IMG/VR virus record: IMGVR_UViG_3300037235_000071 | Span: 1-44,707 of that record | Reading direction: 5' to 3' (one strand) | Source: a virus | Length of the DNA: 44,707 nucleotides | Shown here: in pieces, positions 1 to 44,707 of the stretch | Layout: each line of letters starts with the position of its first letter | Numbering within the stretch: position 1 is the first letter of the stretch | Program-made: the position numbers and the translations under genes | Notes under the pieces: model-generated | Databases searched by the model: none | Told to the model about the DNA's origin: nothing | Seen by the model: the letters and a program-made list of their open reading frames with translations, nothing else

Positions 1-127
1 GTTCTTTGATATTCATATCAAGTATTCTTCCAAGATTCGTATTAGCAGTTGCAGTTAAATCTTGCCACATTTGTCTATTTCCAACTGACTGATAGGCTAA
101 AGCAGCAATTCTATTTGCAATGTATAA
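1..127. repeat. 127-bp terminal direct repeat (left copy)
   Basis: Bases 1-127 are identical to 44581-44707, the end of the window. This is the signature of a circular or terminally redundant molecule assembled with an end overlap. The repeat lies inside an adaptor coding region that reads straight through the junction, so circular closure keeps the gene intact. An overlap of exactly 127 matches a common assembler k-mer, so it is more likely an assembly overlap than a biological terminal repeat. Confidence 0.95.
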
Positions 128-637
128 CTGACCAAGTGGAACAATAAGTGAGTCTGTATTCACTTTAGGAAGAGGAAGATATCTTTGATATCGTAACTGA
201 ACTTGAGTTGCATTAAGAGAACCTAGAAGCATTATAGTATTTTGATACCAGCACCAATAATGTAAATAAACATCAAGATCAATATTTGGAAGAAAATCAA
301 CTTCAACCATATCAACAAAATCCTGATTAAATTGTCCTAACTGTCTTTCTTTCATCCAAATAGGAAGAATCATATCATCAGGATATCCAACTAAAGTTGA
401 CATATCTAATTGAGGGGTTGTATTAGGAGGAATTGGAAACACTATTGCAGGAACATTAATCACGATAGAAACAGCTTGAATAATTGGGATTCCTGCAATA
501 ATTAATTCAGCTTCAAGCTCTTCAAATGCGACTACAGCTTTAGAGTGTAATCGTTGATCAGGCCAGTTGGCAGCGTCGTCGTCATTTAACAACGTGCGCG
601 CCTGTTTATAAGCATCAGAAAGAAAACGAACGCTCAT
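1..637 (-). CDS. head-tail adaptor-like protein, copy 1 (crosses the window ends)
   Basis: The gene starts with ATG at 637 and runs leftwards out of the window. Joined across the circle to 44507-44580 it gives 236 residues and ends in TAG. The N-terminus has ARTLLNDD..A.NW.D..L, the helix pattern of podovirus adaptor (gp6/DUF6682-like) proteins that sit under the portal. The same pattern, plus VNT, G.LY.A.R.AALA and SVG blocks, is found in the neighbour at 1179-1805, so the two are paralogues. The C-terminus is basic (KRRPYHRGYGR). Its start codon overlaps the stop of the small gene at 634-810. The family assignment is inferred from motif and context. Confidence 0.75.
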   Translation of the reverse strand, partial: MSVRFLSDAYKQARTLLNDDDAANWPDQRLHSKAVVAFEELEAELIIAGIPIIQAVSIVINVPAIVFPIPPNTTPQLDMSTLVGYPDDMILPIWMKERQLGQFNQDFVDMVEVDFLPNIDLDVYLHYWCWYQNTIMLLGSLNATQVQLRYQRYLPLPKVNTDSLIVPLGQLYIANRIAALAYQSVGNRQMWQDLTATANTNLGRILDMNIKE

Positions 638-810
638 GTTTTCCTTTGAAATTTAGCACATTTACAAAAGCCACCATTAGGAAAATTAAAATGAAAACAG
701 TGTCCATCACCAGTCTGTTTCTCACCTTTATTATAATCTGCTTCTTTAGTATCCCAAGACTGCCTTATTAGACTATGCTCTTTAGAACTATGACCACAAA
801 TACATTTCAT
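634..810 (-). CDS. small Cys/His-rich protein, possible zinc binder
   Basis: A 58-residue protein with CICGHSSKEH at the start and a CKC near the end, separated by a GDGHCFHF segment. The spacing suggests two metal-binding knuckles. Its stop overlaps the adaptor start at 637 and its start overlaps the stop of the upstream gene (ATGA), so it is translationally coupled on both sides. No known family is recognised. The position between two paralogous adaptors suggests a virion-assembly or accessory role, which is inference. Confidence 0.6.
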   Translation of the reverse strand: MKCICGHSSKEHSLIRQSWDTKEADYNKGEKQTGDGHCFHFNFPNGGFCKCAKFQRKT

Positions 811-1169
811 ACTGGCTCAGTTGGAAAAAGAGATTTCATCTCAGTTCCACCTTCATTTTGATACATGATTCCAATTGTGTATTCTTTTTGTTTTTCAGTA
901 AAAGATAACCAGAGTTTATAAGGAATTGCAATGTAAACCCAACGAGCGTGAGGCATTTCAGTATAAAAACCTATTTTATCAATTACTTTAATTGTTACTT
1001 CAAGGGGATTTCCGAGTAACTTTGCAGTATGATAAGTTCTTACACCATTACCATAAGGAACCTGAAAAGAATCACCAATTTCATAATCAGTTCCTAGAAC
1101 TAATCCTGCTTCTTGAGCAATGTCCGTCGTGAAGGCTGTTGGATTATTATTGTTGTCTGTTCTGAACAT
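807..1169 (-). CDS. unknown protein of the head-completion cluster
   Basis: A 120-residue protein beginning MFRTDNNNNPTAF, with a good AAGGAG ribosome site before ATG 1169. It is rich in beta-type segments and aromatic residues and has no signal peptide or membrane segment. It lies between the two adaptor paralogues in the completion-protein region, so a small virion or connector component is likely. I do not recognise the family. Confidence 0.65.
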   Translation of the reverse strand: MFRTDNNNNPTAFTTDIAQEAGLVLGTDYEIGDSFQVPYGNGVRTYHTAKLLGNPLEVTIKVIDKIGFYTEMPHARWVYIAIPYKLWLSFTEKQKEYTIGIMYQNEGGTEMKSLFPTEPV

Positions 1170-1178
1170 AGTTTCTCC

Positions 1179-1805
1179 TTAAGGTTTAATACTCGATCCT
1201 GGGGTCTGAGGCGCACGTCCTCGATTAGAAAGAATAACCTCAGTTATTGAGGCATCAGCTAATTGAGCCAATGCTTGCATTTCAGCGGCCTGGCCAACCG
1301 ACCCAGCAGCTAAAGCAGCAGTTCTTGGAGCAAGATAAAGTTCTCCATTAATGAATCCTATAGGAGCCGTATTCACTGTTGGGGTCGGAATCGCGCGCCA
1401 ATATCTCATAAGAATTTGTCTTATAGCAGTTGATCCAATAAAAGTAACAACTTCCTCAACCCAAGCCCACCAAATCATTGTAGTTACTGGAACTACATTT
1501 GGAAGAGGATCAGATTCAGTCATTAAAGCATAAGTATTAGCTGCTCCTCCAGAACTAGTTTCCCAGAGTTGAATAGGAGCTACTAAATCACTTGGAGGAG
1601 TCGCAAAGGAAGTCTGACCAGCAGGAATAACTTCAGTGTAATTATTCTTCATTACAGGTGCGGCAGCACGACGAAGTTTAATCTGTAACTCGTTGTGAGC
1701 CTGTTGTAATTTTGGGAACAGTGATGCATCTGTCCAGTTGGTAGCTGCATCATCATTGAGAAGCGTTCTTGCTGTTGCGAGAACTACTGAGGCTTGAACG
1801 GACAT
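1179..1805 (-). CDS. head-tail adaptor-like protein, copy 2
   Basis: A 208-residue protein with AGGAG before ATG 1805. The N-terminal TARTLLNDDAATNWTDASLF matches the adaptor pattern of small podovirus head-tail connector proteins, which bind below the portal and gate the DNA channel. The second half keeps the VNT..I, G.LYLA.R.AALA..SVG pattern shared with the copy at 1-637. One copy may be the adaptor and the other a divergent connector or nozzle-adaptor. Which has which role cannot be told from sequence alone. Confidence 0.75.
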   Translation of the reverse strand: MSVQASVVLATARTLLNDDAATNWTDASLFPKLQQAHNELQIKLRRAAAPVMKNNYTEVIPAGQTSFATPPSDLVAPIQLWETSSGGAANTYALMTESDPLPNVVPVTTMIWWAWVEEVVTFIGSTAIRQILMRYWRAIPTPTVNTAPIGFINGELYLAPRTAALAAGSVGQAAEMQALAQLADASITEVILSNRGRAPQTPGSSIKP

Positions 1806-1813
1806 TGTTTCTC

Positions 1814-2038
1814 CTAAATAAAAGGCTCAAACTGTTTACGAAAATAGTCTTGAACTATTTCCGCAGAAGAGAAACATTTTTCTATTAATTTAGTTGATTC
1901 TTCTTCATCTTTTGGCACACCTAATCGCGCGCACTCTTGGATAAAGAGATTATATGCTGTTGAGTTGATTGCTTGGAGCCTTGATTGCTGCTCCTGCTTC
2001 ATCAGTTGCTCTTGTTTATAGGCACTAGCTAGTTCCAT
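1814..2038 (-). CDS. small helical protein
   Basis: A 74-residue, Gln/Glu-rich, probably helical protein (MELASAYKQEQLMKQEQQSR). No classic AGGAG precedes its start. Instead the ATG at 2038 is preceded by an inverted repeat (2043-2057) whose loop, read on this strand, is the purine-rich AGGGG. The function is unknown; the position suggests a small head-completion or assembly factor. Confidence 0.6.
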   Translation of the reverse strand: MELASAYKQEQLMKQEQQSRLQAINSTAYNLFIQECARLGVPKDEEESTKLIEKCFSSAEIVQDYFRKQFEPFI

Positions 2039-2042
2039 AATC

Positions 2043-2057
2043 GTTCACCCCTTGAAC
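2043..2057 (-). promoter_or_regulatory. TTCA-N5-TGAA palindrome at a start codon
   Basis: On the + strand this reads GTTCA-CCCCT-TGAAC followed by ACTTAA. It is the same motif as in the control region (compare 19251-19267, also followed by ACTTA). On the transcribed strand the loop AGGGG would be the ribosome site of the gene starting at 2038, so the pairing arms would enclose it. It could act as a DNA operator or as an RNA hairpin. Confidence 0.5.
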
Positions 2058-2059
2058 AC

Positions 2060-2455
2060 TTAAAGCATCCCATTGAAGATTGCTTCAAAGGTAATAGTAT
2101 CACCAGATACATCAGCAGGAATAGCTGAACCATTTGTTAGCTCAGCAAGTCCATCCTGAGTCGCTGCTCCAGTCGTGAAAATCTTAAGCAATCCAGCAGA
2201 AGCATCAGCTCCAGGAATATAGACATAAACAAAGAGTGTTCCTGTAGTTCCAGCACCTTGTCCAATAACTCTTACAAGAATCGGAGCAAAAGTTGCTTTA
2301 ACCAATGGAAGAAAGAGATTCATAGGAATCCCACCAGTTACATACGTTGCTGGAGATACTGATATAGCAACATTTCCAATAACGTAATACTTATTCCCTG
2401 CAACCCAGGTATAACGCTCGTCAACGATAGAAGCTAATGCTACTGCTGTTGCCAT
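2060..2455 (-). CDS. probable capsid decoration or minor virion protein
   Basis: A 131-residue Ala/Gly/Thr/Val-rich, beta-type protein with no charged clusters, preceded by a good AAGGAGAAAGAG site. It lies just downstream of the capsid region, where decoration and head-stabilising proteins are usual. The low Lys/Arg content and repeated TTG/ATG turns fit a beta-sandwich virion protein. No specific family is recognised. Confidence 0.55.
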   Translation of the reverse strand: MATAVALASIVDERYTWVAGNKYYVIGNVAISVSPATYVTGGIPMNLFLPLVKATFAPILVRVIGQGAGTTGTLFVYVYIPGADASAGLLKIFTTGAATQDGLAELTNGSAIPADVSGDTITFEAIFNGML

Positions 2456-2472
2456 CTCTTTCTCCTTAAACT

Positions 2473-3099
2473 TTAAACTTTAGCTAATCTTTCTTCAACT
2501 TCTTTATGCAACTTAGGATTAACAACATGTCCATTTGAACATACTGGTAATCCCAAAGGAACAGAAACTCCACAGAAAGGACAAGAACTGGAACTCATAG
2601 TTGTCATTGGTGACATCCATTCATGCTCTTGAGCATTCCAACCAATAAAATCAGCACATTTCCTTTGAAAAGTGGAAATCACGTTATGTTGATGATAACG
2701 ACTCCAATCATTGTCAGCAAGCATTGCAGAATTAAGGAACCATTTCTTCTGCTTAAGTAAATAACGAACAATATCAACTTTGAATTTCTCTTGAGCCTCT
2801 TCAACAGTAACTCTTTCTGGAACCCAGAATAGCGCAGGTCTTGCCTCGTCATCAATAGATAACTGAGAGTTTACATAGTCATCAACAATGGCGCGCGCCA
2901 CTGTATCAGAGGGATTAGGAACACGAATTGATCCCCGTGTCTCATCCATGTAAAGAAAGTGATAGGCAGTTCCAACGTGAAGAAGTTTAGGAGTCTTCAT
3001 ATCAGAAGCTTCAATGTGAAAATGAGGAGGATAAAGACCAGGTTTATGTGCCTTTATCTCAAATGGAACGAGTGAAATTACCGTACTTTCAAGAGACAT
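2473..3099 (-). CDS. unknown protein with C-terminal zinc ribbon
   Basis: A 208-residue protein. Near residues 173-195 it has CPFCG....LPVCSNGH, a CxxC...CxxxH zinc-ribbon-like site. The N-terminal half is soluble with several His and aromatic residues (HKPGLYPPHFHIEA). Its start overlaps the previous gene by 11 bases, so translation is coupled. Such proteins recur in head-completion clusters of environmental podovirus-like genomes. The function is unknown. Confidence 0.65.
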   Translation of the reverse strand: MSLESTVISLVPFEIKAHKPGLYPPHFHIEASDMKTPKLLHVGTAYHFLYMDETRGSIRVPNPSDTVARAIVDDYVNSQLSIDDEARPALFWVPERVTVEEAQEKFKVDIVRYLLKQKKWFLNSAMLADNDWSRYHQHNVISTFQRKCADFIGWNAQEHEWMSPMTTMSSSSCPFCGVSVPLGLPVCSNGHVVNPKLHKEVEERLAKV

Positions 3100-3619
3100 T
3101 TTTTAATTCCTTATCGTAAGCTACCGAATTTCTTGCTGGACCAGAAGTCTTTAACCACCCAGGATGATCATCAAATGAATCAATCTGAGCTTGAATTTCT
3201 TTTTCATCAGCTTCTTTTTCAGAGATTTCATCGTCTTTTCTAACTCTGCCTTGAATAGCAGCAATTAAAAAAGTTAGTATTTTATGAGTTACTGGAAGAG
3301 GATTTCCATTTTTATCCTCAAAGACCCAAATTGGAATATAGTCTCCACCTTTAGCATCAGGAACTTCACCATTAAAAGAAAGATCATCATCTTTCCAACC
3401 TTCAAGAATATAACGATTATGAATATAATTGTATTTCTTCAACTCTCTAACTCCTCTAATAGTACGAAGATATATTTGACCATAAAATTCATTAAATTCA
3501 CCCTTACGATTTTCAAGAATATCTTCAGACCAAACTAATCTGAATTTAGTTTTTCCAGTGACAGTTTTCCCGAATGATTCTCGGAGCCACTTATTTAGTG
3601 ATTTATGTTCTTCAGTCAT
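3089..3619 (-). CDS. unknown protein, head region
   Basis: A 176-residue charged protein (MTEEHKSLNKWLRESFGKTVTGKTKFRLVWSEDI is its N-terminal section, shown here only as a landmark of residues 1-20: MTEEHKSLNKWLRESFGKTV). It has no membrane segment and an acidic, helical C-terminal third (EISEKEADEKEIQ). It follows the major capsid gene after a hairpin-rich gap, and it overlaps the next gene. I do not recognise the family. Confidence 0.6.
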   Translation of the reverse strand: MTEEHKSLNKWLRESFGKTVTGKTKFRLVWSEDILENRKGEFNEFYGQIYLRTIRGVRELKKYNYIHNRYILEGWKDDDLSFNGEVPDAKGGDYIPIWVFEDKNGNPLPVTHKILTFLIAAIQGRVRKDDEISEKEADEKEIQAQIDSFDDHPGWLKTSGPARNSVAYDKELKNVS

Positions 3620-3628
3620 TTTTGTATT

Positions 3629-3658
3629 GAGGAGACTTCTTTAGAGAGAAGTCTCCTC
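3629..3658. terminator. 12-bp perfect hairpin downstream of the capsid gene
   Basis: GAGGAGACTTCT (3629-3640) pairs perfectly with AGAAGTCTCCTC (3647-3658) across a 6-base loop. On the + strand TTTT follows. On the transcribed minus strand there is no U-run, so it may be a partial terminator or an mRNA-stability or processing stem that sets capsid mRNA apart from the downstream genes. Confidence 0.6.
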
Positions 3659-3669
3659 TTTTCCTGAGT

Positions 3670-3693
3670 TTACTGATAAGGAGAAATCAGTAA
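3670..3693. other. second hairpin overlapping the capsid stop codon
   Basis: TTACTGAT (3670-3677) pairs with ATCAGTAA (3686-3693) across an 8-base loop. It lies next to the larger stem at 3629-3658 and covers the last codons of the capsid gene. Tandem stems at the 3' end of capsid mRNA are consistent with transcript stabilisation. Confidence 0.5.
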
Positions 3694-4955
3694 CCAGAAG
3701 GAATCGCTAGATCGTAAATATAACTTGCACCCGCTGGCTGGTTCATGAACAAGTTGAAACTTGTCACAATGTAGAAAATCCAAGCCGCAGCAACTCCACC
3801 TGAAGGTCCACGAAGTTCCCAGACTCTCTGATTGTTATCAGGATTGGTGTAGAAACCCGGGGACTTCAACTCGGCGCGCCCCCAAACTTCAGAATCAATA
3901 AAGTCAATACGAGTCCTATCCCAAGAGTAAGAGACTTTCAGCGGCGCGCCCGCGATTCTCATGTTGTCATTGAAATACATATCGAGGCCCTCTTCTTTGG
4001 CAGCCTTGTCGATACGTATCACATTGAAACCAAGTTCCTCATAAGCAGCTTGCTGAGCTTTATGCGTCCAAGCTGTCATTTTAGAACCTTTATTTATTCC
4101 AATCCTGTCACCAATCTTGTTCATCGCAAGACGAGGTAGGGGAAGTGTAAGAGCAGAACCATTAGCGTTAACCGCGTTGGCCCTGATTTCAGGATTCAAG
4201 GCTCTATCAAAGGAAAGCCACGTTCCAACAGAGGAGTTATTGTTATGATATTTCACCCCAAGAAGTGCAACTGGAGGAATATTCTGAAGTCCCCCAGAAA
4301 CAATTAAGTCTCCAGCAGTTGCTCCAGCAACAGAAGGAACTTGAATCTGACTGTTTTCAAGATCATAGTAAATAATCTTAGCCTGATTCTGAACTCCTCC
4401 AGCAGTTCTGCAAGTTATGAGAGTAGAGTTGTAAATATTGAGTTGCTGCTTAGAACGAAGCAAACGAACTCTGAACCCGTCAGTTGTACAGGTATAGGTA
4501 TCAATTCCTGCCGTCGTCGAGACACTTGTAATAGTCCCAAGAGTTCCAGTTCCATCTGTCATGCATTGGCTATCCACATCACGACGGAACTGTTTCATCT
4601 CAACTGCAAGAGAATTACGAAAAGCATTGATAACAGCTTTTCTGGTGTTATCTGTTGACCAGATTGTTTTCGCCGTCATCTCAACAGGATGCTCAAGATG
4701 AACAGAGTTAATCAATCCTTTGTCAAAGTCAGAAATATCACCACGACCCATATCTCCACCATCTGGGTCATAATAAGAGGTATTACCGTTAGGGCGAATC
4801 TCAAGAGGAATTCGCATGTCACGAGACGAGATAACTTCAACAGGTCTCTTTTCGATCGTGCTGTAAAACACGTCGTCCCTATCAAACATCGCTGGAACTT
4901 TAGGCAGGACTCTTTCTAGTTCTGCCCCAATAACTTGACTTTCATTGCCTGCCAT
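3687..4955 (-). CDS. major capsid protein
   Basis: A 422-residue protein directly downstream of the acidic scaffold-like gene, with an AGGAGAAAACG site before ATG 4955. It has the length and mixed alpha/beta make-up of HK97-fold coat proteins of podovirus-type phages: a long N-terminal region (residues 1-90), then FRNSLAVEMKQFRRDVDSQ as a spine-helix-like stretch, and a Gly/Asn-rich central part. It would form the icosahedral shell. Two GGCGCGCC palindromes lie within 80 bases in the 3' half. The identity rests on length, neighbours and composition; no catalytic motif applies. Confidence 0.8.
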   Translation of the reverse strand: MAGNESQVIGAELERVLPKVPAMFDRDDVFYSTIEKRPVEVISSRDMRIPLEIRPNGNTSYYDPDGGDMGRGDISDFDKGLINSVHLEHPVEMTAKTIWSTDNTRKAVINAFRNSLAVEMKQFRRDVDSQCMTDGTGTLGTITSVSTTAGIDTYTCTTDGFRVRLLRSKQQLNIYNSTLITCRTAGGVQNQAKIIYYDLENSQIQVPSVAGATAGDLIVSGGLQNIPPVALLGVKYHNNNSSVGTWLSFDRALNPEIRANAVNANGSALTLPLPRLAMNKIGDRIGINKGSKMTAWTHKAQQAAYEELGFNVIRIDKAAKEEGLDMYFNDNMRIAGAPLKVSYSWDRTRIDFIDSEVWGRAELKSPGFYTNPDNNQRVWELRGPSGGVAAAWIFYIVTSFNLFMNQPAGASYIYDLAIPSGY

Positions 4956-4966
4956 GTCGTTTTCTC

Positions 4967-6205
4967 CTATTTGTATTTGATGTTATCGTTGAGAATGTCA
5001 GCATCTGAAGTTTTGGAGTAGTCAATTGATCTCGGGTTATAGTTCTTATTGTTCGTGTTTGAACCACGACCATTGGAACCTGCATTAACCCTAGAGTTAA
5101 CCTCTTCAACTTTCTCTTTCTTTCCAGATGCAACCCTTGTCTTCTGTCCAAGTGCCTCAGACACGTACTTACTACGAAGAGAAGGAATTAACGACTTGGC
5201 TCGTGCTAGGTACGAGGAAACTATTCTAGACTTATCCGCCTCGGTTCTTCCGTTCCGTTTGCTTTTCTCCCAGAGGGAGTCCATGAATCTTATGTGATCT
5301 TTATCTGATGTTAACTGTGTACCAAGATCATCAATTATCCTATCAATTATTGTAGTTTTAATGAATTTAGAAAAAACATTATCAGGGTCAATTCGAGATT
5401 TTCCTGTTTTAGAATCAAGACCTTCAATTAAGCTCACTAATTGATTTCTTACATCTGTCTCTACTCCCCCACGAAAAGCAGTGCTTCTCTCACTATCAAA
5501 TTTCTCTCGCTCTTGTTTTACTTCATTATTATCTTCAATTTTAACTATTGAAGTTTTCTTTCCCTCAGCAATTTCGGTGTTTCCAAAGAAATAATCTGAA
5601 AGATATCGCGCAGCGTTCTGCATAGACTCATTATTTTCTTTAACTCCTTTAGAGAACATATTTCGAGCAATATCCTCAACTAATGGATTAGCCGCGCGCC
5701 AAAATGATTGAGGATGAACCTGAAAAAGAGTTCCAAGAATATTTGTTGAAAACTTCTCAAGGTCTTTTTCACCAACTTCTTTTATAGCAGTAAAGAATTT
5801 AGATCCATTACCTTGAAATACTGACTCACGAATTGAGTCGAATGCAATATTATTCTCGTTGGCTTCCTTGGCATCATCAATAGTTGGAAATAATTTTGAA
5901 TATTCAGCTTCACGGAAATACATATCACGTAAAGCAGGAAATTGTTTAAAGAAACCAGGAAACTTTTCCTCAATTGACTTTAAACTCGGACGCTCAAATG
6001 GATGTGTATCAAGGTCAACTGGAGGTTTCTCAGCTTCTTCCTCTTCTTGTTCTTCAGTCTCTTCTTCTAATTCTCCAGATTCTTCAGGAGTTTCTTCTTC
6101 AGTTTCTACTTCATCAGGATGCTCTACTTCAAGCTCAGTATCTTCTCCAAGCTCTCTTACATCATCTGAAACTGAAGTTGTTGAAGTTTCCATAATATCA
6201 GGCAT
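4967..6205 (-). CDS. scaffolding protein
   Basis: A 412-residue highly charged protein. Residues 1-75 are extremely acidic (runs of Glu such as EEETEEQEEEEAEK). The rest is helical and Lys/Glu-rich, and the C-terminus is basic with Asn repeats. An acidic N-terminus, helical body and basic tail immediately upstream of the capsid gene is the standard layout of phage scaffolding proteins, whose basic C-terminus binds the coat protein. Its start overlaps the end of the ATP-grasp gene by 8 bases. Confidence 0.8.
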   Translation of the reverse strand: MPDIMETSTTSVSDDVRELGEDTELEVEHPDEVETEEETPEESGELEEETEEQEEEEAEKPPVDLDTHPFERPSLKSIEEKFPGFFKQFPALRDMYFREAEYSKLFPTIDDAKEANENNIAFDSIRESVFQGNGSKFFTAIKEVGEKDLEKFSTNILGTLFQVHPQSFWRAANPLVEDIARNMFSKGVKENNESMQNAARYLSDYFFGNTEIAEGKKTSIVKIEDNNEVKQEREKFDSERSTAFRGGVETDVRNQLVSLIEGLDSKTGKSRIDPDNVFSKFIKTTIIDRIIDDLGTQLTSDKDHIRFMDSLWEKSKRNGRTEADKSRIVSSYLARAKSLIPSLRSKYVSEALGQKTRVASGKKEKVEEVNSRVNAGSNGRGSNTNNKNYNPRSIDYSKTSDADILNDNIKYK

Positions 6206-7472
6206 AAGCGTTTTCTAAGACCTCCATTACTTCTTCATACATTCGAGGAAGTACTTCATTTAAATCCGTTCTGTATTGGGCATCGGGGACTTTGCAATCT
6301 TCGAGAGCTTTGTAAACTAAGCCATAACAGGATTTAGGAGTTTCACCAATGTCACTAATACAAGCAATTACACCAGTTCCAGCAGAATGAACTATTAAAT
6401 CATCCTTTTTCATTATTTCATAAAAATAACAATTATCTTCGTACTTCTCAAGTCCTCGAATTGGAATCCCAATATTAGGGAAGTTCTTCTCAATCTCTTT
6501 GACATCTTCAGGCTCTATTGGATAAGGTGGTATAGTTAGTCGCGCGCCCCCTGAAAAACAGGACAGAAGATTCATTTCATTCTCTTCTTCAAATGAATCA
6601 GAGATTATTTTTCCAACGTCTTGATTAATTATTTGCAATAGAGTTGGCATCGCGTCGAGACCAAATCGAGGAGTCCATTCAAGACCAAAGATTCCTTCTT
6701 CATTTACTATTGCATTTAAATCTATAGGACCAATGTAGTTTTCTTTTATTAAAGAAGCTTCAACTCCTAAAAGTAATTCAGCTAAGAGTGAACTATCATC
6801 TCCTTGCCAAACTATATTACCAGAACACCCTGTAGAGGGACCAATATCATCATTCATAAATTTCTTTACTTCTATTGTCTGATTAAATGATCCTTCAATA
6901 AATCCACTCTTACCAACCCAAAATTCAGAGGAAATAATTGCACCTTTAATAAATTCCTGAAGTACAAACTCATCTATTTCTTTAGAGAAATTCTTTTCAA
7001 CGTAATTCATATAAGAAATTAAATCTTCAGCATCTGATGAAGAGTAAGTTAATTTACAAGGAATATTTTTTCCTGAAGGTTTAAAAACATACCTTTTCTT
7101 TTTACTCTCTTTTACAAAATTAATCCCATCAGAAAATTTAGTAAAACTTATAGTTTCAGGAATCATTATTCCATGATTAGTCATAAACTCAAGACCAAAT
7201 TGACGATCATTCTCAAGTTTATCATGAAAAGAAGAAGCTGAGAAAACTTTATGTCCTTGCTTTTTATAATAATCAGCTTTATTTCCATTACCAGAAGAAT
7301 CAAAGATTATAATTTCATTATCTTCAGGATAATCAGTCTCAGCAAGAATACCTGAATAAACATTAGAATAATCTTTCTCTTGAATATAAATTGAGCAATT
7401 ATTTCCTTCATCCTGAAGTCGTTTCATTAATCCTGCACCTTCACCGCATTTAGAGAACATAAAGAAATTCAT
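6198..7472 (-). CDS. PurD-like ATP-grasp ligase in the virion operon
   Basis: A 424-residue protein resembling phosphoribosylamine-glycine ligase (PurD). It has an N-terminal Rossmann-like part with the FGLEFMTNHGIMIPET linker typical of the pre-ATP-grasp region, then the ATP-grasp fold with KRYVFKPSG (about 126-134), LQEFIKGAIISSEFW (about 171) and the metal site LEWTPRFG (about 268), where PurD has EfNvRFGDPE. A PurD-type C-terminal domain follows (GARLTIPPYP). No other purine-synthesis gene is present. Location between tail fibre and scaffold suggests it ligates something onto a virion protein rather than making purines; this is inference. Confidence 0.75.
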   Translation of the reverse strand: MNFFMFSKCGEGAGLMKRLQDEGNNCSIYIQEKDYSNVYSGILAETDYPEDNEIIIFDSSGNGNKADYYKKQGHKVFSASSFHDKLENDRQFGLEFMTNHGIMIPETISFTKFSDGINFVKESKKKRYVFKPSGKNIPCKLTYSSSDAEDLISYMNYVEKNFSKEIDEFVLQEFIKGAIISSEFWVGKSGFIEGSFNQTIEVKKFMNDDIGPSTGCSGNIVWQGDDSSLLAELLLGVEASLIKENYIGPIDLNAIVNEEGIFGLEWTPRFGLDAMPTLLQIINQDVGKIISDSFEEENEMNLLSCFSGGARLTIPPYPIEPEDVKEIEKNFPNIGIPIRGLEKYEDNCYFYEIMKKDDLIVHSAGTGVIACISDIGETPKSCYGLVYKALEDCKVPDAQYRTDLNEVLPRMYEEVMEVLENAYA

Positions 7473-7493
7473 TACATAAACTCAATTCTATGA

Positions 7494-7536
7494 CTCAGTG
7501 CGCGCGTTACTTCCGCCACCCGTCAGGACGGACTGA
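7494..7536. other. intergenic inverted-repeat element with GCGCGC
   Basis: The gap between the tail-fibre stop and the ATP-grasp start (7473-7577) holds CTCAGT (7494-7499) facing ACTGAG (7531-7536). An inner CCGT-CAGG-ACGG stem and a GCGCGCG run (7500-7506) lie between them. It may form a branched stem in the late mRNA. No U-run follows, so it is not a standard terminator. I see no gene in this gap. Confidence 0.4.
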
Positions 7537-7577
7537 GCGAATAAGGTAAATGGACAAAGAATAAATAACCAGCGCAT

Positions 7578-10022
7578 TTATTGAATCCAAACCGGGTTAG
7601 ATGCTGCGACCTTTTGATCTATGACGTTGCCAAATGGTCCGGCTGCATATATCATTCCCCAGCACAAAAACCAATTCGCAGATGAGGTAGGAGTTGACGC
7701 TACAACAGTGTTAAAATTATTTGCACCGATTATATATCGCCCAACGCAGTCGGTCTCAAGTTGCTGTGCGGTTCCTGTAGCCATAACCTGACAGATGACA
7801 CCCAAATCAACATGGGTTACACTGACTCCCCACCCCGCTCCACTAGCTGCAGATGTCTCCCAAATGGCCGTGCAGTTGGAGCCTGGTGTTCCTCCCGACG
7901 CGCAAGCATACAGAATAAATTGCAGAGTGCTCGTCGTGCCGGACACGCCATCAAAGTGCGTTGTAAAAGCTATTCCTTTGTGGGTCCCGTCCAGGGTCGC
8001 AGATGCGCTGCCGCCGCTGAAGGTGTTCACCTTGGTCGAGAACAGCGTCGCGGTCGCTCCAATGTTCGTCGTGCAGGCATAACCACCTGTCGTGCTGGTA
8101 ATGTTACACAGAAAATCAGTAAGCGAAAACGTGGCGCTAGGTCCGACTACTAAACTACCTGCCGCACCTGCATCTATTGTATTTCCATTCGCGTCGTATT
8201 TAACCGCATCGTTTGTCACCGTGGTTCCTGTTGACGCCTGTACTTTAGCTCCGTTACCTTGGTAAGTGGCGCTGATATTCGGCGTAGCCCCTCCAGAACT
8301 GGTCAGTGGTGCGGTAGCTGTTACCGCTGTAACACCCACTCCACTCGTGCCGACAGCGTACCCAATCTCCAGTTGTGGGGTTGCCGCAGTAACCGTGCCC
8401 GATGCAACAATTTTAAAAGCTAGCAGGTCACCAGCAGTTACATTAACACTGTGCGTTACATCAGAACAACTTGTTCCACCGCTGCTCGTGGTACAAGTCA
8501 GGGCGGTAGGGTTAGCCGTCCCATCATCCAGAGTCACCGCCAGAGTGGTTCCGGTGCCGAGGGACGCGCTCAGCGTCACAGTAAGGCCGGAGATAGTAGC
8601 CGACGCCTGTGCGGCAAGGGATACGACTGTCTCCGTGCCGCTGGTTAACGCGCCGCCAACAGGCGCCGTATACTGCGTAGCTGTGGCGAGAAGAGACAAG
8701 GTGATACCGGACCAACCGGAAGTTCCGCCACCACCTAAGCCACCAGCAGGCGTAGCCCATGTACCATCTCCGCGCCAGAAGGTTGAACTGGAAGCTGATG
8801 TTCCACCATTAAGATTCCCCACTGGGAGATTCCCTGTCACCATGTTGGCAAGATTGATTTGACACCATGAAGGTGCGCTCGATCCACCACATAAAGCAGT
8901 CGTCGCTGCGCCCAAAGCCAGCCGAGTCACCACTCCACTTGCACCACCATAGATAATATCACCCGCAGTAGTCATTGGATTGAACGTGACGAGAACTGGT
9001 ATTCCGTTCACGATAGAACTAACAGCTTTTCCTGTGACAGCAGCAACATCCTGAACACCACCAAGAATTACTCCCGCTGGATTCTTACAGACAGACCGTG
9101 CGCTTGTAGAGCTTCCATAGCAATTCACAACTCCGGCGACAGGCGTCGGTACAGAAGCATCAGTAACCTCAGGAACATTCGACCATCCAAGATTAGTACC
9201 TATAGGATTACATGTCGTGCCGTCATACTGGCAGAGAATGTACAGGTCAACCGCAGTGGAATTCACTTGTGGAAGTGTCGGAAATCCGGAGAAGACAGCA
9301 GGCAGAACAACCGTGTAGCCGCTTGCTCCGTTGGCGTCCGTGGTGATTTCCACACCGTAGGTTTTCCCCGTCACCATCCCGGTTGGTCCGGTGCTGCTGG
9401 TCACGTTCCCGGTGGTCGAGGTGAGCGCGAGAACGAACTGGCTCTTCCCCACCGCGCTTCCCCAAGCTGCTACATTACTGGTCACCGTGACGGTCTGTTG
9501 ACTTGGGGGTGCTCCGTAATCAGTATCAGCTACAGCATTAACTATAGTTGAATTAGCCCCAGCTTTGAGTATACTTCCAGAAGTAGGAGTACCCGTTACA
9601 ATAGTTCCTGAAGCTGCTGCTGTTACTGTAAAACTTGATAATGTAAGAGTCCCTGTTGTGGTTGTAATTGTTAAACCATTAACTGTTCCAGGAAGAATTA
9701 ATGCACTCGGTAAAGATAGAGCACAAGTTACTGTAATAGTTTGAGCAACACAAGTTCCTGTAGCAGTTATTTGATTAGTTGTTCCATTTATTGTTACACT
9801 TGTTACTGACCCAGAACCTCCTCCACCAGTTCCATTAAGTTTAGTCCAAGTTCCAGTTATACATCCCCAAAGATTTCCAGAAGTAGGATTCCATTGAAGA
9901 GCCTGACCATTATTACAAGTTCCTGTTGGGTCAGCAGTAACAAAAATTAACCTCTGAGGAGGCTGTGCTTCAAGAGAGCTAAAGGCAACTAAACTAAGAA
10001 AGATCAAACTAAGATACTTCAA
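7578..10022 (-). CDS. tail fibre or receptor-binding protein, chimeric, with signal-like N-terminus
   Basis: An 814-residue Gly/Thr/Ser/Ala-rich protein. Residues 1-19 look like a Sec signal peptide ([18 protein letters not shown], cut before QPP), which is unusual for a fibre. Residues 70-330 are low-complexity TVT/TGT beta repeats with the [18 protein letters not shown] pattern common in fibre shafts. The last 150 residues are more varied ([30 protein letters not shown]) and are probably the receptor-binding tip. From about 9500 down to 7600 the DNA is clearly more GC-rich than its start and than the neighbours, so the shaft and tip appear acquired. Confidence 0.7.
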
Positions 10023-10398
10023 GTCTCACCTCAAATTTCTGGGAATTTGCTCCACCCTGAATAAAGTAATCCTTAAAACAAATAGTGTTTCTTGAGGAAT
10101 CAACATCAAAAGTATCCCCAGGATTAAGTATTTTTCCTGTTGTATTTGCATTATTTGAATCATTGACCTTTAGTGTGCTTGTATTATTTCCATCAGATTG
10201 AATTTCAAGAAATGTTCCCCTGTCAGGAAGAATCAAAACATTTCCACTAATTGCTCCAGTTATACCAGTCTCATTAGTTCCTCCTTGAGCAAGGCCATAG
10301 CCATAAGGACTAGAAGTAGTTACTTGACCAACAATTAGAGAAAACAAATTATGATTATTAGTGTCAGCTGGAAGCGTTATTGTGTAAGTGCGGAACAT
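10009..10398 (-). CDS. small beta-rich virion protein
   Basis: A 129-residue beta-type protein ([21 protein letters not shown]). A segment around residues 50-105 ([33 protein letters not shown]) is typical of small jelly-roll phage structural proteins. It lies between portal and fibre. Its start overlaps the TTCA-N5-TGAA palindrome at 10400-10416, whose loop supplies the AAGG ribosome site on the transcribed strand. Confidence 0.6.
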
Positions 10399-10399
10399 G

Positions 10400-10416
10400 T
10401 GTTCACCTTATGAATG
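10400..10416 (-). promoter_or_regulatory. TTCA-N5-TGAA palindrome in the portal-10398 gap
   Basis: On the + strand this reads TGTTCA-CCTTA-TGAAT followed by GGTTA, matching the copies at 19162 and 22312 in the GGTT extension. On the transcribed strand the loop is TAAGG, the only plausible ribosome site for the gene starting at 10398. The stem could therefore control its translation, or the site may be a DNA operator. Confidence 0.45.
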
Positions 10417-12675
10417 GTTATTTCCGTTAGCTGTCGTAGGTGGCTCCATCATATCTAAAATTGGTTTAGCTGATACTTTAATTGCCTGCTTTTGAACCTC
10501 AGCTTCAGCTTTTGTATCAACATAAGCCTTTGATTTCTTTTCTTGATCTTGCTCAGCATTTTGTTCCTTCAGTTGTAAATGCTGTTGTAAATGTTGTTCC
10601 ACCATCATGTAAGCAGTTGGATTGACTCGTTTAAGATCAAGTCCTCTCTCACCTGCTAAGAAATAACGACACATTTCAATATGAACTTCATTATCATCAA
10701 CAAGAGGATCAATTTGAACAGGTTCACCTTTAATTATATCAGAAATTTCAATTGCTTGCTTTGTAATTTGTTCTTCACCAGGAATATCAATATCTGTGAA
10801 GGAAAGTAAGTCAGCAATCTGTCGTCTATTTGGAGTTGCAAATAGTGCTGCATTAATAAATTGATTATTTAACTCAACCAATTTGAAAAATAGTGTCTGC
10901 TTTTGTGGGGTACTAATTGGAAATGAGTCAGCTCCTTCAGGTTCAACTTCCCCAACATGACCAGTTAATTCAGCTTTTCTTATCCAAACATTAGCATATC
11001 CACTCTTTTGAGTTTTGTCAGGAACAGTAAATTTCTCATCATCAATCATGTTCTCAACATAAAGATGTACACACTTCTCCATTAATTTAGCAAAAGCAAT
11101 TGTAAAGAAAGTCCAAGCAATAGAGAGCCTTTGAAGTGCTTGAGTTCGAGACTGTTGATATTCTCCTAGAGTACGGCTCTTTCCCTCTCCAGGTCCACCA
11201 TAGAGGCTCGGAAATGATCCTACAACAAATTGAGAATCTTTATCAACTTGTTGTCCAAAAGGACCTACTTCTCTGGAAAGTGTCGCGCGCCCCCCTTCGT
11301 AAAAGGAGTTTCCTAGAGTTTGACCCTCTCTAGCTCTGGCTGGATAAACCATTCCAGGACGAGCCTCGTGTTTAGAATAAACATTGAAGTTAAGAACACG
11401 AGGATCAGCGAACTGACTTCCTATCCCTTGCTCGATTGTTTCAAGAGTAAGATTAAATAGAACATTTCGGCTTTCTTGAAGAGGAATTAATGGCTGACCC
11501 ATTGCATCAGCATGAATATAAGTACTTAGACCAACTTTGCAGAGTGTCCAATATTTATCCATGTCTTCATCACGGGACTCTGCATATTTATTTCCAACGA
11601 AAGAAACGTAAACACCATTAGGAAACTTCTTATAAAGTTTTTTCTTCTCTTCTTCTTTATCCTTAGGAAGTCCTTCAAATGCCCAAGTTCTCATCCAGCA
11701 TTGTCTATGCGTAGCAAGATCATGATTATCATCAGCACGAGAAAAAGAAGTAAAAGTGGATGGTGTTCTAGCCATTCTTTCCCACTGTTGAGCATCTTCA
11801 TCATCAGATTCAATTTGATCAGCAATATGTGGAAAAATACTCTTCAAAAATGGTTTAGGTTGATCGAGCGCTTTAATTAAGTAACTCATATCACCTTGTT
11901 TGCGCGCCCAATAAGGAACTTTAACGTGCAATCCTCCAAAGAAATCAATCAGTACTCTGCTCTTAGGACTTTCTTGAAAGGAATCCAGAACAGTACTAAC
12001 ATCAAGAGGACCACCACAATCAGGACAGTTATGTAGACCAGATTGCAAATCTTCTTCATCTTCAACTGGAAAGTTTTTATCACAAGATTGACAAGACAGT
12101 TGTTTTTTAAAGTTTTCAATATTCACCACTCCAAAGGCTTTATCTGCTTTTGGGGCATGATACCACACAAGAAGTCCTTGATTCCAAAGAGTAAATAAAG
12201 ACATTAATTGAAGAACTTTCACTTGATTATGTCTTTGAATTAAGTCACTTATTTTTGAGTATGTTTTACTTGTTAGAATATCATCATCGTCTTCAGCATC
12301 ATCAGGAGGAAATCTCACTGTTGGAACTTGTGCAGCAAGAGCTGCTATAATTGCTTCACCATGAGCTTTATAAATATTTATCACATAATCATAAAAAGGA
12401 CCTTCAACACCTTCACGTCCTTCATCTTGATTAAACCATTTATATGCAGTGGGGCTTAACCAATCCTCCCTTGATTCAGACCAGAAAACAAACTGAATTC
12501 CATGCCAAAACTCTTCATTTTTCTTCCAGAGTTTTAATTGTTGCTTCCGAACCCAGGAATCTTCTTTTTCATACTTGTCAATAAGAAATTTCAGACAGTC
12601 TTGTAAGTCCTTAGAGAGCTTGTGATTATTAGGATCACGCTCTTCTTTAGTCTTACTTTGGGATTCAGGACTCAT
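10408..12675 (-). CDS. portal protein with an inserted zinc ribbon
   Basis: A 755-residue protein of the length of large podovirus portals. It has helical N- and C-terminal parts, an acidic central part and a Gln-rich C-terminal coiled segment (HLQQHLQLKEQNAEQDQE) that fits a portal barrel. The portal forms the dodecameric DNA gate at one capsid vertex. Around residues 192-222 it has CQSCDKNF followed by HNCPDCGG, a CxxC...CxxC zinc ribbon not usual in portals. Identification rests on size, terminase-portal-scaffold-capsid order and helical architecture. Confidence 0.75.
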   Translation of the reverse strand: MSPESQSKTKEERDPNNHKLSKDLQDCLKFLIDKYEKEDSWVRKQQLKLWKKNEEFWHGIQFVFWSESREDWLSPTAYKWFNQDEGREGVEGPFYDYVINIYKAHGEAIIAALAAQVPTVRFPPDDAEDDDDILTSKTYSKISDLIQRHNQVKVLQLMSLFTLWNQGLLVWYHAPKADKAFGVVNIENFKKQLSCQSCDKNFPVEDEEDLQSGLHNCPDCGGPLDVSTVLDSFQESPKSRVLIDFFGGLHVKVPYWARKQGDMSYLIKALDQPKPFLKSIFPHIADQIESDDEDAQQWERMARTPSTFTSFSRADDNHDLATHRQCWMRTWAFEGLPKDKEEEKKKLYKKFPNGVYVSFVGNKYAESRDEDMDKYWTLCKVGLSTYIHADAMGQPLIPLQESRNVLFNLTLETIEQGIGSQFADPRVLNFNVYSKHEARPGMVYPARAREGQTLGNSFYEGGRATLSREVGPFGQQVDKDSQFVVGSFPSLYGGPGEGKSRTLGEYQQSRTQALQRLSIAWTFFTIAFAKLMEKCVHLYVENMIDDEKFTVPDKTQKSGYANVWIRKAELTGHVGEVEPEGADSFPISTPQKQTLFFKLVELNNQFINAALFATPNRRQIADLLSFTDIDIPGEEQITKQAIEISDIIKGEPVQIDPLVDDNEVHIEMCRYFLAGERGLDLKRVNPTAYMMVEQHLQQHLQLKEQNAEQDQEKKSKAYVDTKAEAEVQKQAIKVSAKPILDMMEPPTTANGNNHS

Positions 12676-12677
12676 CT

Positions 12678-12821
12678 TTATTTAGGAATTGAGGTAATCA
12701 ACATTGCAATTGTAACTAATAAAACTGGAATCCAAAGAGGAACTTTTCCTGTGATTCCTGAAACAAGAGTCAAAGCAAAAGCAATGACTATAAGAATAAA
12801 ATAAGCTGATGTTAGAAGCAT
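12678..12821 (-). CDS. small two-TM membrane protein, holin candidate
   Basis: A 47-residue protein with two hydrophobic stretches (SAYFILIVIAFALTLVSG and VPLWIPVLLVTIAMLITSI) separated by a short GKVP turn. It ends in a short Lys tail, just upstream of the portal. A holin or other inner-membrane protein is possible, since two-TM holins of this type exist. No endolysin is next to it, so the role is uncertain. Confidence 0.55.
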   Translation of the reverse strand: MLLTSAYFILIVIAFALTLVSGITGKVPLWIPVLLVTIAMLITSIPK

Positions 12822-12837
12822 ATTTCCTCTCTTTTAT

Positions 12838-12877
12838 GGGGAGTCTCCTCTGTCGTCGCGAACTTTGGAGACTCCCC
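12838..12877. terminator. 11-bp perfect inverted repeat between late genes
   Basis: GGGGAGTCTCC (12838-12848) pairs with GGAGACTCCCC (12867-12877) across an 18-base loop. It lies after the Fn3-like protein gene on the minus strand. No U-run follows on that strand, so it may attenuate transcription or be an RNA processing stem. It shares the GGAGACT core with the stem at 3629-3658. Confidence 0.55.
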
Positions 12878-12894
12878 TCTCCCCGAAAGGAGCT

Positions 12895-13641
12895 TTACGG
12901 ATTCGTCGGGAAACTAACGAATACCATGACTTCAATTCTTCCAGCAGTTAAAGCAGTAGTTGCAATAGTGAGAGTTATTTGACCAGCTGCTGTCATTTTG
13001 AAAGATGGCTTATGCGTAGCAGCTTGAGAATTAACTCCAAGAAGCTCAATTACAGCATCAACAGTCATAGCAGTGATAGCCGTTGCTGCTAGAATAGAAC
13101 TTGATGAAGATCCTGCTGAAGTTCCTACAGCAATCGTTGCAGATGCTCCAACAGGTGCAGTTACTGAGTTAAGAAGTCCACCATAAACAATCGCGTTGGC
13201 AGGAATTGTATCTGAAATTGATGGAGTAATCGTGCTAATGGCTCCTCCATCAACAGCAAAGTCATAGAGCGCGCGATAAGCATAAACTCCATCATAGTGT
13301 GGAACCTTTGTAAACGTCGTATAAGTTCCATCATCTTTGAAACCAGTTTCACTTGTAGCAATGAAAATAGCCAATGCACCTGATGCAGGAGTTGTTGCAG
13401 AAGTACTACGATAAACATAGTAACCAATAGCTCCAGGAGCAGGATTCCATTGAACATTCACCAGACCATCAGGAAATGGCTGCGCTGGGCAATAAGCTCC
13501 AGTGTTAGCAGGTGTTGATAGTAATGAGTTACCATCTGGGTAAACAGCTTGAATCCAGTAGTAGAAAGTCGTTGTAAAGTTAGAGTTACCAGGCCCTTGG
13601 TATCTCGCTGTTACTCCAGTTGGTGCCGGAAGCTGTGACAT
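12895..13641 (-). CDS. Fn3-like virion surface protein
   Basis: A 248-residue protein. Residues 1-90 resemble a fibronectin type III-like beta sandwich (LPAPTGVTARYQGPG, YYWIQAVYPDGNS, VQWNPAPGAIGYYVYRS). The C-terminal half is Ala/Thr-rich and beta-type (TAAGQITLTIATTALTAGR). Such domains are common on phage capsids and fibres, where they bind surfaces weakly. A decoration or head-fibre role is inferred from the domain and late-operon position. Confidence 0.65.
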   Translation of the reverse strand: MSQLPAPTGVTARYQGPGNSNFTTTFYYWIQAVYPDGNSLLSTPANTGAYCPAQPFPDGLVNVQWNPAPGAIGYYVYRSTSATTPASGALAIFIATSETGFKDDGTYTTFTKVPHYDGVYAYRALYDFAVDGGAISTITPSISDTIPANAIVYGGLLNSVTAPVGASATIAVGTSAGSSSSSILAATAITAMTVDAVIELLGVNSQAATHKPSFKMTAAGQITLTIATTALTAGRIEVMVFVSFPTNP

Positions 13642-13910
13642 TATCTTTTAATCTCCTGTTGTAGAATTCCTTGTGCAAATGAGTCAAATCTGTTTCTAAC
13701 TCTTAAAAGCTCGTTATTAAGAATATCTAATTTTGTTTCTATTGCAGTTAATTTAGCTATTTCTTCTTTCCATCGCCTCATATCTTCTTCAGAGTTAGTC
13801 TGTCTTCTCTCTAAATCATCAATTCTATTAGCAAACTTTCCAGCAAAAAAGAGAAGTGTAGCTAATTGCAATACTAACCCGATTGCTAGAGCAACAGTAT
13901 TGAAGTTCAT
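13641..13910 (-). CDS. membrane-anchored coiled-coil protein
   Basis: An 89-residue protein with one N-terminal membrane helix (about residues 5-24, TVALAIGLVLQLATLLFFAG) followed by a long charged coiled coil (RIDDLERRQTNSEEDMRRW to the end). A short TM followed by a coiled coil is seen in i-spanins (Rz-like) and some holin-like proteins, so a lysis role is possible. Start and stop overlap both neighbours. Confidence 0.55.
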   Translation of the reverse strand: MNFNTVALAIGLVLQLATLLFFAGKFANRIDDLERRQTNSEEDMRRWKEEIAKLTAIETKLDILNNELLRVRNRFDSFAQGILQQEIKR

Positions 13911-14095
13911 TAAGATTCATTAAGAGCTTCAGCAAATGTCTTAGATTTCTTTTTCTTTATCACTTTAGTAGTTTTTCTTTCATGACCTAAAGATGGATTA
14001 TTATGTAATTCAGTTTTCATCTTATCTTTTTGGCTTTCCTTTAATGGAGAGCCAGAACTTAAGAGATATCGTTTCTGTTTAGGAGTCCAGGGCAT
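13910..14095 (-). CDS. small basic protein
   Basis: A 61-residue, Lys-rich protein (VIKKKKSKTFAEALNES at the end) without hydrophobic segments. The charge suggests nucleic-acid or capsid contacts. It belongs to a run of small overlapping genes between large terminase and portal. The family is not recognised. Confidence 0.5.
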   Translation of the reverse strand: MPWTPKQKRYLLSSGSPLKESQKDKMKTELHNNPSLGHERKTTKVIKKKKSKTFAEALNES

Positions 14096-14245
14096 TTATT
14101 TCATCGAGAAAATTGATTTCTTCTTATGCTCCATTTTGGAGACTTTCTTACTTGGCATTTCTTCTCTTGAAGAAAGTCCTTTAATTGAAGCAGAGGAAAC
14201 TACTTTTGAGTATTCACTATGATTAGGCTGATGTTTTTTCTTCAT
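14096..14245 (-). CDS. small basic protein (short ORF)
   Basis: A 49-residue Lys/Ser-rich protein starting MKKKHQPNHSEYSKVV and ending KKKSIFSMK. It overlaps the stop of the upstream gene by 23 bases and lies immediately before the start at 14095, so it fills an otherwise empty 127-base gap in a tightly packed operon. Coding is supported by this packing only. Confidence 0.45.
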   Translation of the reverse strand: MKKKHQPNHSEYSKVVSSASIKGLSSREEMPSKKVSKMEHKKKSIFSMK

Positions 14246-14576
14246 AACGTCCTGACTGTCCAATTACGCGCGCGTGATCGTCTGCTTCAAGACGAGATTT
14301 CATACTTGACCATCTTGTAGGACCATTACTTATTGGACGAAGATTTTCTTGATTAGTTTCTGGAGAATTCTCAGAAATTAAAACACCAAACCTTTTAAAT
14401 ATTAAATCTTGTAAGAATTTTCTTTCAGTTCTTTCAGCTAATAGCTGTGCCTCCAAACTATCAACGCGCGCGCGATATATTAAAGCAAACTCTCGTTGAG
14501 CATTGTATTCAGTATTTAATTGAAGATATTCTTCTTTTGTTGCACCTTTAAAGAAATGAATTAACCAATTTTTCAT
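14223..14576 (-). CDS. coiled-coil protein next to large terminase
   Basis: A 117-residue protein with an amphipathic N-terminus (MKNWLIHFFKG) and a heptad-like helical section (TEYNAQREFALIYRARVDSL, then AQLLAERTERKFLQ). It overlaps the terminase stop by 4 bases. The function is unknown; a packaging or membrane-associated accessory is conceivable. Confidence 0.55.
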   Translation of the reverse strand: MKNWLIHFFKGATKEEYLQLNTEYNAQREFALIYRARVDSLEAQLLAERTERKFLQDLIFKRFGVLISENSPETNQENLRPISNGPTRWSSMKSRLEADDHARVIGQSGRYEEKTSA

Positions 14577-16180
14577 ACTCTCGCTCGATGAAACCTTCTA
14601 ACAGGATTTACTTCAAAATCAGTATTCCTTTCAACTATCTCCATTGAACGATGTAAGTAATTATAATCACCGGTCCTATTGAACTTCTCAAGTATTTCAT
14701 TCACTCTTTCTCTATGATCCCCCTCAAGTTTAAGAGTTCCCAAGTATTTATCGACAGCATTAACTAAGTATCGCAGAGTATCATACGGATCATCTCCATT
14801 GAATTCTCTAACATCTTCAGCTGGTTTATTTGTAGTATTGGATTTTTTGTCGTAGATACAGAGAGGAATACATTTTCGTAATTGAGAACAGTCAGGAAAA
14901 ATTTGGAGCTTTGGGAGGTCAGTTTCAGGTCTCTCTGGCTCAAAAGATGAGAGGTAACTTTTATATGCTTCAATTCCTTGTAACCTCAAAACGCGCGCCG
15001 CGAATTCAGAATCAAAATCGGATTTCACAACTTTACTTGCTGGCTTTGGTTTCCAGCGTAAATATTCTTGAATAAGTAATTTACCTGCAATTCGATCATT
15101 ATCAGCCATTCTAGCAGTTAAACCAGAATACTTTGTGAATTCTTCAGCCTTAAGAAGTTCTTCCCCACGATTCTGCCAAGCAGAACGACAAAGAACTATG
15201 TCAGCAAAGTTTTCTCCCGTGCTTAATCGCCCAACATCAGTTGCCCAAGTTGAAGTTTTTGCTTCTTTGATTGCATACTCTCTATATATGAATAGCTGGT
15301 CTTTAGGACTCAACGCGCCCCAAAGAGCAACTGTCATTGCAGCATAGCCCCAATCAATTGCAAGGAATTTAAGCCAGAAATCAGGGATTTGAAAAGGTTT
15401 TACTAAATGACAAGCATTATCAGGTTCACCTTTTAATCTATTAGGAATTTCTCTGTATTCATCAAAGACCTGTCCTTCAAACGTGTCCCAGTGTCCAAAT
15501 CGTTTTGCTTGTCTCTCAGCTTCAGGAAGAGAGTCGAGTCGGTTAACATAACCCGGGTCGTTCTCCATTAAGTATGGATTATCTTCAGCAAATGATTGAA
15601 TGAATATTCTTTTTAGTTTAGTATTTTTATCGAGAATTATTGTTCCAAAAGGTCCAGGAGCTATGAAATAATCTCTTACCCAGGCATGGCCTATATTTCC
15701 AGGATTTGTCCCAGAACGAACTATCGCAGGAAGTCTGGAAGATGAGCTTCTACATCTAGTTTTAGATAAATAAGTATACATGAACTCAGTAAAAGAAGTA
15801 AGCTCATCAAAAGCCATATAATTATATTCATCAGTGTCATACTTTCTAACGTCTTCCTCGTACTCAGCATGACCAAAGCGCATAATAGCACCAGAAGGAA
15901 AAGTCCAACGCTTACGTTCCTCATTGTACTTTGCTCCTGTAAGAGGATACCATTCACGAGAACGAAGAATTATTTCAGACTCTAACTCAGGGTAAGTGCG
16001 TCGAAAAAGAATTCCTTTGAATCGTGGTTCTTTATAGAACCCTCTAATTATTGGGAGCATTAAGAGTTCTTCAGATTTTCCTCCTCCAGCAGCACCTCCG
16101 TAGAGTGCCTCAAAGATAGAGTCTGGTAGTGAACTAAAGACTTCTTGTCGTTTATGAGGTCGCCAGACTTTATCGGGCAT
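14573..16180 (-). CDS. terL: terminase large subunit
   Basis: A 535-residue ATP-driven packaging motor and headful or cos nuclease. Walker A is GGAAGGGKS at residues 28-36. Walker B is YMAFDE at about 118-123. A coupling-type RSGTNPGNIGHAW segment follows, and the RNase H-like nuclease domain begins with LAIDWGY (catalytic Asp about 276). The length is normal for the family. It would dock on the portal encoded at 10408-12675. A small subunit candidate is at 18330-18893. The upstream gap carries a bipartite repeat shared with the gap before the gene at 18181. Confidence 0.92.
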   Translation of the reverse strand: MPDKVWRPHKRQEVFSSLPDSIFEALYGGAAGGGKSEELLMLPIIRGFYKEPRFKGILFRRTYPELESEIILRSREWYPLTGAKYNEERKRWTFPSGAIMRFGHAEYEEDVRKYDTDEYNYMAFDELTSFTEFMYTYLSKTRCRSSSSRLPAIVRSGTNPGNIGHAWVRDYFIAPGPFGTIILDKNTKLKRIFIQSFAEDNPYLMENDPGYVNRLDSLPEAERQAKRFGHWDTFEGQVFDEYREIPNRLKGEPDNACHLVKPFQIPDFWLKFLAIDWGYAAMTVALWGALSPKDQLFIYREYAIKEAKTSTWATDVGRLSTGENFADIVLCRSAWQNRGEELLKAEEFTKYSGLTARMADNDRIAGKLLIQEYLRWKPKPASKVVKSDFDSEFAARVLRLQGIEAYKSYLSSFEPERPETDLPKLQIFPDCSQLRKCIPLCIYDKKSNTTNKPAEDVREFNGDDPYDTLRYLVNAVDKYLGTLKLEGDHRERVNEILEKFNRTGDYNYLHRSMEIVERNTDFEVNPVRRFHRARV

Positions 16181-16191
16181 TGAGGAGTTCT

Positions 16192-16255
16192 CTTAGTTGC
16201 TTCTCACTTGCTTCTCAGTCTGAAACTATGACGCGCGCGCGCGATTATTAACTAA
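16192..16255 (-). promoter_or_regulatory. bipartite repeat element before large terminase
   Basis: The gap 16181-16258 contains TTGCTTCTCAC (16197-16207) and CTCAGTCTGAAACTATGACG (16214-16233). Both recur in the same order at 18200-18232, again 20-50 bases before a late gene. Here the element is enclosed by CTTAGTT (16192-16198) and AACTAAG (16249-16255) and contains a (CG)n run from 16232. It may be a late promoter or a 5'-leader element. Confidence 0.5.
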
Positions 16256-16258
16256 GAA

Positions 16259-16627
16259 CTAAGCATCAAATAAACATAACTTAATTTGACAACCACTCGT
16301 ATGAGCTTGAACCGCTGGAGCTGTAACAGTTGCATCAAGACGAAGCAAGCAGAATTCTCCAGGAAGAAGTCTTGCAAAAACTGTTCCTGCTGTTCCTGTT
16401 AATACTTGAACATAATTAGTAGGATCAAGATTCTGAAGAAATATCCATCCCCCAGGAGAAGTAGAAGAACCTAAAGGAATCGCAACCGCTGCTGTCGTCG
16501 CTGAGAAAGTTGAAAGTGAATTTAAACCATTTCCAGTTACTGTGACAAGAAGAGCATTGATTGCTTCTGAGATTGCTATGTTATTCTTATTATATATAAG
16601 AGAAAAGTTTAAAGAAAGTTCGTTCAT
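16259..16627 (-). CDS. small beta-rich virion protein
   Basis: A 122-residue Thr/Ala/Leu-rich beta-type protein (GGWIFLQNLDPTNYVQVLTG, LLPGEFCLLRLDATV). The pattern of single-domain jelly-roll or Ig-like structural proteins is visible. Its start overlaps the stop of the 32-residue ORF (ATGA). A decoration or minor virion protein is likely. Confidence 0.55.
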   Translation of the reverse strand: MNELSLNFSLIYNKNNIAISEAINALLVTVTGNGLNSLSTFSATTAAVAIPLGSSTSPGGWIFLQNLDPTNYVQVLTGTAGTVFARLLPGEFCLLRLDATVTAPAVQAHTSGCQIKLCLFDA

Positions 16628-16722
16628 TTCTTTTTACCTTGTGGTTTTGGAACTAAAACTATTGGAACATTAGGAATAATTATTTTTGACTGTTCAACTA
16701 ATACTTTCCAAGGGTCAGTCAT
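16624..16722 (-). CDS. 32-residue Pro/Lys peptide (short ORF)
   Basis: A very short ORF (MTDPWKVLVEQSKIIIPNVP, ending KPQGKKK). Its start overlaps the stop of the upstream gene and its stop overlaps the start of the downstream gene, the same ATGA-type coupling seen through this operon. This supports translation, although the length is minimal. Confidence 0.4.
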   Translation of the reverse strand: MTDPWKVLVEQSKIIIPNVPIVLVPKPQGKKK

Positions 16723-17150
16723 TACTTTAAAGCAACCTGACTTGCTTGTAATTGATTAAGAGCAGCAACAATCTGATCAATTTGAGTTGACAAAGTAGCT
16801 TCAGGAATTGCTGCTGGACTTGTAGAGTTAACTATAGTAGTAACTACAGCTTTCTTAGCTGCTGATATTTGAGAATTTGAAGTTACTGTAGTTGGAGTTG
16901 AAGAAGGGATTAAAGCTGTAAACATATTCTCAACCTCAATAATTGCATTAAAAACAGTATTAAATGCAGGACCATAAGCAGGAACTAATTCAATAGCAGG
17001 CTCAAGAGTAGTTACAACAGAATTAACTTTAGTGAATACTGAATTGATTGATTTTATTACTGAGAGGAAGCTCATCTTTTTCTGTCCTTTAATTGTCTGT
17101 TCAATTTCGCGCGCCCGATTTAAATTCCAACGCTGAAAGAATCTTTTCAT
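16722..17150 (-). CDS. unknown Ala/Val-rich helical protein
   Basis: A 142-residue protein. An internal ATG about 25 codons in (MSFLSVIKSINSVF) is an alternative start. The body is rich in Ala, Val and Thr with helix-forming pairs (ISAAKKAVVTTIV, QIDQIVAALNQLQASQ). It resembles the C-terminal half of the lipoprotein at 17478-17930 in composition. The function is unknown. Confidence 0.5.
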   Translation of the reverse strand: MKRFFQRWNLNRAREIEQTIKGQKKMSFLSVIKSINSVFTKVNSVVTTLEPAIELVPAYGPAFNTVFNAIIEVENMFTALIPSSTPTTVTSNSQISAAKKAVVTTIVNSTSPAAIPEATLSTQIDQIVAALNQLQASQVALK

Positions 17151-17153
17151 TAC

Positions 17154-17429
17154 TTATGGGATTGGCTCGTACTTTGCCTGAAAGATACTTGGCTTACAGG
17201 GATAAAATTCACCCTCAAGGCCCTTGATGATCCAATCGCCTCGATTGGCCGTCATCACGCCTTCAAGCGTCCGAATATTTAGTATTTCGTTAACCTTTCG
17301 ATCAGTGCTATTGCTGGGATTTATCCAGTCCGAAGGGCAGGCCTTGTCGCCCGCGAAGGCGAACATAGCCGCTTCGTCGCCACTCCATTGGACCGCTTGA
17401 ATCTCGACCACCTTACTGCGAAAGTTCAT
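17154..17429 (-). CDS. phage IRTLEG/GEFYPCKP family protein, foreign-looking gene
   Basis: A 91-residue protein with IRTLEGVMTANRGDWIIKG followed by GEFYPCKPSIF..KYE, a small protein pattern seen widely in unrelated phages with unknown function. Its DNA is visibly richer in G and C than both neighbours and has no GCGCGC, so it looks like a recently gained single gene (moron). A possible promoter (17456-17483) lies just before it. Confidence 0.7.
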   Translation of the reverse strand: MNFRSKVVEIQAVQWSGDEAAMFAFAGDKACPSDWINPSNSTDRKVNEILNIRTLEGVMTANRGDWIIKGLEGEFYPCKPSIFQAKYEPIP

Positions 17430-17455
17430 TTGTTTTCAACCTTTCTGTACTCACG

Positions 17456-17483
17456 TATATAATTCCTATTTCATTACTTACAA
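17456..17483 (-). promoter_or_regulatory. possible promoter of the foreign-looking gene
   Basis: On the minus strand TTGTAA (17483-17478) and TATATA (17461-17456) are 16 bases apart, reading toward the gene at 17429. It is a weak sigma70-type match. It fits a moron with its own promoter. Confidence 0.3.
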
Positions 17484-17930
17484 TACTTGACCAGTTGCTA
17501 GAGCATAAGCTGTTAGAACTGCTTGACCCAGAGCTAAAGCGCCCTGTGCATATTGGAGATCTTTTACTGGAATTGTTGAAGGAAGTGCGACAATTTGAGC
17601 AGAGAAAGTATTAAGAAGAGCTTGAATCTGAGCAACTGTTCCTTTTGAAGTAATAATATTAGCAATTCCAGTTGCTGTGACTGTGCAAAGTCCTCCCTGA
17701 ACTAAGAGAGCTTTTACTTGGGCATTTGTTACAAACGTCGCTGCGATTGGACAACCTGAGAGGAAAGCTGCTTCAGCTACTGCGACTGAGACTGAGGGAG
17801 TTGTTGGATTTGCAGAGGAAGGATTTTTCGTGCAGGAAGAAAGAAGAAGAGTTGATAGTATTAGAACTGTCAGGAACTTCTTACCCTGTTCAAATCGCGC
17901 GCGCGAATTTGATCTAATATTCTCAGTCAT
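17478..17930 (-). CDS. phage-encoded lipoprotein
   Basis: A 150-residue protein. Residues 17-33 form a lipoprotein signal: KK, a hydrophobic core (FLTVLILSTLL) and the lipobox LLSSC with Cys33 as the lipidated residue. A Ser/Pro/Asn-rich linker follows (NPSSANPTTPS), then an Ala-rich helical domain. The mature protein should be anchored in a bacterial membrane. Candidates are an outer-membrane spanin partner or a superinfection-exclusion lipoprotein. The long mature domain argues against a simple Rz1. Confidence 0.7.
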   Translation of the reverse strand: MTENIRSNSRARFEQGKKFLTVLILSTLLLSSCTKNPSSANPTTPSVSVAVAEAAFLSGCPIAATFVTNAQVKALLVQGGLCTVTATGIANIITSKGTVAQIQALLNTFSAQIVALPSTIPVKDLQYAQGALALGQAVLTAYALATGQVL

Positions 17931-18181
17931 TCAACTTCTCCCTTTTTGAAATTCTCAATATCTTTATTCACAGATTCTTTTGCTTCAAACAGCTTAATCC
18001 ATTCATATAAGAAAGCAATATTTCCTGATTTAGGCGAAGAACTTTTCTTTTCAAGTCTTAAAGCATTCTTTGCATCAGAGAGGGAATTCTCGGGAGGAAC
18101 TGAGGAAGCTTGTGAATCAATTATTAAGATAGTTGTTTTCTCTCCTAAGTAGTTTGGAATTATCATTGAGCCTGATGTCAA
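17927..18181 (-). CDS. unknown small protein, TTG start
   Basis: An 84-residue protein. The TTG at 18181 is chosen because AAGGAG lies 8-9 bases before it; the first ATG, five codons later, would be too far from it. The middle is Ser/Lys-rich and the C-terminus is helical and charged (LFEAKESVNKDIENFKKGE). It is preceded by the bipartite repeat element. No family is recognised. Confidence 0.55.
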   Translation of the reverse strand: MTSGSMIIPNYLGEKTTILIIDSQASSVPPENSLSDAKNALRLEKKSSSPKSGNIAFLYEWIKLFEAKESVNKDIENFKKGEVE

Positions 18182-18199
18182 TTTGTATCTCCTTACTTC

Positions 18200-18261
18200 T
18201 TGCTTCTCACCGCTCAGTCTGAAACTATGACGTTAAAAGGAGAGGATTAATCCTAGCAGGC
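18200..18261 (-). promoter_or_regulatory. bipartite repeat element, second copy, with palindrome
   Basis: TTGCTTCTCAC (18200-18210) and CTCAGTCTGAAACTATGACG (18213-18232) repeat the boxes found before large terminase, with a spacer of 2 instead of 6 bases. The palindrome AGGATTAATCCT follows nearby. The rest of the gap (18182-18329) holds a weak AGGAG/CTCCT stem and no gene. Confidence 0.5.
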
Positions 18262-18329
18262 ACCAAGTCCCCTTCTCCTAATATGCTCAAAGATCTCGGA
18301 GGAGTAATCAATGAGAATAGCCTGAAAAA

Positions 18330-18893
18330 TTAAATCTCAACAACTTCAAAGGATTTTTCTTGCTTCAACTCAGGAGCATAAATGATGAAATTAATATTAT
18401 CAGGTTGAGTTTCTTTCGTTTGAATCTTCTCAACGACGCGTCCCATATTTGAAGCGATTACGCTTAAGTCCTTAGCAGAGCATCCTGAGAGTTTATCCTC
18501 AGTAAGAAGACCAAGAGAAGACATGAGTCTCTCGAGAGCTAAGTCGCGTGCTTGGCCAATTACTCGTTCAACTTTTTCCTCGTCAATTCCTTTGGTCTTT
18601 CCTTGAGCGATGTTGTTTACTGTCAGTGGGTTTAATCCTGCGGCGCGCGCGATTTCTACCTGACTTTCCCCAAGTCTCGTTCTAATCGCGATGTCAGTTC
18701 GAGTTTCTTGAGTTAGGTTAGGTTTATTCTTTCCAGGAAGTGTGATTACTTTTTCAGTTATTGTATGAGTTGTTGGAGGAGTGATATCACGGAGGTCCCC
18801 CACTCCGATCTCTTTCTCTTCCTTTGCAAATTTGCGCGCGAGATTCTTTTCAGAACTCAGTCTTTCATTCGCTTGTTTTGCTGTCAGGAACAT
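18330..18893 (-). CDS. HTH protein, small terminase candidate
   Basis: A 187-residue protein and the first gene of the leftward arm. Residues about 70-100 form a helix-turn-helix (TRLGESQVEIARAAGLNPLT, VNNIAQGKTKG). A helical middle and a short beta-like tail follow (NINFIIYAPE, FEVVEI), as in small terminase subunits, which bind packaging sites and recruit the large subunit. Gene order small-large terminase-portal supports this. Because an operator-like palindrome lies 17 bases before its start, a role as an autoregulator is also possible. Confidence 0.6.
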   Translation of the reverse strand: MFLTAKQANERLSSEKNLARKFAKEEKEIGVGDLRDITPPTTHTITEKVITLPGKNKPNLTQETRTDIAIRTRLGESQVEIARAAGLNPLTVNNIAQGKTKGIDEEKVERVIGQARDLALERLMSSLGLLTEDKLSGCSAKDLSVIASNMGRVVEKIQTKETQPDNINFIIYAPELKQEKSFEVVEI

Positions 18894-18909
18894 TTTGAAT
18901 CTCTCGTGT

Positions 18910-18934
18910 TAATTGTTCATCTGGTGAATAGTTA
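18910..18934. promoter_or_regulatory. TTCA-N5-TGAA operator-like palindrome, control region site 1
   Basis: TAATTGTTCA-TCTGG-TGAATAGTTA. It lies between the leftward promoter (18958-18987) and the start of the HTH gene at 18893. The AATTGTTCA arm is shared with sites at 19251 and 19755, and inverted at 29503. Confidence 0.55.
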
Positions 18935-18957
18935 TCTTCGGACCTTTCCCTAGCCCC

Positions 18958-18987
18958 ATTGTACGCCAACGGTTGAAACCGTGTCAA
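18958..18987 (-). promoter_or_regulatory. leftward promoter with a palindrome in its spacer
   Basis: On the minus strand TTGACA (18987-18982) and TACAAT (18963-18958) are 18 bases apart, an almost consensus sigma70 promoter aimed at the late arm. The perfect inverted repeat ACGGTT-GA-AACCGT (18969-18982) fills the spacer and touches the -35 box, the classic place for a repressor operator. Confidence 0.65.
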
Positions 18988-19078
18988 GTGAAATTTTTGC
19001 ACTATTTTTTACGAGCTACGTCTGGCCTATTATTCATCAGGGCATCTCGTAGAATGGCCTTCTTTGGGGTGGGCGATA

Positions 19079-19087
19079 TGCTATAAT
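19079..19087 (+). promoter_or_regulatory. extended -10 promoter, rightward
   Basis: TGCTATAAT is a perfect extended -10 (TG-N-TATAAT) without a clear -35. It would drive the early arm rightwards through the operator cluster and G-rich leader. Confidence 0.4.
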
Positions 19088-19133
19088 CGTTCATATGGCG
19101 CGGCATGGCCCTACCCACGGCGGCCGATTTAAG

Positions 19134-19176
19134 TGTTCATTTGCGCGCGCGTTAGCTAGGCATTCACGCGATGAAT
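19134..19176. promoter_or_regulatory. operator half-site and full site around a (CG)n run
   Basis: TGTTCA at 19134-19139 is a half-site (AAGTGTTCA). It is followed by GCGCGCGCG (about 19143-19151) and the full palindrome ATTCA-CGCGA-TGAAT (19162-19176), which continues GGTTAA as do the copies at 10400 and 22312. Confidence 0.45.
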
Positions 19177-19190
19177 GGTTAATATCTGAT

Positions 19191-19247
19191 AATTCTCATA
19201 AATTCAGTAAATTCTCATAAATTCAGTAACTCCTCATAAGTTTAATT
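19191..19247. repeat. 19-bp tandem repeat
   Basis: AATTCTCATAAATTCAGTA occurs twice head to tail (19191-19209, 19210-19228). A degenerate third unit follows (19229-19247, CTCCTCATAAGTTTA). Direct repeats of about two helical turns in a divergent control region suggest cooperative protein binding, or origin iterons. Confidence 0.7.
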
Positions 19248-19271
19248 AATTGTTCATTGGGTGAACACTTA
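19246..19271. promoter_or_regulatory. TTCA-N5-TGAA operator-like palindrome, best copy
   Basis: AATTGTTCA-TTGGG-TGAACACTTA, with perfect TGTTCA/TGAACA arms (19251-19267). It is placed just before an AT-rich stretch with weak promoter-like hexamers (TTGTGC and TATTAT 17 bases apart at 19273-19301). Confidence 0.6.
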
Positions 19272-19331
19272 GTTGTGCTTTGTTTTTATATAAAATATTA
19301 TTTCAAATAATCGCTTGATGTTGACGTCCCT

Positions 19332-19374
19332 CCCCTCCCCTACCTGATGGGACCCAGCGGGAGGGGTGGTGGGG
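19332..19374. other. GC-rich hairpin and G-quadruplex motif in the early leader
   Basis: CCCCTCCC (19332-19339) pairs with GGGAGGGG (19359-19366). The + strand also fits a G4 pattern: GGG (19349), GGG (19359), GGGG (19363), GGGG (19371) with loops of 7, 1 and 4. The rest of the gap 18894-19488 is AT-rich apart from the (CG)n run. I see no gene there. Confidence 0.5.
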
Positions 19375-19488
19375 TGGCTGGTGGAGTGAGAAGTTCGCGG
19401 CGCAGTTCGGAGAATTGTAAGGTTTTGTAAATTTATCTTTTCCTTATGTTTCTTGCCTCGTTCGATGGTAAGCTCTTATATAGAAGGT

Positions 19489-19734
19489 ATGATGATAGAT
19501 CAAAGACGACGCGACCTTTATGACGCCTGCGATATCCTCGATGCACTGTATCAACTCGGATCTGACCGAATGAATATGAGGATCTATGATTACTTACTCA
19601 ATCAGGCCAAACGTGACAGGCGCGGCCGGTTTGACACGCAGGAACAGCCAATCGGTGAAAGCCAGTGGATAAACTGGATAAGGAATCGTAAGCTCATTCT
19701 CGATTGTTTTGGTCAAGATCATTACTCTCGGTAA
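19489..19734 (+). CDS. first early protein, unknown
   Basis: A basic protein of 80-81 residues (MMIDQRRRDLYDACDILDAL). The ATG at 19489 or 19492 is preferred because AGAAGG lies just before it; upstream TTG 19453 and ATG 19465 have no ribosome site. It has a helical N-terminus and an Arg-rich middle (QAKRDRRGRFD). As the first gene of the early arm it may be a host-takeover or regulatory protein. No family is recognised. Confidence 0.55.
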   Translation: MMIDQRRRDLYDACDILDALYQLGSDRMNMRIYDYLLNQAKRDRRGRFDTQEQPIGESQWINWIRNRKLILDCFGQDHYSR

Positions 19735-19750
19735 TCGAAGCGTTCGCCGT

Positions 19751-19775
19751 TAATTGTTCACCCAGTGAGCACTTA
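19751..19775. promoter_or_regulatory. TTCA-N5-TGAA operator-like palindrome, control region site 3
   Basis: TAATTGTTCA-CCCAG-TGAGCACTTAA. One arm has a single mismatch (TGAGCA), but the outer TAA...TTA positions are kept. It is 44 bases before the gene at 19819. Confidence 0.5.
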
Positions 19776-19782
19776 ACGACGC

Positions 19783-20013
19783 GCGCCCCGTTGATCGGGA
19801 AAAGAAAAGAGGAAAATAATGCCTGTTTTTGTAGTTAGCTGGTCCGGTTCTGCGGGATTTGAAGCAGAGTCTATCGAGGATGCAATCGAACAAGCGAAAG
19901 CATTTCCCGCTTGGGACGTAACCTCAACTTTCAAAGCCGAACTTCTCACAATCTGGAACCTCTCACAGAAGGAAAACTGATGAAATCACGATACAGCGCC
20001 CCGTTGATCGGGA
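19783..20013 (+). repeat. 18-bp direct repeat around a small early gene
   Basis: GCGCCCCGTTGATCGGGA occurs at 19783-19800 and 19996-20013, each time 20-30 bases before a small early gene start (19819, 20026). It may be a leader element or the trace of a duplication. Confidence 0.7.
19819..19980 (+). CDS. small early protein (short ORF)
   Basis: A 53-residue protein (MPVFVVSWSGSAGFEAESIE) with AAGAGGAAAA before its ATG. A beta strand followed by an amphipathic helix (IEDAIEQAKAF) suggests a compact ferredoxin-like or beta-alpha unit of unknown role. The next ATG overlaps its stop. Confidence 0.55.
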   Translation: MPVFVVSWSGSAGFEAESIEDAIEQAKAFPAWDVTSTFKAELLTIWNLSQKEN

Positions 20014-20018
20014 ATTAG
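19980..20018 (+). pseudogene. truncated copy of the MKSRY gene start
   Basis: The ATG overlapping the previous stop reads MKSRY and then runs into the 18-bp repeat, ending after 12 codons. The intact gene at 20163 begins with the same MKSRY and nearly the same DNA. This looks like a duplication remnant. Confidence 0.4.
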
Positions 20019-20025
20019 GAGAACT

Positions 20026-20166
20026 ATGCTTATAATTGATAGAATAATTGCTGCTTGGTCCGCTCTAACACAAACACGTTGTTCATGTGGGCGTCTGATC
20101 AAGAATCACGTCACAAACACGGACTGCTACGAAGCATATCTGCGGAAGATGGGGAGAACTAAATGA
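20026..20166 (+). CDS. small early protein with Cys residues (short ORF)
   Basis: A 46-residue protein with TRCSCGRLIKNHVTNTDCYE, a possible C-x-C...H...C metal site. AGGAG lies before the ATG and its stop overlaps the next start (ATGA). The function is unknown. Confidence 0.5.
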   Translation: MLIIDRIIAAWSALTQTRCSCGRLIKNHVTNTDCYEAYLRKMGRTK

Positions 20167-20345
20167 AGTCTCGATACATCGTTCGCTATTTCATGAACGG
20201 TCACTGGTCGTACGTGCGCCGTTCTTACCGGAGACTTTCGGCCGCCTTGAAGACAGCCGAAAAGCTCGTCTCAAATTGGGCCGTCAAATCGGTCGAAGTT
20301 CTCATGGGTGGGATTGGAAACACAAGGCCAGTAAGGAGTTACTAA
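20163..20345 (+). CDS. small basic early protein
   Basis: A 60-residue protein rich in Arg and Tyr (MKSRYIVRYFMNGHWSYVRR). It is coupled to both neighbours by overlapping start and stop codons. It may bind nucleic acid because of its charge. No family is recognised. Confidence 0.5.
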   Translation: MKSRYIVRYFMNGHWSYVRRSYRRLSAALKTAEKLVSNWAVKSVEVLMGGIGNTRPVRSY

Positions 20346-20554
20346 TGTACGCCTCAATCATTGCTTACAAAGACAAAGAGTCTCTCACTTCGACGGCTCA
20401 AGTTGAAATTAGAGACAACACTGTTACCTCTATCGACATTGGTCAATCCTCGGTCGATACGTGGCGTGGAATCGAACTTCAAAGTTCATTCTTGCGTGCC
20501 GGTTTCTACAAGTGCGAAGTCGGACCCGGAAAAGAATCTCCAAATTTAGCTTGA
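20345..20554 (+). CDS. small early protein
   Basis: A 69-residue protein (MYASIIAYKDKESLTSTAQV). The ATG at 20345 overlaps the preceding TAA and has AAGGAG before it, so it is chosen over an in-frame start at 20276. The content is mostly beta-type. The function is unknown. Confidence 0.55.
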   Translation: MYASIIAYKDKESLTSTAQVEIRDNTVTSIDIGQSSVDTWRGIELQSSFLRAGFYKCEVGPGKESPNLA

Positions 20555-20579
20555 CATTTCGCGCGTGATTTGTTAAACT
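20551..20579 (+). promoter_or_regulatory. strong early promoter
   Basis: TTGACA (20551-20556) and TAAACT (20574-20579) are 17 bases apart. The -35 overlaps the stop of the preceding gene. It drives the gene at 20668. Confidence 0.7.
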
Positions 20580-20585
20580 CTTCTT

Positions 20586-20623
20586 AGGGATCGGGACTGA
20601 CTGGCAACAGGAAACCGATCCCT
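20586..20623 (+). promoter_or_regulatory. leader hairpin of the 20668 gene
   Basis: AGGGATCGG (20586-20594) pairs perfectly with CCGATCCCT (20615-20623). A start at about 20586 from the promoter would put this stem at the 5' end of the mRNA, where it would protect a short, abundant transcript. Confidence 0.55.
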
Positions 20624-20667
20624 TAGAAAACCCCGAAAACCCAATATATTAACAAAGGAAACCAAAA

Positions 20668-21006
20668 ATGGAACAGCAAGATTGCGTAGTAACCGTTAAC
20701 GTAGGTGCCAAGGAATTCTCCGGCACTTATCCTCAAATCGTTCGGACCAGCGTAACAACGGACGACATGTTGAAAATGCTATCCGACGAAAAAACCGCGC
20801 GTCAACTCATTTCTGACTGGCATTATGGTCAGGATCTTCGCGCGAAAGCCGACACAAGAGCGAAAATTCTCAACTCAGTTTCTTCGACTGAAGTCTCTTT
20901 TGAGAAATCCGTGAAGGAATTCATGAAACTTCGTGCTGCAAATGGAAAGCCGGTTTCTGAGGAAAAGGCTCGCCAGATTGTCAAGGCAATGCAGGAAGCC
21001 GAATAG
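20668..21006 (+). CDS. probable abundant early protein, unknown
   Basis: A 112-residue soluble protein (MEQQDCVVTVNVGAKEFSGT) with a beta-rich N-terminus and a charged helical C-terminus (FEKSVKEFMKLRAANGKPVS). It stands alone in its own unit: near-consensus promoter, 5' stem, AAAGGAAACC site and a strong terminator at 21032. This arrangement predicts high early expression. The role is unknown; host takeover and DNA binding are possible. Confidence 0.65.
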   Translation: MEQQDCVVTVNVGAKEFSGTYPQIVRTSVTTDDMLKMLSDEKTARQLISDWHYGQDLRAKADTRAKILNSVSSTEVSFEKSVKEFMKLRAANGKPVSEEKARQIVKAMQEAE

Positions 21007-21031
21007 TTTTCTCGAAGTTCTCGTTTCTTCT

Positions 21032-21065
21032 GGGAAGGATGCTAGTACAGGTCCTTCCCTTTTTG
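21032..21065 (+). terminator. intrinsic terminator
   Basis: GGGAAGGA (21032-21039) pairs with TCCTTCCC (21052-21059) and is followed by TTTTT. It closes the 20668 unit. Confidence 0.85.
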
Positions 21066-21138
21066 TATTTCTTCTGATTCTAGAGGAGACTTCCATTTTC
21101 GGGATTTTCCCAATTTTCGCTCTTTTTCGCGCACCTAA

Positions 21139-21182
21139 GCACGTATGAGGCACGTACAAAGCACGTATGAGGCACGTATGAA
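21139..21182. repeat. four 11-bp iterons
   Basis: Units GCACGTATGAG, GCACGTACAAA, GCACGTATGAG and GCACGTATGAA follow without gaps (21139, 21150, 21161, 21172), so each lies on the same face of the helix. This is typical for initiator binding sites. They begin the gene-free stretch 21007-21633. Confidence 0.8.
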
Positions 21183-21203
21183 TCACTGTCTAAGCTTTTT
21201 CGG

Positions 21204-21330
21204 AAGTGATTGAAAGGAAAGGGGTTAGCGGCCTAAAGTAGGGAGTCTAGGGATAGGGGTTATTATATATAGTATATATATATTATATGATATATCATAG
21301 ATACTATAAGTCATTTGTTTTCAATCACTT
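21204..21330. other. candidate replication origin: AT-rich tract in a 12-bp inverted repeat
   Basis: AAGTGATTGAAA (21204-21215) and TTTCAATCACTT (21319-21330) are perfect inverted copies. They enclose a nearly pure A/T tract (about 21259-21308) of alternating TA steps. A further AATCACT (21181-21187) faces the left arm. Together with the neighbouring iterons this is the classic origin layout of iterons plus an unwinding element. Confidence 0.55.
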
Positions 21331-21392
21331 ACAGACACATCAATTTTATTGCCAAACCGTAAATCCTTTATTTTCAACGAGTTAGCAAGATA

Positions 21393-21438
21393 AGTACTAA
21401 AGTACTATGAAAAAGCTTCCTAGTACCATAGTACTATG
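21393..21438. repeat. AGTACT repeat cluster upstream of the main early promoter
   Basis: AGTACT at 21393, 21401 and 21430, and AGTACC at 21422; AGTACTATG occurs twice. These sites lie directly upstream of the promoter at 21462 and may be activator or repressor sites. Confidence 0.55.
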
Positions 21439-21461
21439 CAAACTTTGCACGAAACTGCCCC

Positions 21462-21491
21462 TTGACTTCGACCCTATAGGTAGGCTATAAT
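21462..21491 (+). promoter_or_regulatory. main promoter of the replication operon
   Basis: TTGACT (21462-21467) and TATAAT (21486-21491) are 18 bases apart, a near-consensus sigma70 promoter. It reads into the operon that begins at 21634, leaving a leader of about 135 bases. Confidence 0.75.
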
Positions 21492-21552
21492 GGTCTTGGT
21501 GGTAAATACAATGCTTTCAACGACTTCCCCCAAAGCCCCGAACGTGCCCGGT

Positions 21553-21595
21553 AAGTGCCTTCTAAGTGCCTTCAAAGTGCTTGCACCGCACTTTG
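21553..21595 (+). repeat. three 11-bp-spaced repeats ending in a hairpin, in the leader
   Basis: AAGTGCCTTC, AAGTGCCTTC and AAGTGCTTGC start at 21553, 21564 and 21575. The last one forms an 8-bp stem, CAAAGTGC (21573-21580) with GCACTTTG (21588-21595). The spacing equals that of the iterons at 21139. They may bind the same kind of protein or act in the mRNA leader. Confidence 0.6.
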
Positions 21596-21633
21596 GTGAG
21601 CCAAAAAGTACCAAATAATCTGGAGAAACAATA

Positions 21634-21831
21634 ATGAACAGAAAACTGCATCCAATTAAAGACATACTGTATCCACTCTACTGTGAGTGCATACAGGAGT
21701 CAATGGCACCCTGGGACATATCAGATAGAGCAACAATGGTGCTATTAAGAATAATGTATTACGTGAAATACGGTAAAAGTGGCTCGCGTGATATTAAGTC
21801 CACAATATACGAGTGTTTGAGAATCGACTAA
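21634..21831 (+). CDS. first gene of the replication operon, unknown
   Basis: A 65-residue protein (MNRKLHPIKDILYPLYCECI) with TGGAGAAAC before the ATG. It is helical and mixed-charge, without membrane segment or Cys pairs. The function is unknown. It is the gene closest to the origin-like region. Confidence 0.55.
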   Translation: MNRKLHPIKDILYPLYCECIQESMAPWDISDRATMVLLRIMYYVKYGKSGSRDIKSTIYECLRID

Positions 21832-21832
21832 A

Positions 21833-22156
21833 ATGGCTCTCTCACAATACCTCAAGAAACCAGATTCAGGGAGCTATTTTAAGCTCTCTTCAAACAAAGG
21901 AAAGAACTACTACTTCCTCTCACTGGAGACAGCTCAAAGAGTTTTCGAGATTCAGAGAAACTCAGTAACAAATACTGAATGGACTTTGTATCAAGTAGAA
22001 TCTGGTAACATAAAAGTTTTAGACTTCATCAAGAAACGCGAGCGCGCGATAGATCAAAAGTTCCTCATTAAAGAGAAGAAAAAAGAGTTTGAACTAAATG
22101 ATATGTTGAAGCATCTCGCTGGAGAAGAAGTCAGACCAATTAAGAGATTGAACTAA
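21833..22156 (+). CDS. unknown early protein
   Basis: A 107-residue charged protein (ALSQYLKKPDSGSYFKLSSN near its start) with a long Lys/Glu-rich helical second half. It contains a GAGCGCGCGATA copy of the iterated palindrome coding for E-R-A-I. Its stop overlaps the next ATG. The family is unknown. Confidence 0.55.
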   Translation: MALSQYLKKPDSGSYFKLSSNKGKNYYFLSLETAQRVFEIQRNSVTNTEWTLYQVESGNIKVLDFIKKRERAIDQKFLIKEKKKEFELNDMLKHLAGEEVRPIKRLN

Positions 22157-22479
22157 TGTCATTTGACAAAATAGTCGCCACTTATGTATACTGCATGAAC
22201 TATCACACTGGCCAATGGTCACGTGAGTACAGAATACTCTCAAAAATAATCTCTCAATATCATCTTAAGTTAACAGACAACGCGATAGCTTCCATTGAAG
22301 ACATAAAGAACTGTTCATATGATGAATGGTTCGAGGCGCGCGCGCGCGATTTATTCCAATCTAGTGCAAAGGTTTCAATCATGAACGACGGATTGTTCAA
22401 ACAAACTATCAAGCATGAATGGAGTAATCTAAATAATGCTAGGACCAGTTCTTTCAAAGTCAATTCTGTTATCAAATAA
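22156..22479 (+). CDS. unknown early protein
   Basis: A 107-residue protein with a mixed fold. A run GCGCGCGCGCGC at about 22335 codes for A-R-A-R, and a TTCA-N5-TGAA palindrome (22312-22328) lies inside the coding region. It is coupled to the previous gene. The function is unknown. Confidence 0.55.
   Translation: MSFDKIVATYVYCMNYHTGQWSREYRILSKIISQYHLKLTDNAIASIEDIKNCSYDEWFEARARDLFQSSAKVSIMNDGLFKQTIKHEWSNLNNARTSSFKVNSVIK
22312..22328. promoter_or_regulatory. intragenic TTCA-N5-TGAA palindrome
   Basis: TGTTCA-TATGA-TGAAT followed by GGTT, the same extension as at 10400 and 19162. It is 7 bases from the longest (CG)n run of the window. It may be a true site or chance. Confidence 0.3.
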
Positions 22480-22648
22480 TCCCAGTTTTGAAGTCAACAA
22501 ACAGGACTATCAAATTACTCCAGAAGAAACTCTGGAAATCTTCCACAAGAGACTCAATCATGAAAGTCTCATGGATTCAATCATGATTTCAACTACGTTG
22601 TTTAGTCTCTTCCAAACAGTGAATTTCAAATACTTGAGTTTAAACTAA
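22436..22648 (+). CDS. small overlapping ORF
   Basis: A 70-residue protein (MLGPVLSKSILLSNNPSFEV) whose ATG lies 44 bases inside the preceding gene, with GGAG 10 bases upstream. It ends just before the ribosome site of the next gene. The overlap is longer than elsewhere in the operon, so this is a moderate call. The function is unknown. Confidence 0.4.
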   Translation: MLGPVLSKSILLSNNPSFEVNKQDYQITPEETLEIFHKRLNHESLMDSIMISTTLFSLFQTVNFKYLSLN

Positions 22649-22662
22649 AAGGAGAAATAAAA

Positions 22663-23067
22663 ATGATAAACTATCGCTACGAATATTGTGGTAACTCAGA
22701 GTACGTTGAACTCCATGTTACCGTTCGACTCACTGACGAAGAATACGCTGTTTCTCGTCATGGATACAAAACCGAATACAACGAGCAAGATACCTTCCGA
22801 ATTGGTTTAATCTATAGCGTTTCTGGAGTTACTGAAGCTCGAATGAATAATTATTCAATCGTAGCCAAACGCGGCGCAGCTTTTGAACGTGACCAGATTC
22901 TAGACGGACTTCTTGAAGTAGTCAAGATGCTTTATCCTGGAGATAAGTTTCATCAACTGAAGACTCTCCGCAATGATATCAATTTTCATCAATGCGCTCA
23001 GTGCATTGAGGAACAGAATCGTGAGATAGCTGCAACTATGCGAGATCTTGATACATTAGATTACTAA
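22663..23067 (+). CDS. unknown early protein
   Basis: A 134-residue protein with AAAAGGAG before the ATG. The first 90 residues are beta-rich (YVELHVTVRLTDEEYAVSRH). The C-terminal part is helical with CAQC in FHQCAQCIEEQNRE. A zinc contact through CxxC plus His is possible. The function is unknown. Confidence 0.6.
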   Translation: MINYRYEYCGNSEYVELHVTVRLTDEEYAVSRHGYKTEYNEQDTFRIGLIYSVSGVTEARMNNYSIVAKRGAAFERDQILDGLLEVVKMLYPGDKFHQLKTLRNDINFHQCAQCIEEQNREIAATMRDLDTLDY

Positions 23068-23068
23068 A

Positions 23069-23683
23069 ATGTCAACACCACACCGTCAATGTCATTATCT
23101 CAATGAAAGAGGTCAACAGTGCGATGAATGGTTTGCTGCTGTTGACACAAATAAACTCTGTGCGCGCCATCGCGAAATCATTACTCCCAATGGAAGACTC
23201 AATGAACAGACAACGCCAAAATACATAGACTTAGTAAACGATGAAAGAGCTTATTGCTATCATTTCCTCGATGGAACAGCACAGAATCAAAGCAAAGAAT
23301 TAATCTTCGAGTTCAAAGATGACGAAGAAGGAACTATCTTCGAGAAACTCGACGCGCATATAGCGTTTATTGAGAAAGTTCTTGAAGATGTAAAAGCTCG
23401 TATGCACTCAGCAAGAGCTGTCAAATCTGAGAAACTAGATGAACTCACCGAAGAAGAGCGTAAAAAGCTCCGCTCTCAAAAAATAGACAAAGTTTTCAAA
23501 CAGAAAGAACCAAAAGAAAAAGCTCCAACATTCAAAGCAGATCCAATAGGTTTTCTTGCTAGAAAGCAAGGAATGAGTAAAACTGATGCAAGTAATCTTC
23601 TCCTTATGGACGAAGATGCTTTACTTGAAAAATTCGCGCGCGCGAAATTGGCCAAGAAAGAAAAGGAGGAAAAGGAAAAATGA
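23069..23683 (+). CDS. unknown protein with N-terminal Cys/His motif and helical tail
   Basis: A 204-residue protein. Residues 1-36 have CHYLNERGQQCDEW and LCARHRE, a C...C...C...H arrangement like small zinc fingers of phage early proteins. The remainder is strongly helical and charged and ends in a Lys/Glu run (KEKEEKEK). The combination suggests nucleic-acid or protein binding. No family is recognised. Confidence 0.6.
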   Translation: MSTPHRQCHYLNERGQQCDEWFAAVDTNKLCARHREIITPNGRLNEQTTPKYIDLVNDERAYCYHFLDGTAQNQSKELIFEFKDDEEGTIFEKLDAHIAFIEKVLEDVKARMHSARAVKSEKLDELTEEERKKLRSQKIDKVFKQKEPKEKAPTFKADPIGFLARKQGMSKTDASNLLLMDEDALLEKFARAKLAKKEKEEKEK

Positions 23684-23746
23684 ATTACTTTATTACCTAA
23701 TGAATATTGGGTTTATGATCCTAATACAGATCAAAGGATAAAATAA

Positions 23747-23995
23747 ATGACACCAGCAAGTAATTCCAATCAAGAGAAAAAAGGACTTTTTCTTAAATAT
23801 CAAGACTTCAAGAAACTCGAAAGAATCATCGAGGATTACAATCTTGATGATAATAATAACATTGATTTCAATAATATGAAATCAGATGAGAAAGAGATTC
23901 TCTGGAAAATCAAAACAATCATTCGTAATATGGAGTCAGTGCGTTTGAGAGTAACGACGCGCGCGAGTGAATTGGACGATAAAGAAAATGATTAA
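23747..23995 (+). CDS. unknown small helical protein
   Basis: An 82-residue charged helical protein. The 60 bases before it (23684-23746) hold only a 20-codon frame without a standard start (LPNEYWVYDPNTDQRIK), possibly a microprotein. Its stop overlaps the ATG of the next short ORF. Confidence 0.5.
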   Translation: MTPASNSNQEKKGLFLKYQDFKKLERIIEDYNLDDNNNIDFNNMKSDEKEILWKIKTIIRNMESVRLRVTTRASELDDKEND

Positions 23996-24146
23996 TCAAG
24001 TGTATCCATACCAAAAAGAAAATCTATATAAATTACTTGATAACATTGAATGTATGTTCTATACATTTGAAACTGAATTATCAAGAAATTTCTTTATTGA
24101 AGAGTTAGAAAGAAAACTGAAGGATAAACTAAATGCCATTCCTTAA
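23988..24146 (+). CDS. small protein upstream of the helicase (short ORF)
   Basis: A 52-residue helical protein (MINQVYPYQKENLYKLLDNI). It overlaps the previous stop by 8 bases and the helicase start by 14, so it is coupled to both. The function is unknown; an accessory of the helicase is conceivable. Confidence 0.5.
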   Translation: MINQVYPYQKENLYKLLDNIECMFYTFETELSRNFFIEELERKLKDKLNAIP

Positions 24147-25797
24147 GACTAAATGTCCAACCTGTCAGAAGATAGCTGAAACAGAAACCACCTATAAAAT
24201 AGGTGATAAACTTGTCAATAAGCTCAAATGTGGTCATCTTCTCAATGCGGAGCAGTTACGCATTGCATCAAGTGAACAGATAGTATCACTTGACGGAAAG
24301 AAACTCTACAAGTTTCAGAACGACGGAGTTAAATTTATAGAGGAGTCCAATGCTCGATGCCTTATCTCAGACGAGATGGGTCTCGGTAAGACACCTCAAA
24401 GCATCGCCGCAGTTTTCTTACATCCTGAACTTCAGCCATTCTTAGTAATCTGTAAATCTTCTCTAAAAGCTCAGTGGCAACACGAGATAATGCGTTGGAT
24501 GGGAGAAGATTACTTAGCCCAAATCATTGACTCCCCAAAAGAAGCTCCTCTTATTGGGATGCGCGCGTTCATCCTGTCCTATGATATCTTGCGTCGTTTT
24601 GATGCTAAGAAGAAGTCTTCAAAAGGAGCTAGTGGCTACGAGAGAGACGACATGGACTTCCTTGGTGAAGATATTCGCGCGCACGATGAACCAGAAAAAC
24701 ACGCGAAATTAATCGAGTTTGTCCAGAAAACTAAGATCAAAACAATCATTCTTGATGAATGTCAACAGATCAAGAACACTGACTCTCAGAGAACAATTTA
24801 TACGAGAGTTCTCTGTAAAGAAGTAGATCATGTAATCGCGCTTTCAGGAACTCCAATTAAGAATAATGCCTCAGAATACTTTCCAGTTCTAAATATCTTA
24901 AAACCTGAGATGTTCCCGCGATTTTCAACTTTCCTCCAAAAGGAATGTGACAGCTATTTCAATGGTTACTCCTATAAAACAGGAGGACTAAGGAATCCTG
25001 AAGCATTTCTCAAGAAAACAGAGAGTTTCATCATTCGTCGAACAAGAGATGAAGTTCTTCCTGATCTGCCTAAGATTCGACGTAGTTTCCAATTTCATGA
25101 GCTAGGAAAAGAAGTCGAGAAAGCATATATTGATTGCTTCAAACAGTTCAGAGATGAATATAACTCAATTCCTAGCGACGACATGTCCTTCCAGGACTCG
25201 GGAAATATTCTAGCTTTTCTCTCAAGAATGAGACATTTAAGTGGACTAAGCAAAATAAATCCCACAATTGATTATGTGATGGAAATAATGGGCTCAACCG
25301 ATGACAGAGTCTGTATCTTTACTCATCATAAAGACGTTGCTGAGATTCTAACTAACAAGTTGAATTCTCTTTTTGCTGAAATTGGAATACCTAATTGCGC
25401 GCGCCATGAAGCAGGAAGTTCCTCACTTGAAACCGAAAAAGCATTTGAGAAATCTCGTGTCTTAATATGCTCCACTCTAGCAGGTGGTGAGGGTTTAAAT
25501 CTGCAAAGACTCTGCAGGCGTTTCGTAATGCTCGAACGTCAATGGAATCCAGCTAATGAGGAGCAGGCTGAAGCTAGGTTCCCTCGTCCTGAGGGAATTA
25601 AGACTGACTTCATTGACGGTGTTTACATGGTCGCAATTGGAACTGTTGATGAGTTCTTCTCTGAAATAGTTGAGAGAAAACGTGAAATAGTCGGAAAAAC
25701 TCTCGATGGTAAGGCATCTGAGTGGGACCAAAGCAGTCTGATCAAAGAGCTTGCTGAGACTTTGAGCATGTCTGGAGGAAGAAGATGGAGTATTTAA
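24133..25797 (+). CDS. SNF2-type superfamily 2 helicase
   Basis: A 554-residue DNA-dependent ATPase/translocase. An N-terminal zinc-ribbon-like part (CPTCQK...KCGH) is followed by the SF2 motifs: I ISDEMGLGKT (about 76-85), II LDECQ (about 207-211, DECQ instead of DEAH), III LSGTPIKN (about 236), V GGEGLNLQ (about 450) and a degenerate VI (QAEARFPRP in place of the Q..GR.HR pattern). Phage SNF2 proteins help replication or recombination by remodelling DNA-protein complexes. The GCGCGC motif occurs three times in it. Confidence 0.88.
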   Translation: MPFLKTKCPTCQKIAETETTYKIGDKLVNKLKCGHLLNAEQLRIASSEQIVSLDGKKLYKFQNDGVKFIEESNARCLISDEMGLGKTPQSIAAVFLHPELQPFLVICKSSLKAQWQHEIMRWMGEDYLAQIIDSPKEAPLIGMRAFILSYDILRRFDAKKKSSKGASGYERDDMDFLGEDIRAHDEPEKHAKLIEFVQKTKIKTIILDECQQIKNTDSQRTIYTRVLCKEVDHVIALSGTPIKNNASEYFPVLNILKPEMFPRFSTFLQKECDSYFNGYSYKTGGLRNPEAFLKKTESFIIRRTRDEVLPDLPKIRRSFQFHELGKEVEKAYIDCFKQFRDEYNSIPSDDMSFQDSGNILAFLSRMRHLSGLSKINPTIDYVMEIMGSTDDRVCIFTHHKDVAEILTNKLNSLFAEIGIPNCARHEAGSSSLETEKAFEKSRVLICSTLAGGEGLNLQRLCRRFVMLERQWNPANEEQAEARFPRPEGIKTDFIDGVYMVAIGTVDEFFSEIVERKREIVGKTLDGKASEWDQSSLIKELAETLSMSGGRRWSI

Positions 25798-25800
25798 TTT

Positions 25801-26004
25801 ATGTATAAAAAACTAACTTGGCATGATAAACAAATAAGAGATGACATAAAAGTTGCAAATTCACTTCGTCAAGTTTTAAAGAAATTAGAGCTAACAATGA
25901 ATTTAAATTGTTTAGACTCAAGACATGCAAATAGATTATACCAGATATCAAAGGATATAACTGAGATTCAAAATCAATACATATTTAAAGGAGAACCAAA
26001 ATAA
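25801..26004 (+). CDS. small helical protein
   Basis: A 67-residue basic, helical protein (MYKKLTWHDKQIRDDIKVAN) between helicase and nuclease genes. An accessory role is possible; no family is recognised. Confidence 0.5.
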   Translation: MYKKLTWHDKQIRDDIKVANSLRQVLKKLELTMNLNCLDSRHANRLYQISKDITEIQNQYIFKGEPK

Positions 26005-26005
26005 A

Positions 26006-26905
26006 ATGACACAAAAAATACTCTCAATAGATGCCACAATCCTGAACACGTTTCAAAATTGCGCGCGCAAAGCTAAATACTCATTCATAGACAATCTTCG
26101 CCCTCCAGACAAAGAGGAAGCTCTTGAACGAGGTGATTTAATCCATAAAATGCTGGAAGTCTATTACTCCCTCCAGTTAACTAACTTTGACTTTGATACA
26201 GAAGTTTGGAAAGAAATTATTGCTTCAGGAATCAAAGCTCCAATTAATCGAAAACATGAAACAATTCGAGACTTCGCAGTAACTGTTGGACGATACTTCA
26301 GCACGAAAATGTCCCTCATAACAGAGGACATTGAAGAATCAATTTATCAATTCACTGAATACGCAAATTATTACCAACATGATAGCTGGTCTCCTTTAGC
26401 AGTTGAAGAGGTTGGATCAAAAATCCTCTTTGAGAATGAGCAATACAAATTCATTTATAATTTCAAAGTTGATTTAGTTGCAGAACAAGCAAAAATAATC
26501 GCGCCTTTTGACCACAAGACCTCACGAAGGCGCTCTGAACCTTCTTCACTAAGTAATCAGTTTATTGGCTACTGTTATGGACTTGGAATGAATAACATAG
26601 TCGTGAATAAAATTGGCTTTCAGAAGAGCCTTTCTCCACAACAGAGATTCAATAGATTCATTCTTACAATTGATGATGCTCGAATACAAGAATGGATTGA
26701 GAATACAATTTATTGGTGCGCGCGAATTTTAGAATACAAGGAAACTGAACAATGGCCTATGAATCTGACTTCATGTGACAAATATAGTGGTTGTATTTAT
26801 GCCTCATTATGTGAATCTGATCCTGAAAGTAGACTTTACAAGATTGAACGCGATTTTAAAGTTGAACAGCCTTGGGATGTTGCTGCTCAATTGGAGAGAA
26901 AATAA
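26006..26905 (+). CDS. RecB/Cas4-like PD-(D/E)XK nuclease with Fe-S cysteines
   Basis: A 299-residue exonuclease. The N-terminal FQNCARKAKY supplies the first Cys and the helix seen in Cas4/AddB-type nucleases. GDLIHKMLEVYY is the His-containing motif. D154 (FKVDLVAE) and D168-x-K170 (PFDHKTS) form the PD-(D/E)XK centre. The C-terminal CDKYSGCIYASLC gives three more Cys, so a 4Fe-4S cluster is expected. Together with the Sak4-like ATPase it forms a plausible exonuclease-annealase recombination set. Confidence 0.85.
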   Translation: MTQKILSIDATILNTFQNCARKAKYSFIDNLRPPDKEEALERGDLIHKMLEVYYSLQLTNFDFDTEVWKEIIASGIKAPINRKHETIRDFAVTVGRYFSTKMSLITEDIEESIYQFTEYANYYQHDSWSPLAVEEVGSKILFENEQYKFIYNFKVDLVAEQAKIIAPFDHKTSRRRSEPSSLSNQFIGYCYGLGMNNIVVNKIGFQKSLSPQQRFNRFILTIDDARIQEWIENTIYWCARILEYKETEQWPMNLTSCDKYSGCIYASLCESDPESRLYKIERDFKVEQPWDVAAQLERK

Positions 26906-27051
26906 TGCAACTATCAGACTACATAGGACTAGGATTCATCTTCTTAGGATCAATCCTCATAATTTATCAGATAACTAAATACAATCCAAAGAAGTCAACT
27001 AATGAAATGATGAATGATATTTTACCAGAGTTTCAGAAAAGGAGAAAGTAA
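26905..27051 (+). CDS. small single-TM membrane protein (short ORF)
   Basis: A 48-residue protein with one hydrophobic helix (IGLGFIFLGSILIIYQI) and a basic cytoplasmic tail. Its ATG overlaps the nuclease stop. It could be an early inner-membrane protein that inhibits a host function or anchors replication. The function is unknown. Confidence 0.5.
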   Translation: MQLSDYIGLGFIFLGSILIIYQITKYNPKKSTNEMMNDILPEFQKRRK

Positions 27052-27053
27052 AA

Positions 27054-27218
27054 ATGAAATATGTTTGGATAATTTATGAGCTTGGTACACATAATAAAGA
27101 ATATTTATTTGGGATATTTAGTACTGAGGAACTAGCTATGAAGGTTGCTAATGAGGAATTTAGTGAAGAAGGAACTCCAGATTACAGGATAGAAAAATAT
27201 AGATTGGATCCTCAATAA
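27054..27218 (+). CDS. small early protein (short ORF)
   Basis: A 54-residue protein (MKYVWIIYELGTHNKEYLFG) with a beta-beta-alpha order (FSTEELAMKVANEEF) and AAAAGGAG upstream. It ends on the ATG of the next gene. The pattern resembles small phage proteins of unknown function. Confidence 0.5.
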   Translation: MKYVWIIYELGTHNKEYLFGIFSTEELAMKVANEEFSEEGTPDYRIEKYRLDPQ

Positions 27219-27496
27219 TGCCAAGATCATCAAACAAACCAATTCATTATCATAAGTATGAGAGAATGAATTGGCCCAATGGTAAAATATTCTATAAATG
27301 CATGGAGCCAAACTGTCCTCACTATCTTCCAACTGCGAATCTAGTAATTGGAAGAGAATCACTTTGTTGGGGATATCTTTGTAATAAACTTGTTTTAATC
27401 ACAAAAGAAGACATTGCAAAGGGAGTTAAACATCCTATGTGTTCTGATTGTAAAGAAAAGAGAATTGCAATTCGTGAAGAACTAAAAACAATCTAA
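27218..27496 (+). CDS. small zinc-ribbon protein
   Basis: A 92-residue protein with KCMEPNCPHYL, LCWGYLC and MCSDCKEKR, three Cys pairs that could bind two zinc ions. It is coupled to both neighbours. Such proteins often bind nucleic acid or partners. The function is unknown. Confidence 0.6.
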   Translation: MPRSSNKPIHYHKYERMNWPNGKIFYKCMEPNCPHYLPTANLVIGRESLCWGYLCNKLVLITKEDIAKGVKHPMCSDCKEKRIAIREELKTI

Positions 27497-27672
27497 TGCT
27501 AAATTTTGAACAGTTTAAATTCTTCTGTCGTTGTGGTGAAGAACTAGCAACAAATAAAGACAGAAAAGTTACTTGTCCTAAATGCAAAAAGAGTTATGAA
27601 ATAGAGCTTTTACCACAGAAATACTTATTTCCAAAAGAAAAGGACACAAAACAAATTGATACAATCAGCTAA
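27496..27672 (+). CDS. small zinc-ribbon protein (short ORF)
   Basis: A 58-residue protein with FCRCGEE and CPKCKKSYE, a classic CxC/CxxC zinc ribbon. Its start overlaps the previous stop, and it overlaps the Sak4-like gene by 17 bases. It is probably co-produced with that ATPase. Confidence 0.6.
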   Translation: MLNFEQFKFFCRCGEELATNKDRKVTCPKCKKSYEIELLPQKYLFPKEKDTKQIDTIS

Positions 27673-28438
27673 AGACAAACAAACAGAAAAAGGACTTCTT
27701 GCAATATTCAAAGGAGACTCAGGCGAAGGCAAGTCAGTTGCAGCTCTGAGTTTTCCTAATGCTTATGTTTTTGACTTTGATAGGAAAATGCCAAGTATTG
27801 CTCAAAAACATTTTCCAGAGTCTGAAACTGATTTTGAAACCTTTGAAGATATTTTTCAAATAGATCAACGTCTTATTAAGTTCAGCATGTCATGTCCTTA
27901 TGAAACATTGATTGTTGATTCAATCACAGGATTAGTTAATATAGTTATGGATTCAGTCGGTAATGTCAAATCTGAGTCAGTAACAGATATTCTCTCTCGA
28001 ACAAGTTCAGGAAAGAATAAATCAATTGAAATGATGGGAATTGATTACTACAGTGCAGAAGACCGTTTCTGTACATATTTTATTGATAAACTCAAGACAC
28101 TTTGGGCGCGCGAGTCTAACCCGAAGCACGTCATAGTAATAGCCCATGTTGTGACAGTTGACTCAGCACCAAATTTAAAGACTAAGGTAATTACGCGCAC
28201 AAGATCAATTGTCTCCAAAGGTAAAAAATTTGCGGCCTGGTTACCGACGGGATTCGATAACGTCTATATCTTTGGAAGACAGCTTCCAGATATGGGAGAC
28301 ATTAATCAGAGCGTGAAACGAATAATCAAGACTGAATCATTTGGTGAAGATTCTGCTAAGTGTTCTTATAATTTTCCTGAAACTATTGATTTTACTAATG
28401 GATCTTTGTACGAGAAACTAAAAGGATTTGGATTGTGA
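27656..28438 (+). CDS. Sak4-like RecA-fold ATPase
   Basis: A 260-residue protein starting with TTG 27656. That start is chosen because Walker A comes early (GDSGEGKS, residues 20-27) and the frame opens there. Walker B is TLIVDSITG (about 83). The order fits the AAA_24/Sak4 group of phage annealing and recombination ATPases, which work with an SSB-like partner. Such a partner is encoded at 28824. The family call is from motif and context. Confidence 0.8.
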   Translation: MIQSAKDKQTEKGLLAIFKGDSGEGKSVAALSFPNAYVFDFDRKMPSIAQKHFPESETDFETFEDIFQIDQRLIKFSMSCPYETLIVDSITGLVNIVMDSVGNVKSESVTDILSRTSSGKNKSIEMMGIDYYSAEDRFCTYFIDKLKTLWARESNPKHVIVIAHVVTVDSAPNLKTKVITRTRSIVSKGKKFAAWLPTGFDNVYIFGRQLPDMGDINQSVKRIIKTESFGEDSAKCSYNFPETIDFTNGSLYEKLKGFGL

Positions 28439-28440
28439 TT

Positions 28441-28514
28441 TATGGAGGGGAGCCAAGAATAAGTAGACGCAAATTGTCAAGAGGATAAATCCCCTGAGAC
28501 GGGTAGCCTCCATA
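28441..28514 (+). ncRNA. structured intergenic element, candidate RNA 1
   Basis: TATGGAGG (28441-28448) pairs with CCTCCATA (28507-28514). Inside, 28476-28500 forms a hairpin closed by GTC/GAC, AG/CT and GGA/TCC around a TAAA loop. The arms contain a strong ribosome-site-like GGAGG and its complement. A second CCTCC at about 28530 could compete. The rest of the 172-bp gap has no gene. It may be an untranslated RNA or a leader that regulates the following small gene. Confidence 0.45.
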
Positions 28515-28610
28515 ATGTTTGAAAGTTCAAAGCGATGATCCTCCGCCAAGCTCTAGCAACTAAGCGACCGTAAAAAAGTCAAACAATAACAACAAACAAA
28601 AAGGACAAAA

Positions 28611-28802
28611 ATGGAAAAGGAAGAACAGTCACAAGTAAGACCAAAAACTATACTCGAGCAATTGCAAGAAAAGAAACAATCTCTCATTCGTAAACACAAT
28701 GCACAGATGAGAGAGTTGAATCGTGTAATTTCACTCCTGACAGAAACTGAGGCAGAAAAAGTTATCATTGAAGCCACAGAGCTGTTATACAAAGAAAACT
28801 AA
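28611..28802 (+). CDS. small coiled-coil protein
   Basis: A 63-residue helical protein (RPKTILEQLQEKKQSLIRKH) with heptad-like spacing. It lies between the recombination ATPase and the SSB-like gene. A dimeric accessory factor is possible. Confidence 0.5.
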   Translation: MEKEEQSQVRPKTILEQLQEKKQSLIRKHNAQMRELNRVISLLTETEAEKVIIEATELLYKEN

Positions 28803-28823
28803 AAGAAAGGAAAGAGAAATCGT

Positions 28824-29219
28824 ATGCCTGAGGTACAATTTACAAAAGAGAACCTTCTTGAACGCAAGCAACTTAAAGCAGGCTGGCGTAAACTCAAGGT
28901 CAAGTCAGTCAGTGAGGCTCCAGGAAAGAACGATCCTGATAGCATCACATGGCCAACAGTGTTCGTCGTTGACGAAGGGGAAGACCTTGGAGTACCTGTG
29001 AATCATTGGTTCACGGAGAAACAAATGGGTCGTCTCAGTGAGTTCGTGATGTGTTTCACTGGTGGGGCTGTTGATCCCAACAAGAAGTACAAGTTGGAAG
29101 ATACAGTTGGTCGTCTTGTCTTGGGTTATGTTGAGTACGACATTAAGAGCGGATTCAACATAATCAAGGACTTCAAACCTATCTCGAAAGGACAGAAGGA
29201 GGACAAAGCCAGTGCCTAA
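28824..29219 (+). CDS. SSB-like protein (DUF669-type), partner of the Sak4-like ATPase
   Basis: A 131-residue protein, mainly beta with a central WPTVFVVDEGEDLGVPVNHW and TVGRLVLGYVEYDIKSG. The length, strand pattern and position after a Sak4-like gene match the DUF669-type SSB-like proteins that pair with these ATPases. It should coat single-stranded DNA. The assignment is inferred; no strict motif exists. Confidence 0.55.
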   Translation: MPEVQFTKENLLERKQLKAGWRKLKVKSVSEAPGKNDPDSITWPTVFVVDEGEDLGVPVNHWFTEKQMGRLSEFVMCFTGGAVDPNKKYKLEDTVGRLVLGYVEYDIKSGFNIIKDFKPISKGQKEDKASA

Positions 29220-29397
29220 ATTCGTTGCAACTGTGAATCTCTCACTCGAAGCTGAGTCAGAGAGTGACTTCAGTACAAAACTCGGAGCAGCTTTGACTGC
29301 TTTCGATTATGAAGTTGAAGAAGGTCCAGAAGAAATTCTCCCTGAAGACGAAGAGGATGAAGAACCTTCTGAACCTACAACGGAGGAAGAAGAGTAG
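29212..29397 (+). CDS. small protein with acidic tail
   Basis: A 61-residue protein starting at GTG 29212, with GGAGG 10 bases upstream and an overlap with the SSB-like stop. Residues 38-61 are nearly all Glu, Asp and Pro. SSB proteins recruit partners through acidic C-termini; here the tail could be supplied by a separate coupled protein. This is inference. Confidence 0.5.
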   Translation: MPKFVATVNLSLEAESESDFSTKLGAALTAFDYEVEEGPEEILPEDEEDEEPSEPTTEEEE

Positions 29398-29403
29398 TTA
29401 ACC

Positions 29404-29501
29404 CTTAGTGCGCGCGAATTAAATATCGGAGTCGGCTCTAGAGCACGACAGTCAAAAGAATATGAGTTTTTCGGTTAGATCAGCCACCGACGCGCACTAA
29501 G
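29404..29501 (+). ncRNA. three-way structured element, candidate RNA 2
   Basis: An 11-bp perfect closing stem (CTTAGTGCGCG 29404-29414 with CGCGCACTAAG 29491-29501) encloses two hairpins: GTCG..CTCTAGAG..CGAC (29431-29449) and TCGGT/ACCGA (29471-29475 with 29486-29490). The second hairpin abuts the closing stem. The element fills the gap before the RHH gene, just upstream of its operator-like palindrome. No tRNA, intron or known riboswitch pattern fits. Confidence 0.55.
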
Positions 29502-29502
29502 T

Positions 29503-29524
29503 ATTCATCAAGTGAACAATTATG
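29503..29524 (+). promoter_or_regulatory. operator-like palindrome on the RHH gene start
   Basis: ATTCA-TCAAG-TGAAC (29503-29517) followed by AATT and the start codon. AAGTGAACAATTATG (29510-29524) recurs at 29704-29718 on the start of the ParB-methyltransferase gene. Neither gene has a GGAG-type ribosome site. Confidence 0.55.
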
Positions 29525-29746
29525 ACAAGAGTTAAAACAGGAAAAAGAACTGATAAATCTGGAACAGCAATATTTTGTGAATTACATATGTCTCGTAGAG
29601 ATATAAGCGATCTTATTAATTATTGTAATGATCTTAATTTATCTTTAAATGCTTTAGTCAGAAAATTACTTCAAAAAGAACTTTTAGATAAAAGTTTTAT
29701 AATAAGTGAACAATTATGGATCAAAACATTCCAATCAATCAGATAA
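29522..29746 (+). CDS. ribbon-helix-helix DNA-binding protein
   Basis: A 74-residue protein with the RHH layout: strand AIFCELHM, helix SRRDISDLINYCNDLN, helix LSLNALVRKLLQKELL. RHH dimers bind palindromic operators, and one (29503-29517) covers its own start codon, so autoregulation is likely. It is a candidate reader of the whole TTCA-N5-TGAA set. It overlaps the ParB-methyltransferase gene by 31 bases. Confidence 0.65.
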   Translation: MTRVKTGKRTDKSGTAIFCELHMSRRDISDLINYCNDLNLSLNALVRKLLQKELLDKSFIISEQLWIKTFQSIR

Positions 29747-30975
29747 TTTCACTAGATCAATCATATAAATATGATAAAGATCAATTTGAACTTCTCAAGA
29801 AGTCAATTGAGATTAATGGACTTTTTCACTCAGTAATTCTTCAAGAGACTTTTGAATATCCTGGAGATTTTATAATAGAGTCAGGAAATTGCAAATTTTA
29901 TAAAATAATAGCGGGGCGCGCCCGTTTTTTAGCACTTAAAGAATTAGGAAAAACAGAAATACTAGCTAAAGTATTACCTTACAATTGCTCCAACCCTCAC
30001 GAAATAGCACTTCACGAGAATCTACGTCGTAATAATCTTCCTTGGTACGAGCAAGTTGAATTAGAGAAAGAACTTCATGACCTTCGTACACAACAACATG
30101 GAGAGAAGAAAAAAGGACGACCATTTGAAGGAGACTCCAAACAAGGCTGGTCACAGAACGATACAGCAAGAGAACTTGGACTTGCACTTGGGACATTCTC
30201 TCAAGATATGGCTCTAGCAACTGAGTTGCAAAAGAATCCTTATTTACGAGATGTTAAAGATAAGTCAACTGCTTTAAAAATAATCAGACAAATAAATAAG
30301 CAGCAAATAGCTGAAATAGAGCAAATGCTTCCAAGTGAGTTAGAGCTTGACGATATTCTTCTAGGTGATTCTGCAGTAATTCTTAAGTCATTTCCTAATG
30401 ACACTTTTGATGCCTGCATTACAGATCCTTTATGGTCTGAGTATAAAGATGAAGAACTTAGATCAGCACAAGATAAATTTTTACCAATTTACTTTGAACT
30501 ATTTAGAGTTCTTAAAAGAGATTCCTTTTTGATAATAATAACTTCCTCTACAGACTTTCCATTTTATATTAGAGAGCTCCCAAAAATAGGATTTAGAGTT
30601 CAATCTTACCCAATAATATGGCAAAAAACAAAAACCATTACTTATGGAAGAGCTCCTTGGCAATTTGCTAGGGATTATGAACCAATAGTAGTAGCTGTTA
30701 AAGGAGATCCTATACTTACTGTAAGAACAGAGATGAGTTCTATCCTTAAATTTGATAATTTACACTACTCAAAAATGATACACCCTCATGAGAAACCTAT
30801 AGAGCTAATTGAAAATATTATAAAATTAATTACCAATCCTGGAGCTAAAATTATTGATCCTTTTGCAGGAAGCTTTGTAGTTTGCGAGGCTTGCAGAAAA
30901 ACTGATAGGAGGTTTATTGGGATAGATATTAATAAAGAATTTTATGATAAAGGAAAGGAAAGATTAAATTTATGA
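29716..30975 (+). CDS. ParB-domain DNA methyltransferase
   Basis: A 419-residue fusion. Residues 1-190 form a ParB-like domain (GRARFLALKELG, ALHENLRRNNLPWYEQVELE) with a helix-turn-helix near GWSQNDTARELGLALGTFSQ. Residues about 205-419 form an amino-methyltransferase of the beta order: motif IV TDPLWSEY (about 235, DPLW instead of DPPY/W), then HPHEKP, then motif I DPFAGSF (about 380) and FIGIDINKE. It should methylate adenine N6 or cytosine N4. It may protect phage DNA or mark it for timing. Confidence 0.85.
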   Translation: MDQNIPINQIISLDQSYKYDKDQFELLKKSIEINGLFHSVILQETFEYPGDFIIESGNCKFYKIIAGRARFLALKELGKTEILAKVLPYNCSNPHEIALHENLRRNNLPWYEQVELEKELHDLRTQQHGEKKKGRPFEGDSKQGWSQNDTARELGLALGTFSQDMALATELQKNPYLRDVKDKSTALKIIRQINKQQIAEIEQMLPSELELDDILLGDSAVILKSFPNDTFDACITDPLWSEYKDEELRSAQDKFLPIYFELFRVLKRDSFLIIITSSTDFPFYIRELPKIGFRVQSYPIIWQKTKTITYGRAPWQFARDYEPIVVAVKGDPILTVRTEMSSILKFDNLHYSKMIHPHEKPIELIENIIKLITNPGAKIIDPFAGSFVVCEACRKTDRRFIGIDINKEFYDKGKERLNL

Positions 30976-30984
30976 GTAGAAGAA

Positions 30985-31089
30985 ATGGTGGTAGAGTTCT
31001 AGAGGGAAAGAGTTTCTTGTGATAAACTTATAGAGAGGTTAAAGGAGATAGTAAGAAATGAACATCTTAATAAGAACAATAGATCATAA
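30985..31089 (+). pseudogene. short ORF interrupted by TAG
   Basis: From ATG 30985 the frame reads MVVEF, then TAG, then RERVSCDKLIERLKEIVRNE up to TAA at 31089. The second part looks like coding sequence. It may be a decayed small gene. TAG is used as a normal stop elsewhere in this genome, so read-through is unlikely. Confidence 0.25.
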
Positions 31090-31426
31090 GAAACAAAGAT
31101 ATCCTACAGTAGGAGATTGGGAATTTATTGAGCCTGGGCCTCATTTAGTAATAAGAGTCTCTGATTTAGGTGATCCAAAATTAAACACACTCATAGCAAT
31201 TCATGAATTAGTTGAAGCAATACTTTGTAAATTCAATGGCCCAGAAATAACAACTCAAATAGTTGACGAATTTGACCTATCTCATCCTGAACTTGAGGAA
31301 CCTGGTGAAAGTCTTAATTGTCCTTATATGACCCAACATTTAGTTGCATCTGATGTTGAGAAAATGATTGCTGATAGATTAAAAGTTGACTGGAATAGCT
31401 ATTGTGAGAAAGTAAAGTCCTTATGA
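31058..31426 (+). CDS. unknown protein with HELVE metal-site motif
   Basis: A 122-residue protein with IHELVEAILCKFNG at about residue 48, resembling the HExxE/HExxH helix of metal-dependent hydrolases. The third ligand could be among Asp/His residues at 73-80 (DEFDLSHPELEE). Its stop overlaps the polymerase ATG. Similar short phage proteins are annotated only as hypothetical, as far as I know. Confidence 0.6.
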   Translation: MNILIRTIDHKKQRYPTVGDWEFIEPGPHLVIRVSDLGDPKLNTLIAIHELVEAILCKFNGPEITTQIVDEFDLSHPELEEPGESLNCPYMTQHLVASDVEKMIADRLKVDWNSYCEKVKSL

Positions 31427-33897
31427 TCTACGTTCCAGCTGAAGGACCATCAAATGCAAAACTAGCGATAGTAGGAGAAGCTCCAGGAGCTGAGGAGGAA
31501 CGACTTGGACGACCCTTTGTTGGAAGTACTGGAAAAATTGTTGATGACGTGCTTACATCACTTAGGATATCAAGAGAAGAAGTTTATCTTACTAACGTCG
31601 TTAAAGTTAGACCTCCAGGAAATAACATTGACTCACTGCATCTTATTGGGAGGAGTATCGACGAATTTATCCCACAGCTCAGAACCGAAATTGAGAAACT
31701 TCAACCAAATTGTATCCTCGCTCTCGGGAATACAGCTCTTACAGCACTCACAGGATATCATGGAATTGAAAAGTATCGTGGATCGATTCTCCCATGTTCC
31801 CTCGCACAAGGTAAAGTAGTTCCTTCAATTCATCCAGCTAGTCTTCTTCATGCTGAAGGTGATTCTTCACTTCGCTCGTGGAAAGACTTAACTTTTATTA
31901 AGTGGGACTTTGCGCGCGCGATTAAACAGAGTCAATTCTCAGAATATAATCCTCCAAGACGTAATCTAATAGTCGCGCGCGACGCTTTACAACTAGATAG
32001 ATTCCTCAGAAAATATGAAGGCTCACCTTACGTTTCTGTTGACATTGAAACCTTTAAAACAATTCCTCTTTGCATTGGGCTTGCTTTTAATTCAGAGGAA
32101 GCTATAAGTGTTCCTCTTTTCTTTTCTCCAATGACAAGAAATGATCAGATTGAATGCTGGAGACTTTGTGCAGAGTTACTTGCAGATGTTAATATAGGAA
32201 AGATTGGGCAGAATTTTAAATTTGACCAGAGGCTTCTAAGGAATTGCGTCAATGACACAGTTAATTTCGGTTTTAAAGTCAACTCTTTCTTTTTTGATAC
32301 AATGCTGGCCTTTCGTACTTTATATCCTGAGCTTCCCAGTTCTCTACAGTTTAGCACTTCGGTCCTTACAGAGGAGCCATACTATAAAGATGAAGGAAAA
32401 GAATATAATCCAAAAAAGGATAAATTTGATCGTCTGTTATTATACAACGCCAAGGATGCCGCTGTCACTTATGAAGTATTTGAACGAGAATCATGTGAAC
32501 TTGAATCGTGTGGAATCCTTGACTTCTTTTTCACAAGAGTCATGCCATTGCATCCGTTTTACTCCAGAATCGAACTTAGAGGAATAAAACGAGATGAGTT
32601 TCAGAAGAGAGTTTTAGAAGAAAAATACAAAGAACAAAAAGATACTCTTCAAGCAGAACTTTATTCCTTGACTCGTTCTTACCTTGACGACCCAATAAAT
32701 GTCTCTTCTAATGGAAGAAACGGTGACGTCCCTAAATTACTTTTTGGATTAATGAAGATTCCTGTAAGAAAAAGTACTGATGAAAAAACTCTTGATGCTT
32801 TAATGAGGAATGCAGTTAAAGATCCTGAGAAGAAACGAGTTCTTGAACTAATTCTTGAAATAAGAAAAGTGAGGAAAACAATTGGAACCTATATTGACCA
32901 TGAAGTTGACTATAGAGGAAGAACACTCACCAGTGTTAGAATTGCACTTGAAACTGGACGAACTTCCAATGGAATCCTCAAAGCCCCAGTCACCACTAAG
33001 CCAATGGGCCTTGCTTTTCAGACTATTACTAAGCATGGAGAAGTTGGTATGGACTTGCGATCAATGTTCGTACCTGATGAAGGTTACGTTCTTATCGAGC
33101 CTGACTTATCAGGAGCAGAAGCAAGAGTTGTTGCAATTCTCGCGCGTGATGAAAGGCTTCTCAAAATCTTTAAATACAACCTCGACCTTCACAGAATCAC
33201 AACTGGCTGGATAGATGATACTTGTCCTGATGATCTTTTGAATACTTTTTTCGAGGAACTTAGTGAAATTAAAATTCATGAGTTGAAAGACAAAATAAAC
33301 AAAATCTTAAAAGGAGTTATAAATGATGAGCAACGACAAGTTGGAAAAAAGTTCCGTCACGCAGGACATTATGACATGGGAAAGAGAGAGGCTTCAAGAC
33401 AAACAGGGTTTTCTGAGTGGAAAACTAAACAAATACTTGACAAATTTCATGCAACTAATCCAAATATTAGGGGAGTCTTTCACAAAGAAATAATTGAAGC
33501 ATTAAGAGATAATAATAGGATACTCATTTCTCCTCATGGAAGGAGAAGACAATTCCTGAATCGCTGGGGTGATGAACTTTTTAAAGAGGCTTATGCGGAT
33601 TTACCTCAAGCAACGGTAACAGACCATCTTAAATTCTCTGCTCAAGTTATAGAAAGACGTGCACCTTGGATTCAAATGCTCTCAGAAAGTCATGATTCAT
33701 TCCTTGCTCAAGTTCCTTTAGCAATAGGGGAACAATATCCATTTAAGTATGTTGATAGAACTAAAATAATCACTGAAGAAGAGCTTCAGAAACCTATTGA
33801 TTTCAGTAAATGTTCTCTTCCAAGAGGAGAATTGATTATACCTTGTGAATTTTCAATAGGAGAGAAGAATTGGGAAAATATGAGGAAAATAGCATGA
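31423..33897 (+). CDS. uracil-DNA glycosylase / DNA polymerase A fusion
   Basis: An 824-residue replicative polymerase. Residues 1-165 form a family-4-like uracil-DNA glycosylase: GEAPG (18-22), RPFVGSTGK, TNVVKVRPPGN and HPAS (about 137). The four Fe-S cysteines of family 4 are not seen. Then come 3'-5' exonuclease motifs VSVDIETF (about 205), GQNFKFDQ (about 262) and YNAKDAAVTY (about 341), and polymerase motifs A DLSGAEARV (about 559), B RQVGKKFRHAGHYDMG (about 639) and C SESHDSF (about 755). In motif B a His takes the place of the usual Phe/Tyr, and motif C is HDS instead of HDE. Confidence 0.93.
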   Translation: MIYVPAEGPSNAKLAIVGEAPGAEEERLGRPFVGSTGKIVDDVLTSLRISREEVYLTNVVKVRPPGNNIDSLHLIGRSIDEFIPQLRTEIEKLQPNCILALGNTALTALTGYHGIEKYRGSILPCSLAQGKVVPSIHPASLLHAEGDSSLRSWKDLTFIKWDFARAIKQSQFSEYNPPRRNLIVARDALQLDRFLRKYEGSPYVSVDIETFKTIPLCIGLAFNSEEAISVPLFFSPMTRNDQIECWRLCAELLADVNIGKIGQNFKFDQRLLRNCVNDTVNFGFKVNSFFFDTMLAFRTLYPELPSSLQFSTSVLTEEPYYKDEGKEYNPKKDKFDRLLLYNAKDAAVTYEVFERESCELESCGILDFFFTRVMPLHPFYSRIELRGIKRDEFQKRVLEEKYKEQKDTLQAELYSLTRSYLDDPINVSSNGRNGDVPKLLFGLMKIPVRKSTDEKTLDALMRNAVKDPEKKRVLELILEIRKVRKTIGTYIDHEVDYRGRTLTSVRIALETGRTSNGILKAPVTTKPMGLAFQTITKHGEVGMDLRSMFVPDEGYVLIEPDLSGAEARVVAILARDERLLKIFKYNLDLHRITTGWIDDTCPDDLLNTFFEELSEIKIHELKDKINKILKGVINDEQRQVGKKFRHAGHYDMGKREASRQTGFSEWKTKQILDKFHATNPNIRGVFHKEIIEALRDNNRILISPHGRRRQFLNRWGDELFKEAYADLPQATVTDHLKFSAQVIERRAPWIQMLSESHDSFLAQVPLAIGEQYPFKYVDRTKIITEEELQKPIDFSKCSLPRGELIIPCEFSIGEKNWENMRKIA

Positions 33898-34118
33898 AAA
33901 ATACTCAAGTAATCTCTAATCAAGACCCTCCAGTAGAACTTGGATTCATGCGTAATGGCTTCTTTGCGTGGCCTAATAGAAAGTATAAATGTAAATCGTG
34001 TAATGTTATTTTTGAGTCAAACAATGGAAATGTTCATCGTTGTCAAGAATGTAGAAAGAGCCATAAAAAACAGCTTCAAAGAGATTGGCACAAGAAAAAT
34101 AGGAGAAATAAAAAATGA
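33894..34118 (+). CDS. small zinc-ribbon protein
   Basis: A 74-residue protein with KCKSCNVIFESN and HRCQECRKSHK, a CxxC-x-CxxC zinc ribbon, and a very basic C-terminus. The ATG at 33894 overlaps the polymerase stop and is preferred to an upstream TTG. It may be a DNA-binding helper of the polymerase. Confidence 0.6.
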   Translation: MKNTQVISNQDPPVELGFMRNGFFAWPNRKYKCKSCNVIFESNNGNVHRCQECRKSHKKQLQRDWHKKNRRNKK

Positions 34119-34273
34119 ATCAGTTAGAAGCAACAATTCATTCATCCTCAAATCCAGATTGTCCTGCTTGTCAAGAGAAAAGAATGCACAAAGAGGAAGA
34201 ATGGAAAAAATATCATCCTTTAGCAGGAACAGGTCATTCAAGAGAACATGGAAGTCCTATTAAGAAGCAATAA
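34115..34273 (+). CDS. small Cys/His protein (short ORF)
   Basis: A 52-residue protein with DCPACQEKRMHKEEEW and GHSREHGSP, a possible CxxC..H..H site. Its start and stop overlap both neighbours. The function is unknown. Confidence 0.5.
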   Translation: MNQLEATIHSSSNPDCPACQEKRMHKEEEWKKYHPLAGTGHSREHGSPIKKQ

Positions 34274-35502
34274 TGACCGATTGGCTCGATACCCTTTTAG
34301 ATTCAGCCAAGGAATCCGAAAGCCCATCACGTTACTTCTGGTGGTCAGGACTTGCTGCTATCTCTGCTACAGTAGGAAAGAGAGTTTATCTTCAAAGAGG
34401 AGCTTTTTATAAACTTTATCCTAATATTTATGTTGCTTTAGTTTCAGCACGTTCAGGACTAAGAAAAGGCATTCCAATTATGACTGCTAAGAGGCTAGTC
34501 ACTGGATTAGATTCGGTGCGCGTCATTTCTGGGTGCAACTCAATTCAAGCTCTAACTAAAGAATTATCAATGCAACAGACTTTCAAATCAGGAGCTGTAA
34601 TCAACGAAGCACAAGGAATGATGATATCTGATGAATTTGAGTCATTTATAACTGAAGATCCAAGAGCATTGACTTATTTAACAGCACTTCATAATACTCA
34701 TGAGCATGAAGATTCTTGGAAGAAACGACTTAAAGGTTCACCTCTTGAAGAACTTAAATCACCATGTTTAACTTTACTTGTAGCATCTAATGAGGCACTA
34801 TTTGAATCAATGGTTAAGCAGAAAGACATTGAAGGAGGTTTCATTGCAAGAACTTTTATAGTTCACGAGAGTAGAAGAAAGTTAATAAATGATTTAATGT
34901 ATACAGAAGAAGAGATAAAACTTCTTTTAGAGGAGGATACTAAAAGTTATGATATACTTCTTAATAGACTTAAAGAAATAAATAAACTTTCAGGAAAAAT
35001 TACTCTTTCATTTGAAGCTGTGAATTTATATAGACACTGGTATGAACAGTTATCCGTTGTTGATACTGATGATAGAACAGGATCATTTGATCGTTTAGGA
35101 GATCAAGTACTTAAAGTAGCAATGTTAATTTCAATTTCAAATAATGATTCTCTTGTAATAAGTGATAAAGATTTACTTAGAGCAATAGAGGCGTCAGAAC
35201 ATTGTATACTAAACGCGCGCGCGATATCGATGGAGAAGGAAAAAGGAGATATTAATCCAGTAATTGAAAAAGTACTAAAAGAACTAATAAAAGCTGATAA
35301 TCAAATAATAACAAGGAAAAGACTAATGATGAATACTCATATAGAATCAATAATCTTAGATCGAGCACTTGATACGCTAATACAGCGTGGTGCTATAGAT
35401 GAGCCAAGAAGAAACTCAAGAAAGGAAGTTTACTACAAAATGAAAAAAGAGGTTTACGAGACATACGTGAAGTTTAAGAGTTCAGAAAGGAAGGCAAACT
35501 GA
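34273..35502 (+). CDS. DUF3987-like P-loop ATPase, probable replicative helicase
   Basis: A 409-residue protein with N-terminal SPSRYFWWSGLAAISATVGK, a degenerate Walker A (SARSGLRKGIP, about 58-68) and a Walker B-like ISDEFESFI. A helical middle and a winged-helix-like C-terminal section (RKRLMMNTHIESIILDRALD) follow. This matches the DUF3987 group found where phages carry primase-helicase functions. The weak P-loop makes the activity uncertain. Its position next to the polymerase supports a role in DNA unwinding. Confidence 0.65.
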   Translation: MTDWLDTLLDSAKESESPSRYFWWSGLAAISATVGKRVYLQRGAFYKLYPNIYVALVSARSGLRKGIPIMTAKRLVTGLDSVRVISGCNSIQALTKELSMQQTFKSGAVINEAQGMMISDEFESFITEDPRALTYLTALHNTHEHEDSWKKRLKGSPLEELKSPCLTLLVASNEALFESMVKQKDIEGGFIARTFIVHESRRKLINDLMYTEEEIKLLLEEDTKSYDILLNRLKEINKLSGKITLSFEAVNLYRHWYEQLSVVDTDDRTGSFDRLGDQVLKVAMLISISNNDSLVISDKDLLRAIEASEHCILNARAISMEKEKGDINPVIEKVLKELIKADNQIITRKRLMMNTHIESIILDRALDTLIQRGAIDEPRRNSRKEVYYKMKKEVYETYVKFKSSERKAN

Positions 35503-35807
35503 TGGAAGAAGCTAAAAGAGATAAAAAAGCATTTAGGTATGATATATTATCAGGTCAATTTCTTTATGAAATGGCTAGAATAGCTAATTATGGAGCTGAA
35601 CATTATGGGGATTTTAATTGGTGTAAATCAAGGTTGACAGGTGAAAAGGGACCGATAAATCATATATATGATCACATAAGAAAATATCAAGAGAATGAAC
35701 CTTATGATCATACTGAGATAGGGACGGAGAGAAAAATACATTTAGCAGCTATAGCTTTTAATGCTATGATGGAATACTGGTATGAATGCCACCCAGAAGT
35801 TAAATAA
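35502..35807 (+). CDS. dATP/dGTP diphosphohydrolase-like protein
   Basis: A 101-residue protein with YGAEHYGDFNW, NHIYDHIRKYQENEPYDHTE and HLAAIAFNAMMEYW. This matches the small N-terminal domain family named dATP/dGTP diphosphohydrolase (DUF5664-like), which has conserved YGA.KYG..NW and H.....HI..... patterns. It may hydrolyse purine dNTPs to shape the pool. The family function is little tested. Confidence 0.7.
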   Translation: MEEAKRDKKAFRYDILSGQFLYEMARIANYGAEHYGDFNWCKSRLTGEKGPINHIYDHIRKYQENEPYDHTEIGTERKIHLAAIAFNAMMEYWYECHPEVK

Positions 35808-35976
35808 GAAACTTGAGAAAGAATTCTTCTCTTTAGCAGGAGTAATGCTAAAATGTCTTCATTACGAACTACATGAGCCAGGAGATAAAGTGTGGTTTAT
35901 GTTGGGTTATATGGATTATGCAGCAGAAATGGGGTTAATTCTTGAACTACAATCAATGGCTAATAAAGCAGTTTAA
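35782..35976 (+). CDS. small early protein
   Basis: A 64-residue helical protein (MNATQKLNKKLEKEFFSLAG) overlapping the diphosphohydrolase gene by 26 bases. It has paired aromatic residues (VWFMLGYMDYAAEMG). The function is unknown. Confidence 0.5.
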   Translation: MNATQKLNKKLEKEFFSLAGVMLKCLHYELHEPGDKVWFMLGYMDYAAEMGLILELQSMANKAV

Positions 35977-36097
35977 CCATATAGTTCAATACAAATGTGG
36001 CTGTGCAACTTTAGGTCCAGATGTTCTAGCTCTTTGTCTAAAACATGAGCTGAAGGACTTTAAGGTTTATTCAGTTGATTCAACTCTCTTGCCTTAA
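35942..36097 (+). CDS. last early ORF, Cys/His motif, TTG start
   Basis: A frame of 51 codons opened by TTG 35942, containing YKCGCATLGPDVLALCLKHE, a CxC...C..H zinc-type motif common in small phage proteins. It overlaps the end of the convergent late gene by 38 bases. The motif is the main support. I see no terminator between the two converging arms. Confidence 0.4.
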   Translation: MNYNQWLIKQFNHIVQYKCGCATLGPDVLALCLKHELKDFKVYSVDSTLLP

Positions 36098-37664
36098 TAA
36101 TTGCATTCTCAAGAGTTCTCAAAGAAGCAACTCTCTTAAGACCAGCTTCATCAGAGATAGCTTTAAGATATTCATAAGTTCTAGGTATTTTCTCTAAATC
36201 AATTTTATTCTTTAATAAGTGTTTAGCTAATGTACTTTCCTTAGCAAGTCGTGCATCTGATTGACTTTCCTCAATCTGTCTCTCAGTTATTGGTGATTTT
36301 GGTGGTGGATCAACTGTATATGTCTTTACTGCATCTGGAGCATCAACTATAAGACCTTGACCAGGACGTTGTGAAGGAATGAAACCTCCTCCTTGAAGTT
36401 CTTTAGGGGCAGTTAAATTAGGCTCAATTACTTGACTTTCAAGAGGAGACTTTACTTCTAAGTGAGAATTAATTTTGTTTTGAAGTTCTTCATCACTTAA
36501 AGATCCTTTAACTTCAGGAGTCTTAGATTTAATAGGCTCAACTTTCAAACTCTTCTTTTCAGATTTTCCTTCAGGCTTTTTAGTAATCTCCTCTTCTTCA
36601 TCTTCCTCATCCTCAATAGATTTCTTCAGCAACTCAGTTAAATGTTCAGCATCTTGAGGTTTATATTTAAGCTCAGTAATAAGTCTACTATGAAATTCTT
36701 CAGGTTCAATTCGTCCTATTTTAACAAGTCTTTCTAGTTGTCCAACACTTAAAGTTTTTGGTGTTTCTTCAACTCCAGGAGATTTAGTATTCTTTTCAGC
36801 AAGAGAAGTTCTTACTTCAGCTTTATGAAGCTCTTTAGTTTCAGGAGCTAAATCATTCATCTTATCAATTGAAGCATCAAATTGTTCAGGAGTAATTATT
36901 CCTTTTGTAGCAGCAGTCTTTAGTTGATTAATTGATGGTCCTTTTCCTGGAGGAGCAACTATTTCTTGAGGTTTTTTTCCGTAATTAACTAATTCTTTAG
37001 CTCCAGCAACCAAACCTTGACCCATTTGTCTAAGTCCTGGTCTAGTAAGGAGAGCTGTACTGAAATCACTGCCAGGAACTCCTAGAGCTTTCATACCAGC
37101 ACCTGTAGCCATACCAGCACCAGCTTTACCAAAGCCTTTAGCTAAATCAGGTGCAGCAACTTTAGCAGCAGAAGAAACTCTTTTTCCTATTGGAGTCTCT
37201 AAAGCACCTTTAAAAAGGAATGGTGCTAATGCTTCAACAGCGTGCGCGCCACCTTGTCCATACTGACCAGATCCTAATTCATCTCCAGCAGTAGCAGCTA
37301 GAGGTCCTACACCTGGAATAGCACCAGCGAGATAATGACCTGCTCCAGAGAGGTATTCACCTTTATTAATATCTTCTTTTCCTTGTTGAAATTGCTCGTG
37401 ACTCGCGCGCCCCATTGCAGGAATAATTCCTAATGGCCTCTCATCTCCTTTTTCACCAGTTCCAGTTGCCATTAAAGAAGATGGAATATTAGAAATATCT
37501 TTTCCTAAAGTAGTCCAGAATCCAGCATCTTGTGGAGGAGCATTAACCTTAAGATATTCCTGATTTTTCTGGTAATTAGGATTAGACTCTACTTGCTTCT
37601 TAGCAAGAAGACTTTTATAAGTTTGAAGTTGTTCATCTGATAATGATGATAGATCAACTGGCAT
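36060..37664 (-). CDS. ejection-type internal virion protein 1
   Basis: A 534-residue protein. Its N-terminus (VDLSSLSDEQLQTYKSLLAK) is a pattern common in podovirus ejection proteins. Residues 75-200 are Gly/Ala-rich (AGAIPGVGPLAATAGDELGS, KAGAGMATGAGMKALG), as in proteins that enter membranes during DNA ejection. The C-terminal half is charged and helical with an acidic EDEEDEEEEI run. It is the last gene of the late arm. Confidence 0.6.
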   Translation of the reverse strand: MPVDLSSLSDEQLQTYKSLLAKKQVESNPNYQKNQEYLKVNAPPQDAGFWTTLGKDISNIPSSLMATGTGEKGDERPLGIIPAMGRASHEQFQQGKEDINKGEYLSGAGHYLAGAIPGVGPLAATAGDELGSGQYGQGGAHAVEALAPFLFKGALETPIGKRVSSAAKVAAPDLAKGFGKAGAGMATGAGMKALGVPGSDFSTALLTRPGLRQMGQGLVAGAKELVNYGKKPQEIVAPPGKGPSINQLKTAATKGIITPEQFDASIDKMNDLAPETKELHKAEVRTSLAEKNTKSPGVEETPKTLSVGQLERLVKIGRIEPEEFHSRLITELKYKPQDAEHLTELLKKSIEDEEDEEEEITKKPEGKSEKKSLKVEPIKSKTPEVKGSLSDEELQNKINSHLEVKSPLESQVIEPNLTAPKELQGGGFIPSQRPGQGLIVDAPDAVKTYTVDPPPKSPITERQIEESQSDARLAKESTLAKHLLKNKIDLEKIPRTYEYLKAISDEAGLKRVASLRTLENAIIKARELNQLNKP

Positions 37665-39136
37665 TATTGTTGAGCTCCTTTTCTACGAGCTAATTCTTTA
37701 TTTATATCATCTAAAGTAATACCACCAGGAAGTTCATTAGTTCCTCCTTGACTACTTCCTCCAGTGCTTAATTTTCTATACTTAATATGAGCTTTACTTA
37801 TTTCTTCAGGAGTTTTAGCATTATCAATTTCATCCATTGTATCAGCTAATTGTTTTTGTTTCTGTTGTACTTTTTTACTGACATCATCCACCATTGATAC
37901 TATATCTTGTTTTGTCTTTTTGTCTAGAGCTCCTTTACCACTAATTTTATTAGTAAATGCTTCTATACTTTGACCAAATCCTCTAGCATGAAGAATTTGA
38001 TTAATCTCAGCTTGAGTAATTCTAACTCCAGTACCTTGACCAGAAATTAATGCAGTTAAAACATTGGGAACAGCAACTGCAATTGACTCAGGAGTTCCTG
38101 TAGTAATAAGAAGTTTAACTTGATCTAATTTATCTAAATGAGAACTTGCTTGATTAAATTGAGTCTGGTAATTCCTATTTGCATTTTGACGTGCAGTTCC
38201 CATCTGAATTTCTTTTCTAAGATCTTGATCAGAAGTATCCTTTCCAGCTGATTCATAAGCCTTATGAATTTGAGTTCTTTCAGCTGTACTAGGTTCTCTT
38301 CCACCATGTTCTTTCATCCACTGATCAATATAACCAGCTTCTCCTTCTCTAGGAGGCTTAACAGTTGTTCCTTTAGGCTCGCTAGTTCCAACTTTGCGCG
38401 CGTTTTCTATAGAATCAGTTCCATAAATATTTCCTTCAGCATCTTTGAATTGACCATTTTGACCCTCATAACCAACAACAGTTTCACCATTCTTGAGTTT
38501 TAACTCATAAGGAACTGGTAATTTAGGAGTATTAGGATGTTGAATTTGAAGTTTCTTTTGTTCTCCTTCAAATTCAGGAGTTCCAGGAACTAAAGCTCTA
38601 GCTTTTCCCTCCTCAGTAAGACCTCTAGCTTTTTCAGCTTCCCTTTTTGCCTCCTCAGTAGAAGTTCTAGCTCCTTGCTCCTTCTCGAGAGAAGATTCTT
38701 TTTCAGCACCAGACTCAGTTTCATAAAGTGCTTTCTTCTCTGCTAATCTTTTTTGATACTCAGTTAGTTTCTGATCATAAGGACCGTAAGCAATACCATG
38801 ACCAACCTCAGCTCCAGATTTAACATCATGCATTCCAGCAAGTGATCCAAGTAACACAGCAGCAATTCTCCTCCCAACTGAAGGATGATAATCAGATTGA
38901 TTTGGAGCACCTTGTTGAAGAACTTGTCTATAGTCTGCTAGAGCTTTATCTTTTGGAGATTGAGGAGCCTGAACTTGAGCCTCTTGAATATTTCCTGGAA
39001 TAGTTATTGGGGATTGATTTGAGGTGATTTCTGGAGTTTGATTTTGAGAAACAGGCGCAGCTCCAAAATTGGGATTATACAATCGCGCGCGCCTTATTTG
39101 CTCGAGAATGCTACTTGGATCAACAGCGTTTCCCAT
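37664..39136 (-). CDS. ejection-type internal virion protein 2
   Basis: A 490-residue protein. The Gln/Pro-rich N-terminus (residues 1-75) is followed by a long charged coiled coil (EKQ/KEA segments 125-180) and a helical C-terminus (QQKQKQLADTMDEIDNAKTP). It is coupled to the next gene by overlapping start and stop codons. This size and helical make-up fit the second of three ejection proteins of short-tailed phages. A scaffold-like tail component is the alternative. Confidence 0.55.
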   Translation of the reverse strand: MGNAVDPSSILEQIRRARLYNPNFGAAPVSQNQTPEITSNQSPITIPGNIQEAQVQAPQSPKDKALADYRQVLQQGAPNQSDYHPSVGRRIAAVLLGSLAGMHDVKSGAEVGHGIAYGPYDQKLTEYQKRLAEKKALYETESGAEKESSLEKEQGARTSTEEAKREAEKARGLTEEGKARALVPGTPEFEGEQKKLQIQHPNTPKLPVPYELKLKNGETVVGYEGQNGQFKDAEGNIYGTDSIENARKVGTSEPKGTTVKPPREGEAGYIDQWMKEHGGREPSTAERTQIHKAYESAGKDTSDQDLRKEIQMGTARQNANRNYQTQFNQASSHLDKLDQVKLLITTGTPESIAVAVPNVLTALISGQGTGVRITQAEINQILHARGFGQSIEAFTNKISGKGALDKKTKQDIVSMVDDVSKKVQQKQKQLADTMDEIDNAKTPEEISKAHIKYRKLSTGGSSQGGTNELPGGITLDDINKELARRKGAQQ

Positions 39137-39144
39137 AAATCACC

Positions 39145-39930
39145 TCAAGGATACAATCCTGTATAAGCCCCAACAGCCGCTCCACCAGCCTGTTCAACTC
39201 CTCCCATAATATTCTGAAGAAGTGTTGGATTAGTTGATAGTTTCTGAAGTATACTAGCTGCCTCAGCTTGAGTAGAGAAATCAAGTCCAAGAGTTTGAAG
39301 CATTTGATTACCAAGTTGTGTAACTTGTCCAGTTGTTGTATTATACAATTGACTTAATTGACTATTGGCAGTTTCAGTTCCTTGTAGAGTATTACCAGCA
39401 ACATTTCCCATAACATTAGCCTCTCCACCAAGACCAGCTAATTTATTACTTGTTTGAGATTGATTTAAAGCTACTTCTGCATTAAGAGTATTCTGTCCTT
39501 GAGATTGACTCAATTGCCGAGCCATCTGGGAGAGTCCTCCACCAGTACCAAGTCCACCAGTAGCTACAGCATTCTGTTTTGCTTGATTCTCTAAAGCTCC
39601 ATAAGTAGATTGAGTTCCTTCTGTAGCTTGTTGAATAAACTGCTGACCCTGCTGAGGTGTATAACCTCCAGTAGTTGCTAAATTATTATATCCTCCTTCT
39701 AGTCCAGCTAATTGAGTGGGGTCATAACCTCCAGTACTAGAAAGATTTTGAAGGTTAGAAATTCCAGACATCGCCCCAGAATATTCTTGTCCCTGATTAG
39801 TTTGGGCGGTTCCTAAAGAAGATTGAAATCCTGTATAAAGTGGACTTGTTGGACCAGCAAATCCTTGAGCTTGATTAAGGAGATTTTTAGCAGCATTAGC
39901 TGAGTTTCCACCAGATGAATTACTTGGCAT
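39145..39930 (-). CDS. ejection-type internal virion protein 3
   Basis: A 261-residue Gln/Gly/Asn-rich protein, low in charge, with repeated GGY....L.G..GG pieces (LEGGYNNLATTGGYTPQQG) and a helical Gln-rich centre. Small Gly/Gln-rich ejection proteins of this kind (gp7/gp14-like) lie beside the two larger ones in podoviruses. It overlaps the GNAT-like gene by 11 bases. Confidence 0.55.
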   Translation of the reverse strand: MPSNSSGGNSANAAKNLLNQAQGFAGPTSPLYTGFQSSLGTAQTNQGQEYSGAMSGISNLQNLSSTGGYDPTQLAGLEGGYNNLATTGGYTPQQGQQFIQQATEGTQSTYGALENQAKQNAVATGGLGTGGGLSQMARQLSQSQGQNTLNAEVALNQSQTSNKLAGLGGEANVMGNVAGNTLQGTETANSQLSQLYNTTTGQVTQLGNQMLQTLGLDFSTQAEAASILQKLSTNPTLLQNIMGGVEQAGGAAVGAYTGLYP

Positions 39931-40297
39931 CGTTTTTCCCTGTTCTAAGAACCATTTTCATCTCTTCATAACCATAATGCTTTTTAAGGAAATTTATATA
40001 TTTTAGGTCAAAATTATTCTCAAATATTAAAAAAGCATCACTAATTCCTAATTGCTCAGGAACTTTACAAAATAAGAATTTTGCAGCTTCATCGATCGCG
40101 CGCGCCTTTGATAAATTACTTAAACCCTCTTTAAAAACCATAGATAATTCAACAGTAATTCTTGCCCAGAAAGCTGAAATAACTTCATTATCTTGTTCAA
40201 TAGTTTTAATTAATTTATAAGGCCCATTAAATAAATCAGGAATATAATTATTCTTTTCTAATTGAACTAAGTCACTTAATTTTAAGTCTCTTATCAT
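39920..40297 (-). CDS. GNAT-like protein of the ejection cluster
   Basis: A 125-residue protein with a GNAT-type order: MIRDLKLSDLVQLEKN, a strand/helix centre, and a C-terminal FLKKHYGYEEMKMVLR like the last helix-strand of acetyltransferases. T7 gp13-type proteins in the same genomic position share this fold without known activity. The acetyl-CoA loop is not clear, so a structural role is likely. An ARAID stretch is coded by GCGCGC. Confidence 0.55.
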   Translation of the reverse strand: MIRDLKLSDLVQLEKNNYIPDLFNGPYKLIKTIEQDNEVISAFWARITVELSMVFKEGLSNLSKARAIDEAAKFLFCKVPEQLGISDAFLIFENNFDLKYINFLKKHYGYEEMKMVLRTGKNDAK

Positions 40298-40476
40298 TGT
40301 GATTCAGTCCAAGTAGATCCTTGTTGATTTATAATAGGGCTTAAAGTAGCTGCCTCTCTTAAAGGCATTAAATATGCATTTAGTCCAATATTTATAAGAA
40401 AGTTATCTTTTACAGGACTAAATGGTAATGGAATAGGACTGTTATACATTACATAAACTACTGCCATTAATCCCAC
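40294..40476 (-). CDS. small tail-region protein
   Basis: A 60-residue protein (MGLMAVVYVMYNSPIPLPFS) with Pro-rich and hydrophobic segments and no clear TM helix. Its stop overlaps the next gene and its start overlaps the preceding one. A minor virion component is possible. No family is recognised. Confidence 0.45.
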   Translation of the reverse strand: MGLMAVVYVMYNSPIPLPFSPVKDNFLINIGLNAYLMPLREAATLSPIINQQGSTWTESQ

Positions 40477-41777
40477 CTCATAAGTAAAAATCCTTGATTA
40501 TAAGCAACAGATATTCCTTTTGTAGCTATATAGGTTCTAGTGTTACCATATAGTTGAGTTTGTATTAATAATCCTTCAGTTGCGTCACTTCCATTAGCAG
40601 CTCCACAAACTGTATGTGGATTACCAAATTTTCCGTATACAGGAAAAGCTGGACTTATAGCAATAGTATTATTAAATAATTCTGAATTATCAAGAGCAAT
40701 AACTACTATACCTTCCTGAGGTGGAGCTAAACCTATACCAAAAACAATAGTAACTTGAAACAGTGATGGCCCAAATAACGTTACACAATATAATCCTGTA
40801 GCGTTACCAATACCAGAACTTCCTGTTTCATTTACACCAGAAGAGTTTGTAACAGTAAATGTACCTGACCCAAATCCAGTAATTATAAAGGTTCCATTAT
40901 TACCAGAATTAGTCATACCTGTAATTACTACAGTATCACTAACACTAAGTACAGATCCAGATGTAAGTGTATAGGTGTAGGTTGTATTAGATCCACTAAT
41001 TGCAGCAGCTGTAATTACAACTACACTTGTACCATCAGAACCTGGTACTCCTGCTATAGTTAGTGTTCTTTCAACAGCAAAAGATATTTTAGTGAATCCA
41101 GATGATCCAGAACGAGCTAAAATACATCCAAAACGCCCAGTATCTCCACTAAAATCACTTTCACATAGGAACGTAGATGAATTTCCTGAAAAAAGTGTTG
41201 AGTAGTTACTTGTAGTAGTTCCAGTTAATGCTCCTGATCCATTAGTACTCGTTCCTAAAGCTACACCTATTATCCATAACCCTCCTAAACCATCATTAGC
41301 ACCATATTGAATCCTTAAAAAGTATTTTGTAGACCCAGTTTGTAGCGCATCTTGAGGTTCCCAAATTTCATACATATTAGGAGAAGCACTAAAATTAGGA
41401 ACTGTGGAATTTCCTGATCCAGAACTTCCAGTTTCAGTTACTCCAGAACCATTAAGAACAGTGAATGTACCAGATCCTAACGCTGTTATCCCAAAAGATC
41501 CATTATTACCAGAATGAGTCATACCAGTAATAAGTAACCACATATTTAAAGTTAAAGCTGGCCCAGAAGTAATAGTATAAGTATATGTTATATTGACTCC
41601 TGATAAAGTTGCGGCTGTTATAGAAACAGATGTTGTAGTCCAAACAGCTTGTCCAGTGTCACTTGTCTTAATCCAACCAGCTGCTGTAAATTGAGCTGAT
41701 ATAACTGATCCTAAAGCTACAAAATTAGCCCAAGTTGAAGTATCAACAACTGTATATTCTTGATTTGTTGTTCCCAT
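40467..41777 (-). CDS. tail protein with two copies of a beta domain
   Basis: A 436-residue protein. Two copies of a domain of about 75 residues are visible (about 50-125 and 250-330). Both share ITYTYT or TTYTYT, ITGMT.SGNNG.F.IT, GSGTFTV.N.SGV.ETGSSG and GN. The N-terminus (NQEYTVVDTSTWANFVALGS) and the remainder are also beta-rich. Such inserted repeats are frequent in tail spikes and fibres. The repeats may add host-surface contacts or stabilise a trimer. Confidence 0.65.
   Translation of the reverse strand: MGTTNQEYTVVDTSTWANFVALGSVISAQFTAAGWIKTSDTGQAVWTTTSVSITAATLSGVNITYTYTITSGPALTLNMWLLITGMTHSGNNGSFGITALGSGTFTVLNGSGVTETGSSGSGNSTVPNFSASPNMYEIWEPQDALQTGSTKYFLRIQYGANDGLGGLWIIGVALGTSTNGSGALTGTTTSNYSTLFSGNSSTFLCESDFSGDTGRFGCILARSGSSGFTKISFAVERTLTIAGVPGSDGTSVVVITAAAISGSNTTYTYTLTSGSVLSVSDTVVITGMTNSGNNGTFIITGFGSGTFTVTNSSGVNETGSSGIGNATGLYCVTLFGPSLFQVTIVFGIGLAPPQEGIVVIALDNSELFNNTIAISPAFPVYGKFGNPHTVCGAANGSDATEGLLIQTQLYGNTRTYIATKGISVAYNQGFLLMRWD
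40797..41025 (-). repeat. beta-domain repeat, copy 2 of the tail protein
   Basis: Codes for the second copy of the TYTYT...ITGMT.SGNNG...GSGTFTV module. The first copy is at about 41400-41630. The DNA of the two copies is clearly related, so this is an internal duplication or a twice-inserted cassette. Confidence 0.6.
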
Positions 41778-42349
41778 TAATTTATCTGATTTTCAGTTAC
41801 TGAGTAATTTCCAACTAAAACTAACTCAATTCCTGAAACTGTTGAATCCGCAGCAAGAATATCAATTCTTCCAAGATCATCTTGATAGAGAGTATTTATA
41901 GCAAACATTACATTATTTGTTGTAACAGCTCCAATTGGAAGTATTGGATTAAATCCTGGTTTAAAGAGACTCTTATAAGCAGTCGTTCCTTTTTGTTGAC
42001 TAACTTTAATATCAACTGATAATTGACTTGTACTAGGAGCAATTTTAGCAGTAATATAACAACTAGTAATATTTATATTATCGTAAATCCAATAACCAGT
42101 TGAGTCTATTGGAAGGACTACATGATATCTGTGTGAGAGAACATCATTAGCTACAGTTTGAGTTCCTGGAAGAATAATTCTCCCCTTATAACTTGTACTT
42201 GGAGGAGGAGGAAATACTGAATTAATTAATTGTTGATTAGCATTCCCAAGATTCTTAATTGCTTGATGAAGTTGAGGGTTAGTAGTCTGAAGTCCAGTGA
42301 TATTAGTATCAGGTGTAGACAGGTTTACTAATCTTGCTTTAGAAATCAT
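41777..42349 (-). CDS. beta-rich tail protein
   Basis: A 190-residue protein. The N-terminal section is helical (NPQLHQAIKNLGNANQQL) and is followed by a Pro linker and a beta domain (YHVVLPIDSTGYWIYDNINI). This layout resembles a short tail-attached protein with an anchor and a beta-sandwich. It overlaps both neighbours by 1-4 bases. The family is not recognised. Confidence 0.55.
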   Translation of the reverse strand: MISKARLVNLSTPDTNITGLQTTNPQLHQAIKNLGNANQQLINSVFPPPPSTSYKGRIILPGTQTVANDVLSHRYHVVLPIDSTGYWIYDNINITSCYITAKIAPSTSQLSVDIKVSQQKGTTAYKSLFKPGFNPILPIGAVTTNNVMFAINTLYQDDLGRIDILAADSTVSGIELVLVGNYSVTENQIN

Positions 42350-44310
42350 ACAGATGGTCTCATATTAAATCTAGCAGCACAGAAAATATCTAGTCTCTGA
42401 AGAGTGAATCCACCATTTGAAGCAGAGGTACTTAATTGTAATGAGCATTTCTCATCCATGAAATTAAATTCACGAGTTATATCTCTTCCACTTACATAAG
42501 GAGTTGTGAATCCAGGGGGTGTAGAGTTAAAAGCATTATCTTGAGAATAAAGAGTTAGATTTAAATTATCCTCGAAAACACATCGCGCGCGCATGAATCT
42601 AAAAATATTCAGCGCTCCAGGATTAGGAGAAATATAAAAACTCTGCCAAATTGCATTAATAGCTGTTCCATTATCAGTTGTAGTTCCTGGGAGTAACTTG
42701 TAAATAGTTTCATTAGTTCCAATCCGTAATCTATAAGCTAATTCAGGAACAGAATCATTAAAAAATAACATTCCAATTGACTGAATTGTGTAAGGAAAAG
42801 TCCAAATTGACCACTTAATATTCTGAGAATCTAATCCATCATTATAATCAGCTACAAGTAAGTTAGCATAAGCAGGTTCATTAACTGGATTACCAACTAT
42901 AGCAATGTAAATCATTTTGTAATAAGGATCAACTGCAATCATAGTCCCTGATAAATTAGTTAATTGAAATATAGATATCCACAAATCATTAATTTTCCAT
43001 GTTAGAGGAGGCTGATTTATTACTCCAGTAAAGAGATAAATTCCACCATAATCAGAAACTAAAGCTACTTGATTCTGTGTTAATGATGGAGCAGCTACAT
43101 TTATTGTTGCAAGACCAGAAGCAGAAGTACATCCTGCACCAGCATCAACGGTGATAATATTCCAAGTATCAGGATCTCCTCCATTATCAGTAACAGAGAA
43201 TATTCCTGGATTCTTAAAGAAATAAAGTACATCTTGAAGTGTACAAGAATTTGTTACATCATTACCATCAAATTGATCAGGTAATTGAACAAATCCAGCA
43301 ACATTATCAATTGATTCAGTTGAACCTGGATTAGTCACTCTAACTAAATTGAACTCTCCTCCCCAATAGAGAATTCTTCCATGATAGAAAGTCATTCCTC
43401 CTATAAGAGAGTAATTTCCTCCAGGGATTGAAGGTAAGAGATCAAATAAAGCATCTGCACTTACTGCTAAATCAGTATCAAAGAATGAAATTATTATACT
43501 TGTTGTTGTATTATCATTTATCACTCCATCCCAAGCAACAAAAGCGGAGCCATTACTAATTTGACCACCACCATAAAAGAAGAGACTTTGATCGGCTTGA
43601 GTAAGAAGAATTTGGCGCGCCACTGTTCCTGATGGGCCAGTAGGGATAGAATTAATTTGAATACTTTTATTACCTGTTGAAGTAACAGTTACCGCTGCAA
43701 AAGTTGGATTCTCCGGTAATGGAGGCGTTGGACTTCCTAATGGTCCTGGTTGAGTTGTATAACCAGTGTTTGTAATGAAACTTACTGCAATTTGATGAAC
43801 TCCAATATCACAGTTTCCAGCAGTTGCATTTTCAACAGCTGACATTCCAGTTCCAGGTCCAACTCCTGCAGCAACTCGGATTGGAACAGGATCAGAGCCT
43901 CCAAAAGCCCCTTTCCAAATATAAACTGGATCTAATGTTGCTGGAGTTGAAAGAATTGGAGAAATTAAACAAAAGCCAAAAGCATTTATTGCTGCAAAAT
44001 CAACCATATTAGTAACATTAAGTAATACTCCACCAGTATCAGAACGATAAATATTTCCTGCTCCATCACAAGTAAGAACTATAGAATCAGTATCTGCATG
44101 GTCAAAACTAGCAACGAACATGCGATTATTATCATGACTTGTTACTAAAGAACTTACTGTGCCATCACGAGTAAGAACTTCACCATTACGATTAAACTTT
44201 TTGTTCTGACAAACTGGAGAATGATCAGGAGGACAGTCGTCTGCTAGCCCACGGAGATAAAGTCCATTGAACTTAGTAATCGAGACTTTTTGATATTCTT
44301 CAAGGCTCAA
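42346..44310 (-). CDS. tail nozzle or stabilisation-like protein, TTG start
   Basis: A 654-residue beta-rich protein. The N-terminus KFNGLYLRGLADDCPPDHSP followed by CQNKKFNRNGEVLTRDGT matches the G-L..R......P......N......G....R.G pattern of the podovirus gp10/nozzle-type stabilisation protein that closes the connector. Several beta-propeller-like repeats follow (YFKNPGIFSVTDNGGDPDTW, YIAIVGNPVNEPA). The start is TTG at 44310 with no clear ribosome site. The position beside the adaptors supports the call. Confidence 0.65.
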   Translation of the reverse strand: MSLEEYQKVSITKFNGLYLRGLADDCPPDHSPVCQNKKFNRNGEVLTRDGTVSSLVTSHDNNRMFVASFDHADTDSIVLTCDGAGNIYRSDTGGVLLNVTNMVDFAAINAFGFCLISPILSTPATLDPVYIWKGAFGGSDPVPIRVAAGVGPGTGMSAVENATAGNCDIGVHQIAVSFITNTGYTTQPGPLGSPTPPLPENPTFAAVTVTSTGNKSIQINSIPTGPSGTVARQILLTQADQSLFFYGGGQISNGSAFVAWDGVINDNTTTSIIISFFDTDLAVSADALFDLLPSIPGGNYSLIGGMTFYHGRILYWGGEFNLVRVTNPGSTESIDNVAGFVQLPDQFDGNDVTNSCTLQDVLYFFKNPGIFSVTDNGGDPDTWNIITVDAGAGCTSASGLATINVAAPSLTQNQVALVSDYGGIYLFTGVINQPPLTWKINDLWISIFQLTNLSGTMIAVDPYYKMIYIAIVGNPVNEPAYANLLVADYNDGLDSQNIKWSIWTFPYTIQSIGMLFFNDSVPELAYRLRIGTNETIYKLLPGTTTDNGTAINAIWQSFYISPNPGALNIFRFMRARCVFEDNLNLTLYSQDNAFNSTPPGFTTPYVSGRDITREFNFMDEKCSLQLSTSASNGGFTLQRLDIFCAARFNMRPSV

Positions 44311-44316
44311 AGATTT

Positions 44317-44499
44317 TTACTTTCTACTTTTATAATAATTAATTGTTTGTACTCTTTGTTCTTCAGTTAAAGGTCTTTCTAAAAGAAGATATTCTTTATC
44401 TCCAAAAACTACTTTCCACCCATTACAAGACAATGAATTTAATTCATCAAGACTGCCTAAGTCAGATGAGATTCTTATATATTCATATCCCTGAATCAT
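44317..44499 (-). CDS. DUF4177-like small protein
   Basis: A 60-residue protein (MIQGYEYIRISSDLGSLDEL) with LNSLSCNGWKVV...EYLLLERPL. This is the LN..G..GW.....LL.R pattern of the small DUF4177 family of phages and bacteria. AGGAG lies before its ATG. The function is unknown. Confidence 0.65.
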   Translation of the reverse strand: MIQGYEYIRISSDLGSLDELNSLSCNGWKVVFGDKEYLLLERPLTEEQRVQTINYYKSRK

Positions 44500-44506
44500 A
44501 ACTCTC

Positions 44507-44707
44507 CTAAAAGTCCCTTAAAACTTTATTTCTTCCATAACCTCTATGATAAGGTCTTCTTTTCGCTGGAAGATCCTGAAGTTCTTTGATATTCATATCA
44601 AGTATTCTTCCAAGATTCGTATTAGCAGTTGCAGTTAAATCTTGCCACATTTGTCTATTTCCAACTGACTGATAGGCTAAAGCAGCAATTCTATTTGCAA
44701 TGTATAA
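44507..44707 (-). CDS. head-tail adaptor-like protein, copy 1 (C-terminal part)
   Basis: This is the other end of the gene listed at 1-637. The frame is open to the window end, and 44581-44707 repeats the first 127 bases, so only 44507-44580 is new. It codes for the C-terminal LQDLPAKRRPYHRGYGRNKV and ends with TAG. Confidence 0.8.
   Translation of the reverse strand, partial: LYIANRIAALAYQSVGNRQMWQDLTATANTNLGRILDMNIKELQDLPAKRRPYHRGYGRNKVLRDF
44581..44707. repeat. 127-bp terminal direct repeat (right copy)
   Basis: Identical to bases 1-127; see the left copy. The unique circle is 44,580 bp. Confidence 0.95.

Follow-up and report, generated by a model that had tools for sequence, protein, structure and literature searches.

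A probable new family of structured RNAs in uncultured phages, commonly found next to SSB-like genes

A structured RNA family and its member in the window

The 98-nt element at positions 29404 to 29501 (plus strand) of a 44.7-kb IMG/VR virus record, which was analyzed at its full length of 44,707 nt and is called the window here, very probably belongs to a new family of structured phage RNAs; from comparison of sequences, we put the probability at about 0.93. Pattern scans and reading by eye yielded 22 instances of this family in 16 viruses, all of them uncultured. The family consensus reads P1 - CGAAU[N or hairpin]AAAUA - P2 (UCGG/CCGA) - variable insert - ACCGA - P1', is relaxed in a few divergent copies, and includes a core of about 22 invariant nucleotides and an insert of about 30 to 280 nt.

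In the window, the closing stem P1 is formed by CTTAGTGCGCG (29404 to 29414) and CGCGCACTAAG (29491 to 29501), which are 100% complementary over 11 bp. Within it follow the conserved junction CGAATTAAATA (29415 to 29425; CGAAU N AAAUA in the family), the 5' strand of P2, UCGG (29426 to 29429), and the variable insert, which contains a hairpin specific to the window phage (GTCGGCTCTAGAGCACGAC, 29431 to 29449) and the P3 hairpin GGTTAGATCAGCC (29473 to 29485), located immediately 5' of ACCGA. The 3' strand of P2, CCGA (29487 to 29490), lies within the conserved CACCGA at 29485 to 29490. All these parts are on the plus strand, and the element is an exact match to the family core CGAAU[N or hairpin]AAAUA-UCGGA ... 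CACCGA. The predicted fold is multibranched, with P1 and P2 nested, and has an energy of -32.5 kcal/mol (z = -3.30; 1 of 200 dinucleotide shuffles was equally good). The 98-base element with a perfect 11-bp closing stem that a preliminary description of this DNA had reported is thus borne out. The GCGCGC-type sequence that it had pointed out in the stem is present as well, but is not specific to it, since GCGCGC is enriched all over the window genome. The element is not an intrinsic terminator in the sense of a G+C-rich hairpin followed by a T run: the window P1' is directly followed by TATTCATC, and a T run after P1' is absent in most family members.

The family search set out from two groups of relatives, those of the ParB-methyltransferase and those of the SSB-like gene. 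The words TGCGCGCGAATNAAATATCGGA ... CCACCGACGCGCA were common to the window and to L010, L018, and L052. When 2.9 million viral contigs were scanned with a pattern, 12 hits were obtained, and CACCGA and a complementary P1' were present in 11. A looser pattern gave 47 hits and added L108, L111, L123, and L128, with very different P1 sequences; the other hits were dropped as chance matches without CACCGA or P1'. When a junction hairpin was permitted, L272 and L287 were added; in these two, as in two of the L111 copies, a hairpin takes the place of the one base that follows CGAAU. Further divergent copies (three in L111 and one in L018) were recognized by eye and are given less weight than the other instances, and L012, L066, and L068, which repeat the L010 element, were left out of the count of 22. 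The P3 hairpin directly before ACCGA has a mean of 3.1 pairs, compared to 1.5 by chance; it is present in most members and absent from the L111 copies.

According to the preliminary description, a lack of covariation in homologues would speak against a structured RNA. P1 does covary. Over the 22 instances it has a mean of 7.36 contiguous pairs versus 2.53 with shuffled partners, and none of 5,000 shuffles reached the observed mean (shuffle maximum, 4.45). In an alignment of 15 sequences, six of the eight P1 pairs changed on both sides, the innermost pair being G-C, C-G, or U-A among instances, and the covariation score was 0.373 versus 0.086 for shuffles (0 of 500 as high) and at most 0.073 for slid partners. 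P2, being invariant in the alignment, shows no covariation, and its pairing (UCGG/CCGA) therefore rests on complementarity; in one divergent copy (L018, 2712 to 2805), P2 could pair as ACGG/CCGU. P1 contains five G-U and no A-C pairs, which favors an RNA read from the gene-sense strand.

Several controls bear on the specificity of the pattern. A core with the P2 uridine changed, scanned on viral contigs as a one-base control, gave 111 hits and no real element, and the exact core gave 27 hits, none of them real, in one genome per species from 84,980 prokaryote species. The exact stem pattern had no hit in the scan of viral contigs, and blastn of the region found no match in 50,697 phage records. 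The short-core blastn hits in named phages were due to chance among those inspected; the one in KpGz_1, for instance, lies within an ORF and has no P1'. The window element scored 77.4 bits (E = 3.4e-15) against the covariance model R1, the window being in its training set, and for the model from 15 sequences, high scores on its training sequences follow from the way it was built; this latter model found nothing convincing in the full records of L001 to L005, L011, and L013 to L015. Six GenBank phages have the same replication module, among them Desulfofustis phage LS06-2018-MD01, Microcystis phage Mel-JY34, and Caulobacter phage Kuura, and the element was absent in the stretches fetched from all six.

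Genomic setting and neighboring genes

The commonest neighbor of the element across the family is a gene for an SSB-like OB-fold protein, located at 28824 to 29219 (plus strand) in the window. The model of this protein is an OB fold (pLDDT, 86.7), its best PDB match is PrgE (E = 9.9e-5), and its viral matches are DUF669 and an SSB; the protein is too diverged for a Pfam match, and two of its homologues match the PHROG SSB family. It is followed in the window by a gene for a small acidic protein (29212 to 29397, plus strand), the stop codon of which lies 6 nt before the start of the element. In the broad lineage of the window, the gene order is nuclease - Sak4-like ATPase - SSB-like - [RNA] - ... 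- UDG-PolA. The element lies directly 3' of the SSB-like gene in seven viruses (L010, L062, L065, L067, L069, L073, and L287) and 3' of the acidic neighbor of this gene in three (the window, L018, and L052). The intergenic gap usually contains little besides the element, the distance from P1' to the next start codon is 4 to 37 nt in most instances, and the orientation is that of the flanking genes wherever it can be assigned. Most genomes harbor one copy, close to SSB, Sak4, and PolA genes.

Some members are found in other settings. A 378-kb phage harbors two copies in noncoding stretches, with tRNAs on the same contig pieces and with terminator-like and TATA-like flanks that were read by eye. 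In L111, five divergent and partly nested copies occupy 646 to 792 and 2060 to 2690: four modules, with one of them placed inside the insert of a second, take up about 640 nt that contain no convincing genes, and the fifth lies 1.4 kb upstream of the others. In L070 (minus strand; 1422 to 4637 on the reverse complement), two separate genes encode UDG-PolA, one its UDG/exonuclease half and the other its polymerase half, and the RNA is located between them together with two small ORFs. We rejected an intron here: a start and a stop codon are present in each half and the two are separated by small genes, so that no splicing is needed. A leader peptide was likewise rejected, the reading frames in the 3' part differing between members as judged by eye.

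The element was initially seen as one cassette with the two genes that follow it in the window, a gene for a 74-aa ribbon-helix-helix (RHH)-like protein (29522 to 29746, plus strand, 25% GC) and a ParB-like/N6_N4 methyltransferase gene (29716 to 30975, plus strand). The identification of the latter as a ParB-methyltransferase was correct, its product being a ParB-like plus N6_N4_Mtase protein. We regard both genes as neighbors only. Indeed, the methyltransferase occurs without the element in most relatives (L001 to L005, L011, and L013 to L015), while the element occurs without RHH or methyltransferase before acidic-protein genes, before small ORFs, within the split PolA gene, and in noncoding stretches. 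The 74-aa protein has no Pfam, PHROG, or PDB sequence match; its AlphaFold model, of low confidence (pLDDT, 58), has strands followed by two helices, and this predicted fold would be compatible with RHH without being proof of it. By tblastn, no homologue was found in 50,697 phage records, and L001 and L002 have no RHH-like gene at the corresponding place.

As described earlier, the two start codons share a sequence: AAGTGAACAATTATG is exact at 29510 to 29524 (start of the RHH-like gene) and at 29704 to 29718 (start of the methyltransferase gene), both on the plus strand, so that from 29510 to 29718 the RHH-like gene is flanked by exact 15-bp start-region repeats. L001 has a single GGTGAACAATTATG ahead of its methyltransferase, and the RHH-like gene therefore seems to have been inserted late, at the point where the methyltransferase gene starts. 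That the two starts lack normal ribosome sites was an overstatement: several window genes use a GGTGA-type Shine-Dalgarno at the same spacing (for example, AAGGTGAACACATG and GGGGTGAACGATTATG), and AAGTGA is a one-mismatch version of it.

The methyltransferase of the window has the motifs DPLW and FAGSF. Its residues at P239 (DPPW to DPLW) and G387 (FAGSG to FAGSF) differ from 13 of 13 aligned relatives, the intact DPP[YFW] and FxGxG motifs of an active N6/N4 DNA methyltransferase are thus not found in this copy, and its activity is doubtful; an assembly error might conceivably account for the changes. In favor of the proposed self-regulated switch, which would be composed of RNA, RHH, and methyltransferase and would time DNA methylation, are the adjacency of the three in the window and the 15-nt start region shared by the two genes. 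Given the insertion-like look of the RHH gene and the altered methyltransferase motifs, the switch finds no support, and with element and methyltransferase each occurring without the other and RHH not found in the relatives examined, we consider it highly improbable.

The operator-like palindrome described between the element and the RHH gene, TTCA-N5-TGAA, is present at 29503 to 29517 and is not part of the RNA. With at most one mismatch, GTTCAN5TGAAC occurs eight times in the window compared to 2.2 expected (0 of 100 shuffles), at 2043, 10401, 18915, 19252, 19756, 22313, 29503, and 34736. Three of these copies lie in a divergent region at 18.9 to 19.8 kb and some sites overlap GGTGA ribosome sites; the palindrome is a putative operator or ribosome-site hairpin. 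GCGCGC occurs 63 times in the window, compared to 1.1 occurrences expected at a genomic GC content of 38%; most are within coding sequence, and they form 49 runs (for example, at 14465, 16232, 22336, 31912, and 35214) with a median spacing of 784 bp. Relatives with the ParB-methyltransferase show the same excess (observed/expected: L001, 21/0.5; L002, 21/1.4; L011, 24/2.6; L013, 9/0.2), and it is absent in element-bearing phages outside the ParB-methyltransferase clade. Possibly the ParB-methyltransferase recognizes GCGCGC, or the word serves as some other genome-wide signal.

Possible roles of the element

Our preferred account, which we hold tentatively and at somewhat less than even odds, is that the element folds during transcription and works in cis between cistrons, as a boundary of the ssb message. 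In the family fold, the one-sided conserved junction CGAAU...AAAUA, which can hold an extra hairpin, lies between the helix P1 and the predicted helix P2, and beyond P2 comes the variable insert, ending in P3 in most members. In the window, folding would take place within the polycistronic early mRNA, after the SSB-like and acidic genes and ahead of the next cistron. It may shield or define the 3' end of the ssb message, and the folded boundary may uncouple the next cistron, while the invariant core would be either bound by a protein or nuclease or self-cleaving. Since the same module is found in noncoding regions of large phages, the fold could also work apart from ssb.

Related phages that have no element bear on this account. 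At the same place, 10 of 14 have a fold with z < -2, versus 8 of 30 other intergenic gaps, and the comparison of all 25 loci with control gaps, the latter chosen by hand, gave p = 0.002 (Mann-Whitney). These stable folds suggest a function that concerns the end of the ssb message, be it boundary formation, processing, or stability. Other, different folds were seen at this intergenic place in L001 (4864 to 4991), L002 (4357 to 4493), L004 (4447 to 4890), and L013 (3459 to 3571); some share TAAATAA, and they are possibly further RNA families. In Desulfofustis phage LS06-2018-MD01 (L339), a long hairpin, AAGGCTATAGTAGATAAC...GTTATCTACTATAGCCTT (4323 to 4395; z = -9.3), lies shortly 3' of the ATPase/SSB-like genes.

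About 22 invariant nucleotides are more than a simple boundary would require, and this counts against the boundary model, as do the noncoding copies of the 378-kb phage. Because of its invariant core, the element is likely to be more than a plain hairpin, and self-cleavage or protein binding, both putative, are therefore plausible. We consider it possible, but doubtful, that the family represents a novel phage RNA class that has a chemistry of its own or acts in trans, for instance as a self-cleaving ribozyme or a host-factor decoy RNA, and that is carried both inside replication operons and, in large phages, in noncoding regions. A new self-cleaving ribozyme, taken by itself as a candidate that cuts the polycistronic transcript or the noncoding RNA at or near the element, is unlikely: a compact invariant junction core between two short helices, the tolerance of inserts up to about 280 nt and of optional hairpins, the intercistronic position, and the precedent of phage ribozymes near tRNAs (PMC10879173) argue for it, but no known Rfam ribozyme matches and no cleavage-site flank is conserved outside P1. 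A trans-acting noncoding RNA, serving as decoy or scaffold and freed by processing from the operon copies, seems slightly less likely still. The copies of the 378-kb phage, with their flanks and nearby tRNAs, suggest a free RNA, as would the L111 array of modules without genes between them; however, these promoters and terminators were read by eye only, and most members sit tightly between operon genes.

That P1' ends 4 to 37 nt before a start codon in most instances makes control of the next gene possible, and the closest gaps (L010, L018, L052, L062, and L063) have no strong Shine-Dalgarno. A leader-type regulator, controlling translation or transcription of the following gene via a protein or ligand, nevertheless strikes us as rather doubtful, as the genes downstream have nothing in common (methyltransferase, RHH-like, acidic protein, and unrelated small ORFs) and the large phages have no close following gene. 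Less probable than any of these is a structure in single-stranded DNA, such as a replication or priming signal of the kind once considered for STAXI. It would fit the mostly single copy per genome near SSB, Sak4, and PolA genes, but the G-U pairs and the lack of A-C pairs in P1, the orientation shared with assignable flanking genes, and the noncoding copies far from replication genes speak against it.

Relation to known systems and significance

The window had no match in Rfam 15 at gathering scores; at E of 10 or less, the window and L052 elements had only chance-level matches (E of 4 to 8), and 12 element-bearing loci yielded tRNAs only. STAXI is an orphan structured element that is often found near SSB and other DNA-handling genes and can be tandem, and its nature as RNA or single-stranded DNA was discussed by Weinberg et al. 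in 2010 (PMC2864571). The new family resembles it in also lying near SSB and other DNA-handling genes and in its ability to occur in tandem. However, STAXI forms a repeated pseudoknot in which UUCG loops are common (PMC2864571), whereas the new family has a nested P1/P2 junction and an invariant CGAAUNAAAUAUCGGA...CACCGA core, and the STAXI Rfam model had no match in the window or in the 12 element-bearing loci. Like theta (HDV-like) ribozymes, the new elements are small structured RNAs in tailed-phage genomes, near tRNAs in the large phage. HDV-like RNAs form a nested double pseudoknot, and the tRNA-associated ones cleave at the tRNA 3' end (PMC10879173); the new family, by contrast, is predicted to be nested (P1/P2) without this double pseudoknot, is mostly intercistronic, and has no Rfam match.

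Phage operons also have intercistronic processing or stabilizing hairpins, such as the RNase III sites of T7. The new elements share the position between genes with these, and plain hairpins are found at the same place in related phages, but the intercistronic hairpins of phage operons are simple and have no invariant junction core. As for the neighboring proteins, the SSB-like gene product has the same fold as PrgE/DUF669-type single-stranded-DNA-binding proteins, differing in a sequence too diverged for Pfam. Fusions of ParB-CTPase and N6N4-methyltransferase are more frequent in phages than in bacteria (PMC12704722). The window methyltransferase is the same domain fusion, but with DPLW and FAGSF, and accompanies the RNA as a neighbor rather than as a part of it.

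Structured RNAs in intergenic regions of phages are already known, and the novelty lies in the RNA family itself, judged by the lack of an Rfam match and with preprints outside the search. It adds to the biology of diverse uncultured tailed phages an uncatalogued class of RNA with a strongly conserved core, absent from cellular genomes in the exact-core scan made here. Strongly conserved RNA cores usually serve catalysis or specific binding. Owing to the short consensus, self-cleavage, protein binding, and mRNA processing are each testable with a synthetic RNA of ~75 to 100 nt.
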